Below are positions 1-64,000 of a DNA stretch of 64,000 nucleotides, one piece after another; position 1 is the stretch's first letter; each line of letters starts with the position of its first letter. This DNA is from Paraglaciecola sp. GTDB taxonomy: Bacteria > Pseudomonadota > Gammaproteobacteria > Enterobacterales > Alteromonadaceae. The notes beneath the pieces were generated by a model, which was given only the letters and a program-made list of their open reading frames with translations, ran no database searches and was not told the origin of the DNA. The position numbers and the translations under genes are program-made. The stretch covers positions 1 through 64,000 of the forward strand of contig JAACSL010000019.1 in the NCBI GenBank assembly GCA_009993955.1, given 5' to 3'.

Positions 1-1
1 A

Positions 2-103
2 TACTCTAATTGTTTGGCGACTTTAGAATACCACCAACAGGCAGTTGATCGTCTGTCACCCTTTAACCATGAGTGGTGCACTTATTATCTGAATTCGGGA
101 TAA
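2..103 (+). other. 3' fragment of an unidentified reading frame at the window edge
   Basis: An open frame enters from the left edge and ends in TAA at 101-103, giving 33 residues that end WCTYYLNSG. I do not recognise the family. The next 700 bases hold no gene and are rich in inverted repeats, so a degraded or mobile-element gene end is possible, but nothing seen proves it. The frame could also be open by chance. Confidence 0.2.
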
Positions 104-202
104 CTTAGCAATTTTCTGAAAAATAAAGTGAGACGTAGTAATTTTATTTAATAAAAAACAATTTCGACCTTATTGGCTATTCATATCATTTGAAACCTTG
201 AA

Positions 203-590
203 TCGAAGAAAGTTAGCTTTCCTCTCGACTCCAACTTACCCAATTTTATTGGTGCCTTGTCAAATGGCCAGACATGGACGTCTGGACAAGGCGCACACTT
301 TACACGGACGTTACATGCGCCGTTTTGATCAATAAGGCGCGGGTAAAATTGGACCAGTGAGTTGGCTGGAGAGCGGCTTCTTTTATGAAATACATTCATG
401 TATTTCACCCGCTCGGCGCGCGCCTTGGGGCCATCTCGCGCGGTGCCCGCTGCCGATGTTCAAATTCATTCCAGATGAATTTGTGCCTACTTTTCTTAGC
501 TGTTGAAGAAAAGTGAGTCGAACCTCGGGACGAGGTTTGAAACCCCGCAGCGATGCGAGTGCGCGAAGCGCATATCTTAGTATGCGCAGC
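203..590. repeat. Chain of consecutive inverted repeats (hairpin array)
   Basis: About ten inverted repeats follow one another in under 400 bases. Clear ones are 208-221 (GAAAG/CTTTC), 240-252 (CCAAT/ATTGG), 255-291 (nested CCTTGT and CCAGAC stems), 386-407 (10 bp, TGAAATACAT arm), 415-424 (GGCGCGCGCC), 461-483 (9 bp, CAAATTCAT arm), 489-514 (9 bp, ACTTTTCTT arm), 521-537 (AACCTCG/CGAGGTT) and 568-587 (GCGCATA/TATGCGC). The stretch 400-600 is also richer in GC than its surroundings. A 75-codon frame on the minus strand (181-408) runs through several stems and has no family resemblance, so I do not call it a gene. The array may be a repeat element or a structured RNA. Confidence 0.55.
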
Positions 591-799
591 GCATGGTCTT
601 GGTGTCCGCCTTACTCAGTAACGACTATCTTAAAAGCCAATTAATCATATGACTGGTTTTTGTGCACTGTCCACCTACCCAAATTTGCATGTAACGCATG
701 TTTTTCCAAATTAGCAGATTTTGTGAGTTCCAATACTAGATTGCCAATAAGCAAAAACAGAAAGTAGGTTTATTGGACTTAATCGATGGGTAGTCTGTT
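591..799. other. Intergenic stretch with no recognisable gene
   Basis: Between the hairpin array and the last gene of the glycan operon I see no reading frame with family resemblance. I also see no strong terminator for the minus-strand operon that ends at 800. Confidence 0.5.
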
Positions 800-1594
800 T
801 TAGTCCCACAACTGTGCTGAGAACTCAGGCAGCATGGCGAGTAGTGTTTGTTTGGTCTGATGTAGCTCGTCCAACATATGTTTAGGTACTTGCGTCAGAT
901 TGAATTGATGATCTTGAGTTTTGTTAACCAAGTGACTGACGTTTTTGTTGTTAAAATTTTTATCGACCCCCAAAAACTCATAGGTTTTGCGTAATTCCTG
1001 ATGTGGATCTAGTCGATTTTTTTCGTATTGCAGCACCAGTAATCGATGGTTAGCCACGGATTGCAAGTAGGCCAATTTTGCCGGAAAACTCAGAATCGTC
1101 GCGTGAATATTGGGGATCACATCATAATTCAGGTACATGTAGAGGGCGTCTGGATTGTCCGGCACCAACAAACTTTTAGCTCGCCGATTGAGTATTTGAT
1201 TAACCCATGATTCAAAACACTTGCTGGGCTCACGAAAGGTCAGCATAAAAAGACTAGTTGGACAGGCTTGCACGACACGTTTCAGCGCACTTGGGTGGCT
1301 AAAATACAGGGTTGACCACTCTCCACACGGCTGATTAGCATCACCTTGAAACGCTTGAAAATAGTTTTCTATCATCTGGCCGTGCTGCTCTTCTGGCCAG
1401 TTGTGACAAAAATAGCAGCTTTCTTTGACGTTAAAACGATTATCACGAATTTGCGGATGTTGCAGCAGCTGTTCGTACCACCAGCTGGTGCCTGCTTTGG
1501 GAGTGCCCAAACCGATAAAAGCAGGCTCACAAAGCGGGTACGCTGGATGCACTGATGCAACAGTGATGGGTTTAAGCATCTGTGGTGAAAACAA
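800..1594 (-). CDS. Sulfotransferase family protein (PAPS-dependent type)
   Basis: A 264-residue protein with the 5'-phosphosulfate-binding loop GTPKAGTSWW near residues 31-40 and a later TFREPSKCFESW segment in the position of the 3'-phosphate-binding motif. These are hallmarks of the Sulfotransfer family, which moves sulfate from PAPS to a hydroxyl or amino group, often on a sugar. No signal peptide or membrane segment is seen, so it is probably cytoplasmic. It is the last gene of the minus-strand glycan operon and starts 3 bases after the radical SAM gene. Its neighbours suggest a glycan or a glycan precursor as acceptor. The acceptor itself cannot be read from the sequence. Confidence 0.8.
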   Translation of the reverse strand: MFSPQMLKPITVASVHPAYPLCEPAFIGLGTPKAGTSWWYEQLLQHPQIRDNRFNVKESCYFCHNWPEEQHGQMIENYFQAFQGDANQPCGEWSTLYFSHPSALKRVVQACPTSLFMLTFREPSKCFESWVNQILNRRAKSLLVPDNPDALYMYLNYDVIPNIHATILSFPAKLAYLQSVANHRLLVLQYEKNRLDPHQELRKTYEFLGVDKNFNNKNVSHLVNKTQDHQFNLTQVPKHMLDELHQTKQTLLAMLPEFSAQLWD

Positions 1595-1597
1595 GTG

Positions 1598-2542
1598 TCA
1601 GCTTCCTTTTACCTTGATAATACCTTCCCAGAAATTGCTGTCTGTACAGGTTTTGCAAGGTTGGATATCGTTGCCACACCCCGTTTTCCCGCGCAAGGTT
1701 TGCGCTTTGTCAGAGTGATAAATATTAAATAAACTATCCTTCATCACATTTCCCATGCTCAAATCCATGTTCACGTCGAGATTGCACGGTGAAACATTGC
1801 CCTGCCAATCGAGCTGACACATTTTTATGTCCCATACATTGCATTTCCCAGAGGTAATTGAGGGATCTGCAATCTTGCCGCCATAGGACAGCACTGGTTT
1901 CACAATGATTTCATCATTGACACCAATATGCTGCTTCCAATATTCAATAAAGCGTTTGGATTGATTGGGATTATATTGGCTTTCAACAAACACCAAACGT
2001 GTAGGCCGGTGGTCAGGCATGGAAAACCATAGATGCATTTTTTCATGAATCGCCACGAGGCGATCACCTTTAACCGGATCCCCCTTGAGATCTTTCACCT
2101 TGCCAGGGCGAGCAATGTCGAAGGCATCCGAGTCGATGGCATCAATACTCAGTCTGACTTGATCTAACTTTGCAGCAATCCAATCCTGCATGACGTCGGC
2201 ATTTAATAGCGACATATTGGTATTGGTTACCACTTGAAAATGTTTACGCTGAGCAAAACGCTGAATAAATTCCTGATATCTGGGGTGCAGCATTTGCTCG
2301 CCAAAAAAATTTAATTCCACAATTTTGGCGACTTGCTCACACTCTTGGAAAATACGTTCGAACACCAATTTGCTGACATTGCCGATTTTACGATCATAGG
2401 CTGCCCCAGCGGGTTGAGCCTGCTTCTTATAGCGGTAAGATTGCGGACAAATGGGGCAACGGAAATTACAGGCATTGGTGAACTCAAGGCCAACAATTAA
2501 ACGTTTGGCATGATCAAGAAAGGGTGAAGTCGCTAACATCAT
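1598..2542 (-). CDS. Radical SAM protein with SPASM-like C-terminus
   Basis: A 314-residue protein. Cys25, Cys29 and Cys32 form the CxxxCxxC motif (CNFRCPIC) that binds the 4Fe-4S cluster and S-adenosylmethionine. The C-terminal third has further cysteines (KCNVWDIKMC, VSPCNLD, CGNDIQPCKTC), as expected for a SPASM domain with auxiliary clusters. Such enzymes carry out radical oxidations, epimerisations or peptide modifications; the substrate here is unknown. The start overlaps the methyltransferase stop by 4 bases (ATGA), which points to translational coupling. Its place among methyl- and sulfotransferases suggests modification of a surface sugar or a protein. Confidence 0.8.
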   Translation of the reverse strand: MMLATSPFLDHAKRLIVGLEFTNACNFRCPICPQSYRYKKQAQPAGAAYDRKIGNVSKLVFERIFQECEQVAKIVELNFFGEQMLHPRYQEFIQRFAQRKHFQVVTNTNMSLLNADVMQDWIAAKLDQVRLSIDAIDSDAFDIARPGKVKDLKGDPVKGDRLVAIHEKMHLWFSMPDHRPTRLVFVESQYNPNQSKRFIEYWKQHIGVNDEIIVKPVLSYGGKIADPSITSGKCNVWDIKMCQLDWQGNVSPCNLDVNMDLSMGNVMKDSLFNIYHSDKAQTLRGKTGCGNDIQPCKTCTDSNFWEGIIKVKGS

Positions 2543-3474
2543 TTTACACGTCTACACAAAAAAGCCCGTCCAGTTGCCGAATATTGGCGGTATTCACTTA
2601 CCTTAAATTGCGGGTTTTTCTCAGTCCATTCTTTTAGGGCGCGTTTTTCACCTAAACTGTCGTCACCCCACATAGAATCGTAGTCATCAAACAGTAAAAT
2701 AGCGCCATCGGCCAAATGAGGTGCAACATAGACCAACACATTGTATGCGGCTGGGTAAACATCACAATCAATGTGTACCACGGCTAATTGATGGGAAAAG
2801 GTTTGCTGGGCACTTTCACGCGTGAGCTCCTGATCAAAATCACATGGCTTAACGGTTAAACGCTTTGTATCCATGCCAACCATGGCCATATTAAATTCAA
2901 AGGTGTTCTGATTAGAGTAATAGTCACCGGTTTGATAAAAAAGCTCCTCACCGGGGGCTTTATCGAGAATGCCTTGAAAGGAATCAAAGGCATAGTAGCC
3001 TTCAACTACACTATTGAGGGTGTGCCATGCCAGAGAAAATGTTCTGCCATCAAACAGACCAAATTCGGCATACGCTAATTTTGATGAGTCTAGATATTTT
3101 TGCCCCCGCAAATAGCCTTGGCACAATTGAAACATGCCAGCATAACTAATGCCTTGCGGCGCGCTCTGCACCGGAGTGAAAAAGATATCGCGGGCGTTAC
3201 CAAAGACAACAATACCACCGAGATCTTTATAAGCTTTGAGTCGTTTACTGGTGGCTAAGGCTGCCGTCAGATTCAATTCGAAGACAATAACCAAGGCTGC
3301 ATGTTGTTCGATCAATGACGCAATATCACTCAGTAACCACAGACTAAGTGTGTGATCTTCCAACAAGTGATTGTCGGCCAAAATTTGTTTGGCTTGAGCC
3401 AAGGCCTGAGCGTCACAAGACACAATAAGCTTTTTATCAGGCGTAGATTTACAGTATCGAGTTAATGCACCCAT
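2539..3474 (-). CDS. TylF-like class I SAM-dependent methyltransferase
   Basis: A 311-residue protein whose second half resembles the TylF/macrocin O-methyltransferase family: YAEFGLFDGRTFS in the place of the SAM-binding motif, then VVHIDCDVYPAAYN and LLFDDYDSMWGDD with acidic residues typical of metal and SAM binding. Family members O-methylate sugar hydroxyls. The first ~90 residues look like a separate Rossmann-like segment. It lies between a sulfotransferase-like gene and a radical SAM gene in a tight operon. I infer O-methylation of an island-encoded glycan; the acceptor is not known. Confidence 0.75.
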   Translation of the reverse strand: MGALTRYCKSTPDKKLIVSCDAQALAQAKQILADNHLLEDHTLSLWLLSDIASLIEQHAALVIVFELNLTAALATSKRLKAYKDLGGIVVFGNARDIFFTPVQSAPQGISYAGMFQLCQGYLRGQKYLDSSKLAYAEFGLFDGRTFSLAWHTLNSVVEGYYAFDSFQGILDKAPGEELFYQTGDYYSNQNTFEFNMAMVGMDTKRLTVKPCDFDQELTRESAQQTFSHQLAVVHIDCDVYPAAYNVLVYVAPHLADGAILLFDDYDSMWGDDSLGEKRALKEWTEKNPQFKVSEYRQYSATGRAFLCRRVK

Positions 3475-3491
3475 TCCAATCTCATATGATG

Positions 3492-4583
3492 TTAAAACGA
3501 CAAGATGTCCAGACCATCAATTGTCGTTGCATATTTCTGCAAGCTTGTCGCGATCTCATCGGCGCTACTTAAACTGGCGATCAGGACACAAAGCTTTTGT
3601 TGATTATGTAAACTGTCTGGGTTGTTCACTGGCAAATCAAACAATGTCTGCCCTTGCTTTGCATAACTGTCTACTACGTTATCGACCTGGATACCGGCAA
3701 CTTGAAGTTGCTTATACAGATAGAGAGCAAACTCACCTGCCCCATATAATACAACTTGCCAACCTGTCTGTTGTTTCATCTGCAAGTGTGGCATTAAGCT
3801 CAACAGTTTGCTGGATACCTTGCGCTCTAATACTCGACGACCAAATCCTAGATAACGGCGGCTATCAAAGGCGTTGGGCGCCAAAGCGTGAGCAACGTCA
3901 GCCAAGACTCTATGTTTGTTGCTGTAAGCATAGCTATCATTTAACGCCGCCAGTGCTGAGGCGATCCAATCATGCTCTGACTTTTCAAGGCTTTTAACCG
4001 ATTCATTAAGCCGCTTGTCTGGGCCTTGCTGCAGGTGTTTGACAAAACTCTCATTTGATTCAGACACATAGGCAATGCTGTTGAGGTCTTGTCCAGCTTC
4101 CAACATCTGTGGATCAAAACTGATGTTTAATTGCTGGCAGGCGGTGCGCAGCACTTTTTCGGGATCAAGCAAAAAGTCTTCATATTGAATAATCGGCCAA
4201 GCATTGTCTTTGAACAGTTGCCAATCGTTAAAAAAACGTCTGAAGCGCAACAGCAAAGGCGGATCTTCGGCTGTAACACCGTTTAGTCCGTACCATTTAT
4301 TTTTTAACGAAGCCCAGGCATCAAAGGGGTTTCTCACAATCAGCAAAGGCACCACGTCGTAGCCAAGTGTCTTATACACTTCAGCCACTTCCTCCCAGCG
4401 AAAGGCAATTGTGGTCATTTTTACCCAGGTGATGGGTGTCTTAACCTTGTCAAAATTGACCTCAATGCGATCAGAGGCCATATCCAAGATCCCATCTAGC
4501 TGAGGATGGTTAAGAAAGGCATAAGATACCAAGGTTGTGCCGCCACTTTGCAAGCCAGTGGCCAAAATCATTTTTTTTGCCAT
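3492..4583 (-). CDS. Sulfotransferase-like protein with C-terminal Rossmann-like domain
   Basis: A 363-residue protein starting MAKKMILATG at the ATG at 4583, just after the upstream gene. A TTG eight codons earlier keeps the frame open but would overlap that gene. The N-terminus holds a P-loop-like PAPS-binding segment (TGLQSGGTTLVS) and a downstream IVRNPFDAWASLKNKW segment in the position of the 3'-phosphate motif, so a sulfotransferase fold is likely. The last ~90 residues carry VVLYGAGEFALYLYKQL, a glycine-rich dinucleotide-type fold. The glycosyltransferase next door ends in a similar module. Substrate unknown. Confidence 0.7.
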   Translation of the reverse strand: MAKKMILATGLQSGGTTLVSYAFLNHPQLDGILDMASDRIEVNFDKVKTPITWVKMTTIAFRWEEVAEVYKTLGYDVVPLLIVRNPFDAWASLKNKWYGLNGVTAEDPPLLLRFRRFFNDWQLFKDNAWPIIQYEDFLLDPEKVLRTACQQLNISFDPQMLEAGQDLNSIAYVSESNESFVKHLQQGPDKRLNESVKSLEKSEHDWIASALAALNDSYAYSNKHRVLADVAHALAPNAFDSRRYLGFGRRVLERKVSSKLLSLMPHLQMKQQTGWQVVLYGAGEFALYLYKQLQVAGIQVDNVVDSYAKQGQTLFDLPVNNPDSLHNQQKLCVLIASLSSADEIATSLQKYATTIDGLDILSF

Positions 4584-4584
4584 G

Positions 4585-5865
4585 TTAGTAGATCGCCTTT
4601 GGATCAACAGCTAATTTCATCAAGCCAGTGTAAATCTCATCCCATGCTGTCTCAGACGCAATATAAATAAGCGCATTGTTATAGAGGCTGGCGATGGATG
4701 CATCGGCCACTTCAAACCCTGCAACATGATGCCCATGTTGAAAACTATCCACCACCTTGGGCTGGGTGATCAATCCAATGATTGGCAAAACTTCTTGGGC
4801 TATTTCGCCGCAGCCATACACAATAAGCTGTTTAGTAGACTGCATTTGCCACGCATGTAAACATGCTTTTAAGCGTTGATAGGCCACATGAAAATGCGCA
4901 TAACGAGCGCGCCAGTCAAACACGTTTTGTCTGCTAGGCAGCTGATACGTGGCGTGTTTGATGTCGCTTAGCTCAGCAAGCAGTTTTTCTCCCAGCCAGT
5001 CAGGCCCGTTTTGTAACATCGACTTAAGTACCGACATGTTGAGGGCAGACTGCTTGTTTTTTGCTTGGTTGTGCCAATACTTCAATGCCAACGCATACGC
5101 TTCGTTTAACCTCAGCTCTTCGGCCAATTGACAATTTTCAACCAAGAACAATAAGGCAACGTAAATATCATCGACGCTAAGATCAGCAATACGTGGAAAA
5201 TGCCTGAGCCATACTCTCAGACGGGAATGTGCCATGGCCACTTTGTTTGCTGACATGGAATTCGCATATTTGATATAGGCACATGCCACATTATCCACAT
5301 GGCGAAGAACCACACCATCAACCAGCAATCTGAATAGCAATTCGTAGTCTTCATGCCCGCCCTTTATTAAGTCTGTGGTGTCAAAACCCTGATACTGGTT
5401 TACCACTTGACGTCGAAACACATAGGCGTGAATGGGAGCGATATTGGATTGCAAAACCGCATTAAGCGGCTCGCTGTATAATGGTTTGACAACGCGACGT
5501 TGACTGCCATCAATCAATTCGTGGTTGGAGACAAAAATATCAACCGTGGTGGTGTTGGCGATGTCCTGCAAAAAGTCAAAGGCGCTTGGGTACAAATAAT
5601 CATCGGCATCCAAAAACACAAGCCAATCCGTGTTCAGTAAACGTAATCCTTGGTTGCGAGCATTGGCTAAACCGCCATTCGCAATACGCAGCAGGCTTAA
5701 GTTAAAAGTTGGCGCAAAGTCAGGCAGAACAAGGGGTAGGTCCGAGCCATCGTCAACCACAACGACGTGGCTGGGTTGCACATGCAGTTGCATGAGAGAC
5801 TGCAATGCCTTTATGACTAGGTGGTTATGATTAAAACATGGGATCACAACACCGATAGACACCAT
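4585..5865 (-). CDS. Family 2 glycosyltransferase with appended Rossmann-like C-terminus
   Basis: A 426-residue protein. Residues 1-110 form a GT-A fold with VVIPCFNH at the start, VVDDGSD, and a LDADDYLYP metal- and nucleotide-sugar-binding motif. Residues 340-426 form a separate module beginning LIVYGCGEIAQEV, like the C-terminus of the following sulfotransferase-like protein. GT2 enzymes move a sugar from a nucleotide donor to a growing glycan or a protein. There is no membrane segment. It is seven bases from its upstream neighbour in the same operon. Donor and acceptor cannot be deduced. Confidence 0.8.
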   Translation of the reverse strand: MVSIGVVIPCFNHNHLVIKALQSLMQLHVQPSHVVVVDDGSDLPLVLPDFAPTFNLSLLRIANGGLANARNQGLRLLNTDWLVFLDADDYLYPSAFDFLQDIANTTTVDIFVSNHELIDGSQRRVVKPLYSEPLNAVLQSNIAPIHAYVFRRQVVNQYQGFDTTDLIKGGHEDYELLFRLLVDGVVLRHVDNVACAYIKYANSMSANKVAMAHSRLRVWLRHFPRIADLSVDDIYVALLFLVENCQLAEELRLNEAYALALKYWHNQAKNKQSALNMSVLKSMLQNGPDWLGEKLLAELSDIKHATYQLPSRQNVFDWRARYAHFHVAYQRLKACLHAWQMQSTKQLIVYGCGEIAQEVLPIIGLITQPKVVDSFQHGHHVAGFEVADASIASLYNNALIYIASETAWDEIYTGLMKLAVDPKAIY

Positions 5866-5871
5866 GGCTGA

Positions 5872-6663
5872 CTATCCTGCTTGCCAATACTTTCTGTGCA
5901 TAGCGTAGGTGTTGTGTTCAATCTGGTGTTTTGCCGTTGCCGCTCGCCAAAATTCCTCATCCCAATTTGGCCCATAGTTATCGATGAAATACCGATAAGC
6001 AAAGGCCTTAGCGTTGATCAGGTAGTCTTCACGAGAAATCGTTTTGGTATTTTTATTGCCATAGGTGGTGCCACCTAAATGCAAATAATCGAGGTAATCG
6101 TAGTAAGCAGCGTAATAGCCTGATTGATACAGTTTATAGCTGTATTCATGGATGGCTCCCCAACAATATTTAAAATGAGGATTAAAAAATCCAAATTTTT
6201 TCACCACTTCACCCTTTATCATCAGAAACAGATAATCGCTGGTGGTCACCGGTCTAACACCAATATCTTGGGGTTTAGATCCTGGGTAGTTTGAGCCCTT
6301 TTCGCTGGGTGACAGCATCGCTAATGTGGGATTGGCATCCATGACATCGACCATTTCTTGCAGGAAGTCGGTTTTGTCATTGATAAACACGTCATTCATA
6401 CAAAACAAGTAATAGTCATATTGCTTTTGCATATTTAAATATTGCAAGCCGAAATTATGGCCAAAACACTTGCCCTTAAAATCACTATCGGCGTAATAAA
6501 TACTATTAGGATACTGAATGTTTTCTGGCTCAGAGCCACATTCAATCACCAAAATATCTTTGTTTTGGTAACTGTCTGCTTCGAAGTGCTCAACACTTCG
6601 TTTTACCAAATCGGGGCGATTACGTGAAACAATCAGAATTGCGATGCTTTTTTGCTCAGGCAT
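5872..6663 (-). CDS. Glycosyltransferase, GT2-like
   Basis: I take the ATG at 6663 (MPEQKSIAILIVSRNRPDLV), giving 263 residues. A start 12 codons earlier is possible and sits close behind an AGAGG sequence. The N-terminus matches the GT-A opening (ILIVSRNRP), with CFGHNFGLQYL and CMNDVFINDKTD in the place of the donor-binding and DxD regions. HLGGTTYGNKN and GPNWDEEFW near the end are likely acceptor-side segments. It overlaps the upstream RapZ-like gene by a few bases. The sugar donor is unknown. Confidence 0.7.
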   Translation of the reverse strand: MPEQKSIAILIVSRNRPDLVKRSVEHFEADSYQNKDILVIECGSEPENIQYPNSIYYADSDFKGKCFGHNFGLQYLNMQKQYDYYLFCMNDVFINDKTDFLQEMVDVMDANPTLAMLSPSEKGSNYPGSKPQDIGVRPVTTSDYLFLMIKGEVVKKFGFFNPHFKYCWGAIHEYSYKLYQSGYYAAYYDYLDYLHLGGTTYGNKNTKTISREDYLINAKAFAYRYFIDNYGPNWDEEFWRAATAKHQIEHNTYAMHRKYWQAG

Positions 6664-7015
6664 GTTTAGTCCACTCTCTGTGATTAATCGCCACGTCATG
6701 TCCTCTTTGCTTCATTAATTCAGCAACATATTCAACTATAATAGCGGAACGATGACGCCCTGCGTTACAACCAAATGCCACGCGGGCATCGTCATCCAAG
6801 GTGCCCAAAACTTCAATCAAGGGGATCACTTTTTCTAAGAAACGCTGCACTTTTTCCTGCTTGATAACATAGTCGACCATTTTCGGATCTGGCTCATCAA
6901 ACAAACTCCACTGGCTCTCACGCGCCGGGTTTTTCGCGAAACTAACATCAAAATAATAGTTAGCGTTTGGTGCACCATATTTAAAGCCAAAACTAATCAA
7001 TGTGAGTTTTTTCAC
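6656..7015 (-). CDS. Stand-alone RapZ C-terminal-like domain protein
   Basis: A 119-residue protein. FGFKYGAPNANYYFDVSF near the start and FGCNAGRHRSAIIVEYVAE near residues 81-99 correspond to the second half of RapZ (YvcJ family), which reads GCTGGxHRS in the usual protein. RapZ is an RNase adaptor whose C-terminal half senses glucosamine-6-phosphate and binds RNA in E. coli. Here the N-terminal P-loop kinase-like half is missing. The gene is coupled by overlaps to a GT2 gene upstream (4 bases) and a glycosyltransferase gene downstream. A role in sensing an amino-sugar precursor is only an inference from the family. Confidence 0.7.
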   Translation of the reverse strand: MKKLTLISFGFKYGAPNANYYFDVSFAKNPARESQWSLFDEPDPKMVDYVIKQEKVQRFLEKVIPLIEVLGTLDDDARVAFGCNAGRHRSAIIVEYVAELMKQRGHDVAINHREWTKHA

Positions 7016-7914
7016 AACACAACCTCGATATCAAAATTTACTGCTAAGGCATTAAGTCGCCGACTCAATTCCACTTCACAACTTGGATTCAGTCTGATGA
7101 GCTGCGGAAAAATACGCACAACTAAATCATCTATGCATAGTTTATCGACTTGGCTTTTATTAGCTTTAGGCTCGACAAAATTCTGAACAAAGTTCAGAGG
7201 GTCTGTTTCGTTGAACTGAATGCCAAACTGCGACCACGTCCAGGCGAGGATCATCCCCCGTTGTTTCACTTGTTCAAGGTAATGTGTGCTGGAAATACTG
7301 GTCGCATGCACGCGATATTCAAGTAATACCTCGTCGGCAGCAAAGAGTTTACTGTTCGCTTGAGCCATGTATTGGGCGAGAAAATACATGTCTTCCATAT
7401 GCGGATAGAGAGACGAATAATTTAAGTCTTGTATCGCACTTCTGCGCATCATCCACGAGGGGTGGCACAAACACGTATTACCAATTAAGGCTAAGGCTTT
7501 AGTTTGTTCTGAAGTCTGGCGATAGTGCCACACACCTTGCTGCTCGCCAAACAGCCTCACTTTTGCACCAAGAATGCCACAGCTTGGATCGTCACGCATG
7601 ATGCTCAGTTGGGCGGCAAGACGTTGTGGCAAAGCGCAATCATCGGCGTCCATCCGCACGATATATTCACTGTCATTAGCCATGATCAGTTGGTTTAAAC
7701 TGGCGGCGATACCCTGTTTTTCGCTGCGCAATAGCATGATGCGAGGATCTTGCTGTTGCCAGTAACGTAAGCGCTCTGGTGTCTGATCGCTTGAACCATC
7801 ATCTAAAATTGTAAAACAGAAATCACGGTGGCTCTGCTGCGCTATGGATTGGATAGCTTGGTCGATAAAAGCTGCGCCATTGTGAACCGGCATGATCACG
7901 CTGATTTGCGGCAT
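7012..7914 (-). CDS. Family 2 glycosyltransferase
   Basis: A 300-residue protein with the classic GT2 opening ISVIMPVHNG, then ILDDGSSDQT and VRMDADDCALPQRL, the DxD-type motif for metal and nucleotide sugar. CLCHPSWMMRRSAI and PHMEDMYFLAQY follow, as in GT2 family A enzymes. There are no membrane helices. It starts three bases after glf and overlaps the RapZ-like gene, so all are probably made from one message. Its donor could be UDP-galactofuranose, given the neighbour glf, but that is only a contextual guess. Confidence 0.8.
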   Translation of the reverse strand: MPQISVIMPVHNGAAFIDQAIQSIAQQSHRDFCFTILDDGSSDQTPERLRYWQQQDPRIMLLRSEKQGIAASLNQLIMANDSEYIVRMDADDCALPQRLAAQLSIMRDDPSCGILGAKVRLFGEQQGVWHYRQTSEQTKALALIGNTCLCHPSWMMRRSAIQDLNYSSLYPHMEDMYFLAQYMAQANSKLFAADEVLLEYRVHATSISSTHYLEQVKQRGMILAWTWSQFGIQFNETDPLNFVQNFVEPKANKSQVDKLCIDDLVVRIFPQLIRLNPSCEVELSRRLNALAVNFDIEVVL

Positions 7915-7917
7915 GTA

Positions 7918-9081
7918 TCAGCTGTCCTTAGCCACAAAATAATTTAAGGCATTGGCGATGGCATCATCCATGTTGTAGTACTTGTAGTCGGCCAAACGTC
8001 CGGCCGTAATGATGTTAGTAAAGCCATCCACCAGCGTTTTATACGCATCAAAACGCTGCTGATTTTGATCATTAAAAATAGGGTAATACGGCACATTTTT
8101 TGTGGGATCTAAACGGTCATAGTCTTGGGGATATTCTTTTACAATGGTCGTTTGCGCACTTTTCTGCCCTAGAATATGTTTAAACTCTGTGATCCGCGTA
8201 TAGCGATGTTCATTGGGGTAATTCACGGTGGTGGCCGCTTGAAACTGCTCCAAGTCCAAGGTCTGAAAATCAAACTGCAATGAACGGTAAGGTAACTCAC
8301 CATGGCAATAGGCAAATAGTTGATCCAACATGCCGGTAAACACCAGTGTTCCGTTGAAAGGCTGCCCCTTAAACGTAATAGTTCGGCTTTGCACATCAAG
8401 CTTTATCAGGGATGTAGCATCGGTATTGAGGGTCACGGTTATATTCGGATGCGCCAAAATTTTCGCCACTAATTTGGTATAACCCTCTTTCGGAATGGCC
8501 TGATAGCGGTCTTGAAAGTACCGGTCATCTCGGCTGATCACCACGGGCACTCTAGCGGTGACCGAGGGGGAAATTTGCTCGGGGGAACAGCCCCACTGTT
8601 TGGTGGTGTAATTGACAAAAAACTTTTCATACACACATTCGGCTAACTCACGCAATTTAGCATCAGGGCTTTGGCGCAATTCTAAAATCGGTACCTTGCT
8701 GTCAAACCCGTAGGTAGCAATCAGGCACTGTTTTAACGCTTCTGCCTCGTCATGGCTAAACATCATCTCCAGGGTGTTGAGATTAAATGGAATCGGCACT
8801 AATTTGCTATCCACTGCCGCCAGCACTTTATGTTCGTAAGGTGTCCATTCGGTGAACTGACTCAGGTAGTCCCACACTGCTGATTTATTGGTGTGAAATA
8901 AATGTGGACCGTAGTGATGAACCAAAATGCCTGCTTCATTGACATAGTCAAAGCAATTACCGGCAATATGCGCGCGCTGCTCGATGACCAATACCCGCTT
9001 GTTCTGCAAATTGGCAAAGCGCTCGGCCATCACCGCACCAGAAAAGCCGCCCCCAATCACAATCACATCGTAATCGCCCAT
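7918..9081 (-). CDS. glf: UDP-galactopyranose mutase
   Basis: A 387-residue flavoprotein with an N-terminal FAD-binding motif (VIGGGFSGAVMAERFA), the HHYGPHLFHT segment characteristic of Glf, YTTKQWG, and a C-terminal GRLADYKYYNMDDAI. The enzyme interconverts UDP-galactopyranose and UDP-galactofuranose, the donor for galactofuranose in surface glycans. Length and motifs match the family throughout. It sits between two GT2 genes, one of which may use its product. It suggests that the island also makes a galactofuranose-containing glycan. Confidence 0.93.
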   Translation of the reverse strand: MGDYDVIVIGGGFSGAVMAERFANLQNKRVLVIEQRAHIAGNCFDYVNEAGILVHHYGPHLFHTNKSAVWDYLSQFTEWTPYEHKVLAAVDSKLVPIPFNLNTLEMMFSHDEAEALKQCLIATYGFDSKVPILELRQSPDAKLRELAECVYEKFFVNYTTKQWGCSPEQISPSVTARVPVVISRDDRYFQDRYQAIPKEGYTKLVAKILAHPNITVTLNTDATSLIKLDVQSRTITFKGQPFNGTLVFTGMLDQLFAYCHGELPYRSLQFDFQTLDLEQFQAATTVNYPNEHRYTRITEFKHILGQKSAQTTIVKEYPQDYDRLDPTKNVPYYPIFNDQNQQRFDAYKTLVDGFTNIITAGRLADYKYYNMDDAIANALNYFVAKDS

Positions 9082-10056
9082 CTATGCCATTTCCTGTATG
9101 CGTTTTTTTAACACGCTGGGTTGGTGTCTTAGTTCATAGGCCAGTTGATGTTTATCGTTAAAAAACCTGCCATCGGCACTCGCCGCTTCGATATAGTGCA
9201 AAAATAGCTGGTGTTCATCTCGGCTTAAAAAATATAGAGCTGCGGCAAAGCGATGGTGGGCGATACCTTCAGCAATGACCTCATCTGCAACCGCAAATTG
9301 TTTGGCCAATACACAAGCATGCTCAATGTCGGCGAGCGACTGCTGCCGACGTGTGACAGAACGACTGGTTTGCGCACCAAAGCTAGTATCGTGAATACGA
9401 TAGCGCCCCAACACCTCTGGCATAAAATCAATGTTGGCCTGCAAAAAGCCCGCATTTAAAATATAAAAGGGGTAATCAAAGATAATTCGACAGTCTAGGG
9501 CCACCGTTTGCGCCAAGTGTGCGTGGCGCCTAAACATTACGCTGCTGGCTTGCAAATAGGTGCCATAACGAATGAGATCTTCAATGCCTGAGCGCTGCGG
9601 AATATGTGACCAGTTGTAATGTTGCGAAGAGTAATACTTGATACTTTTGTTGCTGGCAGAATCAAACATATCTGATTCATGGTAGACCATCTGACAATCC
9701 GCGTGGCTGTCGAGATAATCCACTTGGCGTTGCAATTTACCGGCAAGGGCAAGATCATCACCATCCAGATAGGCGATGTAGTCGCCTTGGCAAGCGGCCA
9801 GCAAGGTCAGCATATTTTGCGCTAAACCTTGGTTTTGCGGTTTAAAAATAGCCTTAAGTTTGTCTGGGAAGCGCTGTTGTAAGTCAGCGATACGCTGTGC
9901 GGTGCTGTCGGTGGAACAGTCATCACAGACCATTACTTCGTAGGCAAAGTCTGTTTGTTGCTCCAACACCGAGAGTAAACAGGCTTCGATGTAATCTTGT
10001 AAATTGTAGGCTGGTACGATCACTGATAACTTGGGCACCGATAAATTCACAGGCAT
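9082..10056 (-). CDS. Family 2 glycosyltransferase
   Basis: A 324-residue protein with the GT2 signature LSVIVPAYNLQDYI, VCDDCSTDSTAQ and YIAYLDGDDLALAGKL. SSVMFRRHAHLAQ and GRYRIHDTSFGAQ are typical mid-domain segments. It overlaps the LuxC-like gene by 10 bases and directly abuts glf. The likely role is transfer of one sugar of the island's glycan in the cytoplasm. The donor is unknown. Confidence 0.8.
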   Translation of the reverse strand: MPVNLSVPKLSVIVPAYNLQDYIEACLLSVLEQQTDFAYEVMVCDDCSTDSTAQRIADLQQRFPDKLKAIFKPQNQGLAQNMLTLLAACQGDYIAYLDGDDLALAGKLQRQVDYLDSHADCQMVYHESDMFDSASNKSIKYYSSQHYNWSHIPQRSGIEDLIRYGTYLQASSVMFRRHAHLAQTVALDCRIIFDYPFYILNAGFLQANIDFMPEVLGRYRIHDTSFGAQTSRSVTRRQQSLADIEHACVLAKQFAVADEVIAEGIAHHRFAAALYFLSRDEHQLFLHYIEAASADGRFFNDKHQLAYELRHQPSVLKKRIQEMA

Positions 10057-11255
10057 ACCAGCGACCTCGACAAACTGCTAAACATATCAATACCATCCCA
10101 AACCGGTGAAAACTCCAAGGCGCGGCCCAGAGGCACCACTCTATCTAGCCCTGTTATCGACGCCTGCTCAACAAGCTTTAACAAGCTATCGCGCTCTACT
10201 TGCCAATAACTGAGGGTTTGACACTTCTCATCTAACAGGGGTAAAAGCGTGTCAAGGGAAGAAATGGCCACTAAATAAAACATCCCATGCCCTAAATGCC
10301 AATCCAGCATGTCAGGCTGCACAGCTGCAACAGGTAAGGCACAAATTGCCTCTTGTATCAAAGGTTTAGTGGCATCGCCAAGGCTCTGAGTCAGCTGACT
10401 CACCACCACGTGATTAAGAGCTTGATTGCGCTCAGCGCTGGGTTTCGCCAAGGTATTTAAGTGTTGAAATACGCCTTGCTGGGCAGCCGCACTGCCTAGC
10501 CAGTAAATAACTCGAGGAGATGAGCACGCTTGTTGGGCGTGAGCTTGGGTATCTCGCCACAAAAGCTCTGCCACAGCTTGTGCCTGAGCATCAGTTTGCA
10601 GTGCATCGCCATTGATGAGCGCTGCAGAATAACGGTCGGCAAAACTTAAGTCGCGACAGCGCGGTTTACTTGGCAAGGCTTTAATGGCAAGTACGCTGAC
10701 ATCGCCGCCCCAAATGACCCGAGCATCGGCACAAAGAGACAACTGCGCGCTCATTGGCGATTCTTTGGCAAAGCTGACAAAGACATTGCTGTTTGCAAGC
10801 TCACGAAACTTGGGCTGTAACAAGATGTTGTGCAAACACTGCATAAGCGCGTCTTTAACCAAGGACTCGGCACTGGCTAAGCGCACGATATTTGCATTGC
10901 CCATCAGCAACGAACACACCCAACTGTAGATGAACATGGTATCAACATTGGCTGGGGTAAAATGCACAACCAAACCCAAGGCTTTGCGCCGTGACGAGTG
11001 GGGTTGATTGATTAGCTGTTGAATGTGGGCTGGGCGCAGCCAAAAACCAAGGGCCACCAGCTCAGGATGTTGTTTATACGCGGGTTCTTTTAATAAGGCC
11101 TGTGATAGCGCAGCCAAAAAATCCAATACCTGTGGATCATGCACCGGCATGGGTTTCGCGCTAAGGTAGGCACTGAAATTTTGTAGGCCTTGCGGGGCAA
11201 GTATCTCAATCTTATCCCAGGCACTGTTCATGTCTTTATTCATGCCGCTCTTCAT
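10047..11255 (-). CDS. LuxC-like acyl-CoA/acyl-protein reductase
   Basis: A 402-residue protein of the LuxC acyl reductase family. GLVVHFTPANVDTMFIYSW and GNANIVRLAS form the NADPH-binding part, and QQACSSPRVIYWLG holds the cysteine that in LuxC carries the acyl thioester. LuxC reduces an enzyme-bound acyl group to an aldehyde. No luciferase genes (luxAB) are present, so bioluminescence is not suggested. It overlaps the LuxE-like gene by 4 bases, and the ACP and AMP-ligase genes lie just upstream. The set probably makes an acyl or aldehyde building block for glycan decoration. Confidence 0.85.
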   Translation of the reverse strand: MKSGMNKDMNSAWDKIEILAPQGLQNFSAYLSAKPMPVHDPQVLDFLAALSQALLKEPAYKQHPELVALGFWLRPAHIQQLINQPHSSRRKALGLVVHFTPANVDTMFIYSWVCSLLMGNANIVRLASAESLVKDALMQCLHNILLQPKFRELANSNVFVSFAKESPMSAQLSLCADARVIWGGDVSVLAIKALPSKPRCRDLSFADRYSAALINGDALQTDAQAQAVAELLWRDTQAHAQQACSSPRVIYWLGSAAAQQGVFQHLNTLAKPSAERNQALNHVVVSQLTQSLGDATKPLIQEAICALPVAAVQPDMLDWHLGHGMFYLVAISSLDTLLPLLDEKCQTLSYWQVERDSLLKLVEQASITGLDRVVPLGRALEFSPVWDGIDMFSSLSRSLVCL

Positions 11256-12379
11256 AGCAAGCCAGCCACATGAGTATCGCTGCAGCCTCGTAACTCAGTA
11301 CGAGGTAAGCGCCCATCTATCGCCAGAGTTTTGCCACGCTGACCGCAGGGGCAACCATCAATGGAAGTGATCCTGCCGAGATCCTCGGTAAGCAAGCTAA
11401 AGCCGGGATAACTGCTTGGTAAGGCTGACAACACTTGCACAATACCCTGCTCGCCCACATCACAGGGCGCAAGTGTATATGGATGTCGCACAATCACCTC
11501 GGCTAATAGCGGTACGTGCAAGTGTCCGTGTGTACATTCAACAAAAATCGTCCCTACCTGTTCTGCCATGCCATAAAAATTGTGGACTTGGCTCGCCCCT
11601 AAACAAGCCTTAATCGCCTGTTTGAAACTGGCATTATCGACACGTTGATCGTCTAATTTTTTCCAACCACCACTGTGCAACAACATCGCCTTAGGGAGGG
11701 CTAAACGCTTATTTTGCTTGATGAGCGTTTGGATAAAATACGCCCACACCATAAACGTAAAGCCAAAAATCAACACAGGTTGATCGGCATATTTAGCACA
11801 AAATGCCTCAAGCGCTGGCCAATTGAGTTGCATAGCATCATCGAGGGCGTAACAGTGATCGCGTCCAAAAAAAGCCAAGCCTTGGATCCCAGCAGCTCTA
11901 GCACTAAATTTGGGATCCTTGACGATGGCGGGGGAATCAATAATCAACATGGGCAAACGTTGTTTACCCAAGGTGTGCTGCAAAATATTCACCAAGGCTT
12001 TGGATTGTCTGGCGCTGGTAGCTTGATCGAGATACACGCGTGCTGGTTGCTGCGCTGTGGTGCCCGAACTTTGTAACACCTTAAAGACAGCGGTGTTATC
12101 AATGCTGATTAAATCAAGTTGTTTAAACAAACGCACGGCGATAAAGGGCAAGTCTTCGAGGCACGTGGCGGCGTCTTGCTGTTGGTTGGCCTTAACGATA
12201 TTGGCATACATCGGGCATGTTTGTTGATGGTGTTGATGCAAGCCATTTAAGATGGCCAATAAATCTTGTTTTTTTTGAGTGTGTGATACTTGCATCACAT
12301 CACGCGCCATCAAGGCTGTAACTTGCGCCTCATAGTGACGCATGAAAGTGTCCATGGCCGATCCCGCTTCCTCAATCAT
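11252..12379 (-). CDS. LuxE-like acyl-protein synthetase
   Basis: I choose the ATG at 12379 (MIEEAGSAMDTF) because GAGGTG lies five bases before it; the frame stays open further upstream but would overlap the preceding gene extensively. The resulting 375 residues resemble LuxE/PaaK-type adenylating enzymes: FKVLQSSGTTAQQPARVYLD is the phosphate-binding loop, HNFYGMAEQVGTIFVEC the A5-type motif, and LTEDLGRI the A7-type aspartate region. LuxE activates or transfers an acyl group to LuxC. The tight coupling with the LuxC-like gene supports joint function. The true acyl substrate is unknown. Confidence 0.82.
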   Translation of the reverse strand: MIEEAGSAMDTFMRHYEAQVTALMARDVMQVSHTQKKQDLLAILNGLHQHHQQTCPMYANIVKANQQQDAATCLEDLPFIAVRLFKQLDLISIDNTAVFKVLQSSGTTAQQPARVYLDQATSARQSKALVNILQHTLGKQRLPMLIIDSPAIVKDPKFSARAAGIQGLAFFGRDHCYALDDAMQLNWPALEAFCAKYADQPVLIFGFTFMVWAYFIQTLIKQNKRLALPKAMLLHSGGWKKLDDQRVDNASFKQAIKACLGASQVHNFYGMAEQVGTIFVECTHGHLHVPLLAEVIVRHPYTLAPCDVGEQGIVQVLSALPSSYPGFSLLTEDLGRITSIDGCPCGQRGKTLAIDGRLPRTELRGCSDTHVAGLL

Positions 12380-13796
12380 TAAACACCTCAAGTATCGCAG
12401 GATAATCTTTTTTGCCATTGGCTGTAAGGGGTAAAACCGCGACAGATTTAAGTTCAATGACACTCGCATGGATCTGTAACTGTTGGCTTAACCATGTTTT
12501 TAACGCATTCACATCGGTATGATTTTTGACTGCCACTTGCAGTTTAGTATCATTTCCTAGGCAATAACATGGGTGTCCATGCTCGGCCAGCAGTGCTTCG
12601 ATATCATCTAAATCTAGCCGTTGGCCAAATAATTTGATGATGCGTTTACAGCGTCCAACAATCACATAGTCGCCCTCATCATCTCGATAGGCGAGATCAC
12701 CGGTGGCCAGTACATCGATGGTTTCAAAACCACTTAACTCAGCGAGTTCACTGGCGTAACCCAACATGACATTAGGCCCACGATAATACAATTCCCCTTC
12801 TTGCTGGCTGGCTGTTATCGTGTGTTGCGTGGCATCCATCAACAAAAATTCGCCACTAGGTATCGCTTGGCCAATGGCAGATGGTTTGTATGCCACGCGT
12901 TCACTGGGCAGATAAGCCATTCTGGCAGTGGCTTCTGTTTGCCCATACATCACAAAAAACTGCTGGCCCTTGGCCTGTGCACATTGTGCAAGAAGGCTGA
13001 CTTTTTCCGTGGCTAATTTGCCACCCGCTTGGGTGAAATATCGCAAACTCGGCAGCCTCATCGTGTCAAAACGTAAACGCAGAAGCATCTCATAACTGTA
13101 TGGCACGCCAGCAAAGCTAGTAATGTGCTGGGTAGTGAACAAGGTCCAAAATTCGCGACTTAACAAGGACAATTGATTAAAGACAATACAGGCCCCAGCC
13201 TGCAAGTGACTGTTGATTACAGACAAACCATAGGAATAAAAAAACGGCAGCGTGGTGATGGTTTTATCCTGTGCCTGAATCGGTAAATAAGCACAAATAG
13301 ACTGGGCATTGGCTGCCAGATTCAAGGCACTTAAACACACTTGCTTAGCCGCCCCGGTGGAACCCGATGTAGACAATAACAGGGCTAGCTTGGGTGCCAA
13401 ACTTAATTGCTTCAGGTGACAACATGCAATCTCACCTCGGTCAATCATAAGATTAGGCTGGAACAAACCCTGCAACTTAGTCAATTTCTCAGCACTGATA
13501 TTGGGGTCGAGCAACAAAACCGGATGAGCCTGTTGCTGGCAGGCTAAATAAGCCACTAATGTGGCTATATCATTGTGTGCTTTGAGGAATACCAGGGCTC
13601 GCGTTAGCCCTGAGCGCTCCGTTAAGCTTTGCGCAAAATCACCGCAAGCTTGGGCAAGTTCGGCGTAAGTGAGCTGCGTAGCCCCTTCTATTGCCGCCAC
13701 ACGCTGGCCAAAACGTTCAAGCTCAGCAAAAAAATACGGAGAAGTCAGCGAGTAAGACGAATTTGCTTCAGCGCTTTGGGCATTGAGTGCCGTCAT
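12372..13796 (-). CDS. AMP-dependent acyl-CoA/acyl-ACP synthetase
   Basis: A 474-residue member of the acyl-adenylate-forming family. LLLSTSGSTGAAKQV is the P-loop (A3), MYGQTEATARMAYL the A5 motif, ATGDLAYRDDEGDYVIVGRC the A7-A8 region with the hinge, and NGKKDY near the end holds the conserved A10 lysine. It should activate a carboxylic acid as an adenylate and pass it to a thiol. The free-standing ACP gene directly upstream is the natural acceptor. It overlaps the LuxE-like gene by 8 bases. Substrate chain length cannot be told from the sequence. Confidence 0.85.
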   Translation of the reverse strand: MTALNAQSAEANSSYSLTSPYFFAELERFGQRVAAIEGATQLTYAELAQACGDFAQSLTERSGLTRALVFLKAHNDIATLVAYLACQQQAHPVLLLDPNISAEKLTKLQGLFQPNLMIDRGEIACCHLKQLSLAPKLALLLSTSGSTGAAKQVCLSALNLAANAQSICAYLPIQAQDKTITTLPFFYSYGLSVINSHLQAGACIVFNQLSLLSREFWTLFTTQHITSFAGVPYSYEMLLRLRFDTMRLPSLRYFTQAGGKLATEKVSLLAQCAQAKGQQFFVMYGQTEATARMAYLPSERVAYKPSAIGQAIPSGEFLLMDATQHTITASQQEGELYYRGPNVMLGYASELAELSGFETIDVLATGDLAYRDDEGDYVIVGRCKRIIKLFGQRLDLDDIEALLAEHGHPCYCLGNDTKLQVAVKNHTDVNALKTWLSQQLQIHASVIELKSVAVLPLTANGKKDYPAILEVFND

Positions 13797-13849
13797 GTCG
13801 GGCTCGTTTCACTCCATTTAGAGACTAATCAAGACCTAAACTTGATTGA

Positions 13850-14092
13850 CTAAGTAAAAACCACATCGTATTTGGCTAAAATCGCTTTGGCTTGAGCAAA
13901 TGAACTCATGTCAATAATATCGTCCGTATCCAACATAAGATTAAAACTTTGTTCCAACTGCGCAATCAGGATCATATGTGCAGTAGAGTCCCACTGTGGA
14001 ATGCTGTTATAACGCAGTTCATCGTTCACTTGTGCAGCATCAATGCCAAGGCTTTCAACAAAAACAGATCTCAGCTGTTCAAGGTTAGTCAT
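13850..14092 (-). CDS. Acyl carrier protein
   Basis: About 80 residues from the ATG at 14092 (MTNLEQLRSVF); a GTG four codons earlier is also possible. The motif WDSTAHMILIAQLEQ contains the serine that takes 4'-phosphopantetheine, and acidic residues dominate as in ACPs. It is not the fatty acid synthesis ACP by context: it lies between pseH and the AMP-ligase, LuxE-like and LuxC-like genes. It probably carries the acyl group that this cassette activates, reduces or transfers to a sugar. Confidence 0.85.
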   Translation of the reverse strand: MTNLEQLRSVFVESLGIDAAQVNDELRYNSIPQWDSTAHMILIAQLEQSFNLMLDTDDIIDMSSFAQAKAILAKYDVVFT

Positions 14093-14104
14093 GCTCAGTC
14101 TCAC

Positions 14105-14677
14105 TTATTTTTCATTATGGCGCACGGGGCGGTTCAACAACGCTTTCAGCGCCGCAGTATGCTGTTGATAATCGGCTGCATTCAAGCGGATTTCAACTAA
14201 TTCTGCTTGTTTTTCAATTCGATAACCCAACTTAAAATTATAGTTCAGGGCCGCTTGGTTTGAGGCTTTTACCACGGCGACTAAAGACTGGGTGGCCAAT
14301 ACATCAAAGCAATAGTCGTTGAGTAACAAGGTTGGCGCAAACGCCAAAACATTGCCGCGATAACGCGGATCGGCAATATACAAGCCTGGCTCTATGGCAC
14401 GGGCAGCATCAAGGGTTTCACCTTGATAATAAGCCTTGATATTGGCCGCCCCGATGGCCTCATTTTTATACCAGATGACAAAATGCTGTTGACTCGGATC
14501 ACGCTGAATTTTTTGAAACCAAGCCTGCTGCTGCTGTTTGGAGATACTATCTTGAGTTAACATAAATTGCGCCACTGCTGGGTCGTTTCGCCAGGTGCGC
14601 AGTTGCTCTAGATCATGACTATCCACTCGTTCAAGGCGCACCTGATAGCCACTTAATTGCGACTTTAACTTCGTCAT
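14105..14677 (-). CDS. pseH: PseH-like N-acetyltransferase (GNAT), pseudaminic acid pathway
   Basis: A 190-residue GNAT-fold protein with VRLERVDSHDLEQLRTWRND at the N-terminus and DPRYRGNVLAFAPTLLL in the acetyl-CoA-binding region (the Q/RxxGxG loop is altered to RYRGNV), then VKASNQAALNYNFKLGY. PseH acetylates the 4-amino group of UDP-4-amino-4,6-dideoxy-N-acetyl-altrosamine using acetyl-CoA. Its place directly next to pseG and pseI supports the assignment. Because an ACP follows, an acyl group other than acetyl is conceivable. Confidence 0.8.
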   Translation of the reverse strand: MTKLKSQLSGYQVRLERVDSHDLEQLRTWRNDPAVAQFMLTQDSISKQQQQAWFQKIQRDPSQQHFVIWYKNEAIGAANIKAYYQGETLDAARAIEPGLYIADPRYRGNVLAFAPTLLLNDYCFDVLATQSLVAVVKASNQAALNYNFKLGYRIEKQAELVEIRLNAADYQQHTAALKALLNRPVRHNEK

Positions 14678-15723
14678 CCAGCTTCAGCCATAATTTGTTG
14701 CATGATGTTATTCACGACGCGTGATGTACCCTGCGTATCGGCCAATGGGATCGTTGCTCCGTGCATGGCAGTGAGGCGCTTGGGTGAAGTCCACAACGAC
14801 GCAAACAAACGAATCAATTCTGGCATGTTTGCTTGTTCACTGAAGTCCAACATGTCACACCACTTTTGTTGCACCGCTTGTTGTGTCGCATTACGCTGAT
14901 TGTCGGCCACTATCACTAAGATTGCTGGTGTCAAACAGGCCAGCAGTTCAAATTGGCTGCCGCCAGCGGCTGATATTACCAGCTTTGCTTGACCAAAAAC
15001 CTCTGCCATATTTTGGCAATTACGCCGATGCTCAATGGTGAGTGCCGTGGTGCTTAAAAACCGATTTAGCGCCTCATCGTAGAGATAAGCTCCTCCCGTC
15101 GCTAACAGTATTTTCGGCCGATATTGGCTGAGCTCTATGGCTTGCAAGATGGGAATAGTTAAATTGAGTGGATCACTTCCCCCCATCACGATGCCCAAGT
15201 GTTCACGTTTGTCCCAAGGCAGTCGATACGCTGGTTTTGAAAACTCGGGACGTAAAATCCGAAACTTTTCGCCTAACAACAAACTTGCGCCGGGGGCAGA
15301 TTTAGCATAATCAAGACTGGCGGCATTGCTCGCCCCGTTAATTAGCACATCACAGTGACACGACCCGCTATTGTTGTTGTCATCAAACAATACGTGTAAA
15401 ACGTCAATGGAAGAGAGCTTTTGACGAAAAGCCTGGGTAAATTGATAACCATCTAAGATCAATGCCTCAATGTGGTTTTGTTGACAAAAGCGAGCCAACC
15501 ATAAAACTTCATCTTGCCACGGTAAGTCGTCGGCTAGTAGGTGGATTTCACCTAACCAGTCGCTGCGACTTTGGCAGGCAGACAGCGTCATGTTGCGGAT
15601 GACAAAATGGATGAGCACTTGTGGATACTCGGCAGCAAAAGCCTGAGCTAAGGCTTGGCAACGAAGCAAGTGCCCCAAGCCCATCTGGGGATTAGCGTCA
15701 ACACGAAAAACCAAAGCCAACAT
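14674..15723 (-). CDS. pseG: UDP-2,4-diacetamido-2,4,6-trideoxy-altropyranose hydrolase
   Basis: About 349 residues from the ATG at 15723 (MLALVFRVDANPQ); an ATG six codons upstream would overlap pseI. The opening FRVDANPQMGLGHLLRC is the PseG signature, a GT-B-type fold with the catalytic histidine in GLGH. MGGSDPLNLT and ISAAGGSQFELLACL are the nucleotide-binding segments of the C-terminal half. PseG removes UDP from the altrosamine intermediate, giving the free sugar for PseI. The end overlaps pseH by 4 bases. Confidence 0.9.
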   Translation of the reverse strand: MLALVFRVDANPQMGLGHLLRCQALAQAFAAEYPQVLIHFVIRNMTLSACQSRSDWLGEIHLLADDLPWQDEVLWLARFCQQNHIEALILDGYQFTQAFRQKLSSIDVLHVLFDDNNNSGSCHCDVLINGASNAASLDYAKSAPGASLLLGEKFRILRPEFSKPAYRLPWDKREHLGIVMGGSDPLNLTIPILQAIELSQYRPKILLATGGAYLYDEALNRFLSTTALTIEHRRNCQNMAEVFGQAKLVISAAGGSQFELLACLTPAILVIVADNQRNATQQAVQQKWCDMLDFSEQANMPELIRLFASLWTSPKRLTAMHGATIPLADTQGTSRVVNNIMQQIMAEAG

Positions 15724-15727
15724 GTTG

Positions 15728-16780
15728 TTAGCCAATGGCATCCCAGCTTAACGCTGTGCCTTTTTTAAGATCCACTTTGGCTGTTTGACCAAGCACTGAG
15801 GACCAGTGTTTGGGCGCTAAGCCAAAAGCGGGTCGCACGATGCGCAGGTTATCTGCAGTGAATAACGTGCCAGCTTTGATATCTTCTGCCACGTAAATAG
15901 AGCGCCGATATTGCTTAGATTTTTCTTCCGCCGCTGTGCCGCCATAACACACAACTCCCATGGCCTGCTTGGCTCGTGCTGTTTCAGTCACTAAAAGTTG
16001 TAGTTCATCTGGCTGCAACGAAAACGCCGCATCCACCCCCCCTGCACTGCGATCTAAAACAAAGTGTTTTTCAATCACACTTGCTCCTAAGGCGACGGCC
16101 GCAACCGATACGCCAATACCGGCGGTGTGGTCCGAAAGCCCTACCTGACATGAAAAAGCCTGTGTTAGGTGTGGGATAGTCATTAAATTAGTATTGGTGG
16201 GCTCTGCGGGGTAAGTACTGGTGCACTTCAATAATATGATGTCATGGCAGCCCTTTTTATTTGCCGTAGCCACCGCTTGTTCAATCTCGCTCAAACTTGC
16301 CATGCCCGTTGACATGATCAGGGGTTTGCCCTTTGACGCCGCTTTGGCGATTAATGGTAAGTCAGTGAGTTCAAACGAGGCAATTTTATAACAAGGTACG
16401 TCAAGCTCAGCCAAAAAATCTACTGCGGCTTCATCAAATGGCGAACTGAACGCTAGCATGCCGAGGCTAGAGGCCTTATCAAACAAGGTCTTATGCCAGG
16501 CATAGGGCGTGGCGGCTTTCTGATACAGGGCATGTAATTTTTCCCCGTACCACAAGCTGTTTTGCTCTTTGATCACAAAATCATCACTGGCCACATCGAG
16601 GGTCATGCTATCCGCTGTGTAGGTTTGTAACTTAATCGCATGCGCCCCGGCTTTGGCTGCCGCTTCCACCATGGCTATAGCCAAATCGAGTTGCTGGCTA
16701 TGATTACCACTCAGTTCGGCAATAATAAAAGGCGGGTGACTTGCGCCAATTAGCCTGTTACCCAGTTGAATATCATGCAT
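15728..16780 (-). CDS. pseI: Pseudaminic acid synthase
   Basis: A 350-residue NeuB-family enzyme. FIIAELSGNHSQQLDLA, AIKLQTYTADSMTLD, STGMASLSEIE and GLSDHTAGIGVSVAAVALGA are the conserved barrel motifs. The last ~60 residues form the SAF (antifreeze-like) domain that caps the active site. It condenses the 2,4-diacetamido sugar with phosphoenolpyruvate to give pseudaminic acid. The ELSGNH motif is typical of PseI. It overlaps the GT9 gene by 8 bases. Confidence 0.93.
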   Translation of the reverse strand: MHDIQLGNRLIGASHPPFIIAELSGNHSQQLDLAIAMVEAAAKAGAHAIKLQTYTADSMTLDVASDDFVIKEQNSLWYGEKLHALYQKAATPYAWHKTLFDKASSLGMLAFSSPFDEAAVDFLAELDVPCYKIASFELTDLPLIAKAASKGKPLIMSTGMASLSEIEQAVATANKKGCHDIILLKCTSTYPAEPTNTNLMTIPHLTQAFSCQVGLSDHTAGIGVSVAAVALGASVIEKHFVLDRSAGGVDAAFSLQPDELQLLVTETARAKQAMGVVCYGGTAAEEKSKQYRRSIYVAEDIKAGTLFTADNLRIVRPAFGLAPKHWSSVLGQTAKVDLKKGTALSWDAIG

Positions 16781-17834
16781 CTGACGACCCTTCCTCTAAA
16801 GCCAACATAGTAAGTAGCGAGGCAATATTATCGGCCAACAGCTGCGGATTTTCACAATTACAAGGCTGTAATTTAGTGGGTCTATCGCGAAACAGAGGAC
16901 TGTGTCGTTCACAAGGTGTGCGTTGATCGGTGGCAAAATCCGGCATATAACGATTGGGTTCTGCCGCGCCGCTGATCAATAACACAGGTGAACCAACATG
17001 ATTGGCTAACCAACGGCTCCCCCCCGCTTTACATACCACGATATGACTTTGCTGCATTTTGCTTAATAAGCTCTGGTAAGAGCCTTTGATTTCGCTCTCT
17101 AACCACACCTTAAAACCGCTGCGTTGCAGCGCCGCTTTGAGGGCTACACTGTGGGGATAGGCGTAACCGTCTTCCCCGACTTCTGTGCAAATACCAATAA
17201 GTGTCGGCGCTTTGGGATTAAATGGCGCCTGCTTCAGATTGATATAACTGTCCATGCGTAAATCACTGAACCCGCAGCATTGGCGTAAATAAAACTCCGG
17301 ATAACCACCGTCTGGCAGATACTGACTTTCCCACCAGCGGCTGTGCCATCGGCTCATACCAAAAAAACTGCTTTGCAGATAATTGGCGCTGACGTTGACG
17401 TAGTCTGCCTGCAGACTCTTATCTTGTACCTTGTCGAGGAGCGCTTGGATTGAAATAGACAAATAGTTGCCGCTGATGGGTTCTCCTGCGTCTTTAAGGA
17501 ATCTCGCCAGAAAACAGGGCATAAACGCAGTATCGAGGTTGATTATTTGCTGATAGCCCTCGCCAATGATTTGCTCAGCCAAACCCAAGAAGGTTTCCAT
17601 GGCCAAGAAAAAATCGTCGGGCCAGTGTTCGAGGATGTGCAACCTTACCTGAGGCTCTGCCAATTGCAGCAGTTCAGCCCCGCCACCAAAGGTTAACACC
17701 TGTAGCTCAGCTTGCCCAAACTGCTGTTTGAAAAACCTTAGGGCGGGCACACCAATGGCCCCCACATCAGCTGCGCTTAGCATTTTGATCAACAGTATTT
17801 TTTGTCTGTGTTGCTGACTTTCAGGTATGGTCAT
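16773..17834 (-). CDS. Family 9 (heptosyltransferase-like) glycosyltransferase
   Basis: A 353-residue protein opening KILLIKMLSAADVGAIGVP, followed by FFKQQFGQAELQVLTFGGG, which matches the N-terminal half of ADP-heptose:LPS heptosyltransferases (GT9). VCKAGGSRWLANHVGSPVLLISG is the C-terminal nucleotide-sugar segment. Unusually it lies between pseF and pseI, with 3- and 8-base junctions. It may act on the pseudaminic-acid-bearing glycan or the flagellin, but the donor is unknown. There is no membrane segment. Confidence 0.75.
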   Translation of the reverse strand: MTIPESQQHRQKILLIKMLSAADVGAIGVPALRFFKQQFGQAELQVLTFGGGAELLQLAEPQVRLHILEHWPDDFFLAMETFLGLAEQIIGEGYQQIINLDTAFMPCFLARFLKDAGEPISGNYLSISIQALLDKVQDKSLQADYVNVSANYLQSSFFGMSRWHSRWWESQYLPDGGYPEFYLRQCCGFSDLRMDSYINLKQAPFNPKAPTLIGICTEVGEDGYAYPHSVALKAALQRSGFKVWLESEIKGSYQSLLSKMQQSHIVVCKAGGSRWLANHVGSPVLLISGAAEPNRYMPDFATDQRTPCERHSPLFRDRPTKLQPCNCENPQLLADNIASLLTMLALEEGSSDA

Positions 17835-17837
17835 GCT

Positions 17838-18524
17838 CTATCCAATATACGCTTGGTACATCAATTCTGCCCGTTGCCAATCTTCCATGGTGTCAATATC
17901 TTGAACCAAGTAGCGGGGTAACACAACCGGGATACTGGCCGCACTGAACAGGGGTAAGGCACGCAAATAACCAGCGGTCGTGCCCCAATAAAACTGCCCT
18001 GCATCGTGATAAGCCTCTTCTAAATCTTGGGAACGTTTACCGATGTATTGTGCAAACATCGGTTCAACGCCTTGCTCAGTTAAACGCAAAGAGCGTTGAA
18101 TTGGAAAGGCGTAGCTTGTACAAGAAAACGCAAAGTCTTTATTTTTTGCAGATTTTAACGCTTCCATGCCAACTTGCAGATAATGGGCTTGTAAAAACGG
18201 GGCGGTGGCATAAATACAACAACAATACTCTGGGTTAAGCCCCTGCTGAATGGCAAACTCAATGGCATGTTGGGTAACAGGCGTTGTGCCTATGGTATCG
18301 TTGGACAAATGTTCAGGTCGCATGAACGGGATATCAGCTCCCCATTGTGTGGCAACATCGGCAATGTGCGGATCATCGGTAGACACCCAAATGTGATCAA
18401 ACAGCCCAGACTGTTTTGCCGCCTCTATGGAATAGGCCAACATCGGCTTGCCAGCAAATAATTTTATATTTTTGTGTGGGATACGTTTGCTGCCGCCACG
18501 TGCCGGGATGACGGCAATGTTCAT
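17838..18524 (-). CDS. pseF: Pseudaminic acid cytidylyltransferase
   Basis: A 228-residue CMP-sugar synthetase. IPARGGSKRIPHKNIK is the CTP-binding motif; ATAPFLQAHYL and EAYHDAGQFYWG are the sugar-binding segments typical of PseF. It activates pseudaminic acid with CTP, giving CMP-Pse, the donor for flagellin glycosylation. The end of pseC overlaps its start by 4 bases, so translation is probably coupled. Confidence 0.92.
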   Translation of the reverse strand: MNIAVIPARGGSKRIPHKNIKLFAGKPMLAYSIEAAKQSGLFDHIWVSTDDPHIADVATQWGADIPFMRPEHLSNDTIGTTPVTQHAIEFAIQQGLNPEYCCCIYATAPFLQAHYLQVGMEALKSAKNKDFAFSCTSYAFPIQRSLRLTEQGVEPMFAQYIGKRSQDLEEAYHDAGQFYWGTTAGYLRALPLFSAASIPVVLPRYLVQDIDTMEDWQRAELMYQAYIG

Positions 18525-19666
18525 CGCAATATCTCATGCAGCATTTTTATCACGTAACTCTGTTCATCTTCACTTAGCTCAGGGTAAAGCGGCAGTGTCA
18601 GGGCATTTTGATAAAAATGTTCGGCCACGGGAAAATCCCCTTGCTTAAAACCTAAGCGTTGATAATAAGGTTGCAAGTGAATAGGAATGTAATGCACGTT
18701 GACACCCACCCCGCGCTGATGCAGCGCCGCATACACATCCGCCCTAGCGTGCTGGGTTAATTCAACCATAAACAAATGCCATGCACTGCCCTGATAACTT
18801 TGCGCATCAGGCAAACGTAGTGGCAAGTCGGCCAGTGCTTCGCGATAGCGCAGGGCCAGTTTCTGGCGCGCCGTAATAAACGCATCAAGTTTGCTCAATT
18901 GGCTCAGCCCCAATGCCGCGTGAACATCGCTTAACCTGTAGTTATAACCAAGCACGACTTGTTGATAATACCAAGGTCCCTCACTGTCACCCTGCATTAA
19001 CGCTGGGTCACGTGTTGTGCCATGTTTGGCCAGAAGTTGACACTGTTGATGGTAAACCGCGGAATTAGTTAACACCGCGCCACCTTCTGCAGTGGTGATC
19101 GATTTAACCGGATGAAAACTCAGTACACACAAATCTGCATACTGGCAGCTGCCAATTTTTTTATTCTGGTAACGACCGCCGAGTCCATGTGCCGCATCTT
19201 CAATCAGTAAGATTGAATAAGGGGCGGTCAACTCTCGAATGGCCTGCATATCACAACTCAAACCAGCAAAATGCACCACGATCAGGACTTTTGGTAAACG
19301 CCCCTTGTGGCTTGCATCACCAAGTTTATTGGCTAAGGCGGCAATGTCGAGATTATGGGTAGAGGGGTCAATGTCAACAAAATCGACATCGGCACCGCAA
19401 TAGCGTGCACAGTTTGCCGACGCGACAAACGAGTTAGGCACCGTCCACACTAAATCACCAGGACCGACACCAAGGGCTAAACAAGCAATGTGCAATCCAG
19501 ATGTTGCGCTATTCACCGCCACCGCATATAGTGCTTTGGTATAGTCACATAATGCCTGTTCAAACTTTGGCACCATGGTCCCTTGGGTCAAAAATTGATG
19601 TTTGAGGACATCAATTACGCTAGCGATATCACTGTCATCAATACTATGTTTGCCGTAGGGGATCAT
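18521..19666 (-). CDS. pseC: UDP-4-keto-6-deoxy-N-acetylaltrosamine 4-aminotransferase
   Basis: A 381-residue PLP-dependent DegT/DnrJ-type aminotransferase. VLSFHPVKSITTAEGG holds the lysine that binds PLP; IEDAAHGLGGRYQNKKIG and YNYRLSDVHAALGLSQL are further family motifs. It aminates the 4-keto product of PseB. The gene follows pseB by 10 bases and overlaps pseF, in the usual order of the early pathway. Confidence 0.93.
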   Translation of the reverse strand: MIPYGKHSIDDSDIASVIDVLKHQFLTQGTMVPKFEQALCDYTKALYAVAVNSATSGLHIACLALGVGPGDLVWTVPNSFVASANCARYCGADVDFVDIDPSTHNLDIAALANKLGDASHKGRLPKVLIVVHFAGLSCDMQAIRELTAPYSILLIEDAAHGLGGRYQNKKIGSCQYADLCVLSFHPVKSITTAEGGAVLTNSAVYHQQCQLLAKHGTTRDPALMQGDSEGPWYYQQVVLGYNYRLSDVHAALGLSQLSKLDAFITARQKLALRYREALADLPLRLPDAQSYQGSAWHLFMVELTQHARADVYAALHQRGVGVNVHYIPIHLQPYYQRLGFKQGDFPVAEHFYQNALTLPLYPELSEDEQSYVIKMLHEILR

Positions 19667-19676
19667 CGCTGTTTAC

Positions 19677-20681
19677 TCATAGAGTATCTTTATCAAGTTG
19701 TTTGAGCTGTTCCACACTTAAAAAATGTGGATTAGTACCGGAGTGGTATTCAAACTTATCATCCACTGATTTGCCTGTTTCACCGAGTTTATTTTTTCGA
19801 TAATTCACGTTTTTATCGAAGAAGATAATAGCCGGGGTAATCACATAATGGTCGTCGAATTCAAGGCTATGATGTGCCATTTCTTCCGGCACCATGACTT
19901 CATGTAGTTTCTCACCTGGGCGAATGCCTATCACTTCGTATTCTCGCTCACCACTGATTGACTCAACCAAATCGAGTATACGAATTGATGGGATTTTAGG
20001 TACAAAAATTTCGCCGCCCTGCATGCGTTGGAAATTCTTGATAACAAAATCGACACCTTGGTCGAGGGTGATCCAAAAGCGGGTCATTTCCACATGCGTC
20101 ACTGGCAATGCCTTCGTACCTTTAGCCAATAATTGACGGTAAAAAGGCACCACGGAACCACGTGACCCCACCACGTTACCATAGCGCACTACAGCAAAAC
20201 GAGGCCCTGAGGCACCTGAAATATTGTTGGCTGCTACAAATAATTTGTCTGAGGCTAATTTGGTGGCGCCGTAGAGATTCACTGGGTTAGCTGCTTTGTC
20301 AGTGGATAGCGCAATAACCCGGCTGACATTAGCATCAATGGCCGCATCTATTACGTTCTGGGCCCCATTGATATTGGTTTTTATGCATTCATTAGGGTTG
20401 TATTCAGCAGCAGGCACTTGCTTTAGGGCGGCGGCATGGATAACGTAGTCAACACCGCGCATGGCACTTACCAGCCGTTCTTTATCCCGCACGTCACCGA
20501 TAAAATAACGCATACTGGGGTGAGCATGGGTTTGTTGCATCTCAAATTGCTTAAGTTCATCACGGGAATAAATAATGACTTTTTTAGGTTGATAATATGT
20601 GGTGATGTGTTCCACAAAGCGCTTACCAAAAGAGCCTGTACCACCGGTAATCAAAATAACTTTATTATTAAACACGGTCAC
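19677..20681 (-). CDS. pseB: UDP-N-acetylglucosamine 4,6-dehydratase (5-inverting)
   Basis: A 334-residue SDR-fold enzyme with an N-terminal NAD(P)-binding GGTGSFGKRFVEH, a YGATKLASDK active-site region preceded by LSTDKAANPVN, and IRPGEKLHEVMVPEE near the C-terminus, all diagnostic of PseB/FlaA1. It carries out the first step from UDP-GlcNAc to pseudaminic acid. It begins only 36 bases after the flagellar fliT-like gene, so the glycan genes may be co-transcribed with the filament chaperones. Confidence 0.94.
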   Translation of the reverse strand: MTVFNNKVILITGGTGSFGKRFVEHITTYYQPKKVIIYSRDELKQFEMQQTHAHPSMRYFIGDVRDKERLVSAMRGVDYVIHAAALKQVPAAEYNPNECIKTNINGAQNVIDAAIDANVSRVIALSTDKAANPVNLYGATKLASDKLFVAANNISGASGPRFAVVRYGNVVGSRGSVVPFYRQLLAKGTKALPVTHVEMTRFWITLDQGVDFVIKNFQRMQGGEIFVPKIPSIRILDLVESISGEREYEVIGIRPGEKLHEVMVPEEMAHHSLEFDDHYVITPAIIFFDKNVNYRKNKLGETGKSVDDKFEYHSGTNPHFLSVEQLKQLDKDTL

Positions 20682-20717
20682 CTCTTCACTATTATGCCTA
20701 TTCAGCCAGGCTTTTTA

Positions 20718-21026
20718 TTATTTGTATTTTTTAACAGCCTTGCGACCTCGGATTAAGTCGCTGAGTTGTTTTAATGACACTTTTGCCAAGTTTTTTGTAT
20801 AAGCAACTAATACGCCATTCACGTCAAGCTCCGCTTTTGCAAAGGCTTTTTGTTGGGTTTTGTTACAGGCTTCAAGATGAGTTTGGATGATGACGTCACG
20901 TTTTTCAACGAGCTCAAGCAATGTCATTTCATCGATGGGAGATGCTTCGAAGAGCTCAGACAACTGCTGATTGAGCTCTTTCAGATTGGCTGGTGTAAGA
21001 GAATGGTCTAAGGTAAGTTTTTTCAA
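20718..21026 (-). CDS. FliT/FlaI-like flagellar protein
   Basis: A 102-residue, mostly helical protein with no clear motif. It starts MKKLTLDHSLTPANL and overlaps the fliS stop by 4 bases. Its place right after fliD and fliS is that of FliT in enterics and FlaI in Vibrio, which chaperone the cap protein or tune flagellar transcription. Assignment rests on position, size and helical character rather than on strong similarity. Confidence 0.55.
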   Translation of the reverse strand: MKKLTLDHSLTPANLKELNQQLSELFEASPIDEMTLLELVEKRDVIIQTHLEACNKTQQKAFAKAELDVNGVLVAYTKNLAKVSLKQLSDLIRGRKAVKKYK

Positions 21027-21454
21027 ACGGCCGCTTGTCGTTTTTGCCTCTGCATTTCATAAGCCTCTTGTTTGGCAGACTCAGGAATTTGTGACCAGGC
21101 ACTCTTAATGGGTGAGAGTAGATTAATCACTTCATCCAATATCTTCAAGCTATTCTGCACACTGGCATCGATGAGGCGTTGCAGCATGTAGTCATACAAC
21201 GCGTACAAATTTGCCGAAATATCCCCACCGGCTTCCATGTCTAAAGTGTCACGCAATGATACGATAATCGCGGTAGCTCGGGACAAATGCTCGGCTTTAA
21301 ATTCATAGTCTTTGCGTTCCATACAGCCCTTTGCATATGCCATACGGTCAAGTGCACCTTGCATCAACATCAAGGTCAGTTTGTGCGGGTCAGCATGGGC
21401 AACATCTTGTTTAATATTGCCCTTCTTGTATGCATTAATACCTTTTAACGTCAC
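21023..21454 (-). CDS. fliS: Flagellin export chaperone FliS
   Basis: A 143-residue helical protein with INAYKKGNIKQDVAHADPHK and LTLMLMQGALDRMAYAKGCM, the FliS family opening, then YALYDYMLQRLIDAS. FliS binds the C-terminus of flagellin and stops early polymerisation in the cytoplasm. It lies between fliD and the fliT-like gene. Given four flagellins here, it probably serves them all. Confidence 0.92.
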   Translation of the reverse strand: MTLKGINAYKKGNIKQDVAHADPHKLTLMLMQGALDRMAYAKGCMERKDYEFKAEHLSRATAIIVSLRDTLDMEAGGDISANLYALYDYMLQRLIDASVQNSLKILDEVINLLSPIKSAWSQIPESAKQEAYEMQRQKRQAAV

Positions 21455-21482
21455 GATCTACACCTTTTCACTACGTGTCATT

Positions 21483-22943
21483 TCAATTGCCTAACATGGC
21501 GATTAGCGCTGAGCCCGTTTGATTAAGTTTTGCAACTGTCTGATCAAGCCCTAAATACTTATCACGCAATATTTGCTCATAACTCGACATTCTTAACTCA
21601 AATTGCTCTCGCTCATCTGCCAACAAATCTTTTTGATCTTTAACCGACCGTTCGCGACTGCTGAGTAAACCACTATACGAGGTATATTCTTTCAGATACT
21701 CGTAAAGCCGTTTGCCGATGCCTTGGTCTTCATCGGTAAATAATTTGGCAATTTCATCAAAATTATCTTCCAACGCACTTTTTAATCGGTCTTCACCGCT
21801 GCCAAATCCATATTTATCATTGGCACTAATTTCCAAGTCACCATCATCGTTGAATTCCAAACCCAGTTGGAAGATAGTGCCCAAAGAAGACCCGGATACA
21901 GCAGAACCGACAATGGAGGACAATCCTTGTTGAATACCACGGATCATAAAATCACCGGCTAAGGCACCATCGTCTTCTAATTCAGATAAACCGTATTTGG
22001 TTAAGGCGGTCATTTCTTTGTTTAGTGCATTGAAGTTGTCGACAAAATCACGGATTTTTTTATCAATACCTTCCGTGTCAAAGCCAATTTTCAAGGTTGA
22101 CTTTTTGAATGTTACGCCATCACCTTCCAACTCTGAGACCTCGGAAGCGGTAAAAGACACGTTGGCAATGGTATTTTTGAATTCGTTAGTTGAACTCTCA
22201 ACGTCAATACCATCAATTGATGCTTTGGCGTTTTGTGCAGACACTTTTGGGCTTAGGTAGGTAGCTGTTTCCGTAGAATCAGTGGTGGAGACACGATCTA
22301 ACTCAGCCAAGTTGTTATTGTTCACCACCACTAAATCTTTGCCGGCCCCAGTGATGGAAGAACTGAATACCAAGCGCGCGCCGCCATCTGCCGTACCGGT
22401 ATCAATAATACTTGATGTCACACCAAAATTATTGGCTGACGCATTGATTTTTGAACTCAACTGTTGAAGCGTCATGCCAGCCGTTACATTGATTGAAAAT
22501 GTATTGGTGGTGCTTGGGATCTTAAAAGTCAATGACCCCGAGCCTGAGCTCAACACGGTGGACGTTGAACTCGCAAATCCCCCATCAACCGCTTTGGCGG
22601 TTTCTATTCGACTACCACTTGCGAGCTGCGAAATAGCGATTTTATAACTGCCTTCCACCGCAGAATTAGCAGCCTCTGCGGTAAAGGGTTCAACACTTTC
22701 ACTTGGATTCTGGATAGTAGGCTCACGCCCACGCAATGCTGTATCACTGCGTAGTTCATCCACTGAATCGAGAAAATCTTTCATTTTCGATTTCAGTTTG
22801 CCAATACTTGATATCTCAGCATCAAAAGACGCATCCTTAGCATCGAGTCTATCTTGTTTTGGTTTACGCTCTGCACTAAGCAGTTGTGTCACCAAACTTT
22901 CAAGATCTAAACCTGACCCAACTCCAAGTGACTGAATTGACAT
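21483..22943 (-). CDS. fliD: Flagellar hook-associated protein 2 (filament cap)
   Basis: A 486-residue protein. The N-terminus (SLGVGSGLDLESLVTQLLSA) and the coiled-coil C-terminus (residues ~430-486, ending LNQTGSALIAMLGN) are typical of FliD, whose pentamer caps the growing filament. The middle part has the Ser/Thr-rich FliD domain. It is preceded by flaG and followed by fliS. Confidence 0.95.
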   Translation of the reverse strand: MSIQSLGVGSGLDLESLVTQLLSAERKPKQDRLDAKDASFDAEISSIGKLKSKMKDFLDSVDELRSDTALRGREPTIQNPSESVEPFTAEAANSAVEGSYKIAISQLASGSRIETAKAVDGGFASSTSTVLSSGSGSLTFKIPSTTNTFSINVTAGMTLQQLSSKINASANNFGVTSSIIDTGTADGGARLVFSSSITGAGKDLVVVNNNNLAELDRVSTTDSTETATYLSPKVSAQNAKASIDGIDVESSTNEFKNTIANVSFTASEVSELEGDGVTFKKSTLKIGFDTEGIDKKIRDFVDNFNALNKEMTALTKYGLSELEDDGALAGDFMIRGIQQGLSSIVGSAVSGSSLGTIFQLGLEFNDDGDLEISANDKYGFGSGEDRLKSALEDNFDEIAKLFTDEDQGIGKRLYEYLKEYTSYSGLLSSRERSVKDQKDLLADEREQFELRMSSYEQILRDKYLGLDQTVAKLNQTGSALIAMLGN

Positions 22944-22960
22944 TGGAAACCTCTCGCTAA

Positions 22961-23359
22961 CTAAACCTGTTTACTAAAAAGAATGCCTACAGTATTGCCT
23001 AATTCAGACTGTAGATCACGCAAACGTTCAGATAGTTTCAGCACCTCTTCGGTGGGAATCTGGCGAATAACTTCTCCGGATTCTGCATCAGTGACTTTGA
23101 CGACTGGACGTTCACTACTCTCATCAAAGGAGAAATTTAGCTGCCTGTTACTGGCCTTAGCAAACTCACTTAAGCCATCTACCGCTTGCTGAATGTCTGA
23201 CGTTGAAATCTTACTTTGAATCTTAGCAAGGTTATCGGCGTTTTCTGTTTTATCTTTAACGGTGTCTTGCTTTACGTTGTAGCTTAGGCCAATGACATCG
23301 CGTTCGGCGTACTTCGATACTGCAAGATTGTTACCACTTTGTGAGAAATTAATCTCCAT
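22961..23359 (-). CDS. flaG: FlaG family flagellar protein
   Basis: About 132 residues from the ATG at 23359 (MEINFSQSGN), chosen because a GGAGGTG ribosome binding site lies seven bases upstream. The second half, LNFSFDESSERPVVKVTDA followed by SGEVIRQIPTEEVLKLSERL, is the FlaG signature. FlaG limits filament length or affects flagellin incorporation in Vibrio and Campylobacter. It sits between flagellin 1 and fliD, the usual polar flagellar arrangement. Confidence 0.9.
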   Translation of the reverse strand: MEINFSQSGNNLAVSKYAERDVIGLSYNVKQDTVKDKTENADNLAKIQSKISTSDIQQAVDGLSEFAKASNRQLNFSFDESSERPVVKVTDAESGEVIRQIPTEEVLKLSERLRDLQSELGNTVGILFSKQV

Positions 23360-23436
23360 CTTACACCTCCACAAGGCAAAGAGTCAGCACTAAGCAACTA
23401 GCGCTAACCCTTTCAACCAATAAAATACGTTCAAAC

Positions 23437-24261
23437 TTAGCCCAGCAACGATAACGCAGCTTGTGGACGTTGGTTTGCCTGACTCAATACAGACAATGAT
23501 GCTTGCTGCACGATTTGATTTCGAGTCAACTCCGCCGTTTCTGCAGCGAAATCGGTATCCCGAATTTGCGAACGCGCCGCCGCAATATTTTCAGAAATAT
23601 TGCTCAAGTTACGGATCGTTGATTGGAAGCGGTTTTGCAAGGCACCCAAATCAGCACGTACCGCGCCGATGGTTGAAATAGCGGCATCGATGGTTGTTAA
23701 CGCGCCTGATGCGCCTGATGCAGTCGAAATATCAGCCGTACCTAAACTCAAACCAGACGTACCATAGCCACCCGTCTGATTCAGAGATATGGCAATCGTT
23801 TGCCCACCATTCGCACCCACAAGGAACGTGGCAGAAAAAGCTCCCGTTAAAATATCAGTCTTACCAAACTGAGTGTCAGAAGCAATACGCGATATTTCCA
23901 ATTTTAATGCCGACACTTCTTTTTGCAGAGCAGCACGGTCAGACGAAGAGTTGATACCGTTTTGCGATTGCACGGCAAGTACGCGAATACGCTGTAATGA
24001 CGCGGTAACTTCTGATAGTGCACCTTCTGCGGTTTGTGACAGTGAAATGGCATCATTGGCATTTCTAACGGCTTGATTAAGCCCTTGTACTTGAGTAGTC
24101 AACCGATCTGAAATTTGTAAGCCAGCAGCATCATCAGCAGCGCGGTTTATGCGAAAACCAGATGAAAGTCTTTCAAACGACGTGCTAAGTGCTTGCCCAG
24201 AATTAAATAACTGACGCTGTGCATTCAACGACGACACGTTAGTGTTTACATATAAGCCCAT
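23437..24261 (-). CDS. Flagellin 1 (class A)
   Basis: A 274-residue flagellin beginning MGLYVNTNVSSLNAQRQLFN and ending SQANQRPQAALSLLG. Only the conserved D0 and D1 regions are present, with a short central segment. It forms the filament and is exported by the flagellar type III system. It resembles flagellin 4 more than flagellins 2 and 3 (MGL start, AALSLLG end). A sigma-28 promoter lies at 24438-24464, and the ~170-base leader contains three hairpins. The ribosome binding site is CAGGAGGT. Confidence 0.97.
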   Translation of the reverse strand: MGLYVNTNVSSLNAQRQLFNSGQALSTSFERLSSGFRINRAADDAAGLQISDRLTTQVQGLNQAVRNANDAISLSQTAEGALSEVTASLQRIRVLAVQSQNGINSSSDRAALQKEVSALKLEISRIASDTQFGKTDILTGAFSATFLVGANGGQTIAISLNQTGGYGTSGLSLGTADISTASGASGALTTIDAAISTIGAVRADLGALQNRFQSTIRNLSNISENIAAARSQIRDTDFAAETAELTRNQIVQQASLSVLSQANQRPQAALSLLG

Positions 24262-24329
24262 AAATAACCTCCTGAAAACTTATCTCTAGCAATGATCACT
24301 AGACTACTTGATAAGTTTGCCTCAATTTC

Positions 24330-24430
24330 AATGTTAAACAGGCCTCCCCGTTTAACACCGCCTCACTTCATTTCAGTTTGGTACCTCTACCCTACTGAAC
24401 ACTAAAAGCAATCACTTGGAATGCCCCTCA
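24330..24430 (-). promoter_or_regulatory. Structured 5' leader of flagellin 1
   Basis: On the minus strand the untranslated leader between the sigma-28 promoter and the start codon holds a GTTAAAC/GTTTAAC hairpin with the loop GGGGAGGCCT and a TTCAGT/ACTGAA hairpin with a loop that contains AGGGTAGAGG. A third AACTTATC/GATAAGTT pair lies nearer the start codon. G-rich, GGA-bearing loops are the type of site bound by CsrA/RsmA; this is a suggestion, not a demonstration. Confidence 0.45.
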
Positions 24431-24437
24431 ACTAAAG

Positions 24438-24464
24438 CTATCGGCAGAAACTTTACGACCTTTA
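24438..24464 (-). promoter_or_regulatory. Sigma-28 (FliA) promoter of flagellin 1
   Basis: On the minus strand TAAAGGTC is followed by 11 bases and GCCGATAG. This matches the FliA consensus TAAAGTTT-N11-GCCGATAA in both boxes and spacing. It lies about 175 bases upstream of the flagellin 1 start. Confidence 0.85.
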
Positions 24465-24571
24465 ATTTTTTTTGAAATATTTTTCAATTTTTTTAGCAAG
24501 GCTATTTGGCTTTGTAAAAATGAAGTGCTCTAGCGCATATTGCTAAATAAAAAATGACACCATCAATAAAG

Positions 24572-24587
24572 TGGCACACAACATGCT
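24572..24587 (+). promoter_or_regulatory. Sigma-54-like promoter on the plus strand, before stem-loop copy 1
   Basis: TGGCACACAACATGCT has GG and GC exactly 12 bases apart and matches the -24 box fully and the -12 box in ATGCT. It points along the plus strand, opposite to the flagellins, and the stem-loop at 24634-24708 begins about 49 bases after its -12 box. No coding gene lies downstream on this strand, so it would drive a noncoding RNA. Confidence 0.4.
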
Positions 24588-24597
24588 AAATCGTTTG

Positions 24598-24722
24598 GGC
24601 ATTCACACAGCAAATGAATGCAAAAGAGTTTCTGTCCGACTGGCAAGGTTAGAGATGAATACTGGCCTCTCAACCAAACTTCTACACTCTCAGTCTTGTC
24701 GGTTGGACGTTTTATTATTCCC
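24598..24722 (+). ncRNA. Candidate small RNA: stem-loop copy 1 of the flagellin intergenic family
   Basis: The segment 24634-24708 folds into a 14-bp stem (GTCCGACTGGCAAG against CTTGTCGGTTGGAC). Read as plus-strand RNA all 14 positions pair, with three G-U pairs; read as minus-strand RNA those three would be A-C mismatches. The stem is followed by GTTTTATTATT on the plus strand. The 35-base loop segment at 24662-24696 is identical to that in copy 2. Ends are guessed from the promoter-like element and the T-rich tail. Strand and existence need experimental support. Confidence 0.4.
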
Positions 24723-24791
24723 TCATTCGTATGGGCAATAAATAAGAAAAATATATGCGAGCTAGGTAATGCCTCTGCACGACGCATAAAT

Positions 24792-24820
24792 AAAAAAGGC
24801 CCGGGCAAAAGACCCGAGCC
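24792..24820 (-). terminator. Rho-independent terminator, minus strand
   Basis: Read on the minus strand, GGCTCGGGT and GCCCGGGCC pair around a short loop, with a U-G pair that favours this strand, and are followed by six T. The hairpin at 24824-24848 stands immediately before it. No coding gene ends nearby (flagellin 2 already has a terminator at 25003-25030), so it may end a separate noncoding transcript. Confidence 0.7.
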
Positions 24821-24823
24821 AAC

Positions 24824-24848
24824 TTGCTCACGTTAGGAGATGGAGCAA
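24824..24848 (-). ncRNA. Terminator-linked hairpin with an anti-Shine-Dalgarno loop, copy b
   Basis: On the minus strand TTGCTC and GAGCAA close a 13-base loop CATCTCCTAACGT. The loop is complementary to CGTTAGGAGA at the flagellin 3 ribosome binding site (10 bases) and to GTTAGGAGA at that of flagellin 2 (9 bases). The copy at 25034-25058 has the same stem and nearly the same loop. Both stand directly before a terminator, a typical layout for the 3' part of a small RNA. Confidence 0.4.
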
Positions 24849-24858
24849 AGACGGTTTC

Positions 24859-24935
24859 TGTTCAACTAGTAAGGCAGGGCGTAAATTCTGGCCTCTCAAC
24901 CAAACTTCTACACTCTCAGTCTGGCTAGTTGAACA
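24859..24935 (+). repeat. Stem-loop copy 2 of the flagellin intergenic family
   Basis: An 11-bp perfect stem (TGTTCAACTAG with CTAGTTGAACA) encloses the same 35-base loop segment (24888-24922) as copy 1, while the stem sequence differs on both arms. Paired changes with a conserved loop point to selection for structure. On the plus strand the stem is followed by TTTTATAC. Only a weak sigma-54-like element (24752-24770) is seen before it on the plus strand; on the minus strand TATAAAAT precedes it. Confidence 0.6.
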
Positions 24936-25002
24936 TTTTATACAGCATCAGTGCCACCGAAGCACTTTGCTAAATTATAGACGATTGCATGTAACGTGCT
25001 GG

Positions 25003-25030
25003 AAAAAAGGCCGGGGCATGGACCCCGACC
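25003..25030 (-). terminator. Rho-independent terminator after flagellin 2
   Basis: Minus strand: GGTCGGGG pairs with CCCCGGCC and is followed by six T. It lies about 200 bases after the flagellin 2 stop codon, giving that message a long structured 3' untranslated region. Confidence 0.75.
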
Positions 25031-25033
25031 AAC

Positions 25034-25058
25034 TTGCTCACGTTAGGAGAACGAGCAA
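25034..25058 (-). ncRNA. Terminator-linked hairpin with an anti-Shine-Dalgarno loop, copy a (flagellin 2 3' UTR)
   Basis: On the minus strand TTGCTC and GAGCAA enclose GTTCTCCTAACGT. The loop can pair with CGTTAGGAGAA before flagellin 3 (11 bases), GTTAGGAGAA before flagellin 2 (10 bases) and TAGGAGAAC before flagellin 4 (9 bases), in each case covering the Shine-Dalgarno core. It lies in the predicted 3' UTR of flagellin 2, just before its terminator. A 3'-UTR-derived regulatory RNA is an inference. Confidence 0.4.
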
Positions 25059-25060
25059 CC

Positions 25061-25232
25061 GGTCTACCTACCAGGGACGATGACGATGTGTGTTAGTTTT
25101 GTCATTACACATCATTGTTGTCCTTGCTAGTAAAATTCGTATTGGTAAAGTTGCCTTCCATGGCAGATCTAAACGAATCGCCCTATTCGTCGCTCGGGTG
25201 GCCTCTCATTTCCTACCCTCTGTAAATCAAAC
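25061..25232. other. Structured intergenic segment downstream of flagellin 2
   Basis: No gene is seen. The segment 25075-25123 forms a long imperfect stem (GGACGATGACGATGTGT arm on the plus strand, opposed to ACACATCATTGTTGTCC) whose changes are mostly G-U pairs on the plus strand. At 25200-25222 a GGCCTCTCA...CCCTCTG stretch resembles the loop of stem-loop copies 1 and 2 in degenerate form. Confidence 0.35.
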
Positions 25233-26060
25233 TTAACCCAATAAACTTAATGCTGACTGGGGGCGCTGATTTGCTTGCCCTAACACCGTAATACTGGCTT
25301 GCTGAATAATCTGCCAACGGGTTAACTCTGCCGTCTCGACGGCAAAATCTGTATCACGTATGCGGCTTCTTGCCGCCGAGACGTTTTCAGAGATATTACT
25401 CAAGTTTCGAATTGTCGATTGAAAACGGTTTTGTATCGCACCTAAATCCGCCCGTTTTGCATCAATGATTGAGATAGCCTCGGATACTTGAGTCATGGCT
25501 CGGGATGCACTGGCAACACTAGCTACACTCACGTTGACCCCAGCAAAGATACCGGATGTACCGTAACCACCTAGCCTTGAGATATTGATACTGATAGTTT
25601 GCCCAGCATTGGCCCCAACAAGGAAAGCCGATGAATAACTTCCGTCTAAAATATTCACACCACCAAACTGCGTGGTAGACGCAATACGACTAATTTCCTG
25701 CTTCAGAGCCGACACTTCTTTTTGCAGGGCAAGGCGGTCGGAAGAACTATTAATCCCATTTTGCGCTTGCACTGCTAGTACCCTGATTCGCTGCAACGCC
25801 GTGGTTATTTCACCCATCGCCCCCTCTGCAGTTTGCGATAATGAAATTCCGTCGTTGGCATTGCGCACGGCCATGTTCAAACCTAATACTTGTGAGGTAA
25901 GTCGGTTGGAAATTTGCAAGCCTGCTGCGTCATCTTTGGCACTGTTGATCCTAAATCCTGACGATAAGCGCTCAAACGCCGTATTTAAATTGCCGTTTGA
26001 GGTAAATAATTGCCGCGTTGCATTCAACGACGAGACGTTAGTACTGACATATAAACTCAT
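25233..26060 (-). CDS. Flagellin 2 (class B)
   Basis: A 275-residue flagellin starting MSLYVSTNVSSLNATRQLFT and ending QANQRPQSALSLLG. It pairs with flagellin 3: both have SAKDDAAGLQISN, RWQIIQQASITVLG and the TSQVLGL or TSQILGL segment. Only D0/D1 is present. The ribosome binding site reads GTTAGGAGAA, seven bases before ATG. I see no good sigma-28 promoter upstream. The leader holds a GCTAAC/GTTAGC hairpin near 26165-26190. Confidence 0.97.
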   Translation of the reverse strand: MSLYVSTNVSSLNATRQLFTSNGNLNTAFERLSSGFRINSAKDDAAGLQISNRLTSQVLGLNMAVRNANDGISLSQTAEGAMGEITTALQRIRVLAVQAQNGINSSSDRLALQKEVSALKQEISRIASTTQFGGVNILDGSYSSAFLVGANAGQTISINISRLGGYGTSGIFAGVNVSVASVASASRAMTQVSEAISIIDAKRADLGAIQNRFQSTIRNLSNISENVSAARSRIRDTDFAVETAELTRWQIIQQASITVLGQANQRPQSALSLLG

Positions 26061-26136
26061 GATAATTCTCCTAACCTGCCACCAACTTCTTGTTTTTATT
26101 GAACTGTCGGTGTTACTGGTATAAACAAAGTTAAAA

Positions 26137-26155
26137 TTGGCACATTACGTGCTTT
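26137..26155 (+). promoter_or_regulatory. Sigma-54-like promoter on the plus strand between flagellins 2 and 3
   Basis: TTGGCACATTACGTGCTTT fits YTGGCAC-N5-TTGCW with GG and GC 12 bases apart; only one base of the -12 box differs. It points away from flagellin 2 toward stem-loop copy 3 and a plus-strand terminator, with no coding gene between. It is very similar in sequence to the element at 24572-24587 (both TGGCACA...TGCT). Confidence 0.45.
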
Positions 26156-26164
26156 AGTATCTTT

Positions 26165-26468
26165 GCTAACTGGTACCCTGGTTAGCGCTTTGTTAAGTGT
26201 TTAACGTGCACAAACAAATGCAAAAAGTGCGAGCGTAAGCTCAAGCTGACAGACAGGACTGATGGCCTAAACCTCAATACCTCACTACCTCCTGGCGTCT
26301 TTTCTGTCTGTTAGCTATTTACCCAAAACGGCGCAAGCCCTAGGTAAAACAGAGTAAACCGCCAGCTATTTGCAAGCCTCTGTCATGTTAATGTTGCTTA
26401 ATAAAGGTCTCATCCCTCGGTCGATTGCAGCCTGCCCCCACATTTTGCAACTCGACCGTTCTTTTTTT
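26165..26468 (+). ncRNA. Candidate plus-strand small RNA with stem-loop copy 3, antisense to the flagellin 3 message end
   Basis: Three parts line up on the plus strand: the sigma-54-like element at 26137-26155, stem-loop copy 3 (26245-26315, GCTGACAGACAG paired to CTGTCTGTTAGC with one G-U pair) and a terminator (26418-26468). The loop contains ACTACCTCCTGGC, whose ACCTCCTG is complementary to CAGGAGGT at the flagellin 1 ribosome binding site. No reading frame of note lies inside. The RNA would run antisense to the 3' untranslated part of flagellin 3. Ends are predicted only. Confidence 0.4.
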
Positions 26469-26497
26469 CACCCTCGATAACTACGCAGCCTGCCCCC
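26414..26497. repeat. Imperfect tandem repeat with GCAGCCTGCCCCC
   Basis: GCAGCCTGCCCCC occurs at 26427-26439 and again at 26485-26497. Each copy follows a CCCTCG (26414-26419 and 26471-26476), giving a period of about 57 bases. The first copy lies in the loop of the plus-strand terminator. Function unknown; it may reflect a local duplication. Confidence 0.5.
26418..26468 (+). terminator. Rho-independent terminator, plus strand
   Basis: CGGTCGA at 26418-26424 pairs with TCGACCG at 26452-26458 and is followed by TTCTTTTTTT. The T run is on the plus strand only, yet no plus-strand gene precedes it, so it supports a noncoding plus-strand transcript. Confidence 0.55.
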
Positions 26498-26538
26498 GCA
26501 ATTGCGCTAAGTCATTCTTGTTATTGATGCTCATAGGC

Positions 26539-27369
26539 TTAACCTTGCAGTAATGAAAGCGCAGATTGAGGCCGTTGATTAGCCTGCCCCAATACCGTAA
26601 TACTGGCTTGCTGAATGATCTGCCAGCGCGTCAACTCAGCCGTTTCGATAGCAAAATCTGTATCGCGAATACGGCTGCGTGCTGCCGATACGTTTTCGGA
26701 AATATTACTTAAGTTACGAATGGTAGATTGAAAGCGGTTTTGAATCGCACCCAAGTCGGCACGTTTAGCGTCGATGATGGAAATGGCTTCCAGCACCTGA
26801 GTCAGAGCCCGGGACGCATCGGCAACGGTTTCTACCGATAAACTTGCGCCACCCAATAAACCAGAGGCGCCGTACCCGGAAACCCGAGAAATATTGATGC
26901 TGATGGTTTGCCCGGCATTGGCCCCCACCAAAAAGGCAGACGAATAAGTACCCGCCAAGATATTGACGCCACCAAATTGCGTGGTTTGAGCGATACGACT
27001 GATTTCTTGTTTTAGAGCCGACACTTCTTTTTGCAGCGCCAAACGATCTGCAGGTCCATTGATACCGTTTTGTGCTTGTACAGCTAAGACACGAATACGT
27101 TGCAAAGAAGTGGTGATTTCTCCCATGGCGCCTTCCGCCGTTTGTGACAGTGAAATACCATCATTGGCATTTCGTACAGCCATATCTAAGCCAAGGATCT
27201 GGGAGGTTAAGCGGTTTGAAATCTGCAAGCCTGCGGCGTCGTCTTTCGCGCTGTTAATGCGAAAGCCAGAAGACAAACGCTCGAAAGCGGTACTAAGGTT
27301 GTTGTTCGACGTGAATAATTGACGGGTAGCATTCAACGACGAGACATTCGTGCTAACGAATAAACTCAT
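26539..27369 (-). CDS. Flagellin 3 (class B)
   Basis: A 276-residue flagellin beginning MSLFVSTNVSSLNATRQLFT and ending QSALSLLQG, one residue longer than its relatives at the C-terminus. It is a close paralogue of flagellin 2. The ribosome binding site is CGTTAGGAGAA, the best match to the anti-Shine-Dalgarno loops at 24824-24848 and 25034-25058. A sigma-28-like sequence with one extra spacer base lies near 27526-27553. Confidence 0.97.
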   Translation of the reverse strand: MSLFVSTNVSSLNATRQLFTSNNNLSTAFERLSSGFRINSAKDDAAGLQISNRLTSQILGLDMAVRNANDGISLSQTAEGAMGEITTSLQRIRVLAVQAQNGINGPADRLALQKEVSALKQEISRIAQTTQFGGVNILAGTYSSAFLVGANAGQTISINISRVSGYGASGLLGGASLSVETVADASRALTQVLEAISIIDAKRADLGAIQNRFQSTIRNLSNISENVSAARSRIRDTDFAIETAELTRWQIIQQASITVLGQANQRPQSALSLLQG

Positions 27370-27525
27370 TTTCTTTCTCCTAACGATTTTATTGAAGCGC
27401 CGTCAGACTATTATTTTTATTGGCTGTCTTAACGGTTACAGGATCGTATTATTAGTATTATCTGATCGCTGCTACAACGTTCGCCTATTGATTTTATTAG
27501 TGGCGTAACGTCTATGCTTATGTAT

Positions 27526-27553
27526 CGTAGCTTTGTGAAAAAAGCTTTAGAGA
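27526..27553 (-). promoter_or_regulatory. Possible sigma-28 promoter of flagellin 3
   Basis: On the minus strand TAAAGCTT is followed after 12 bases by TACGATAC. The boxes resemble the FliA consensus but the spacer is one base too long and the -10 box lacks GC, so the call is weak. It lies about 160 bases upstream of the start codon. Confidence 0.4.
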
Positions 27554-27603
27554 AAAAAATAAAAAAATAAAAACATGAACAAATTCATGAATTTATTTGG
27601 GAG

Positions 27604-27640
27604 GTTAGCAGTCAGGTTTTACCCTGACTGCTAGCTTTTT
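27604..27640 (+). terminator. Terminator-like hairpin between flagellins 3 and 4
   Basis: AGCAGTCAGG and CCTGACTGCT form a 10-bp perfect stem around a short loop, followed by CTAGCTTTTT on the plus strand. On the minus strand, downstream of flagellin 4, no T run follows directly. It may end a plus-strand transcript or serve as a 3' stabilising hairpin for flagellin 4. Confidence 0.5.
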
Positions 27641-27668
27641 CGATTGAGAGATTGAGCAATACTCTCAA

Positions 27669-27724
27669 CTATTTGGCTTCTCAATACCCCAGTTACTACC
27701 TCCTGGCATCTCACCACCAAATAG
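27669..27724. repeat. Stem-loop copy 4 of the flagellin intergenic family
   Basis: CTATTTGG pairs with CCAAATAG around a loop that contains ACTACCTCCTGGC, a 13-base segment shared with copy 3. It lies 36 bases after the flagellin 4 stop codon. No sigma-54-like element is seen before it on the plus strand, so it may instead belong to the flagellin 4 message. Confidence 0.5.
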
Positions 27725-27760
27725 AAGATGGGTCTTTATGCAAAGGTCAACTTACTAGAC

Positions 27761-28585
27761 TTAGCCTAATAACGACAAGGCGGCCTGAGGACGCTGATTG
27801 GCCTGACTTAACACCGTTAAGCTAGCCTGTTGAATAATCTGGTTACGTGTCAACTCTGCGGTTTCAACGGCGAAATCAGTGTCGCGGATTTGTGAACGCG
27901 CTGCGGCTACGTTTTCAGAGATGTTGCTCAAGTTACGGATGGTTGACTGGAAGCGGTTTTGTAACGCACCCAGGTCAGCACGGGTTCCGCCAATCGATGA
28001 GATAGCTGCATCGATAGCGGTTAATGCCGCAGATGCACCTGATTCAGTCGAGATATCGGTGGTACCCAGACTCAACCCAGAAGCACCAAAACCACCGGTT
28101 TGATTCAGGGCAACAGCGATGGTTTGTCCACCGTTGGCACCAACCAGGAAGGTCGCTGAAAACGCGCCGGTTAAGATATCGGTTTTACCAAACTGTGTAT
28201 CAGTGGCGATACGTGATATTTCAAGTTTCAGGGCAGACACTTCTTTTTGCAGGGCAGCACGGTCAGCAGAGCTGTTGATACCGTTTTGTGACTGCACAGC
28301 TAGTACACGAATACGTTGTAATGAAGTGGTTACCTCTGACAATGCGCCTTCAGCGGTCTGAGTTAACGAAATCGCGTCATTGGCGTTACGCACGGCTTGG
28401 TTTAAGCCTTGTACTTGTGTGGTTAAACGGTCGGTAATTTGCAGACCTGCTGCATCATCGGCCGCTCTGTTGATTCGAAAGCCTGATGACAAGCGTTCAA
28501 AAGAAGTATTCAAGCTCACGCCTGAATTGAAAAGTTGACGCTGCGCGCTTAATGACGAAACGTTGGTGTTGACAAATAAACCCAT
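27761..28585 (-). CDS. Flagellin 4 (class A)
   Basis: A 274-residue flagellin starting MGLFVNTNVSSLSAQRQLFN and ending QANQRPQAALSLLG, closely related to flagellin 1 over its whole length. It has a full sigma-28 promoter at 28722-28748. The sequence just before its start, GACTGAGAGTGTAGGAG, holds the ribosome binding site and is complementary to the loop of stem-loop copies 1 and 2. The leader also has a TAATGATT/AATCATTA and an ACCAAA/TTTGGT hairpin. Confidence 0.97.
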   Translation of the reverse strand: MGLFVNTNVSSLSAQRQLFNSGVSLNTSFERLSSGFRINRAADDAAGLQITDRLTTQVQGLNQAVRNANDAISLTQTAEGALSEVTTSLQRIRVLAVQSQNGINSSADRAALQKEVSALKLEISRIATDTQFGKTDILTGAFSATFLVGANGGQTIAVALNQTGGFGASGLSLGTTDISTESGASAALTAIDAAISSIGGTRADLGALQNRFQSTIRNLSNISENVAAARSQIRDTDFAVETAELTRNQIIQQASLTVLSQANQRPQAALSLLG

Positions 28586-28721
28586 GGTTGTTCTCCTACA
28601 CTCTCAGTCCAGCTTTCACTGGCGACCAAATCGAAATTTGGTTGGTTAAATAACACTAATAGAATAATGATTGCTCTAAGATGGTCTTAAAAAATCATTA
28701 CTACTGGCTCTCTCGGAAAAT

Positions 28722-28748
28722 GTATCGACCCAGAAAAAATTCCCTTTA
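28722..28748 (-). promoter_or_regulatory. Sigma-28 (FliA) promoter of flagellin 4
   Basis: Minus strand: TAAAGGGA, 11 bases, GTCGATAC. Spacing is exact and the -10 box differs from GCCGATAA at two positions. It lies about 140 bases upstream of the start codon. Confidence 0.75.
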
Positions 28749-28850
28749 ACAAAATTTTGCCGTAATTTACGAAAACGGCAAAAGACTGCCGCCACCACAG
28801 CAATATTTGAATGCTTTTCAATGATTTAACCCATGAAGAAAATTTGATCA

Positions 28851-29795
28851 ATGCACATACTCTGGCTTAAAAAAATCGCCTATCAGGGCCAACATAGCGC
28901 CTTCACCGATCTTTGTTTGTATCGGCAGCACCTATTCGGCTGTTTTCGTCGAGCACTAAATCATGTGAGCCATGACGGCGTAATTTGTATTTTTAAAAGC
29001 GATCTTGCGGGTAATACCAAGCTTGTTTCACGCATCACACTGTATGGCTGTGATATTCGCGACCCCAAGTTGAGCGTGCGCCCCGATGGCAAATTAATGC
29101 TCATCGCCTACGTTAACTTTTATGATGAAAAAGATAGATTGAGCAGTGGGCGGAATCTATGTTGGGTTTCGCAAGATGGCTTAAGTTGGTCTAGTCCAAG
29201 GCAGTTTGGCGAAGTCTTTTGGTGGTTGTGGCGAGTACGCTGGCAGCATAAACAAGCGTATGGTTTTGCCTATAACCGCGGTGCCAATGCGGTAGATTGG
29301 TATGCGGGAGATCCTCTACGCACCTTCAATAAATTAACACCCCGCGCTTTTTGTTTGCATAAACACGGAAAGGCCTACCCAAATGAGTCAGATATTGTCT
29401 TTGATCAACAGCATTGTTTTGCCCTATTGCGACGTGATGCAGATAGTTATTCAGCGCAATTGGGCTGCAGTCGTCAACCCTACAAACAATGGCAATGGCG
29501 AGATTTAGGTGTGTATATTGGCGGGCCTGTTATGCAATTACTCACCGACGATGTGGCTATAGTAGCGGGAAGGATAATTCATCAACAACAACTCAGAACG
29601 GCGGTGTTTACTCTGCAACTTTCCCAGGCAACACTCAGTGAACCGTTGTTACTTCCCTCTGCAGGTGACAATAGCTATCCTGGATTGGTGATCACCGAAA
29701 CTGCTATTTATTTGAGTTACTATTCCAGTCATGAAGATAACAAAAGCGCCATTTACTTAACTAAAATTGCGCGACCTACTTTACCTTCAACCTAA
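28851..29795 (+). CDS. Sialidase-fold (beta-propeller) protein of unknown function
   Basis: A 314-residue protein on the plus strand between two minus-strand flagellar blocks. WVSQDGLSWSSPRQFG contains an Asp-box (SxDGxxW), the hairpin signature of sialidase-type propellers, and ITLYGCDIRDPKLSVRPDGK resembles the start of a propeller blade as in sialidases or GH43/GH32-like folds. There is no signal peptide or membrane segment. The catalytic Arg triad and Tyr/Glu pair of true sialidases cannot be confirmed by eye. Its neighbours suggest a possible link to the nonulosonic acid on flagellin. The stop overlaps the flgL stop by 4 bases. Confidence 0.6.
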   Translation: MHILWLKKIAYQGQHSAFTDLCLYRQHLFGCFRRALNHVSHDGVICIFKSDLAGNTKLVSRITLYGCDIRDPKLSVRPDGKLMLIAYVNFYDEKDRLSSGRNLCWVSQDGLSWSSPRQFGEVFWWLWRVRWQHKQAYGFAYNRGANAVDWYAGDPLRTFNKLTPRAFCLHKHGKAYPNESDIVFDQQHCFALLRRDADSYSAQLGCSRQPYKQWQWRDLGVYIGGPVMQLLTDDVAIVAGRIIHQQQLRTAVFTLQLSQATLSEPLLLPSAGDNSYPGLVITETAIYLSYYSSHEDNKSAIYLTKIARPTLPST

Positions 29796-31018
29796 CGAAT
29801 ATAATCAAAAAGCGAGGTGCCGGTGACACGCGCAAAGGTCGCTTGGGCAGCCTCAAGGGCGGTTTCTTGGCGACTTAATTCAGACACTGCCTCTGCATAA
29901 TCGACATCTTCGATATTGGAACGTGCCGATTTGTTGGTGATTTCCAAATCTAAGGTAGCGTTTAATACCGATTCAGCCACATTTAAACGCCCCCCGATGG
30001 CGGATGTGGCCGTGCCAATTTTATTCATGGCGTTGTCTGTGCCCACTAGCGCATCACTTAAGGCATTTTGATAATCGGTTTCACTGATATCTCGATCATT
30101 AAGGGCCAATACAAAATTATTCAAGGTTTCTGCAATATTTTGTTTTTCAGGGGTATTGAGTTGGAAGTTAACACTGGCACCCACTGTGCCATTGAATTGA
30201 AAACTCAAGCCTCTAAAACTAAATGGCACCCCAGAGGCAAAGTCAATGGTATCTAAAATTTGCCCTGTGCCGACGTTACTGATCTGCACTTGATTGCCCG
30301 CCAATACCGTTGCTTGAAACTCATTGTTGAGCGGCGTAACCGCATCGTAATTCGCTTTGTGAAATTTGTCGAAATTGCCCTGTTCAGAGACTTTGACCGA
30401 TGCCGATGTTGCCCCAACCGAACTGGATAACGTGGCTTTTAGGCGTGCCAATACATCTTCAAATACTTCTTTTCCGTTATTATTTACCTGCAATTTTACC
30501 GTATCAGACACACGAATTTGATTGAAACCATCGTCGCCCTGGTAAGTGTATTTATTGCCCGTGGCGCTTTGATTCAAACCAAAGGCCGGAGAAGCACTTT
30601 GATAGCCGGCAAAGATATACTCACCGGCTGAATTACGACTGTTCATTAAATCAAATACTTGGTCGCGGATCTGCTTCACTTCCGAGCTAATGGCGGCTCT
30701 GTCGTCCACGTTTAAAATGCCGTTGCCCGCTTGTATCATCAACACCCGAGCTCGGTTAAGGGCCGTATTGATATTGCTCAGCACGGTTTCTTCTTGCTCC
30801 AAGCTATTGGTGACTAAATTATTATTTTTTTTATATTGGCTGATGAGATCTATTTCTTCTGTCAAGCGAATCACTTGCGCGGCACCCACCGGGTCGTCCG
30901 ATGGCCGCAATAACTTCTTACCTGAGGCTAGTTGTTGTTGGATATCAGACAGGTCTCCCTGATTATCCAACACGGCTTGAATACTTCTGTCATACAATTG
31001 AGCGGTGGAAATACGCAT
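29792..31018 (-). CDS. flgL: Flagellar hook-associated protein 3
   Basis: A 408-residue hook-filament junction protein. MRISTAQLYDRSIQAVLDNQ and SGKKLLRPSDDPVGAAQVIRL at the N-terminus and SRQETALEAAQATFARVTG near the C-terminus are typical of FlgL and share the flagellin D0/D1 fold. It follows flgK by 41 bases on the same strand. Confidence 0.95.
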   Translation of the reverse strand: MRISTAQLYDRSIQAVLDNQGDLSDIQQQLASGKKLLRPSDDPVGAAQVIRLTEEIDLISQYKKNNNLVTNSLEQEETVLSNINTALNRARVLMIQAGNGILNVDDRAAISSEVKQIRDQVFDLMNSRNSAGEYIFAGYQSASPAFGLNQSATGNKYTYQGDDGFNQIRVSDTVKLQVNNNGKEVFEDVLARLKATLSSSVGATSASVKVSEQGNFDKFHKANYDAVTPLNNEFQATVLAGNQVQISNVGTGQILDTIDFASGVPFSFRGLSFQFNGTVGASVNFQLNTPEKQNIAETLNNFVLALNDRDISETDYQNALSDALVGTDNAMNKIGTATSAIGGRLNVAESVLNATLDLEITNKSARSNIEDVDYAEAVSELSRQETALEAAQATFARVTGTSLFDYIR

Positions 31019-31059
31019 AACGTTTTATCTCTTAATAGCCGTCTTTATCTCATCCGTGC

Positions 31060-33219
31060 TTAACGCACTGCACTTAATATGGTGTTGAATAAGTCTTGCG
31101 CCGTGCCGATCAAACGCGCCGCGGCGGCGTAAGACTGCTGAAAACGTACCAAATTTGCCGCTTCTTCATCTAAGCTCACACCAGATACGGATTCAAACCA
31201 ATCGGTTGACTGCGCCTTCAGGGTTTTAGCCGCTTGTAGTGATATTTCCGCACTGGCGGCTTTTTGCCCAATATCGCTGACGATGTTTGCATAAGCCTCA
31301 TTAAAGCTCACTAAATTTCCGGCACCATTATTATTTAACTGCATCACAGCTTGGCGTTGTAAGCCGGTCATGTCCAGTCCATTGCGATTGTCATTTAAAC
31401 CATCAGTATTGTAGCCAATACTGAATCTGTCCCCAGCCTTAGGTTGACCTTGCAAACTAAAGTCGTAGCCTGGATAGTCATCCAAAGCGCTAAATGCTGC
31501 AGGCCATGCCGGACCAGCACCAGAGGCTTCAGCCTGAGCCAGCATGTTATTAAAATCGGTGGTGCCGGTCACAACGGTAATAACCGTGCCAGCGCTGTCT
31601 AACACTTGGTATTCCGTGGCCGAGGTAAATAGTATTTCCGCAGGAGCGCCAACGCCGCCACCGGGTGCAGCTCCGGGGCCATGAATACCGCCGCTTCCAT
31701 CAAAGGCTGATGCGGCTGAATTAGCAAAGGTATTGTCAACCACCGTATTGCTTACCCGAGTTGATACCAACTCGGCATCACCTAAATTATTTAAATTTGC
31801 ATCCACTCTAAACGGACTGGCGAAGGCTAAGTCCTCAGGACGTGTCATGCTCACTTTAATCTTATCGGCGGTATTTTTAGTGGGCTGCAATAAAAATTGA
31901 TCACCCACGGCGTAGCTTGCTGAACTTGAAAATTCTAACTCCATGCCACCGATTACCGGATTAAACACGCCACTTTGCGCGGTTAAACCGGTATAACTTT
32001 GGGTAATGGGATTGCCATTAATGTCGGTGACAGCGGTACCGTCGATATTCAACATGGCCACCGTTATGTCTACCGTAGGCGGCGCGCCGGGTGTTACGGC
32101 ATCAACGGTAACTTGGTAATCTGCACTGGTAATTTGACTCGCGGCCCCTTCTGTTATGCGACCGGTAACGATACTGTTTGGATTGGTGTTACTTGCGTAA
32201 CTGAGGCCCTGAAATTCCGGCAGTTCAAAGATATTGATCCCCAATTGTTGATCAAAATCCATGCCCATACGATTTTGGGTATTCAAACTTTCAGTTAAGG
32301 CAAGGGCAATTTGTCCCAGTTCTCGACGACTGCTCTCTAGCACTTCATCCCGATACTTAAATAAACCACCCAAGGTACCGCCTAGGTTAGTTTCCTTAAT
32401 ATTCAGTACCGTAGGTTTACCATTGCTACTCAATTGCAAGGATTTGTAATTTAAATCAGCGTCTTGGTTGATGGTAAAAACATTAAACGAGCCATCTTGC
32501 ATGACGAGGGATTCACCCGAGGTCAGGTTGACCAATACCGCACCATCATCATTGCTGTTAATTCTTGTTTCAATGGATATCAAGCTAGCCAGCTCGAGTA
32601 TGGCTTGATCACGTTGATCTTTTAAGGCACCGGGTTCATCGAAACGATTGTTCGCTTGGTTAACCCGAATCGCATCGTTCAAATCGGCGATAGAAGAAAC
32701 CAAGGAGTTGATTTTTCTAACGTTATTGTCCACTTCAAAATTAAGTTCTTCTTCTTTGTCACGCAGAAAACCCGCCATCGAGCCAATTTGCCCGGTAAGC
32801 GAGGCCGCTTCACCTAACACTAACTGGCGAGTGGCTTGACTGGTGGGATCATCGGAAGCGGTTTGAACCGCGGCAAAAAAGCGACTAATGCTGCTGGATA
32901 TACTGTTCGATTCACTGGCAAATACGTTATCCAATACCGCAGTTTTGCCCCAATACTCCTCAAACTGACTATATTGCGTAGTATCTCGGCGTAGTTGATT
33001 TTGTGCAAAGGTGTTCAGCACTCGTTCGGTGGTAGAGCGACCGACCCCACCCGTAAGTTCAGCAACCAATGTGGTTCGCTGGCGCACATAGCCTTCCGTG
33101 TTGACATTGGCAATGTTCTGACCCGTTGTGTTCAATAGTTGATTACTGGCATCCACCCCACTGCGGGCAATGTTCATTAGATCGGTGGTCAGTAAGTGGT
33201 TGCCACGGGTTGTAATCAC
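31060..33219 (-). CDS. flgK: Flagellar hook-associated protein 1
   Basis: A 719-residue protein, longer than the ~550 residues of enteric FlgK, with a large variable central domain. TTDLMNIARSGVDASNQLLN and NIANVNTEGYVRQRT at the N-terminus and EEAANLVRFQQSYAAAARLI at the C-terminus are diagnostic. The start is a GTG at 33219, which has GGAGG six bases before it, so the N-terminus MITTRGNHLL is longer than usual. It links hook and filament. Confidence 0.95.
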   Translation of the reverse strand: MITTRGNHLLTTDLMNIARSGVDASNQLLNTTGQNIANVNTEGYVRQRTTLVAELTGGVGRSTTERVLNTFAQNQLRRDTTQYSQFEEYWGKTAVLDNVFASESNSISSSISRFFAAVQTASDDPTSQATRQLVLGEAASLTGQIGSMAGFLRDKEEELNFEVDNNVRKINSLVSSIADLNDAIRVNQANNRFDEPGALKDQRDQAILELASLISIETRINSNDDGAVLVNLTSGESLVMQDGSFNVFTINQDADLNYKSLQLSSNGKPTVLNIKETNLGGTLGGLFKYRDEVLESSRRELGQIALALTESLNTQNRMGMDFDQQLGINIFELPEFQGLSYASNTNPNSIVTGRITEGAASQITSADYQVTVDAVTPGAPPTVDITVAMLNIDGTAVTDINGNPITQSYTGLTAQSGVFNPVIGGMELEFSSSASYAVGDQFLLQPTKNTADKIKVSMTRPEDLAFASPFRVDANLNNLGDAELVSTRVSNTVVDNTFANSAASAFDGSGGIHGPGAAPGGGVGAPAEILFTSATEYQVLDSAGTVITVVTGTTDFNNMLAQAEASGAGPAWPAAFSALDDYPGYDFSLQGQPKAGDRFSIGYNTDGLNDNRNGLDMTGLQRQAVMQLNNNGAGNLVSFNEAYANIVSDIGQKAASAEISLQAAKTLKAQSTDWFESVSGVSLDEEAANLVRFQQSYAAAARLIGTAQDLFNTILSAVR

Positions 33220-33271
33220 ATTGCCTCCTTAACGCTGCTTTGTACACTAAGCTTACACATTATCAAAGTCA

Positions 33272-34240
33272 TTATGGTGCCAACTCCTGCAAAGTAGAGC
33301 TTGCCATCACACGCGTTATTTTCTCGGAATATTCAGGATCGGTGGCATAACCCGCTTGTTGTAACTCAGCAAAATAACGTTGTGCTTCACCACTGTTGGC
33401 AACAGCATGTTGATAACGAGGCTGCTGTTTAACAAAATCAACATAATCTTGCAGTGAGTCAGCGAAAGATGCATACACTCTAAATGGCGATTTTTGTTTA
33501 TTGGCGACACCTTGCTCAAACTCCAGCGAATCAATAAGCACTTTTTCGCCCTGCCAATCTTTAGTGGCTTTAATGCCAAATAAATTATGGCTGTTGGTGC
33601 CATCTGGCCGATGGATCATGTGCTGTCCCCAGCCCGTCTCAACCGCCGCTTGAGCTAGCAAGGCTTTGGGTTCGAGACCTAGTTGCGCTGCAGCAGACTC
33701 GACGGCGGGTAAGAGTTGCTCGGCAAAATCTTGCGGCCCACTAAAGGCTGGCCCTTTATATGCTTTTGACGCATAGCTAGACGTGTTGTCTTGTGGCAGC
33801 ACAGCTTGTTGTGCCGCTTCAATCATGTTTACTGTGTGTCGATTTACAACCGAGAGATTGCCGTCGTTGCGCACGGCACTGGCTGGCATATAACCTTCAG
33901 ACAACTGTCCGAGTTGCTGCACAATCACTTTGGCTAGCCCCATACTGCCGCGACTAGCGATATCGTTGGCCAACTGCTGATCATGCATATCTCGATAAAA
34001 TTTAACTTGTTCTGAGTTGAACGGACTGTTTTCGTCAGCCATCACATCTTGCGCTTTACGCATAGACTTGAGCATCATTTGGATGAAAATACCCTCAAAT
34101 TGCTGTGCTGCTTCTTGCAAGGCTGCTTTGTCGCCACTTTGCGCAGCGCGGCGCAAGGTGTCCAAGCCTTGCAGGTCGTTAACATTTCGCGACAATTCAA
34201 GTTGGTTGGTTGAGGGAGAGGAGAAGTCGAGATCACGCAT
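33272..34240 (-). CDS. flgJ: Flagellar rod assembly protein / muramidase
   Basis: A 322-residue two-domain protein. Residues ~30-110 form the rod-binding domain (QFEGIFIQMMLKSMRKAQD). Residues ~170-320 form a glucosaminidase-type peptidoglycan hydrolase domain with AAVETGWGQHMI and NLFGIKA. It opens the cell wall so that the rod can pass. It starts two bases after flgI. Confidence 0.95.
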   Translation of the reverse strand: MRDLDFSSPSTNQLELSRNVNDLQGLDTLRRAAQSGDKAALQEAAQQFEGIFIQMMLKSMRKAQDVMADENSPFNSEQVKFYRDMHDQQLANDIASRGSMGLAKVIVQQLGQLSEGYMPASAVRNDGNLSVVNRHTVNMIEAAQQAVLPQDNTSSYASKAYKGPAFSGPQDFAEQLLPAVESAAAQLGLEPKALLAQAAVETGWGQHMIHRPDGTNSHNLFGIKATKDWQGEKVLIDSLEFEQGVANKQKSPFRVYASFADSLQDYVDFVKQQPRYQHAVANSGEAQRYFAELQQAGYATDPEYSEKITRVMASSTLQELAP

Positions 34241-34242
34241 AG

Positions 34243-35367
34243 TTAAATCACCACCAGCTCACCTTGCAAAGCGCCCGCTTCTCGCAAAGCTTCCAGAATA
34301 GCCATCAAATCACCGGGGGCAGCACCCACTTCATTCACTGCACGCACTAACTCGTCGAGGGTTACCCCGGGATTAAATTTAAACATGCGTGTATCATCGA
34401 GGTTCACGTCAATAATTGATTGGTTCGTGACAACGGTGTCCCCCGCACCTAAGGCATTTGGCTGTGACACCGTCTGGTTTTCGGCAATGGTAACGGTTAA
34501 GCCACCATGGGTAATCGCCGCAGGTAACAGACGCACATCTTGACCGATAACAATGGTGCCAGTGCGGCTATTGATCACCACTCTCGCTGACGCTTTAGCT
34601 GGGGTAAACACAAAATTCTCTAAGGTAGCCAAAAATCCGACGCGCTGTCCCACGTCACGTGGCGCGCTGACACGCACGGATGCAGCATCAATAGGTGTTG
34701 CAATGATATAACCTTTATCCGGATCCGCACCTAAGCGTAAATTGATGGTATCTGCTAAATTTTTTGCCGTCGAAAAATCGGGGTAATTCAGATTGAGGGT
34801 AAGAAAATCATTTTGCATAAACCCGCTTGGCACGGCTCTTTCAACCAATGCGCCATTGGCAATGCGCCCCACTGTTGGTGTATTGGACACAATTTTTGAA
34901 CCATCTGCACCCTCAGCACCAAAGCCGCTGACCACCAAACTGCCTTGAGCCACTGCATAAATATTGCCATCTAAACCCTTCAGGAAGGTTTGCAGTAAGG
35001 TACCGCCTTGCAAACTGCCTGCCTCTCCGATAGACGAAACGGTGACATCAATGGTCTGGCCGGGTTTGATGAAAGGCGGTAACTGCGCATGTACTGCCAC
35101 AGCAGCCACGTTCTTAATTTTTGGTTTTACATTGTTAGCGATGCTGATGCCAAAATTAGACAACATGGTGCGAAAGCTTTGCTCGGTAAACGGACTTTGC
35201 TCTCCGGTACCGGGTAAACCTACCACCAAGCCATAGCCCACCAGCTGATTCGACCGCACCCCTTGAACGGTGGCTAAGTCTTTGATCCTTTGCTGAGCCT
35301 GTGAGGGCATAGTCAGCAAGAGCAGAATAAACAACAAATTGGCGCATGTTTTCATCATTATTCTCAT
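34243..35367 (-). CDS. flgI: Flagellar P-ring protein
   Basis: A 374-residue protein with an N-terminal signal peptide ([15 protein letters not shown]) and the FlgI signature [20 protein letters not shown]. It forms the periplasmic P-ring in the peptidoglycan layer. Length and C-terminus ([21 protein letters not shown]) match the family. It directly follows flgH. Confidence 0.96.
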
Positions 35368-36060
35368 TTAAAAAGGCCACCACTCGCCGGTGAAAAAGTT
35401 CGTCAACCAGCCTTGTTTTTGGGTTTCTGCAAAAGAACCGGTGCCGCTATATTGGATGCGCGCATTGGCCACTTTACTGGACAACACTTCATTACTGGGA
35501 CTGATGTCGGCGGGGCGCACGACCCCAGTGAGACGAATGTATTCATCACCGTTGTTTAGGGTCAGCCATTTTTCCCCCCGCACCACCAGATTTTGATTGG
35601 ACAATACTTGGATTACCGTAACGGTTATGTTGCCCGACAGCGCATTACTTTGGTTGGTTGAGGCATCCCCTGCAAAGCTGTTGGTATTGTCGATCCCCAG
35701 CTGAATGGACTCTGAGCCGATATTAACTGTATTGCCACCCAAGCCAACAATGGGATTGAGGGCAATACTGGTATCTTTACTGGTGCTGGTGCCCGCGCTT
35801 TTACTGGCATTGGTATTTTCACGTAAGGTGACCGTAATGATGTCGCCAACTCGACGACCTTTCACATCGGAATAGATGCTGTTAGCCATATCCGCCTGAA
35901 AAATCGAGCCGTCATCGGCAAGTTTTTGCCGTGGCACATCAGGCACAACGGGGGCGTAGAAAGGGTCATTGGGCAATGGATTACGCTCTTCAGTGCTGGC
36001 GCAGCTGCATAAAATGAACGTGCAAAGCAACACAGATAACGTATTCATTAAGGCATGCAT
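35368..36060 (-). CDS. flgH: Flagellar L-ring lipoprotein
   Basis: About 230 residues from the ATG at 36060, preceded by GGTGGA; an ATG five codons upstream overlaps the flgG stop. The lipobox LCSC around residues 17-20 gives a lipoprotein anchored to the outer membrane. RVGDIITVTLRENTNASKS and LVVRGEKWLTLNNGDEYIRL are FlgH motifs. It forms the L-ring. Confidence 0.95.
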   Translation of the reverse strand: MHALMNTLSVLLCTFILCSCASTEERNPLPNDPFYAPVVPDVPRQKLADDGSIFQADMANSIYSDVKGRRVGDIITVTLRENTNASKSAGTSTSKDTSIALNPIVGLGGNTVNIGSESIQLGIDNTNSFAGDASTNQSNALSGNITVTVIQVLSNQNLVVRGEKWLTLNNGDEYIRLTGVVRPADISPSNEVLSSKVANARIQYSGTGSFAETQKQGWLTNFFTGEWWPF

Positions 36061-36074
36061 CTGTCTATCCACCA

Positions 36075-36863
36075 TTATAATTGTTGAATAACTTGGCCAA
36101 GCATTTGGTCAACCGCCGAGATCACCTTAGAGTTCATCTCATACAAACGTTGGCTTTCAATTAGGTTAACCAACTCCTCGGTTACGTTAACATTGGAGGT
36201 CTCCAGAGAGCCTTGTGCCAGAGTACCTAAGCCTTCTAAACCAGGAATACCTTGTTGTGGATCGCCACTGACCGCCGTTTCAACAAACAAGTTTTGGCCG
36301 ATGGGTTGCAAACCGGTGGGGTTAATAAAATTGGTGAGTGTCAGCTGGCCTAATACGTTGGGGGCCGCTTGACCACGAATAGTGGCGGATATTTCACCGT
36401 CTTGTGAGATGGTGATTTGTTGGGCGTCATTGGGCACGGTAATGGTGGGTTGCAATAAAAAACCCGCACCAGGTGTGACAATTTGCCCCTGATCATTAAG
36501 GGTGAATTGGCCGTTGCGTGTGTAAGCGATGGTGCCATCCGGCTGCAATACTTCAAAAAAACCGTCACCCTGGATAGACATATCCAAGGCATTTTCAGTG
36601 GTGATCATGTTGCCTTGGGTATGGGATTTTTGTGTGGCAACAACCTTACTACCGGCACCGAGCATTAGACCCGAAGGCAACTCAGTATCCGCAGACGAGC
36701 GACCACCCGGTTGATTAATATTTTGGTAAAGTAAATCTTCAAAGATGGCGCGGTCTTTTTTAAAGCCCACAGTACTGGCGTTGGCCAAATTGTTAGAAAT
36801 GACCGATACGTCGGTTTGTGCGGCGTCTAAGCCAGTTTTACTGATCCAAAGTGCTGGGTGCAT
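36075..36863 (-). CDS. flgG: Flagellar distal rod protein
   Basis: A 262-residue axial protein with HPALWISKTGLDAAQTDVSV, NNLANASTVGFKKDRAIFED, and a C-terminus ENLIES-like motif (VNVTEELVNLIESQRLYEMN). These match FlgG, the distal rod. It is preceded by flgF and followed by flgH. Confidence 0.96.
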   Translation of the reverse strand: MHPALWISKTGLDAAQTDVSVISNNLANASTVGFKKDRAIFEDLLYQNINQPGGRSSADTELPSGLMLGAGSKVVATQKSHTQGNMITTENALDMSIQGDGFFEVLQPDGTIAYTRNGQFTLNDQGQIVTPGAGFLLQPTITVPNDAQQITISQDGEISATIRGQAAPNVLGQLTLTNFINPTGLQPIGQNLFVETAVSGDPQQGIPGLEGLGTLAQGSLETSNVNVTEELVNLIESQRLYEMNSKVISAVDQMLGQVIQQL

Positions 36864-36913
36864 ACATCACCTCCTGTATTAACCACAAAGAGCAAGGGGC
36901 CAAGCCACATTGC

Positions 36914-37657
36914 TTAAATAATTCTGAGAATTTGATTACCACGCGTGTCGATATCTTCTGCGCGATTCATCAGCTTCACTTGCATTTCATAGTGACGTTG
37001 TAAGTTGATCATATTGACCATTTCGTCCACCGGATTGACATTGCTGCCTTCCAGCATGCCGGTGCGCAAGCTCACATTCGCATCGTCTAAGGCCAAAGAG
37101 CCGTCTTTCATACGATAGAGACCATCATCGCCACGCAGCAAGTTACGGGCTTGTGGGTTGACTAATTTTAAGCGCCCTACTTCTTCCAAAACGGTTTCTG
37201 GCGCCCCCAGTGGTCTCACTGAAATTGTGCCGTCCGAGGCAATATTGATATTCGACAGTGGGATAGGCAGAGCAAGCGGCCCACCATTGCCAATCACCGT
37301 ATTGCCGTGTGAATCTTTAAGCAAACCATCAGCACCCAATTCAAAACTGCCATTGCGGCTGTATGCCTCATTGCCGTTTTTATCTTGCACGGCAAACCAT
37401 CCGTCACCTTGAATCGCGGCATCAAGTGAGCGGTCGGTTTGCACCATCGCACCACCCGCATAATTGTTGGTGGGGCTCTCGGTCATCGCAAATACACGAG
37501 TGGCTAAACCTTCGCCAAAAGCAGGCATGGCGCGCGCTTGGGCGAGTTGCGCTTTAAAACCCGTGGTTTGTGCATTCGCTAAATTATTCGCGCGGATCGA
37601 TGTACCCAACAAATCTTGCGAGGCGCCACTGGCAGCAATGTAAAGCATTTTGTCCAT
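36914..37657 (-). CDS. flgF: Flagellar proximal rod protein
   Basis: A 247-residue axial protein starting MDKMLYIAASGASQDLLGTS with RANNLANAQTTGFKAQLAQA, then a C-terminus NPVDEMVNMINLQRHYEMQV. This is FlgF. A sigma-54-type promoter at 37696-37712 is directly upstream, so flgF begins a new transcription unit running through flgG, H, I, J and probably K, L. Confidence 0.95.
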   Translation of the reverse strand: MDKMLYIAASGASQDLLGTSIRANNLANAQTTGFKAQLAQARAMPAFGEGLATRVFAMTESPTNNYAGGAMVQTDRSLDAAIQGDGWFAVQDKNGNEAYSRNGSFELGADGLLKDSHGNTVIGNGGPLALPIPLSNINIASDGTISVRPLGAPETVLEEVGRLKLVNPQARNLLRGDDGLYRMKDGSLALDDANVSLRTGMLEGSNVNPVDEMVNMINLQRHYEMQVKLMNRAEDIDTRGNQILRII

Positions 37658-37695
37658 GACAAGTTCTTGACTAAAGTGACATTTGTTTATTACCT

Positions 37696-37712
37696 AGCAA
37701 TTACGATGCCAT
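37696..37712 (-). promoter_or_regulatory. Sigma-54 promoter of flgF
   Basis: Minus strand: ATGGCATCGTAATTGCT has GG and GC 12 bases apart and matches TGGCAT/TTGCT of the -24/-12 consensus. It is about 40 bases upstream of the flgF start and downstream of the flgE terminator. Confidence 0.75.
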
Positions 37713-37795
37713 CGGCATGAACGTTGAGTATTTTGCTGGGTTTATAGCTTTGGGTGAGATGTTGTACTTAAAAAGAAACGCGCTTGAAAGCTCAT

Positions 37796-37823
37796 AAAAA
37801 AGGCCATGCATGCATGGCCTTTT
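37796..37823 (-). terminator. Terminator after flgE
   Basis: Minus strand: a palindromic stem GGCCATGCATGCATGGCC followed by six T. It lies 17 bases after the flgE stop and separates flgBCDE from flgF. Confidence 0.85.
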
Positions 37824-37839
37824 AGTAGTCCTAAAATCC

Positions 37840-39225
37840 TTAACGGATATTTAAGATAGTTTGGTTGAGCTGGTTGTTGACTTCCAAGGCCCGTGAGTTG
37901 GCCTGGAAATTCCGCTGGGCAATAATCAAATCTATCAGCTCAGTGGTTAAGTTGACGTTTGCCTGCTCCAGGGCAGATGAATTGATATCACCAAAGGTAC
38001 CGGTGGTGGCTTCACCCGCGAGGGCTTCACCCGACAAAATACTCTCTTGCCACTGAGTATTACTTTGCTGAGTTAAACCTTGGTCGTTAGCAAAACGCGC
38101 CAAGGCCACCCGCACGATGGGCTCAGAGGTACCGTTTGAATACGTTGCTCGTACCAAACCATCGGTACCAATATCGATGCCGGTTAAACGTCCTACTGGT
38201 AAACCATCTTGCTCTAGTGAGGTCACTTCAAACGCAGAAGCAAATTGTGTGGGCTCATCTGGTGTCGCATTGGTGGCATCAAGGGCAAAGTTAGTGGTAA
38301 TAAGCTGCGAAGGGTCCGAGCCATTAATCAAAATCGCCCCACCTAAAGGTACTGAAGCAATATCACCGGTTGGCGACAAGGTACCGTCGGCATTTTGAAT
38401 GCCTTGGAAATCACCACCACTACTGAAAAGCATCCTAAAGCCTGCGATACCGTTGCCCGCCCCCAAAGCGGTTTCACCCACCACGTTTGCACCGGTAGTA
38501 GGTGGCGTATTCAGAGTATTACCCTCGGTTTGCAAGGGTTGATCATCAACATAAGTTAAACCTACCCACTGATTGGACGCCGCCGAATCTTTGAGGAAAT
38601 AGTAAGTCATGATGTGACTATCACCCAGAGAGTCAAACACTGTCACTGACGTTGCTGCGTTATAAGTTAGGGGGTCATCAGGATTAAATAAATCTAGGTC
38701 TACTGCATCATCGCCAGCTGGCAAATTCATTTTAAGCGTCACTTCCGATGTAGGCTGGGGAGAACCAGACGAATCTGGGATACGCACGGGCACTGTGGTA
38801 CTGAGTGCAACCGAAGCAGACGACCCATCTGCGTTAACCGGGAAACCCAACAGATGGTCACCATTTGAATTGACCACAAAGTTATCCGAATTTAGCTTAA
38901 ACATACCGGCGCGAGTAAAGGAAAAATCCCGGGAGTCAAGACCTGGGATGGTGGCAAAAAAGCCATTGCCAGTGATCGCCAAATCAAGGGCGTTATTGGT
39001 AAACTGTAAGCTGCCTTGGGAAAATTGTTGAGCGACTTCTTGCGTCAATACACCGTCGCCCACTTTGGTTTTGCCACCCGCCAACAATGATTGCGCATAG
39101 ACGTCTCCAAATTCAGCGCGGGACTCTTTAAAGCCCACCGTGTTAACGTTCGCGATATTATTCGCGGTTGTATCTAAGTCTCTTTGTGCAGCTGAAACGC
39201 CGCTTAATGCTATGTTAAAAGACAT
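37840..39225 (-). CDS. flgE: Flagellar hook protein
   Basis: A 461-residue axial protein with MSFNIALSGVSAAQRDLDTT, NNIANVNTVGFKESRAEFGD and, at the C-terminus, LIDLIIAQRNFQANSRALEV. These mark FlgE, which polymerises into the hook. It follows flgD by 15 bases. The gene ends just before a strong terminator. Confidence 0.95.
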   Translation of the reverse strand: MSFNIALSGVSAAQRDLDTTANNIANVNTVGFKESRAEFGDVYAQSLLAGGKTKVGDGVLTQEVAQQFSQGSLQFTNNALDLAITGNGFFATIPGLDSRDFSFTRAGMFKLNSDNFVVNSNGDHLLGFPVNADGSSASVALSTTVPVRIPDSSGSPQPTSEVTLKMNLPAGDDAVDLDLFNPDDPLTYNAATSVTVFDSLGDSHIMTYYFLKDSAASNQWVGLTYVDDQPLQTEGNTLNTPPTTGANVVGETALGAGNGIAGFRMLFSSGGDFQGIQNADGTLSPTGDIASVPLGGAILINGSDPSQLITTNFALDATNATPDEPTQFASAFEVTSLEQDGLPVGRLTGIDIGTDGLVRATYSNGTSEPIVRVALARFANDQGLTQQSNTQWQESILSGEALAGEATTGTFGDINSSALEQANVNLTTELIDLIIAQRNFQANSRALEVNNQLNQTILNIR

Positions 39226-39240
39226 GTTTATGTTCTCCTG

Positions 39241-39927
39241 TTAACCGCCGATTTGAATAACGTCATCAAGCTTCACGCTGACATCACCATCCAAATTAAG
39301 AATAATACCTTGTTTGCTACCACTGATACTGACGCTATCCACATGCCGATTGATGGCTGTAGGCAGAACCTGCGACTCACCGCCAATCTTACCTTGCGCA
39401 CGCACAACATAATTGCCGGGAGGCAATTGATTGCCGCTCGTATCCGTGCCGTCCCAATTAAATTGCACGTTGCCAGGTGCTTGTGTACCGGCTTTGATCA
39501 CTTTCACTACTGAACCCACAGAGTTTTCAATAGTGATTTCCATTTCTTGCACGGTTTCACTGTTAATGATGACGCCCGACACCCCCTGTCCGGCATTGGA
39601 CATATAACCGATGTCACCTTGTAGCAATACTTTTTGGCCAATCAAGCTTGACGCCTGCAGAGCCTGATTGGAGGTCATCGAGGTGGCAAAATCTTCGAAT
39701 TTAGTATTTAAATTTTCGATCCCTTCCGCCATAGTGAAACTGGTCATTTGCGCGACCATTTGATCGTTATCAACGGGTTTAGTGGGGTCTTGATTAGCCA
39801 ATTGCTCAGTCAGCAAGGCAAAGAAGTCTTCTTGGGTTAGGCGTTTGTTGCTGTCGTCTGCCACCGGTACCGTTTCAGGTTGCCAGTAGTAGTCAGTGCT
39901 TAGCCCTTTATTTGTTAGAATGTCCAC
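39241..39927 (-). CDS. flgD: Flagellar hook cap / assembly protein
   Basis: A 228-residue protein. LTQEDFFALLTEQLANQDPT is the conserved N-terminal motif of FlgD, and NVQFNWDGTDTSGNQLPPG is the FlgD Ig-like region. It caps the growing hook. There is a 51-base gap after flgC. Confidence 0.95.
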   Translation of the reverse strand: MDILTNKGLSTDYYWQPETVPVADDSNKRLTQEDFFALLTEQLANQDPTKPVDNDQMVAQMTSFTMAEGIENLNTKFEDFATSMTSNQALQASSLIGQKVLLQGDIGYMSNAGQGVSGVIINSETVQEMEITIENSVGSVVKVIKAGTQAPGNVQFNWDGTDTSGNQLPPGNYVVRAQGKIGGESQVLPTAINRHVDSVSISGSKQGIILNLDGDVSVKLDDVIQIGG

Positions 39928-39978
39928 GTTCTTTCCTCTGCTTGCAATACTTGCTAATTAAACTTAACCAACTAAACC

Positions 39979-40401
39979 TTACTGTCCTTGACCAAGGCGT
40001 AACACTGTCGTAAACAAACGTTTGGTGGTATCCGTAATTTGTACGTTGGTTTCATAGGCTTTTGACGCAGACATCATGTCAGCCATTTCTTCCACGATAT
40101 TCACGTTGGGTTTGTATATGTAGCCATTTTCGTCAGCCATGGGATGACCGGGGCTATACTCAATTTGAAGGGGCTTTTGACTTTCGACAACACCGAGTAC
40201 TTGCACCTTAGTGCCTGGACTTAAATCTTGAGTGGCGCGTTGTAATTCTGCGGCAAAAACAGGATGGCGAGCTTTGTAAGTTGCTTCGTAGCTACTACTC
40301 ACACTATTTGCGTTGGCAACGTTACTTGCTGTAGTATTCAGACGCACACTTTGTGCACTCATGCCCGAACTGGCGATATCCATTACATTAAATAAGCTCA
40401 T
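39979..40401 (-). CDS. flgC: Flagellar proximal rod protein
   Basis: A 140-residue axial protein with IASSGMSAQSVRLNTTASNV at the N-terminus and PNVNIVEEMADMMSASKAYE in the C-terminus, which match FlgC. It starts two bases after flgB. Confidence 0.95.
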   Translation of the reverse strand: MSLFNVMDIASSGMSAQSVRLNTTASNVANANSVSSSYEATYKARHPVFAAELQRATQDLSPGTKVQVLGVVESQKPLQIEYSPGHPMADENGYIYKPNVNIVEEMADMMSASKAYETNVQITDTTKRLFTTVLRLGQGQ

Positions 40402-40403
40402 TA

Positions 40404-40805
40404 TTATTGCCCCCCTCCGCTTAGCGCTTTTTTCATGCCCTTAATCTTGCCGTTTAAAAACTCTAAGCCGGCTTGGTAACGTAATCCGTTGTCTAAAAAT
40501 GCATTTCTTTCTTGTTGCACATCAACAGTATTGCCGTCACCGGTATCAGGTTGATCTGGAATACGAAACTCCACACTGCCACTGCCTTGCATCGACCCCT
40601 TTATATGATTTTCATGGGTACGCACCATGTTGTGCTCTCTGGCATATTGCGCACTTTGCATGACTTTTTGAAAGTCTAAATCACGAGCTTTATAACCGGG
40701 GGTATTGGCGTTGGCGAGATTGCCGGCAATGATTTCCATGCGATCAGTGCGCACTTGCATTGCTTTTTGATGGAAACCCATGAGCTTGTCTAAGTTAATT
40801 GCCAT
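40404..40805 (-). CDS. flgB: Flagellar proximal rod protein
   Basis: A 133-residue axial protein with AGNLANANTPGYKARDLDFQ and a C-terminus YQAGLEFLNGKIKGMKKAL. It is the first gene of flgBCDE, directly downstream of a sigma-54 promoter. Confidence 0.95.
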   Translation of the reverse strand: MAINLDKLMGFHQKAMQVRTDRMEIIAGNLANANTPGYKARDLDFQKVMQSAQYAREHNMVRTHENHIKGSMQGSGSVEFRIPDQPDTGDGNTVDVQQERNAFLDNGLRYQAGLEFLNGKIKGMKKALSGGGQ

Positions 40806-40856
40806 TGCTTTTTCCTCTATCGAGAAGGCTGTGTTCTCGTACTATGGGATTTGTTT

Positions 40857-40873
40857 AGCAAAGGCTATGCCAG
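40857..40873 (-). promoter_or_regulatory. Sigma-54 promoter of flgB
   Basis: Minus strand: CTGGCATAGCCTTTGCT, an excellent match to the -24/-12 consensus with GG and GC 12 bases apart. It is about 50 bases upstream of flgB, which fits FlrC-type activation of hook-basal body genes in polar flagellar systems. Confidence 0.8.
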
Positions 40874-40928
40874 AAGATTGAAGATCATGCCCAGTGGTGC
40901 AATAACACCGCGCATGTAAATGAATTTG

Positions 40929-41759
40929 TTAGTTTTTCTTGAGGTAATAAAGGCCTGGGTTACAACGAACCATGGTAAAAAGTTCCGCTATTTCCGAAAT
41001 GGATTCGGAGGCGCCGACAAACAAAATGCCGCCATCCTGCAAGCAAGCGGCAAGTTTCTGCAGTATCTGTTTTTTCACTGCCGGAGAAAAATAAATCAAC
41101 ACGTTACGACAAAATATAATGTCGAAACGCCCCATCGAAGCATAGCTATCAAGCAGGTTAAGTGGCCGAAAACTGGCCATGGCTCGCACCTTTGCGATCA
41201 GTTTCAAACGCCCAGGCGCTACCTCTTCAAAATATTCTTGTTTGAATAAATCCGGCAGCCCGCGAGACATCGCCAATTGGTCATATTCCGCTAAGCGACA
41301 TTTTTGCAGCATCTCCTCTGAGATGTCAGTACCAACTATGTTAACCCCCGCTCGCAAGCCTTGGGTCTTTTTTTGGTAGTTAAGAACGGTCATGGCAATA
41401 GAATACGCTTCCTGTCCAGACGAACAGGCTGCACTCCAGATTTTCAAGGGCGAGGTTTTCGTTGAAAAATTCGGTAGCACTTGGGATTCAAGCAGACTGA
41501 ATGGATAGCCATCACGAAACCACAAGGTCTCGTTAGTGGTCATCGCCTCGATAGCGGCATATTGAATTTGACGGTCTTGTTTGACCACGATGCGTTCAAT
41601 TAACTCATTTAACGAGGTCAATTGGTATTGACGCAAGAGCGGCATGAGTCGGCTTTTCACTAAATACAGTTTACTGTCGCCAAGCACAATACCGCAGGTC
41701 AGCTCCAAGTATTGACTGAACAATCGATAATTCTGGTCACTGACGTCGTTATCTGCCAC
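40929..41759 (-). CDS. cheR: Chemotaxis protein methyltransferase
   Basis: A 276-residue protein with the CheR N-terminal helical domain and SAM-binding parts: IWSAACSSGQEAYSIAM (motif I), IVGTDISEEMLQKC and IFCRNVLIYF. It methylates glutamates of chemoreceptors. It is placed after cheV and before flgB, as in Vibrio. Confidence 0.95.
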   Translation of the reverse strand: MADNDVSDQNYRLFSQYLELTCGIVLGDSKLYLVKSRLMPLLRQYQLTSLNELIERIVVKQDRQIQYAAIEAMTTNETLWFRDGYPFSLLESQVLPNFSTKTSPLKIWSAACSSGQEAYSIAMTVLNYQKKTQGLRAGVNIVGTDISEEMLQKCRLAEYDQLAMSRGLPDLFKQEYFEEVAPGRLKLIAKVRAMASFRPLNLLDSYASMGRFDIIFCRNVLIYFSPAVKKQILQKLAACLQDGGILFVGASESISEIAELFTMVRCNPGLYYLKKN

Positions 41760-41844
41760 GTTTTTCCTTGCTTACTGCAATACCACTATGAATACCAGAG
41801 CATACAATCAATGACGTGTTTGTTACTGCAACATCAAGTGATAG

Positions 41845-42768
41845 CTAATCGTTACCAAACCATTTTTGCACCGATGACGCGAGTTCATCTGGATGGAACT
41901 TAGCAATGAAATCATCGGCCCCCACTTTTTGCACCATGGCTTGGTTAAACACCCCACTCAATGAGGTATGTAAGATTACGTGAAGATTTTTCAGCTCTGG
42001 CTTGTTGCGTATTTCAGCACACAAGGTGTAGCCGTCCATCTCTGGCATTTCAATATCAGAAACTAACACCCCGACTCTGTCAGTGACATCCCCGGTTTCC
42101 GCCGCAATTTCTTTGAGTCGATTTAGCGCATCAAGACCATTTTTGGCCATCTCAATATCGAGACCCAAAGACGACAAGGCCTTTTTAACTTGATTGCGCG
42201 CAACCGATGAATCATCAGCAATAAAAATAATTTTTTCTTGTTTATTATCAATTTTTAGCCTGCCAGCTACTTCAGCACTCAAATCGGTGCTCACCGGCGA
42301 AATATCGTTGAGGATTTTTTCTACATCCAATATTTCAATTAGCTCATTTTCAATTTCAGTCACAGCGGTTAGATAGCTCGCACGTCCGCTGCCTTTTGGG
42401 GGCGGCATAATAGACGCCCAATTGGTATTGACGATGCGTTCCACCGATCCCACTAAAAAGCCCTGCACCGAGCCGTTATATTCGGCGATGATGACAAAAG
42501 ACGTTTTTAAATCTTCAATCTTTTTGCCCCCGGTAGCCAAACTCATATCAATCACCGAGATGGTTTGTCCACGAATATGGGCAATGCCGCGCACTAAGTG
42601 ATTGAGTTTCGGCATGGATGTCAATGCCGGACATTGCAAGACTTCTCTAACCTTAAAAACGTTGATTCCGAACCGTTGTCTGGAGTTGAGTTTAAATAAT
42701 AAAAGCTCCAACCTGTTTTCACCAACCAACTGTGTGCGTTGGTTGACCGAGTTAAGAATTTCAGACAT
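41845..42768 (-). CDS. cheV: Chemotaxis coupling protein CheV
   Basis: A 307-residue protein; the ATG at 42768 has GGAG at a proper distance, unlike the TTG upstream. The N-terminal CheW-like domain (LLLFKLNSRQRFGINVFKVR, VRGIAHIRGQTISVIDM) is followed by a receiver domain with IFIADDSSVARNQV (acidic pair), LVSDIEMPEMDGY with the phosphorylated Asp, and the conserved Lys in ADDFIAKFHP. It links receptors and CheA and can be phosphorylated. Confidence 0.95.
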   Translation of the reverse strand: MSEILNSVNQRTQLVGENRLELLLFKLNSRQRFGINVFKVREVLQCPALTSMPKLNHLVRGIAHIRGQTISVIDMSLATGGKKIEDLKTSFVIIAEYNGSVQGFLVGSVERIVNTNWASIMPPPKGSGRASYLTAVTEIENELIEILDVEKILNDISPVSTDLSAEVAGRLKIDNKQEKIIFIADDSSVARNQVKKALSSLGLDIEMAKNGLDALNRLKEIAAETGDVTDRVGVLVSDIEMPEMDGYTLCAEIRNKPELKNLHVILHTSLSGVFNQAMVQKVGADDFIAKFHPDELASSVQKWFGND

Positions 42769-42899
42769 GTCGTACTCCAATAAGAAATAAACGGCTCAAC
42801 TTTTGCTTTAATCGTTATCAAAACCCGCCATTATTGGCTTTGAAACACGTTTAATCGGCTAGCGCACAGGTAGTGACTGAATTTTGACACGACTTAAGC

Positions 42900-42916
42900 G
42901 CACTTACATTGCCATT
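42900..42916 (-). promoter_or_regulatory. Possible sigma-54 promoter of cheV
   Basis: Minus strand: TGGCAATGTAAGTGC has GG and GC 12 bases apart; the -12 box is GTGC rather than TTGC. It lies about 140 bases upstream of cheV in the divergent cheV-flgA gap. Confidence 0.4.
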
Positions 42917-42944
42917 AGCATAGACAAGTTGACATCAAGTGAAC

Positions 42945-43655
42945 ATGAAAAAATTAACTTATTATCCGCTTATCAACAAGATTTTTGCTTTCTGCTGCAG
43001 TTCTCTAATGTGTATAGCGGCTCAGGCGACAAATAATGTAGAAAATATTGCCTTGGCTGATAATGCCGCAAAATTTATTGAACAGCAGTTAATCAACAAT
43101 GGCGCTGAGAATGTTGAGGTTGAAGCTTCTGCAGTTGACGACAGGATCAATGTGCCCGTTTGTGCAGATGGCATCACCTACACGGTAAATCCCGATAGTT
43201 TATTCCAGTCAAACATCACGGTAAAAGCAAGCTGCGCAAGTAGCGCGTGGTATATGTTTCTGGTTGTTCATGCGACTGAAATACAGCCGGTGGTGGTAGT
43301 TTCTAGTGCTCTGAGTCCCGGTACATTGCTGAGCAGTGAGAATTTGCAAGTGATTAATATGGACAAAAAGCGTTTAAGATCGACAACTTTTGCCGATATA
43401 GAGGGCGTAATTGGCGCGCGCATTAAACGTAGAATAACAGCTGGCCGTCCAGTTGAACCGGATGACCTGTGTTTTGTGTGTAAAGGTGACCAAGTTGTGA
43501 TTGGTGCAGGTTCTGCCAATATGCAGGTGAAAACCAATGGCATAGCCCTGGAAGATGGCAAACTAGGGGAAAGCATTCGCGTGAAAAATGCCCGCTCAAA
43601 CAAGGATCTTGTCGCTCAGGTGGTGAGCACCAGTGAAGTAAAGGTGAATTTTTAA
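42945..43655 (+). CDS. flgA: Flagellar P-ring assembly chaperone
   Basis: A 236-residue periplasmic protein with a signal peptide (residues ~1-26, ending IAAQA). The second half contains the SAF-domain segment LSPGTLLSSENLQVINMDKK and the C-terminal GQ-like part EDGKLGESIRVKNARSNKDL. It helps FlgI form the P-ring. It is transcribed away from cheV and followed by flgM. Confidence 0.93.
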   Translation: MKKLTYYPLINKIFAFCCSSLMCIAAQATNNVENIALADNAAKFIEQQLINNGAENVEVEASAVDDRINVPVCADGITYTVNPDSLFQSNITVKASCASSAWYMFLVVHATEIQPVVVVSSALSPGTLLSSENLQVINMDKKRLRSTTFADIEGVIGARIKRRITAGRPVEPDDLCFVCKGDQVVIGAGSANMQVKTNGIALEDGKLGESIRVKNARSNKDLVAQVVSTSEVKVNF

Positions 43656-43727
43656 TGCTAATTAGCCGCGGTAACATAAACAAAAGTTGGCTTGGTAATA
43701 ATTGTGTCTGCTATTTGATTATTTTGC

Positions 43728-43754
43728 TAAAGTATTTGCACTGTCAGCCGATAT
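43728..43754 (+). promoter_or_regulatory. Sigma-28 (FliA) promoter of flgM
   Basis: TAAAGTAT, 11 bases and GCCGATAT match the FliA consensus almost exactly. It lies 37 bases before flgM, giving the usual autoregulated flgM-flgN unit. Confidence 0.85.
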
Positions 43755-43790
43755 CAATGGTGAGGACTAAAAAAGGGGTGGAGAACACAA

Positions 43791-44120
43791 ATGGCAATTA
43801 ACAACATAAACGGTGGTGGTGCAAAGTCTCCCATCGACAATCAGAAGCTGGCACAGCAACAGAATCTGAACAACAATGCGACCCAAGCTGAGTCGCAAAA
43901 AGCGGCGGCGTCAACGGTTAGACAAGATTCTGTATCGTTAACCCAGTCTGCTCAGCAGCTTAGCCAAGTGCAGCGCAAAGGCACTGAAGCACCTGTCAAC
44001 CAAGAAAAAGTCGACAAACTTAAAAAAGCGATACAAAGCGGTCAGTACAATATTAATCCTGAAGCATTGGCAAGAAAGATTACTGCCCTTGAAGCAGAAA
44101 TATTTGGAGGCAAGGCGTAA
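43791..44120 (+). CDS. flgM: Anti-sigma-28 factor
   Basis: A 109-residue protein. The C-terminal half, VDKLKKAIQSGQYNINPEAL followed by ARKITALEAEIF, is the FlgM sigma-28-binding region; the N-terminus is disordered and rich in Asn and Gln. It holds FliA inactive until it is exported through the finished hook. Confidence 0.93.
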   Translation: MAINNINGGGAKSPIDNQKLAQQQNLNNNATQAESQKAAASTVRQDSVSLTQSAQQLSQVQRKGTEAPVNQEKVDKLKKAIQSGQYNINPEALARKITALEAEIFGGKA

Positions 44121-44162
44121 TAGCAGCATAATGGTTGAAACCAGACTACTACGCCGTGTCAA

Positions 44163-44591
44163 ATGATTCACATCACTCCCGCTTTAACCATCCAAATAGA
44201 ACATCTTGACCAACTGCAACTGATATTGGAAAACGAACTCCATTTGATCAGTACTCGCGACCCCGAAGCCCTGATAAATCTACTCAAATCAAAAGAAGCC
44301 TTATTGGATCAAATCCAGCAGCAAGACCAAATCATTGAACAACTTTATGCCAAGTTAAGTGATGCAGAGAAGCAGCAGACTGAACTAGTTGAGTTATTTG
44401 ATAGGGCAAAAAGCAGCTTAGCGCAATGCCAGTTTCGCACCGATATTAATCGAACAGCAGTGGAACAAGGGCAGTTGCGTTTAGAACATTTGCGTAATTT
44501 GTTGCTAGAGTCTCGAGCCAAAGAATCCATGACATACGATAAAAGCGGCAAGACTCGCGGTGGCAGCAGTAGCAAAGGCGTTAACGCCTGA
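44163..44591 (+). CDS. flgN: Flagellar hook-filament junction chaperone FlgN
   Basis: A 142-residue helical protein with LQLILENELHLISTRDPEAL and later coiled-coil helices, typical of FlgN, the export chaperone of FlgK and FlgL. It follows flgM by 42 bases and shares its promoter. It ends convergently with flgP. Confidence 0.9.
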   Translation: MIHITPALTIQIEHLDQLQLILENELHLISTRDPEALINLLKSKEALLDQIQQQDQIIEQLYAKLSDAEKQQTELVELFDRAKSSLAQCQFRTDINRTAVEQGQLRLEHLRNLLLESRAKESMTYDKSGKTRGGSSSKGVNA

Positions 44592-44617
44592 GTACATAGG
44601 CATTGGTCGACGCAGGA

Positions 44618-45088
44618 TCAATAATAGTGAACTTTTTTCACACGTTTGGGTTTCGCAGTGCTTAAATAAATATCGTGTACCAAACTAAAATCCAGTTCTA
44701 ACTCTGTGACATAGGTATCATCACCAACCGCATAACTTTTGACCACTTTAGCGCCTCGGATCACCCCTTGCACCGAGCTACTAAAACTTTGGTCCTCTAA
44801 GACTAGACTCTGTAACGATTGCTCACCGTCAACTTTCTGACCATATACTTGTTCGGCTAATTCGCGATAAGCATCCAATTTGGAGGCTTTTAGTGCCATT
44901 AACATCTTTGCTGATTCGGTATTGCCATTCTGAGCAGATATCGGGGCGTAGCCAATAGCCGATAAAATGGGGTATTGTTGAGGTTCAACCACTTCCCACT
45001 CCACCTGCTTGGTGAATAGGCTGGAACAGGCTGCACAAGCCAAAGTAATCAGCAAGGTGAGTAATTTAACATGGATTGACATAAGCAT
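44618..45088 (-). CDS. flgP: Flagellar assembly lipoprotein FlgP (LPP20 family)
   Basis: A 156-residue lipoprotein. LACAACSS is the lipobox, and KASKLDAYRELAEQVYGQKV is the LPP20/FlgP signature. In Vibrio FlgP is an outer membrane component near the basal body and acts with FlgO and FlgT. It is divergent from flgT, but no flgO is present here. An ATG two codons later (45082) is an alternative start. Confidence 0.88.
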   Translation of the reverse strand: MLMSIHVKLLTLLITLACAACSSLFTKQVEWEVVEPQQYPILSAIGYAPISAQNGNTESAKMLMALKASKLDAYRELAEQVYGQKVDGEQSLQSLVLEDQSFSSSVQGVIRGAKVVKSYAVGDDTYVTELELDFSLVHDIYLSTAKPKRVKKVHYY

Positions 45089-45414
45089 TTTTCCTAGTGC
45101 GATGAAGCTAAAATTTGCCCCGAAATGCAGCCATTACCACGTTCACTCAAGTGCCAAATTTTGCTCTTTAACAAACCAAATGAGTGTGATGGCAACGCTG
45201 CGATTCACTTTGTTTGACATACAGCAATATCTATACCAGAGATTTTTCTGGCGCTTATGTATTGCCCCCTCCCATGCTGTGCAAACCAAGCATTAGAGGT
45301 TGATAAGACGCTGCGCATTCCACAAAGGTATGATTTGTGCTTAGGTCTCAAACAAGGTCGTAGCTACGGCACTCAGTGTCAATAAAATCGCGTTTAGCGT
45401 GAGAGAACCACCCT
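45089..45414. other. Divergent flgP-flgT intergenic region
   Basis: No gene of note is seen in these 326 bases. TTGGCAC occurs on the minus strand near 45150-45156 but lacks a GC at the right distance. Both promoters of the divergent pair should lie here. In Vibrio flgO would sit next to flgP; there is no trace of it here. Confidence 0.5.
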
Positions 45415-46566
45415 ATGCACAAACGAATTATACAAACTATCATGCTTGTCACGATAACTGGCTTGCCAAGTTTATCTTTGCAGGCTACTTGGTTTGAAAG
45501 CAGTGGTCAGGCCGTGATCATGAACGGCAATAAGACAGCCGCCAGACAGGAAGCGACGGAAGAAGCCATCAGACAAGCATTGATGTTTGCTGGTGCGTCG
45601 GTCACCAGTGTGCAAACCTTAGCCAATGGATTATTGGAAAATGAAAGCTTTGAAGTACGCGCCTCAGGTGAAGTTAACAGTATTGAACTGATTGATGAAA
45701 TTTATCAGGGTGACGTATTAACCGTGAGTATTCGCGCTGATGTTTTTGCTCAAAAGATGCAATGTCGAGCAGCGGATTACAAAAAAAGTATTGCCACTGC
45801 ATGGTTCCCCATTGCTCATCGACACCAAGCGGCAGTGGGCAACCTTTATGATTTCGGCGAGATTCTGACTCAGCGGTTTCAGAAAACTTTTACTCACATT
45901 GCCAAAGGCAGCTATATCAAAGATGTTCAACCTTTTTATGTGAACGCCAATCATCCTGTACAAGGCATTTTGGCGCTGGCACAAAAGACCAACGCACAAT
46001 ATGTGGTGTTGGGTGCGATAAATGAATTTACTGTTAATGCCACAACACCGAGTCGCTTAGCCTTTTGGAAAGACACCACCTACAGTCGAGATTTCAGCCT
46101 CGATATCGTCGTTTATGACGGCAATACCGGCACAGAAGTTTTTACAAAACAATATCCTACGCAAGCCACTTGGGACTTTGATATTCACGCTAATATCGAT
46201 GCCAACAGCAATCGTTTTTGGCAATCACGCTTCGGTCAGGCGGTTAACGATCTATTAGATAACGTCAGCCAAGAATTAGACAACGAGTTGAGTTGTATGG
46301 CGGCGTACGGCCGGGTCTTGTATGTTGACAATGACAAACTCAATATTAATTTAGGTCGACAAAACGGTTTGCAAGAAGGCGACAAATTAACCCTATTCCA
46401 AAAAAATCAGTTTTATGACCCGAATGGTAATCTACACCAACAATTCCAGCTCTCCTCGAGCAGAGTAAAAGTGAGCCAGGTATTTGCTAACACCGCTGTT
46501 GTAGTATCCGCTACCGACGTGCCATTGATGAATATTCAAGCAAACGATTTTGTTGCCCGACGTTAA
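45415..46566 (+). CDS. flgT: Flagellar H-ring protein FlgT
   Basis: A 383-residue protein with a signal peptide (residues ~1-24, ending LSLQA) and the N-terminal domain TWFESSGQAVIMNGNKTAAR. Its C-terminal part (KLNINLGRQNGLQEGDKLTL) is the FlgT C-terminal domain. In Vibrio FlgT builds the H-ring around the LP-ring, which helps anchor MotXY to sodium-driven motors. The presence of motY in this window agrees. Confidence 0.93.
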   Translation: MHKRIIQTIMLVTITGLPSLSLQATWFESSGQAVIMNGNKTAARQEATEEAIRQALMFAGASVTSVQTLANGLLENESFEVRASGEVNSIELIDEIYQGDVLTVSIRADVFAQKMQCRAADYKKSIATAWFPIAHRHQAAVGNLYDFGEILTQRFQKTFTHIAKGSYIKDVQPFYVNANHPVQGILALAQKTNAQYVVLGAINEFTVNATTPSRLAFWKDTTYSRDFSLDIVVYDGNTGTEVFTKQYPTQATWDFDIHANIDANSNRFWQSRFGQAVNDLLDNVSQELDNELSCMAAYGRVLYVDNDKLNINLGRQNGLQEGDKLTLFQKNQFYDPNGNLHQQFQLSSSRVKVSQVFANTAVVVSATDVPLMNIQANDFVARR

Positions 46567-46639
46567 AGGTTTTAAAGCGAAGACGCCTAAGCCATAATAC
46601 CGCGCGCGCAGATGGCTAATTTCAGCGTGCGCGCTACAT

Positions 46640-46714
46640 GTCCCTGTAGTTTAATGGATAAAACAAGCCCCTCCTAAGGGCTAGATCCAGGTTCGATTCC
46701 TGGTGGGGACGCCA
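46640..46714 (+). tRNA. tRNA-Arg (CCT)
   Basis: A cloverleaf of 75 bases including the encoded CCA: acceptor GTCCCTG paired with TGGGGAC, anticodon stem AGCCC/GGGCT with the loop CTCCTAA (anticodon CCT), and the T arm CCAGG-TTCGATT-CCTGG. It is isolated between flgT and cbpM. No integrase or direct repeat of its 3' end was seen nearby. Confidence 0.95.
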
Positions 46715-46843
46715 TGTAATGGACGCCACGGTATAGGTAGTGAGTGATCTACCGTAACGTTTAAATTTATTAAGCATCGTCAACGCTCTGTTTTTTTCGC
46801 CACATACAACCCTGTGCAAGCCAACAAAATCTCACCCTGCTAT

Positions 46844-47164
46844 TTAGCGCTGAATAAACTTATCTAGCTGCTCTTCGAGCAGACGTTTCTGTTGAGCTAA
46901 GACGTCACGTTCTTCAATTAATTGCAAAATTATTGGTAGCGCTGGCCAGTCTACTGCTAAGTCTCGCTGAATACGGGTAGCTTTTTTCACTTGCATAAGC
47001 GTGGCGACACTAAATAACCATGTGTGTATTTCATGCCCCCTGAGTGGTATGGCAATACTATGTTCCACCAGTTCAAGCAAGATGAGCTCTGTGATCTCAC
47101 TGCACTGGCAGAGCTCATAGCTATCCAAAAGGTTGTCTTGAAGTTTAACGTCAATCTGTAACAT
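46844..47164 (-). CDS. cbpM: CbpA modulator CbpM-like
   Basis: A 106-residue helical protein. LCQCSEITELILLELVEHSI resembles the MerR-like first part of CbpM, and the C-terminal coiled coil ends LLEEQLDKFIQR. CbpM binds the J-domain of CbpA and inhibits it. It follows cbpA by two bases, the usual pair. Confidence 0.85.
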   Translation of the reverse strand: MLQIDVKLQDNLLDSYELCQCSEITELILLELVEHSIAIPLRGHEIHTWLFSVATLMQVKKATRIQRDLAVDWPALPIILQLIEERDVLAQQKRLLEEQLDKFIQR

Positions 47165-47166
47165 AC

Positions 47167-48147
47167 TTAATTACTCCAGTTACTGCGCGGATCAAAGGTG
47201 TTTTGCTCAGCCAATGCTTCCCACAATTTAGTGCTGGCCGCATCATTGCTTGGCGGATTAACAATCTTCAGTACAGCATATAAATCGCCCTGTACTTTCT
47301 TACTGACTAGCCCTTTACCTTTTAGGCGCAAACGCTGCCCCGTTTGACTATTAGGGGCTACGCTAATTTTCACCTGGCCTTGTAAAGTTGGAATATTAAT
47401 TTTACAACCTAGGGCGGCCTCCCAAGGTGCGATTGGCACAACAATACTAAGATTATGCCCGTCAACAGCAAAAACCGGATGCGGGACCAAACGAATTTGC
47501 AGGTACACATCGCCGTCAGCGCCCTGACCAATGCCGGGCGCTCCCTGCCCTTTTAGGCGTATCCGCTCACCATCGACAACCCCTGCGGGGATCTTTACGT
47601 TGAGACTCTTTTTTAACGCCAATACTCGCCCACGTGGATCGCGCTGTGGAACCGTGAACTCAATTGATTTAAGGGTTTCGACTAAGGTTTCTTCAAGGAA
47701 TAACGGAAACTCAATGTCTACATCCTGACCTTTTTGACTCGGCTGCCCATCATGCCCATGGGTGTGATGAGGTTGATCTCGACCAAAACCATGTTGTGCT
47801 TCACCAAAGATAGACTGAATAAAGTCAGCAAATTCTTGTTCAGTTTGTGGATCATTGGATGACTGATAGTGAGGCTGAGCAGTTTTTGGGCCCGACGCGC
47901 TGTCACCGGTATGTTGTCGTGTTCGGTTCAGGTGCTGCTGGCGCAAGGCGTCGTAACGCGCTCTTTCTTCTTGATTGTGGAGCACTTCATAGGCTTCGCC
48001 AATTTCTTTAAACCTTTCCTCGGCATCAGTGTGCTTGCTCACATCAGGATGAAATTGTCGAGCCAACTTTTTATACGCCACTTTGACCGCTTTATCATCA
48101 GCCTCTGGGACTATACCAAGTACCGCATAGTAGTCTTTAAATTTCAT
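47167..48147 (-). CDS. cbpA: Curved DNA-binding protein / DnaJ-class co-chaperone CbpA
   Basis: About 326 residues from the ATG at 48147 (MKFKDYYAVLGI), the position that matches the family start; the frame stays open upstream. The J-domain (HPD at YKKLARQFHPDVSK) is followed by a glycine/histidine-rich linker and the C-terminal substrate-binding domains (IEFPLFLEETLVETLKSIEF). There is no zinc finger. It assists DnaK and binds curved DNA. Confidence 0.93.
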   Translation of the reverse strand: MKFKDYYAVLGIVPEADDKAVKVAYKKLARQFHPDVSKHTDAEERFKEIGEAYEVLHNQEERARYDALRQQHLNRTRQHTGDSASGPKTAQPHYQSSNDPQTEQEFADFIQSIFGEAQHGFGRDQPHHTHGHDGQPSQKGQDVDIEFPLFLEETLVETLKSIEFTVPQRDPRGRVLALKKSLNVKIPAGVVDGERIRLKGQGAPGIGQGADGDVYLQIRLVPHPVFAVDGHNLSIVVPIAPWEAALGCKINIPTLQGQVKISVAPNSQTGQRLRLKGKGLVSKKVQGDLYAVLKIVNPPSNDAASTKLWEALAEQNTFDPRSNWSN

Positions 48148-48309
48148 GCCCATGTTCTCAGAATTATATTGTGTAAGCATACGCCAAGATGGCCAAAGGA
48201 AGCTTGTTTTTTGTACTGCCATGCTTAAAAACAAGCCTGGCTAGGATGATTGACAGCCTGTTTTGCCATAGTGTATACAAGCCGCACTTAAACCGTTCTA
48301 AGGATAAAC

Positions 48310-49020
48310 ATGTTGAACAAAAGTTTACTCACCAACGCTCTAGCGCTGTCACTTTTAGTGCTTGGTTATCTTCTCAATAATGACATGGTGATCACTGTGG
48401 CGTGCTTTGCTATTTCTGGCGCGATCACCAACTGGTTGGCGGTGCACATGTTATTTGAAAAAGTACCCGGACTGTATGGTTCAGGGGTAATACCCGAGCG
48501 CTTCGAAGATTTTAAACTTGGCATCCGTCACTTGCTTATGGCGCAATTCTTTAGCATTGAGAATATTCAACGATTCCTTAGTGCCAGTGAAAAAAAATGG
48601 GATGTAAGCCTTATACCCATGATTGAAAAAGTTGATTTATCCCCTACCTTTGATGCCCTCATCGAGGTAATCAAAGCCTCTTCCTTCGGTCAAATGTTAG
48701 GTATGTTTGGTGGCTCAGCCGCGCTTGAGCCAATGCGCCAACCTTTTGTGGATAAGATGCGTACTGCCATCGAAGATATCGTTCAAGACCCCGTTTTTTT
48801 AGGTTTATTACATGATCAATTAAGCCAAGCTGATATGAGTGAGCAACTCCACAAGCAAGTAGCTGAAATCGTGCAACAGCGACTAGACGAGCTAAGCCCG
48901 CAGATGGTTAAAGAGATCATCCAGCAAATGATTAAGCAACATTTAGGTTGGTTAGTGGTGTGGGGCGGCGTCTTTGGTGGTTTGATTGGTTTACTGGCCG
49001 CCATACTCGGCTCTCAGTAA
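48310..49020 (+). CDS. DUF445 family membrane protein
   Basis: A 236-residue protein with membrane segments at residues ~8-45 and at the C-terminus (VVWGGVFGGLIGLLAAILG). AISGAITNWLAVHMLFEKVP and GVIPERFEDFKLGIRHLLM are typical of DUF445 (YjiN-like) proteins, whose function is unclear. It is divergent from cbpA. Confidence 0.85.
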   Translation: MLNKSLLTNALALSLLVLGYLLNNDMVITVACFAISGAITNWLAVHMLFEKVPGLYGSGVIPERFEDFKLGIRHLLMAQFFSIENIQRFLSASEKKWDVSLIPMIEKVDLSPTFDALIEVIKASSFGQMLGMFGGSAALEPMRQPFVDKMRTAIEDIVQDPVFLGLLHDQLSQADMSEQLHKQVAEIVQQRLDELSPQMVKEIIQQMIKQHLGWLVVWGGVFGGLIGLLAAILGSQ

Positions 49021-49182
49021 ACAGCGATTATTTTAAGCTTGTCATTTTCTTGTCGTTTTGCACCGGTATTGTCGGTATTGGCTATTATCACCCCGTGTTA
49101 AGCTTGAGGCCAATCACCGACGAGTGAAAAAACCTTGCGGCATACCTGTCGTTTTGAATCGTTAATCGTTAGAGGAATTACC

Positions 49183-49566
49183 ATGCGTTTACTGCACACC
49201 ATGTTACGAGTCGGTGATCTAGACCGCTCTATTGCCTTTTACACCCATCACTTAGGTATGCAGCTCTTGCGCAAGAGTGACAACCCACAATACCGTTATA
49301 CCTTGGCATTTATTGGTTACGGTGCCGAGCAAAATACTACCGTGTTAGAACTCACACACAATTGGGATACCGACCATTACGACCTCGGTTCAGCCTATGG
49401 CCATATCGCCATTGGCGTAGACGATATCTATGCCCTATGTGCAAAACTAGAACAAGGTGGCGCCGATGTATATCGCAAGCCCGGGCCTGTATTGGGCGGC
49501 AAAACTGTTATTGCTTTTGTGCGAGATCCAGACGGCTATGCCATCGAACTAATTGAAAATAAGTAG
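49183..49566 (+). CDS. gloA: Lactoylglutathione lyase (glyoxalase I)
   Basis: 127 residues from the ATG at 49183, which follows [57 protein letters not shown] and [16 protein letters not shown] are the GloA motifs with the metal-binding residues. It converts the methylglyoxal-glutathione adduct to lactoylglutathione. Confidence 0.95.
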
Positions 49567-49575
49567 GGGTAAAGC

Positions 49576-50577
49576 ATGCAAAAATACCTAATCAGTCTCG
49601 GTTTTAGCTTGCTGATCGTCGGCTCAGCCCTTGCAAAACCTTTGGTTATTGCCCATCGTGGTGCCTCGGGTTATTTACCTGAACATACCCTCGAAGCGGT
49701 TACTCTGGCGTTTGCTTTGGGTGCTGATTTTATCGAACAAGACTTAGTGTTGACTAAAGATCTCGTGCCCGTTGTATTACATGATATTCATTTGGATACC
49801 GTGACCAATGTTGCTGAACTTTATCCCAATAGAAAACGTGATGACGGACGTTACTACGCCCTCGACTTTACCTTGGCCGAGCTAAAAACATTACGTGTAC
49901 ACGAACGCCGGGAGTTGAATGGACAACAGGTATTTGCCTCACGTTTTCAGGGCAATGCCGATTTCAAAATAGCGACCTTTGCCGAGGAACTCGAACTCAT
50001 TGCCCAGTTAAATCGTCAGTTCAAACGCAATGTGGGGTATTATCCAGAAATTAAGTCACCCAAATGGCATCGTGACCAAGGCGTTGACATCAGTGCTATT
50101 GTCCTCAACATACTGCGCGACTATCAACTGGACGATGCAGAGAAAGCCATTTTTGTGCAATGTTTTGATTTTGCCGAAACCAAGCGTTTACGCAGCGAAT
50201 TGGGCGCTAAAGTCAAACTGATACAGTTGATCGGTGAAAATGACTGGTTAGAATCCGGCACGGATTATAATCAACTGCAGACCCCAGCTGGCCTCAGCGA
50301 ATTGGCCGAGTACGTGCAGGGTATTGGGCCCTGGTTACCACAGATATTTGATATCACCACCCAGCAAGCCACGGGTTTAGTGGCTAATGCCCATCAACGC
50401 GGATTAGCGGTACATCCTTATACATTTCGGCTAGACGCATTGCCCGAGGGCATAACAAGTGAACAAATGTTGAGGATCGTATTTGAGCAACTGATTATTG
50501 ATGGCCTGTTTACCGACTTCACTGATACGGTGGTCGACTATTTAGGGGATAAACAAACACAAAAAAATCCCGAATAG
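49576..50577 (+). CDS. glpQ: Periplasmic glycerophosphodiester phosphodiesterase
   Basis: A 333-residue protein with a signal peptide (residues ~1-20, cleaved after ALA) and the GDPD catalytic motif VIAHRGASGYLPEHTLEAV, followed by DFIEQDLVLTKD and VVLHDIHLD. It hydrolyses glycerophosphodiesters. The stop codon lies inside its own terminator hairpin. Confidence 0.93.
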   Translation: MQKYLISLGFSLLIVGSALAKPLVIAHRGASGYLPEHTLEAVTLAFALGADFIEQDLVLTKDLVPVVLHDIHLDTVTNVAELYPNRKRDDGRYYALDFTLAELKTLRVHERRELNGQQVFASRFQGNADFKIATFAEELELIAQLNRQFKRNVGYYPEIKSPKWHRDQGVDISAIVLNILRDYQLDDAEKAIFVQCFDFAETKRLRSELGAKVKLIQLIGENDWLESGTDYNQLQTPAGLSELAEYVQGIGPWLPQIFDITTQQATGLVANAHQRGLAVHPYTFRLDALPEGITSEQMLRIVFEQLIIDGLFTDFTDTVVDYLGDKQTQKNPE

Positions 50578-50587
50578 GGATTTTTTT
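50561..50587 (+). terminator. Terminator overlapping the glpQ stop
   Basis: TCCC pairs with GGGA around GAATA, preceded by seven A and followed by seven T. The glpQ stop TAG is within it, so the terminator partly codes for the last residues of GlpQ. It should work in both directions. Confidence 0.8.
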
Positions 50588-50653
50588 GTCGCGATGCCTT
50601 GCATCTTTCTTGGCATCAAGCTTGTTTTATGACGTGCCGAAGGCATTAATCCT

Positions 50654-51535
50654 TCAAGGTTTGGCCATTCTTATTACCACCCTACGGTTTTTCGCTCGCG
50701 TCGATTCGTTGGTGTTAGGCGAGATATGGTGACGTTCCCCGTGTCCAGTCACGTCGATGCGTTCGGGGGCTACCCCCATTGAACGAAAAAACTCTTTCAC
50801 TTCCACCGCCCGTTTCACTGAGACTTGTTGATTTATCGAGGAAGGGCCATAACTATCAGAGTAACCATCCACTAAAACCAGCTCTAAATCGGTATCTTCT
50901 TTCAGGTAATCGGCGATCATGGCTAAGCGCTGTTTGGAATATTTAGTCAACTCTGCCGAATTAAAATTGTAGTTCAGCACGGTATACGCGATATCATCAA
51001 AGCTATAGGGCAGCAAATTTGCCACACATTGGGCAAACTGCTGATAAGGCTCAGCAAAGTTACTGGCATTCAAACCCACGGCAACTTGATCATTCTGATT
51101 GTACCAATCTTGATAATAGATGGTCGGCCAGAACCCTTTTTCCAACTCCGACAACATAGTCCATGCCGCTTGTTCAGGTAAGTCACCCGTGTATTGTTTA
51201 CGAATATCCATGTTCGCGATGGTTTTTGTCACTTGCCCAGGCATCCAACGAGGTGGGACTGAATAGACTTGTGCCATACCATAGCTTTTGGGGAGTTGTA
51301 ACATGTCTAATTCAAATTCCATGTTCAACTGCTTACTCGCCATGCTACTAAATATAGCCGTACCATAGCCAGGTAAAGCATGATTCAGTGCACAACGTAG
51401 ACGACTCTGTTCGGCAAGTTGCCAGTCTGAATTTTCGACTTTGGCAGCATAGTGACGCAAGGTCGCTGCTGCTTGCCAAGACACCAAACATAGGGATAAG
51501 CAAAGCGCTAGTGTGCGCATGTAAAAGTTGATCAT
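50654..51535 (-). CDS. motY: Sodium-driven motor stator-associated protein MotY
   Basis: 293 residues from the ATG at 51535 (MINFYMRTLALCLSL), which gives a signal peptide at the start; the frame remains open upstream without support. The N-terminal domain is the MotY-specific part, and residues ~175-290 form an OmpA-like peptidoglycan-binding domain (LVDGYSDSYGPSSINQQVSV, ERIDVTGHGERHH). MotY forms the T-ring that anchors PomAB stators. It has its own sigma-28 promoter. Confidence 0.92.
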   Translation of the reverse strand: MINFYMRTLALCLSLCLVSWQAAATLRHYAAKVENSDWQLAEQSRLRCALNHALPGYGTAIFSSMASKQLNMEFELDMLQLPKSYGMAQVYSVPPRWMPGQVTKTIANMDIRKQYTGDLPEQAAWTMLSELEKGFWPTIYYQDWYNQNDQVAVGLNASNFAEPYQQFAQCVANLLPYSFDDIAYTVLNYNFNSAELTKYSKQRLAMIADYLKEDTDLELVLVDGYSDSYGPSSINQQVSVKRAVEVKEFFRSMGVAPERIDVTGHGERHHISPNTNESTRAKNRRVVIRMAKP

Positions 51536-51561
51536 GAAGAGGCCCCCGCTTCTGTGTTTAC

Positions 51562-51588
51562 TTATCGACCTAGAGGAAGATAAGTTTA
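51562..51588 (-). promoter_or_regulatory. Sigma-28 (FliA) promoter of motY
   Basis: Minus strand: TAAACTTA, 11 bases and GTCGATAA, close to the FliA consensus with exact spacing. It is about 27 bases before the chosen start, so the leader is short. It fits known late-class control of motY in Vibrio. Confidence 0.7.
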
Positions 51589-51787
51589 GCCTTGTTCGTG
51601 TAGCAATCGCTAGCCTATTCAAGGCACACTCATGCAACAATAACAGAACCACACTGCCCTTAACCAAGGGGAATACGATCCAACGCGGTATGGTTATTTT
51701 ACTTAGGGGCAAAGGCAACAGTATTGCTAGCGCCCATAGGTGATACTTGACATAATCCCCCCCCTCGCTCGTTGCCCATAGATTTAC

Positions 51788-52420
51788 ATGACTGATTCTC
51801 AAAATTTAATTAAACACCGCTTTCGTGGCTACTTTCCTGTGGTTATCGATGTTGAAACCGCTGGTTTTAACGCCAATACCGACGCCCTATTAGAAATTGC
51901 CGCGGTCACCCTCAGAATGGATGAGCAAGGTTTTATCCACCCTGATAAAACCTTTCATCATCATGTTGAACCCTTTGCTGGAGCAAACCTCGAAAAAGCC
52001 GCATTAGATTTTAATGGCATTGATCCTTATTGTGCCCTACGCGGCGCCATTGCTGAATCAGAGGCGATGAAAGAATTGTGCAAGGAAATCCGCAAAGAAC
52101 AGAAGGCTGCCGACTGTCAACGTTCCATTATCGTGGCGCACAATGCCGCTTTCGATCAGGGTTTTGTCAATGCTGCCATTGAGCGCAGTAGCATCAAACG
52201 CACGCCATTTCACCCATTTGTCTCTTTTGATACAACAACCTTGGCAGGCCTTGCGCTGGGTCAAACGGTGTTAGTTAAGGCCTGCATGGCGGCTGGCATT
52301 CATTTTGATCAACGAGAAGCGCATTCGGCTTTATATGATACCCAGAAAACCGCTGAACTTTTTTGTTACATCGTCAACAAGTGGAAGACCCTTGGCGGCT
52401 TAAATATAGATATGTCTTAA
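51788..52420 (+). CDS. rnt: Ribonuclease T
   Basis: A 210-residue DEDD-family 3'-5' exonuclease with [20 protein letters not shown] (first two acidic residues), [15 protein letters not shown] and [16 protein letters not shown]. It trims the 3' ends of tRNA and other stable RNAs. It is divergent from motY and has a shared terminator with the peroxiredoxin. Confidence 0.95.
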
Positions 52421-52423
52421 AGC

Positions 52424-52455
52424 AAAAAAACCGCTGAATTCAGCGGTTTTTTTTT
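52424..52455. terminator. Bidirectional terminator between rnt and the peroxiredoxin gene
   Basis: ACCGCTGAATTCAGCGGT forms a perfect stem flanked by seven A on one side and nine T on the other, so it can end both converging transcripts. Confidence 0.85.
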
Positions 52456-52474
52456 GGGTAAATAACTGCAAAAA

Positions 52475-53080
52475 TTACAAGCTATCAGCATTTTCCGCTA
52501 GGTAACTAGCAACACCTGCAGGGCTATCAACCATGCCTTTTTTACCTTGTTGCCAGCCAGCTGGACACACTTCACCATGTTCTTCATGGAAGTTTAATGC
52601 ATCAACCATGCGCAACATTTCGTCAATGTTACGACCAAGAGGTAGGTCGTTAACCACTTGATGACGTACCATGCCGTTGGCATCAATCAAGAATGAACCA
52701 CGGAAAGCCACACCATCTTCAGGGTGTTCAACATCGTATGCTTGGCAAATTTCATGTTTAACATCGGCGACTAAGGTGTAGCTAACGGGGCCAATCCCAC
52801 CTTGATTTACTGGTGTATTACGCCATGCGTTATGACTAAACTGCGAATCAATAGACACACCAATCACTTCCACTCCGCGCTTTTGGAACTCAGCGTAACG
52901 TTTGTCGAAAGCAATTAGCTCAGAGGGACAAACAAAAGTAAAATCCAGTGGGTAGAAAAACACCACCGCTTTTTTGCCTTTGATGGCGGTGCTTAAAGTA
53001 AATTTATCAACAATTTCACCACTACCCAATACAGCTGCAGCAGTAAAGTCTGGCGCGGGACGTCCAACTAATACACTCAT
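52475..53080 (-). CDS. Typical 2-Cys peroxiredoxin (AhpC/Prx1 type)
   Basis: A 201-residue peroxiredoxin. FYPLDFTFVCPSELIAFDKR holds the peroxidatic cysteine, and GEVCPAGWQQGKKGM holds the resolving one. It reduces hydrogen peroxide and organic peroxides with thioredoxin or AhpF. No OxyR site could be assigned by eye. Confidence 0.94.
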   Translation of the reverse strand: MSVLVGRPAPDFTAAAVLGSGEIVDKFTLSTAIKGKKAVVFFYPLDFTFVCPSELIAFDKRYAEFQKRGVEVIGVSIDSQFSHNAWRNTPVNQGGIGPVSYTLVADVKHEICQAYDVEHPEDGVAFRGSFLIDANGMVRHQVVNDLPLGRNIDEMLRMVDALNFHEEHGEVCPAGWQQGKKGMVDSPAGVASYLAENADSL

Positions 53081-53178
53081 TTATTTCTCCTTTTCTTAAT
53101 TATACCAACGCTGGTAAATGACTAACACAATTTGCTTAACATGCCATGATATAGGTATAAAAAACCAGAAACCAAGGC

Positions 53179-53204
53179 AAAAACCCCTCGATACTTAGGG
53201 TTTT
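53179..53204 (-). terminator. Terminator-like hairpin after the M1 aminopeptidase
   Basis: AAAACCC and GGGTTTT pair around CTCGATACTTA, with A and T runs on both sides, so it may end the aminopeptidase transcript. A second inverted repeat (CAAATTAAG/CTTAATTTG) lies at 53208-53246. Confidence 0.5.
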
Positions 53205-53345
53205 CGTCAAATTAAGCGTAGCGCATCGCTGGCAACTCTTAATTTGTACCCGTAGCTCGGAGCCCGAAACCTGCAGGTAAAAAGTGTAAAACAAAAAAAC
53301 AGCAATTAATATGCGGTTTTTCGTGTTACTTAATGTCTACTCAGC

Positions 53346-55238
53346 TTATTGCACAAAACCTTCATTGGCTTTAACCGTCAGTGGATGATAGCCATCTTTA
53401 GCTTCTGCAAACGCTTTCTGCGCCATCACTTTACCCTGGGGTGTTTCTGCTAGGGCTTTATACAGTGGTTTCACTAATTTGTTCCGGCCGATGTGCACCA
53501 GATAATCGTGCAATCTTGGAAATGCCGGTTCATACCAGTTATTCACACTCATGAGCAACCAGCTGTGAGCAATTTCATTATTGCGACTTTGGGTCAACGC
53601 AAATGCCGCATCTAACTCGCTTAGCTGCACTTGGCTAAGCTTTGCCGGCATGTTGTTCAAAAAGTATAACCATTGATGAGTGGTCCACTCGCCCACCAAG
53701 ATATCTTTCGCTGCTAAGTTACCCGCTAACCATTCATTGCGCGCTTGGTCGACAAGGGCAAAGGCATCAGATTGAGGCTCAGGTGCGCCCTCTGGCACGC
53801 CAGCACTGTGGATCCAAGCATTGATGCGTTCCATCGATAACACGTCACTGTGTTGCTTAACTAGCTTGTCTTCTAAGTACGCAACAAATTGGTCAGTCGT
53901 AATACTTTGAAAATTAAAATGCTTAAAATACCCCAGCAAAAACTGGTCAAATTCGGCTCTACCCACCTTTTGCTCCAACTCACGGAGAAATAAGGCGCCT
54001 TTTTCGTATGGTATGTTACTGAACACATCATCGGGGTCACGGCCACGTAAATCGATGGCAAGAATTTGGTCATTCGCGGGCAAACTATCAATATCAGCCT
54101 GCAAGTCTTGGCGACCGAGCACGGCTTCCATAGCATAACGTTTTTCACCATACACCATTTCCATGATGCGATAGGTTAAGTAAGTAGTAAATCCTTCGTT
54201 TAACCACAGATCACGCCATGTCGCATTGGTCACGGTATTGCCGGACCAAGAGTGAGCTAATTCATGGGCTATCAGTGACACGAGGCTCTTATCCCCAGCA
54301 ATAACCGTAGGGGTGATAAACGAAAGTCGTGGATTTTCCATGCCGCCAAAGGGAAAAGAGGGTGGCAAAATCAGCAGGTCGTAACGGTCCCAACTGTAAG
54401 GTCCAAAGGTCTTTTCCGTGGCAATAAGCATCGACTCAGTATCGGCAAATTCCGCTGCGGCTGCGTCTAGGATCGCAGGCTCCACATATACCCCCGTGCG
54501 CTCCCCCATCGCTTTAAAGTGTAAATCGCCCACCGCTAATGCAATTAAATAAGATGGGATAGGTTGAGGCATAGCAAACTCATAGACACCATCTCGGGGA
54601 GTGTTTGGATCGTTGGCCGCGCTCATAACAGCCAATAAGTCCGGTGAGGTGCGGATTGTTGCTTGATACGTCACTCTCACTTGAGGTGAATCTTGCAAGG
54701 GAATGAAACTGCGTGCATGAATGGCTTGTGATTGGGTGAACAAAAATGGTTGTTTTTTACCTTCAGTTTGCGCTGGCGTTAACCACTGCACCCCTGAAGC
54801 ATCGGGGGAAGTATGGTATTCGATCTTAAAAGTATTGCCTTCTTCGGGGAGTACTATGGTCAAAGCGGCACCAAGAAACGAGTCTTGCGCGGCCAGTTCA
54901 TATGCCAAATCATGGCCGTTTGCAGTGACCTTAGTAATGGTTAAATCACGAGTATCGAGAACAATTTTATCTGCGTTTGGCATGACTCTTACAAAGTCAA
55001 CATCGACACTGCCAGTTAATATTTTTTCCGCAAAATCCACCGTTAAGTCCAAGCCAAGATTGCTGATCTTTACTTGTTCTGGGTTAGAAAATGAATGGTA
55101 ATCTTTGCCTACCTCTAGACTGGTTGAAGCTGAGCTTTGAGCCTCATCTACGTTTGATTGAGCCTGTTTAACGCTTTCTGAACAGCCCATCAATAAAAAA
55201 CAGCCAAACAGAGCAGTGCATAATATTTTAGTTGTCAT
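53346..55238 (-). CDS. M1 family metallo-aminopeptidase lipoprotein
   Basis: 630 residues from the ATG at 55238 (MTTKILCTALFG), preceded by CAGGAG. LLMGC is a lipobox, so it is probably membrane-anchored. SFPFGGMENPRLSFITP is the substrate-binding GxMEN motif, and LIAHELAHSWSGNTV with WLNEGFTTYL gives HExxH-x18-E, which binds zinc. The layout resembles leukotriene A4 hydrolase-like M1 peptidases. It removes N-terminal residues from peptides. Confidence 0.92.
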   Translation of the reverse strand: MTTKILCTALFGCFLLMGCSESVKQAQSNVDEAQSSASTSLEVGKDYHSFSNPEQVKISNLGLDLTVDFAEKILTGSVDVDFVRVMPNADKIVLDTRDLTITKVTANGHDLAYELAAQDSFLGAALTIVLPEEGNTFKIEYHTSPDASGVQWLTPAQTEGKKQPFLFTQSQAIHARSFIPLQDSPQVRVTYQATIRTSPDLLAVMSAANDPNTPRDGVYEFAMPQPIPSYLIALAVGDLHFKAMGERTGVYVEPAILDAAAAEFADTESMLIATEKTFGPYSWDRYDLLILPPSFPFGGMENPRLSFITPTVIAGDKSLVSLIAHELAHSWSGNTVTNATWRDLWLNEGFTTYLTYRIMEMVYGEKRYAMEAVLGRQDLQADIDSLPANDQILAIDLRGRDPDDVFSNIPYEKGALFLRELEQKVGRAEFDQFLLGYFKHFNFQSITTDQFVAYLEDKLVKQHSDVLSMERINAWIHSAGVPEGAPEPQSDAFALVDQARNEWLAGNLAAKDILVGEWTTHQWLYFLNNMPAKLSQVQLSELDAAFALTQSRNNEIAHSWLLMSVNNWYEPAFPRLHDYLVHIGRNKLVKPLYKALAETPQGKVMAQKAFAEAKDGYHPLTVKANEGFVQ

Positions 55239-55469
55239 TGTTACTCCTGATAAAAAATGAGGGCTGAAGTGTGGCATATTCGTGGTTTTAACGAAACACA
55301 CAAAAACCAAGCTATGTCATTTTTAACCAAGATGTGTGGCGAGATTTGGCAATTAAAAACTAAGGCACTTAACATAACGGATCGTTATTATGATGAACCT
55401 GTTGACAACAAAGCAACGTAGTGACAAATGACCTTGTCAACACAGGTGAGAGAAAACTGGGAGCTAGAC

Positions 55470-56048
55470 ATGTATTTTGAAGAAGATGAAACTGACTTTT
55501 TCGCCGAATTTGCCGATATCAAACCGCTCAAGCAAACCCATGTGGATATAGTCCCACTGAATAAAGACAGTGTTGGCAAACAACTTTTACGTCAATCAAT
55601 CGAGATGCCAGGGGCGTTGCAGCGCAACTACCTCAGTGTTGAACAAGTGGAACCCGTCGATCCCTATGATTACCTCAGTTATAAACAAAGTGGTGTGCAA
55701 GATGGCGTATTCAAAAACTTGCGATTGGGTAAATATAAAATTGAGCAAGTGTTGAATGTACAACAATACAAATTTGAAGCGGCACGCAGTGCTGTGTTCC
55801 AGCACATTCTAAAAGCTTACGAGCAAGGGCTGCGGACGATTTTAATTAAACACGGTCTGGGGTTACACAATAAACCCTTCCCCGCTGTGCTAAAAAGCTA
55901 TGTGAACCAATGGTTACAGCAAATGCCTCAGGTCATCGCCTTCAATACTGCGCAACGCCAACATGGTGGTTATGCCGCTGTATATGTTTTGTTGAAAAAG
56001 AATGAAGTACAAAAAGCCAATAATAGAGAAGTACACCGCAAAGCTTAA
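55470..56048 (+). CDS. smrA: Smr-domain protein SmrA
   Basis: 192 residues from the ATG at 55470, preceded by GGGAG. GVFKNLRLGKYKIEQVLNVQ and AYEQGLRTILIKHGLGLHNK match the Smr domain of SmrA, although the usual LDLHG reads LRLGK and GKG is GLG. Smr proteins nick DNA or act on RNA and ribosomes. It is divergent from the aminopeptidase gene. Confidence 0.85.
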   Translation: MYFEEDETDFFAEFADIKPLKQTHVDIVPLNKDSVGKQLLRQSIEMPGALQRNYLSVEQVEPVDPYDYLSYKQSGVQDGVFKNLRLGKYKIEQVLNVQQYKFEAARSAVFQHILKAYEQGLRTILIKHGLGLHNKPFPAVLKSYVNQWLQQMPQVIAFNTAQRQHGGYAAVYVLLKKNEVQKANNREVHRKA

Positions 56049-56092
56049 CTGCCGTGCAAGTTCACGCAGGATGTGACGATGAGAGTGGCTAT

Positions 56093-56239
56093 TTAACGTG
56101 TCGAGCTTTGTGTCGTGTTGCTGGTTTGCTGACTGATAGGGGTGGAGTTTGCTGAAGCACTGACAATAGCTGCCACAATTAAAATAACCACAGTGGCAAA
56201 CACACCTGTTAAACCAAAGCCTTTATTCGAACGATTCAT
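56093..56239 (-). CDS. Small single-span membrane protein
   Basis: A 48-residue reading frame starting MNRSNKGFGLTGVFATVV and ending TSNTTQSSTR. Residues ~10-30 are strongly hydrophobic with small residues, followed by a polar Ser/Thr/Gln/Asn-rich tail. A weak AGAGAC precedes the ATG. It lies between smrA and purL on the minus strand. I do not recognise a family. Its topology suggests an N-in or secreted-tail membrane peptide. Confidence 0.5.
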   Translation of the reverse strand: MNRSNKGFGLTGVFATVVILIVAAIVSASANSTPISQQTSNTTQSSTR

Positions 56240-56550
56240 TTGCGTCTCTTTTAATTTTAATCAGATAAAGATTGAACAGGAAGGTGTTGATCAACAAAAC
56301 GTGCTGCATGCCAAAATTAACACCCAATACATGACATCCTGTCAGCTAATTAGCGTAATCCCTATTCTACTGATTTACAAGGGGATTAATAATTTCAAGT
56401 AAAAAATACACTTAAATATTAATAATTTGTATCTTTTGGTAAGTATAGTTACCAAAACAACGGTTTATAGCTATCTTGTCGGTGGTAGACGATTGAAAAA
56501 TCAGTAGATTTACAAAGGTAAGACCACCGACAACTGACTTAGTTCCTACC

Positions 56551-59500
56551 CTAGCCTAGATAAACCCGAGCATTTCTAAACATTCGCATCCAAGCCCCAT
56601 CTTCTTGCCAATCAGCGGGATGCCATGAGTTAGCAACGGTTCTAAACACCCGTTCAGGATGAGGCATCATGATAGTGGCACGACCATCACGACTGGTTAA
56701 CCCTGCAATACCAAGGGGCGAACCGTTAGGATTAGCCGGATAGTGTTGCGTGACGCTGCCGTAATTGTTGATGTATTGCAAGGCTACCGCCTGTTGCTCA
56801 AGGGCTAACTGTGCACCGTTTAGCTCTGCAAATTCTGCACGTCCTTCTCCGTGTGAAACCGCTATTGGCATCCTTGAACCTTGCATACCTGCAAAGAAAA
56901 TCGAGGGATTGTGAGGGATGTCTACCATCGCTACCCGCGCTTCAAAGCGTTCACTTTGGTTGCTGACAAAATGGGGCCACAGCTCGGCACCAGGGATCAA
57001 CTCTTTGAGGTTAGACATCATTTGGCAGCCGTTACATACCCCCAAAGAGAAGGTATCAGCTTGTGCAAAAAACTCGGCAAACTGATCTCTCACACGTTGA
57101 TTAAATAGAATGGATTTAGCCCAACCTTCACCAGCGCCCAATACATCACCGTAGGAAAACCCACCGCAGGCCACCAAACCTTGAAAACCTTTCAAGTCAG
57201 TACGTGCGTTGATCAAATCGCTCATATGTACGTCAATAGCATTAAACCCAGCACGGTCAAAGGCGGCGGCCATCTCCACATGAGAATTCACGCCTTGCTC
57301 ACGTAAAATGGCGATTTTCGGCGCAATCCCTTTGGCAATATACGGTGCCGCCACATCTTCGCTAACAGAATAGCTTAACTTGGCATGCAAACCAGGATCG
57401 GCTTTATCGGCCTTGGCTTGGTATTCTTGTTGTGCACACTCTGGGTTATCTCGTTGCGCCTGCATGTGCAAGGTTGTCTGTGCCCATATCTGACGGAAAT
57501 GCACACGACTGTTATGCAATATCAGTTGTTCTTTATGATAAACATGCACCTCATCGTCATCACGTAAAGCGCCGATAGGATGAGCAAGGTGGCTAATACC
57601 AAAGGTTTCAAACACTGTTTGCATACGCAGTTTGTGTTCTGCAGCAATCTGCAGCACTGCGCCTAATTCTTCGTTAAACAACAATGCAAGTGGCTCACCA
57701 CTCAGTGCAGAAATATCGAGGTTAATACCGGTTTTACCTGCAAAGGCCATCTCCACGACGGTAGTAAACAAACCTCCGTCAGAGCGGTCGTGATAAGCCA
57801 ATAACTGCCGCTCATGCACCAGTTGTTGCAAGGCTAAAAAGACGTTTTTTAACTCTGCCGCAGAGTCAACATCGGGACAAACCTCACCCAGTTGTTGATA
57901 AACTTGCGCTAAACAACTGCCCCCCAAACGATTCTGCCCTTTCCCCAAATCTAACAGCCACAATTCACTGTCTTTGACATCAGTGTTCAATTGTGGGGTC
58001 AAGGTCTTACGCACATCCTGCACAGCACCAAAAGCCGAGATCACCACTGACATTGGCGCGGTCACTGACTTCTGTTCGCCATTTTCTTGCCAACTGGTTT
58101 TCATCGACATCGAGTCTTTGCCCACTGGTATGGTGAGATCCAAGGCTGGACACAGTTCTTCACCAATGGCGTTAACCGCTGCATACAGTCCAGCGTCTTC
58201 GCCGGGATGACCCGCAGCAGCCATCCAGTTTGCTGAGAGATTAATGCGTTTTAAATCACCGATATCAGCGGCCGCGATATTAAGCAAAGACTCCGCTACC
58301 GCCATCCGTGCTGACGCAGCTGGATTAAGCAGAGCGATGGGGGCTCGCTCGCCCATCGCCATAGCCTCACCTTGATAGGTATCAAAGGCGCTGGCCGTTA
58401 CCGCCACGTCGGCTACAGGCACTTGCCAAGGACCAACCATTTGATCACGGCACACTAAACCAGTCACTGAACGGTCACCGATACTGATTAAAAAGGTTTT
58501 TTCTGCCACAGTTGGCAGTTTTAGGATCCTTTCAGCTGCTTCACTAATCTCGATAGACTCTGTTGTGAGAGCTTTGGTTTGCGGCGCAAGTGTTGTCACG
58601 TCACGCAACATTTTAGGGGTTTTTCCCAACAATACGTTGAGAGGTAAATCAATGGCCTGATTGTTAAAATGCGCATCATTTACGGTAAGATGAGCGGCCT
58701 CGGTTGCTTCGCCAACTACGGCAAACGGTGCGCGCTCTCGCTCGCAAATGGCGGCGAAGGTGGCTAAATTTTCTGGCGCCACCGACAATACATACCGCTC
58801 TTGTGACTCATTACACCACAACTCCAGAGGTGTCATGCCGGCTTCATCATTGGGCACTGAGCGAAGATCAAAAATACCACCACGACCGCCATCATTGATC
58901 AATTCAGGGAAGGCGTTAGACAAACCGCCTGCACCCACATCATGGATGAACTGAATGGGGTTGTGATCACCCAGCTGCCAACACTTATCGATAACTTCCT
59001 GACAGCGTCGTTCCATTTCCGGGTTACCACGTTGCACGGAAGCAAAATCCAGGTCGGCCGAGGATTGACCAGAGGCCATAGACGAGGCTGCACCTCCACC
59101 TAAACCAATATTCATGGCAGGACCACCCAGTGCTATGAGTTTGGCGCCAACTGTAATTTCGCCTTTTTGGGTATGCTGCTTACGTATGTTACCCAAACCG
59201 CCTGCTAGCATGATGGGTTTGTGGTAGCCTCGAACTTCAGTGCCTTGATGGGTGCTGACAGCTTGCTCGTAACTGCGGAAATAGCCGAGTATGCTGGGAC
59301 GACCAAATTCATTGTTAAACGCAGCACCGCCCAGCGGTCCATCAATCATAATATCGTAAGCACTGGCAATGCGTTCTGGCTTGCCGTAAGGTACTTCCCA
59401 GGGTTGAACAAAATCAGGAATATGCAAGTTAGATACAGAAAAGCCCACTAAACCAGCTTTCGGTTTTGACCCACGTCCAGTGGCACCTTCGTCGCGAATT

Positions 59501-60441
59501 TCGCCACCCGATCCCGTTGCTGCACCAGAGAAAGGGGCAATGGCGGTGGGGTGATTATGGGTTTCGACCTTCATCAGAATGTCGATATCCTCATGCACGT
59601 AGCGGTACTCACTTGTCTGCGGATCAGGGAAAAAACGCCCCGCAAAACTCCCTTCCATGACAGCGGCATTATCTTTATAAGCAGAGTGCACATTAGCGCC
59701 ACATTGCTCATAGGTATTTTTGATCATTTTAAACAGCGACTTTGCTTGGCTTTGACCATCAATGATCCAATCGGCATTAAATATCTTGTGGCGGCAATGC
59801 TCCGAGTTAGCTTGAGCAAACATATACAGCTCAATGTCATGGGGATTGCGTCCTAAGGCCATAAAATTATCGAACAAATAATCGATTTCATCGGCGGCCA
59901 AGGCTAATCCCAGCTGACTATTTGCCGCTTCGAGGGCAGCTTTGCCCCCGGTAAGAATATCGATACGGCTCAGTGGTTTAGGCTGCTCTTGTTTGAACAA
60001 CTGCGCGGCATCTTGCATATCGTTGAACACGGTTTCTGTCATGCGATCGTGTAATAACGCGCTGATCTCTTGCTGTTGGGCTAGGCTTAAGTCGCCAGCT
60101 TGCACATAAAACGCCGTACCACGCTCAATTCTGAGTATGTCTTTGAGTCCGCAATTGTGGGCAATATCAGTGGCTTTTGACGACCATGGAGAAATGGTGC
60201 CGGGTCTCGGAGTCACTAAAAACAGATGCCCTGACGCCTCGTGTACGGCCAATTTGGGCCCATAGCTAAGCAACTTATTGAGTACTTGTTGATGTTCTGC
60301 ACTCAACCCCGTTTGCAGATGCACAAAGTGCATGTACTCAGCGTATATCGCTTCGACTTGTAATCCACTAGATTGTAATTGAGCTAACAATTTTTCAAGA
60401 CGAAAATCGGAAAGAGCAGGCGTACCACGAAGCACTAACAT
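56551..60441 (-). CDS. purL: Phosphoribosylformylglycinamidine synthase
   Basis: 1296 residues from the ATG at 60441 ([13 protein letters not shown]), which matches the E. coli length; a GTG 15 codons upstream is open but unlikely. It has the N-terminal PurS-like part, the FGAM synthase core ([20 protein letters not shown]) and a C-terminal class I glutaminase ([12 protein letters not shown] with the catalytic Cys, [14 protein letters not shown]). It makes FGAM in purine synthesis. Confidence 0.97.
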
Positions 60442-60573
60442 AGGTTGGTTCCATTTAGCTTGAGTATTGCCAACGCTTGCGGCCACTCAGATGAGAAGGA
60501 AATTTTAAGCGCCGAATTATAGGGTAATTCGCCTCGCTTGATAAGCGCTTGTTAACGCGAAAAGCAGATTTTA

Positions 60574-62061
60574 TTGGGCTTTGAGGCAGAAAAACAAAAG
60601 CTGGATGATCGTGTTTATTTTGTTCACAATACCAGCCTGAATAAAAGCGGGGTTGTCATTATTTTAAGTCGTAGTCTGTTCATTTGTCTGTTATTGAGTT
60701 GCCTAAGCGCTTGCCAAGATGAGCGACAACGCAGCAGCTTGCGTGGCGTGCTCGATGAAGGGGTACTCAAAGTCGGCACAACTTATGGGTTAACCACCTA
60801 CTACAACGGCGCTACTGGCCCAGTTGGCTTTGAATATGAACTTGCTGAGGGCTTTGCTGCCTATCTTGGCGTAAAACTTGAAGTTTTCCCCTACTACAAT
60901 CCCAATGAACTTTACCCACAACTGTACAATCAGCACTTAGATTTAATTGCAAGTGGTGTGGGGGTGAGCCCCAAACGCCTGAATGAATTTAACTACGGCC
61001 CTGCCTACCAACAAGTCAGTGAAAAACTAGTATTTAAACAAGGCAAAGAATGGCCGCGGGACATCGCCAGCCTAAACGGCAATTTAATGATTGTGGCAGG
61101 CAGCAGTCATAGTGATACCCTTGCTCATATCAAAGAACAAGGCATGCCAATCACATGGCAAGAAACAGAAGACAACGATACCGAAGAGTTACTTGAATTG
61201 GTGCTTGCTGAGAAATTAGATTACACCATTGCTGACTCTAACATACTGGCCTTAATGCGCCGTCGCTACCCTGAATTGGCTATTGGTTTTTCGTTGAATG
61301 AAGAACAAGACATCGCTTGGGCAGTGAACAAAAACAGTGATGATTCACTCCTTGCTGCGCTGATTGAGTATTTTGGCATCATCCAAACTAACGGAACTTT
61401 AGCCGCCTTAGAAGACAAGTATTTTGGCCATGTGCGCAGTTTCAATTACGTTGATACCCGAGAATTCATAAAAGCCGCGAAAGAGGTACTGCCAGAATTT
61501 TTGCCTTGGTTTCAACAATATGCTGCCGATCTTGACTGGCGCTTATTAGCCGCTATGAGTTATCAGGAAAGTCATTGGCGTCCGGACGCGCGGTCAATTA
61601 CCGGTGTAAGAGGCATGATGATGTTAACTTTGGCCACGGCAAAAGATTTGGGCATTGGATCACGTCTGGATCCGGAGCAAAGCATTCGGGGCGGCGCCGC
61701 TTATTTAGCCAGCCTCATCCAACGTATTCCAGATCGCATAGACTACCCAGACAAGCTTTGGTTTGCCTTAGCGGCCTACAATATTGGTCTTGGTCATTTA
61801 GAAGATGCACGGGTGTTAACCGACCGTCAAGACGGCAACCCCGACCTGTGGGTAGATGTAAAACTGCGTTTGTTGCAATTGCGCCAAAAGAAGTATTACA
61901 AAACCACTACTTATGGTTATGCCCGCGGTAATGAAGCCGTTGCCTATGTAGACAACATCCGGCGCTACTACGATACCCTGAAGTGGTTAGATGAGCAGCA
62001 AGCACCAGTGGAAGAAACGATACCACCGGAAGAATCCATCGAAACGTCAGCAACGGAGTAA
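60574..62061 (+). CDS. mltF: Membrane-bound lytic murein transglycosylase F
   Basis: A frame of 495 residues whose true start is unclear: the first usable codon is a TTG. LLLSCLSAC is a probable lipobox, so the mature form is a lipoprotein. It has a solute-binding (SBP3-like) domain (GVLKVGTTYGLTTYYNG) and a C-terminal transglycosylase domain with the catalytic Glu in AAMSYQESHW and GVRGMMMLTLATA. It is divergent from purL, the usual arrangement. Confidence 0.93.
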   Translation: MGFEAEKQKLDDRVYFVHNTSLNKSGVVIILSRSLFICLLLSCLSACQDERQRSSLRGVLDEGVLKVGTTYGLTTYYNGATGPVGFEYELAEGFAAYLGVKLEVFPYYNPNELYPQLYNQHLDLIASGVGVSPKRLNEFNYGPAYQQVSEKLVFKQGKEWPRDIASLNGNLMIVAGSSHSDTLAHIKEQGMPITWQETEDNDTEELLELVLAEKLDYTIADSNILALMRRRYPELAIGFSLNEEQDIAWAVNKNSDDSLLAALIEYFGIIQTNGTLAALEDKYFGHVRSFNYVDTREFIKAAKEVLPEFLPWFQQYAADLDWRLLAAMSYQESHWRPDARSITGVRGMMMLTLATAKDLGIGSRLDPEQSIRGGAAYLASLIQRIPDRIDYPDKLWFALAAYNIGLGHLEDARVLTDRQDGNPDLWVDVKLRLLQLRQKKYYKTTTYGYARGNEAVAYVDNIRRYYDTLKWLDEQQAPVEETIPPEESIETSATE

Positions 62062-62066
62062 AAGAC

Positions 62067-62810
62067 TCATTGCCCTTGCCACGAGACAGAATTGGGTGAG
62101 ATAAGATATAAAGCCCCCAATAAACACAAAAATACTGCAACAAAAATACATACCAGCAACACCAAACTGAGCCATTTCTGCCACCAGTGTTGATCAGGTG
62201 CACTGACACGGACACTCGTCCAGAATAGGCACAGTAAAAATACGATGCTCAAAGCGGGTATGTTCTTGTCCAAACTCAAGGCATAAATATCTGCCAAAAT
62301 CGTCCAAATGATCGCCCACCCACAGAAATTATATAGGGCACTGATTACATGCTCGGCCAGTGAGTGATGACGGCGAAAAAAGCACAGATAAGTGCTAATA
62401 CTCAGCAAGGGTACAATCAACAAAATAAGCAAAAGTTGCGGTGAAAAAACGGTTTGCACGTCACTGGAAATACCACTCACCGCCACGTTCAAACCCAAGA
62501 TTTTTTTATCGATGAAGGTTAAATGCAAGCCAAGGATAAATAAGGTATAAAAAACAATTTGCGCAGGGCTGTAAAAATATAATCGATCCCCTTGCCAATA
62601 GCGGCGTACTAGGGTGGCAGGATCCACAATCAGGGTATACAAGGCGCTAAAAATCCCTCTTTCTATGGAAAACACCCCTGACGATAAGGCAGAAATAACG
62701 TCTCGATAACTGGTTTTTTGCATGGTGGCTTGTTGGCCGCATGCATGGCAAAAAGCGCCGATTAATTGCGTGGAACATTGTGAGCAACTTGGTGTATTTG
62801 ATGATGTCAT
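62067..62810 (-). CDS. DUF3667 family membrane protein
   Basis: 247 residues from the ATG at 62810, with AAGGAAGC upstream. The N-terminus holds two zinc-ribbon-type CxxC pairs (CSQCSTQL, CHACGQQ), followed by SYRDVISALSSGVFSIERGI and RRYWQGDRLYFYSPAQIVFY, typical of DUF3667, and then four to five membrane helices. Function unknown. Confidence 0.85.
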   Translation of the reverse strand: MTSSNTPSCSQCSTQLIGAFCHACGQQATMQKTSYRDVISALSSGVFSIERGIFSALYTLIVDPATLVRRYWQGDRLYFYSPAQIVFYTLFILGLHLTFIDKKILGLNVAVSGISSDVQTVFSPQLLLILLIVPLLSISTYLCFFRRHHSLAEHVISALYNFCGWAIIWTILADIYALSLDKNIPALSIVFLLCLFWTSVRVSAPDQHWWQKWLSLVLLVCIFVAVFLCLLGALYLISPNSVSWQGQ

Positions 62811-63056
62811 GTTTGCTTCCTTTTCCATAAGTTCACTATAAACGGCTTGTAAATCAATACTCAAGTCAACTTTTTACAAAAATAACCATTGAAAAAAGCT
62901 GAGCTTATGATCATAGTGGTGTCGTCTAGCATACTTGTTGTCACATCGCAGTCATATAGGCACGTTACTCTATTACTAAGCGTTCTAGTTGATGCAACTT
63001 TATGCGCGTAAACAAGGTCATAATGAAAAGACAGGATAAGAATTTTAGGAAAACAG

Positions 63057-63209
63057 ATGAAAAAGCGCCCGAACATGTTAAGTAGAAATCGATTTGCCAA
63101 TAGTGGTAGACGACGTCAGTTGTTAAAACGTGTCCACCAAAAAATTAATTTACGCCGCCAACAGTTTCAAAATATTGAAGTCACCAATGATTGGGCGGAA
63201 GCCTGCTAA
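63057..63209 (+). CDS. Small basic protein
   Basis: A 50-residue frame (MKKRPNMLSRNRFANSGRRR at the start, ending VTNDWAEAC) with a good AGGA ribosome binding site seven bases before ATG. Its N-terminal 35 residues hold many Arg and Lys. It overlaps the stop of tadA by 4 bases. I do not recognise it; an RNA- or DNA-binding role is only suggested by the charge. Confidence 0.5.
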   Translation: MKKRPNMLSRNRFANSGRRRQLLKRVHQKINLRRQQFQNIEVTNDWAEAC

Positions 63210-63697
63210 ACTCCTCTTTTAGCTAATTTTTTAGCCGCTCGGCGCTCCTGAAAAAAACCTGATATTTGTTGCGCGCACAATGCTTCACAAACGCCACCTG
63301 TGACATCCATTTGATGATTCAATTGATCATGCTGCGTTAAATTCATGATGCTGCCTGCCGCCCCTGTTTTATAATCTTTTGCGCCAAATACTAGGCGTGA
63401 AATACGACTATGCACCAATAAGCCTGCACACATAGGGCATGGTTCCAACGTCACGTACAATGTCGTATCAATGAGTCGATAGTTTTGCAGTGCTAATCCC
63501 GCTTGGCGGATGGCAATTAATTCAGCATGGGCTGAAGGGTCATGCAAACTGATACTTTGATTCCAACCTTCGCCAATAACCTGATTGTTTTTTACCACTA
63601 CTGCGCCCACTGGAATTTCACCCGCTGCCGCTGCTTTGTCCGCTAGGCGTAAGGCATATTCCATCCAGTATTGATCGTCTTGTTGACTGTTTATCAC
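63206..63697 (-). CDS. tadA: tRNA-specific adenosine deaminase
   Basis: 163 residues from the GTG at 63697 (MINSQQDDQYWMEYALRLA), preceded by GGAATACC; no ATG lies in a suitable position and the next open codon is a TTG at 63781. HAELIAIRQAG holds the catalytic His-Glu, and EPCPMCAGLL the zinc cysteines. It makes inosine at the wobble position of tRNA-Arg(ACG). Confidence 0.93.
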   Translation of the reverse strand: MINSQQDDQYWMEYALRLADKAAAAGEIPVGAVVVKNNQVIGEGWNQSISLHDPSAHAELIAIRQAGLALQNYRLIDTTLYVTLEPCPMCAGLLVHSRISRLVFGAKDYKTGAAGSIMNLTQHDQLNHQMDVTGGVCEALCAQQISGFFQERRAAKKLAKRGV

Positions 63698-63890
63698 GGT
63701 ATTCCATCTACTCGATATTTGGCTAATTTCGTTACTTTGTTGGTTAAATTCACCAGTAAATGCCAAAGAGTTAAGCACCAAAAATATATAAACACCTGAT
63801 TTATATAGATTTTAATTGTTGGTCAATAATTTGCTTTGCTAAGCGCATAAGCATAAACTTTTTTAGATAAGACACCAAGGAGAGTTAACT

Positions 63891-64000
63891 ATGAATATGA
63901 CCGCTGTAGCAATCGTTGCCATCGTGTGTTGGGCCATTGTGGAACTAGTCACAGGCACTAAAAACAACAAAAAAGGTAAACAAAACAATGCGCAAGTTGA
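63891..64000 (+). CDS. Small membrane protein, 3' end beyond the window
   Basis: A frame opens with MNMTAVAIVAIVCWAIVELV and continues with Lys/Asn/Gln-rich residues to the window edge. An AAGGAGAG ribosome binding site is well spaced. One membrane helix, then a basic tail. Its size and shape resemble small membrane stress proteins, but the family cannot be told from the fragment. Confidence 0.6.
   Translation, partial: MNMTAVAIVAIVCWAIVELVTGTKNNKKGKQNNAQV

What the first reader, a model, noticed from the sequence alone, without database searches (positions are those of the whole stretch)
24572..28609. Stem-loop family with a loop antisense to the flagellin 4 ribosome binding site
Copies 1 and 2 (24634-24708, 24859-24935) share a 35-base loop. 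On the plus strand it contains CTTCTACACTCTCAGTC, which can pair with the flagellin 4 leader GACTGAGAGTGTAGGAG over 17 bases with one G-U pair, covering the Shine-Dalgarno GGAG. The stems differ between copies but stay paired, so structure seems conserved. This could be a trans-acting RNA that shuts flagellin 4 while others are made. An alternative is that the copies are relics of duplicated flagellin leaders.
Basis: partly seen in the sequence, partly recalled or inferred. Interest (0 to 1): 0.85.

Follow-up and report, generated by a model that had tools for sequence, protein, structure and literature searches.

The report
Paired small RNAs beside flagellin genes
Marine bacteria of the Alteromonas family appear to encode two related small RNAs beside their flagellin genes whose loops match flagellin messages, probably to time how the parts of the swimming filament are made.

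Summary
The two copies are tandem copies of a structured RNA (RNA A) on the plus strand. Its hairpin covaries across Alteromonadaceae, and a sigma-54 promoter motif lies upstream in 78 of 86 genomes. The loop pairs with the flagellin 4 leader over the Shine-Dalgarno. Where the leader has changed, the loop has usually changed to match (four pairs in Alteromonas sp. a30). This supports pairing in trans rather than relic leaders.

A paralogue, RNA B (26164 onward), has a sigma-54 motif in 77 of 78 genomes. Its loop is the complement of a 13-14 nt site behind the flagellin 4 stop codon. RNA A's apical loop is the complement of a site behind flagellin 2. The likely mechanism: RNA A blocks translation of flagellin 4, which has a sigma-28-type promoter, while the 3'UTR sites bind or titrate A and B.

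No Rfam family reached its threshold, and seven literature searches showed no description. Models of A and B hit flagellin loci only in this family here. Expression and the sign of regulation are untested.

The parts
24572..24587 (+). sigma-54 promoter motif of RNA A, TGGCACACAACATGCT; predicted start about 24598
   Evidence: Sequence; strict motif in 78 of 86 genomes 90-300 nt upstream of the first core, same strand
24598..24720 (+). RNA A copy 1: 5' hairpin, long-loop hairpin, U-rich tail (ends predicted)
   Evidence: Fold z -3.90 for 24597-24720; R1 hit 24621-24715, 92.8 bits (this copy is in the model)
24633..24709 (+). core hairpin of copy 1 with the anti-flagellin 4 loop
24859..24935 (+). 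RNA A copy 2 core hairpin (no separate sigma-54 site seen; may be co-transcribed with copy 1)
   Evidence: R1 hit 24847-24940, 70.0 bits (not in the model); fold
28593..28609 (-). target of RNA A: flagellin 4 leader GACTGAGAGTGTAGGAG, covering the Shine-Dalgarno
   Evidence: Compensatory loop/leader changes; duplex -34.2 kcal/mol
28723..28748 (-). sigma-28-type promoter motif of flagellin 4
   Evidence: Found in the window; 47 of 51 genes with this leader type have such a site
24439..24464 (-). sigma-28-type promoter motif of flagellin 1
   Evidence: Found in the window; 56 of 57 genes with the fla1 leader type
25196..25218 (-). site D: flagellin 2 3'UTR hairpin with UGAGAGGCCA, complementary to the RNA A apical loop UGGCCUCUCA
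   Evidence: TGAGAGGCC behind a flagellin stop in 55 of 87 genomes, flagellin strand only; A-D duplex median z -3.05; the hairpin itself is weak, z -0.95
26138..26153 (+). sigma-54 promoter motif of RNA B; predicted start about 26164
   Evidence: Strict motif in 77 of 78 genomes
26244..26316 (+). RNA B core hairpin with loop CACUACCUCCUGGC
   Evidence: Fold z -5.38 for 26228-26320; covariation; R2 hit 26227-26327 (in the model)
27669..27724 (-). site C: flagellin 4 3'UTR stretch with GCCAGGAGGUAGU, complementary to the RNA B loop
   Evidence: Motif behind a flagellin stop in 58 of 99 genomes; B with the window's fla4 3'UTR -53.6 kcal/mol; B-C median z -4.77; follows the flagellin strand when the arrangement is inverted
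24823..24848 (-). hairpin with loop UCUCCUAACG before a terminator; complementary to fla3/fla2 leader CGUUAGGAGA (role uncertain)
   Evidence: duplex energy not exceptional
25033..25058 (-). second copy of that hairpin, in the flagellin 2 3' end

Best explanation
RNA A is a trans-acting small RNA made from its own sigma-54 promoter. It presents a long pyrimidine-rich loop on a covarying stem. The 3' half of the loop pairs over about 17 nt with the leader of flagellin 4, covering its Shine-Dalgarno, and so should block translation of that gene, which has a sigma-28-type promoter. Its paralogue RNA B, also behind a sigma-54 motif, pairs with a complementary site just behind the flagellin 4 stop codon, and RNA A's apical loop pairs with a similar site behind flagellin 2. 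Supported by comparison here: RNA strand, stems, promoter motifs, A-fla4 pairing, complementarity and orientation of the 3'UTR sites. Inferred: transcription, use of RpoN, repression, and the 3'UTR sites acting as decoys or anchors.
For: A stem: 70 sequences, 99.0% of cells paired, 6 of 12 pairs with double changes, 0 of 500 shuffles as high. B stem and its small 5' hairpin: 73 sequences, 92.7% paired, 14 of 17 pairs with double changes. Plus strand favoured: -15.2 against -3.2 for A, -18.2 against -2.5 for B. Sigma-54: in 800 kb of 87 loci, 155 of 157 strict plus-strand sites belong to A or B; the other strand has 2. Trans covariation: 76 genomes; 16 have leaders changed at positions 1-6; pairing there 98.3% against a shuffled mean of 93.7%, 0 of 10,000. 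Sigma-28-type sites precede 47 of 51 fla4-type and 56 of 57 fla1-type genes, but 0 of 54 fla3-type. Site specificity: A with D z -3.05, A with C -0.28; B with C -4.77, B with D -1.06.
Against: No expression data. The loop/leader shuffle test ignores relatedness; the tree-based pair test found only 2 supported pairs per position and cannot reach significance, though none went the opposite way. Cells that do not pair at leader positions 1-6: L104 (two), L110, L037, L121; further in: L056/L062/L109 (position 13) and L086 (position 15); at position 18 the loop has A opposite G in 16 of 78 entries. The C and D classes were defined by the motif, so their energies are partly circular, and the window's C stretch (27675-27745) does not fold better than shuffles, z 0.23. 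B with the fla1 5'UTR is not beyond shuffled expectation: median z -0.77, 11 of 42 below -2. Eight of 86 genomes lack the strict sigma-54 motif at A. On its own, window copy 2 folds better on the minus strand (z -5.08) than on the plus strand (z -4.01).
Confidence: 0.8

Rival explanations
1. The hairpins are relics of duplicated flagellin leaders on the minus strand, with no function of their own; gene conversion keeps them similar.
For: On the minus strand the core matches the fla4 leader at 16 of 17 positions (sequence).
Against: Stem pairs that are G-U on the plus strand would be A-C on the minus strand. The Shine-Dalgarno position differs from the leader in 78 of 78 entries, so it is not being homogenised. 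A sigma-54 motif points into it.
Confidence: 0.04
2. The functional RNA is on the minus strand: the 3'UTR of flagellin 2 or a separate RNA carrying a flagellin 4 leader mimic, acting as a sponge and ending at the T6 terminator.
For: Strong minus-strand terminators at 25030-25009 and 24820-24798; copy 2 on the minus strand folds at z -5.08.
Against: The conserved stem is disrupted on the minus strand across relatives. The terminators can serve the flagellin 2 message. The promoter scans made (sigma-70, sigma-54, sigma-28) show no minus-strand site beside the window's copies.
Confidence: 0.08
3. A and B act through a protein such as CsrA rather than by base-pairing; AGGAG hairpins upstream of A would be the binding sites.
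For: Many A units have an AGGAG hairpin on the plus strand; Csr-type RNAs are very abundant in Alteromonas (PMC5864184, section 15 read). 32 of 70 A cores hold at least one A(N)GGA.
Against: Window copy 1 has no AGGAG hairpin. 38 of 70 A cores and 61 of 73 B cores hold no A(N)GGA, and only 1 and 1 hold two or more. Loop and leader co-change.
Confidence: 0.05
4. A and B are real base-pairing RNAs but activate or stabilise flagellin messages instead of repressing them.
For: Both also match 3'UTR sites, where pairing could protect messages.
Against: A pairs directly across the Shine-Dalgarno GGAG of fla4.
Confidence: 0.12

Closest known systems
Campylobacter jejuni FlmE (CJnc230) and FlmR (CJnc170) (PMC11187230; abstract, outline and passages seen)
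   Same: Two sRNAs tied to the flagellar hierarchy; FlmE depends on RpoN and represses translation of its targets.
   Different: FlmE is processed from flgE mRNA and targets flgM and Cj1387c; in what I saw, no pairing with a flagellin Shine-Dalgarno and no flagellin 3'UTR partner sites are described.
Escherichia coli MotR, FliX, UhpU, FlgO (PMC10578931; passages seen)
   Same: Flagellar-regulon sRNAs; three pair with flagellin mRNA.
   Different: sigma-28-dependent and UTR-derived; the pairing with fliC is inside the coding sequence. Here the promoter motifs are sigma-54 type, the genes stand alone, and the site is the Shine-Dalgarno.
CsrB/C-like Aln1a-c of Alteromonas macleodii (PMC5864184; section 15 and passages seen)
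   Same: Neighbouring sRNAs in the same family of bacteria.
   Different: Frequent A(N)GGA motifs proposed to bind CsrA; no antisense loop described in what I saw; they lie between Te101_04650 and Te101_04655.
Rfam RF02278 Betaproteobacteria toxic sRNA / RF02837 anti-hemB
   Same: Weak hits (22 bits) to the minus-strand hairpin plus terminator.
   Different: Far below gathering scores of 50 and 49.5; not on RNA A or B.

Membership tests
trans-acting base-pairing sRNA | own promoter | tested here: met
   Conserved sigma-54 motif upstream of A and B; rpoN gene present. This is a motif; transcription was not tested
trans-acting base-pairing sRNA | conserved RNA structure on a defined strand | tested here: met
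trans-acting base-pairing sRNA | complementarity to a target that co-varies with it | tested here: met
   A with fla4 leader; the phylogenetic pair test lacked power. For B no co-variation was shown
trans-acting base-pairing sRNA | expressed and changes target expression | not testable with these tools
   No RNA-seq or reporter data available
any Rfam 15 family | score at or above gathering threshold | tested here: not met
   Seven matches up to E 5 in 22900-29000, all below gathering
Csr/Rsm-type sRNA | multiple A(N)GGA motifs | tested here: not met
   Two or more in 1 of 70 A cores and 1 of 73 B cores; full-length RNAs were not defined
cis-antisense RNA of fla4 | target encoded on the opposite strand of the same stretch | tested here: not met
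   The fla4 leader is about 3.9 kb from RNA A. Read-through of A into the fla2 3' end was not tested. For B, its promoter and loop persist where flagellins lie on its own strand

The most novel reading that the evidence does not exclude
The two sRNAs and their 3'UTR partner sites form a relay that sets the order of flagellins in the filament. Flagellin 2 message titrates RNA A and so releases flagellin 4; flagellin 4 message, through site C, titrates RNA B and so releases a last flagellin, possibly flagellin 1, whose Shine-Dalgarno CAGGAGGU matches the B loop ACCUCCUG. The last link is weak.
Probability: 0.25. Interest if true: 0.92.

Novelty: new variant of a known kind. Interest (0 to 1): 0.82.

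Why it matters
Many polar-flagellated bacteria carry several flagellins, and how their order and ratio are set is poorly understood (recalled). If this reading is right, Alteromonadaceae use a dedicated pair of sigma-54-class RNAs to hold back translation of sigma-28-class flagellins, with flagellin messages themselves binding the RNAs. It is directly testable in cultivable marine strains and adds an RNA layer to the flagellar hierarchy.

Tried and rejected
I first read the core as a minus-strand sRNA ending at the T6 terminator, because of terminators and the fold of copy 2. Stem covariation and the promoter motif reversed this.

The minus-strand hairpin UCUCCUAACG as an antisense of the fla3/fla2 leaders: complementary over 9-10 nt, but its duplex energies (-18.6, -18.9) are not the best in the window (best -22.6). 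I leave it open.

RNA B with the fla1 5'UTR: conserved GAGG motifs looked promising, but shuffles do not support it.

A weak R1 hit in G415 (E 0.009) has no flagellin or sigma-54 site beside it and is taken as chance. In one search some B complements were counted as 3'UTR sites; one search sorts B first and replaces it. The B set holds at least one site-C stretch (L088_3828); the alignment A2 used later takes one B per genome.

The tree-based sign test was run and had no power. Literature: seven searches listed no paper whose title or abstract start describes these RNAs; the cap on supplementary files was 0, so those of the A. macleodii transcriptome paper were not tried.
Full report
What is there. 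The window holds four flagellin genes on the minus strand: fla1 23437-24261, fla2 25233-26060, fla3 26539-27369, fla4 27761-28585 (named flagellins from their sequence, by recall). The window's genus group holds contigs that match Paraglaciecola records by length, so the host is probably a Paraglaciecola; this is an inference. Similar DNA is present in 23 of 60 genomes, the window's own included. A pattern scan of named genomes gave 81 stretches; 80 carry titles of Alteromonadaceae in NCBI's ranks and one is named only Gammaproteobacteria.

Strand. From 113 cores, 80 distinct sequences without N were aligned (locus L123 not yet included). The plus strand forms an 11-bp stem with G-U, A-U and G-C alternating, at -15.2 kcal/mol; the minus strand gives -3.2. 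With 70 sequences, one per genome, 99.0% of 832 cells are paired, 6 of 12 pairs have changes on both sides, and no shuffle (0 of 500) matched. The last 10 nt, after the stem, hold TTT in 67 of 70 rows.

Promoter. A strict sigma-54 motif, TGGCA[CT]N6TGC[AT], occurs 157 times on the plus strand and 2 times on the minus strand in 800,270 bases from 87 loci. Of the 157, 155 lie 90-300 nt upstream of RNA A (78 of 86 first cores; one more core was too near a contig end) or RNA B (77 of 78). The eight misses at A are L046, L066, L067, L073, L077, L082, L090 and L095. The genome encodes RpoN and Hfq.

Leader positions 1-5 were fixed by no search pattern and position 6 only loosely, so they are a fair test; the loop's GGCCTCTCAACC and TTCTAYACTCT were fixed by the scan, so their invariance is no evidence. 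Sixteen genomes differ from the consensus leader at positions 1-6. Matched changes include Alteromonas sp. a30 (GGGUCAAGAG with CUCUUGACCC), Planctobacterium (GGAUCG with CGAUCC), Aestuariibacter salexigens (A-U to G-C) and a group of eight with Alteromonas oceani (C-G to U-A), with a U-G pair at that place in three others. Alteromonas ponticola and A. aquimaris have a further rearranged leader, GGUUGAGAGUUGUAG, with loop CUCUCAACC; they are not in the statistic. Pairing is 98.3% against a shuffled mean of 93.7%, 0 of 10,000; on 23 distinct combinations 96.4% against 90.6%, 0 of 10,000. These shuffles ignore relatedness; the tree test had too few pairs. Against: unpaired cells in L104 (two), L110, L037 and L121 at positions 1-6, in L056/L062/L109 and L086 further in, and a G-A at position 18 in 16 of 78 entries. 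The Shine-Dalgarno G pairs with U in 78 of 78 entries, a fixed difference from the leader that argues against gene conversion.

RNA B. Between fla2 and fla3 a second long-loop hairpin lies on the plus strand behind its own sigma-54 motif. In 73 sequences 92.7% of cells are paired and 14 of 17 pairs show double changes. The A and B models find each other weakly on the same strand in several of 10 sources, so they are probably paralogues. In 295 family genomes the A model matches 75 (19 of 52 genera), one of them (G415) judged chance, and the B model 85 (21 of 52). In 394 genomes of the order the A model matches 14, all of the same family, G415 and the window's genome among them; B was not run on the order. 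Nine B-only loci were read: in eight the flagellins found lie on the same strand as B, in one none was found; a sigma-54 site precedes B by pattern in 4 of 9, and by eye (GG-N10-GC) in the others.

3'UTR partner sites. The motif CCAGG[AG]GGTAG lies 16-88 nt behind a flagellin stop in 58 of 99 genomes. The full 14-mer GCCAGGAGGUAGUG is there in 35 of these 58, 45 if A or G is allowed at the variable place, and its complement CACUACCUCCUGGC is in 75 of 78 B loops. The window's own site is 13 nt, and B with its fla4 3'UTR gives -53.6 kcal/mol. In 10 of 58 an A-to-G change keeps a G-U pair. In five inverted arrangements the site still reads in the flagellin sense, so it belongs to the message. Site D, UGAGAGGCC, lies behind a flagellin stop in 55 of 87 genomes; all 171 occurrences of that 9-mer (99 the complement of RNA A itself, 56 behind a stop, 16 elsewhere) are on the flagellin strand. 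Energies are specific: A-D median z -3.05 (48 of 59 below -2), A-C -0.28 (6 of 59); B-C -4.77 (55 of 59), B-D -1.06 (5 of 55); 3'UTRs with neither site -0.37 and -0.17 (14 of 152, 16 of 143). The classes were defined by motif, so this is partly circular, and the window's own C and D stretches do not fold better than shuffles.

Regulatory class. Sigma-28-type sites stand before 47 of 51 fla4-type and 56 of 57 fla1-type genes, 10 of 46 fla2-type, 0 of 54 fla3-type and 19 of 32 others (types set by leader motif). RNA A (sigma-54 motif) therefore meets a sigma-28-type target. A with the fla4 5'UTR: z below -2 in 41 of 42; A with fla1: 1 of 42; B with fla4: 6 of 42; B with fla1: 11 of 42.

Mechanism. 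RNA A most likely occludes the fla4 Shine-Dalgarno. Sites C and D may act as decoys or anchors. Expression, sign and order are inferred.

Known systems. Flagellar sRNAs of Campylobacter and E. coli are the nearest in role but differ in promoter, origin and site. No Rfam family reached its threshold.

Noticed in passing
26427-26503 (+): Two copies of GCAGCCTGCCCCC[AG]CA in the fla3-fla2 spacer; the first sits in a CGGTCG/CGACCG hairpin followed by a T run on the plus strand, seen also in several relatives, perhaps the 3' end of RNA B.
   Followed up: partly
24823-24848 and 25033-25058 (-): Hairpin with loop UCUCCUAACG before strong terminators; similar hairpins occur at the fla4 3' end in relatives. 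Complementary to the fla3/fla2 leader CGUUAGGAGA.
   Followed up: partly
28703-28714 (-), fla4 5'UTR near its predicted start: GAGAGAGCCAGT is present in 47 of 48 fla4 5'UTRs and is complementary, with one bulge, to the RNA A apical loop ACUGGCCUCUC.
   Followed up: partly
24424-24431 (-), fla1 5'UTR: TTGAG[AG]GG occurs in 40 of 56 fla1-type 5'UTRs; partner unknown.
   Followed up: partly
26165-26186 (+): The predicted 5' hairpin of RNA B has the self-complementary stretch GGUACC in its loop, seen in most Paraglaciecola-group loci printed.
   Followed up: no
L104, L108: Three tandem copies of RNA A in an Alteromonadaceae MAG and in Planctobacterium marinum.
   Followed up: no
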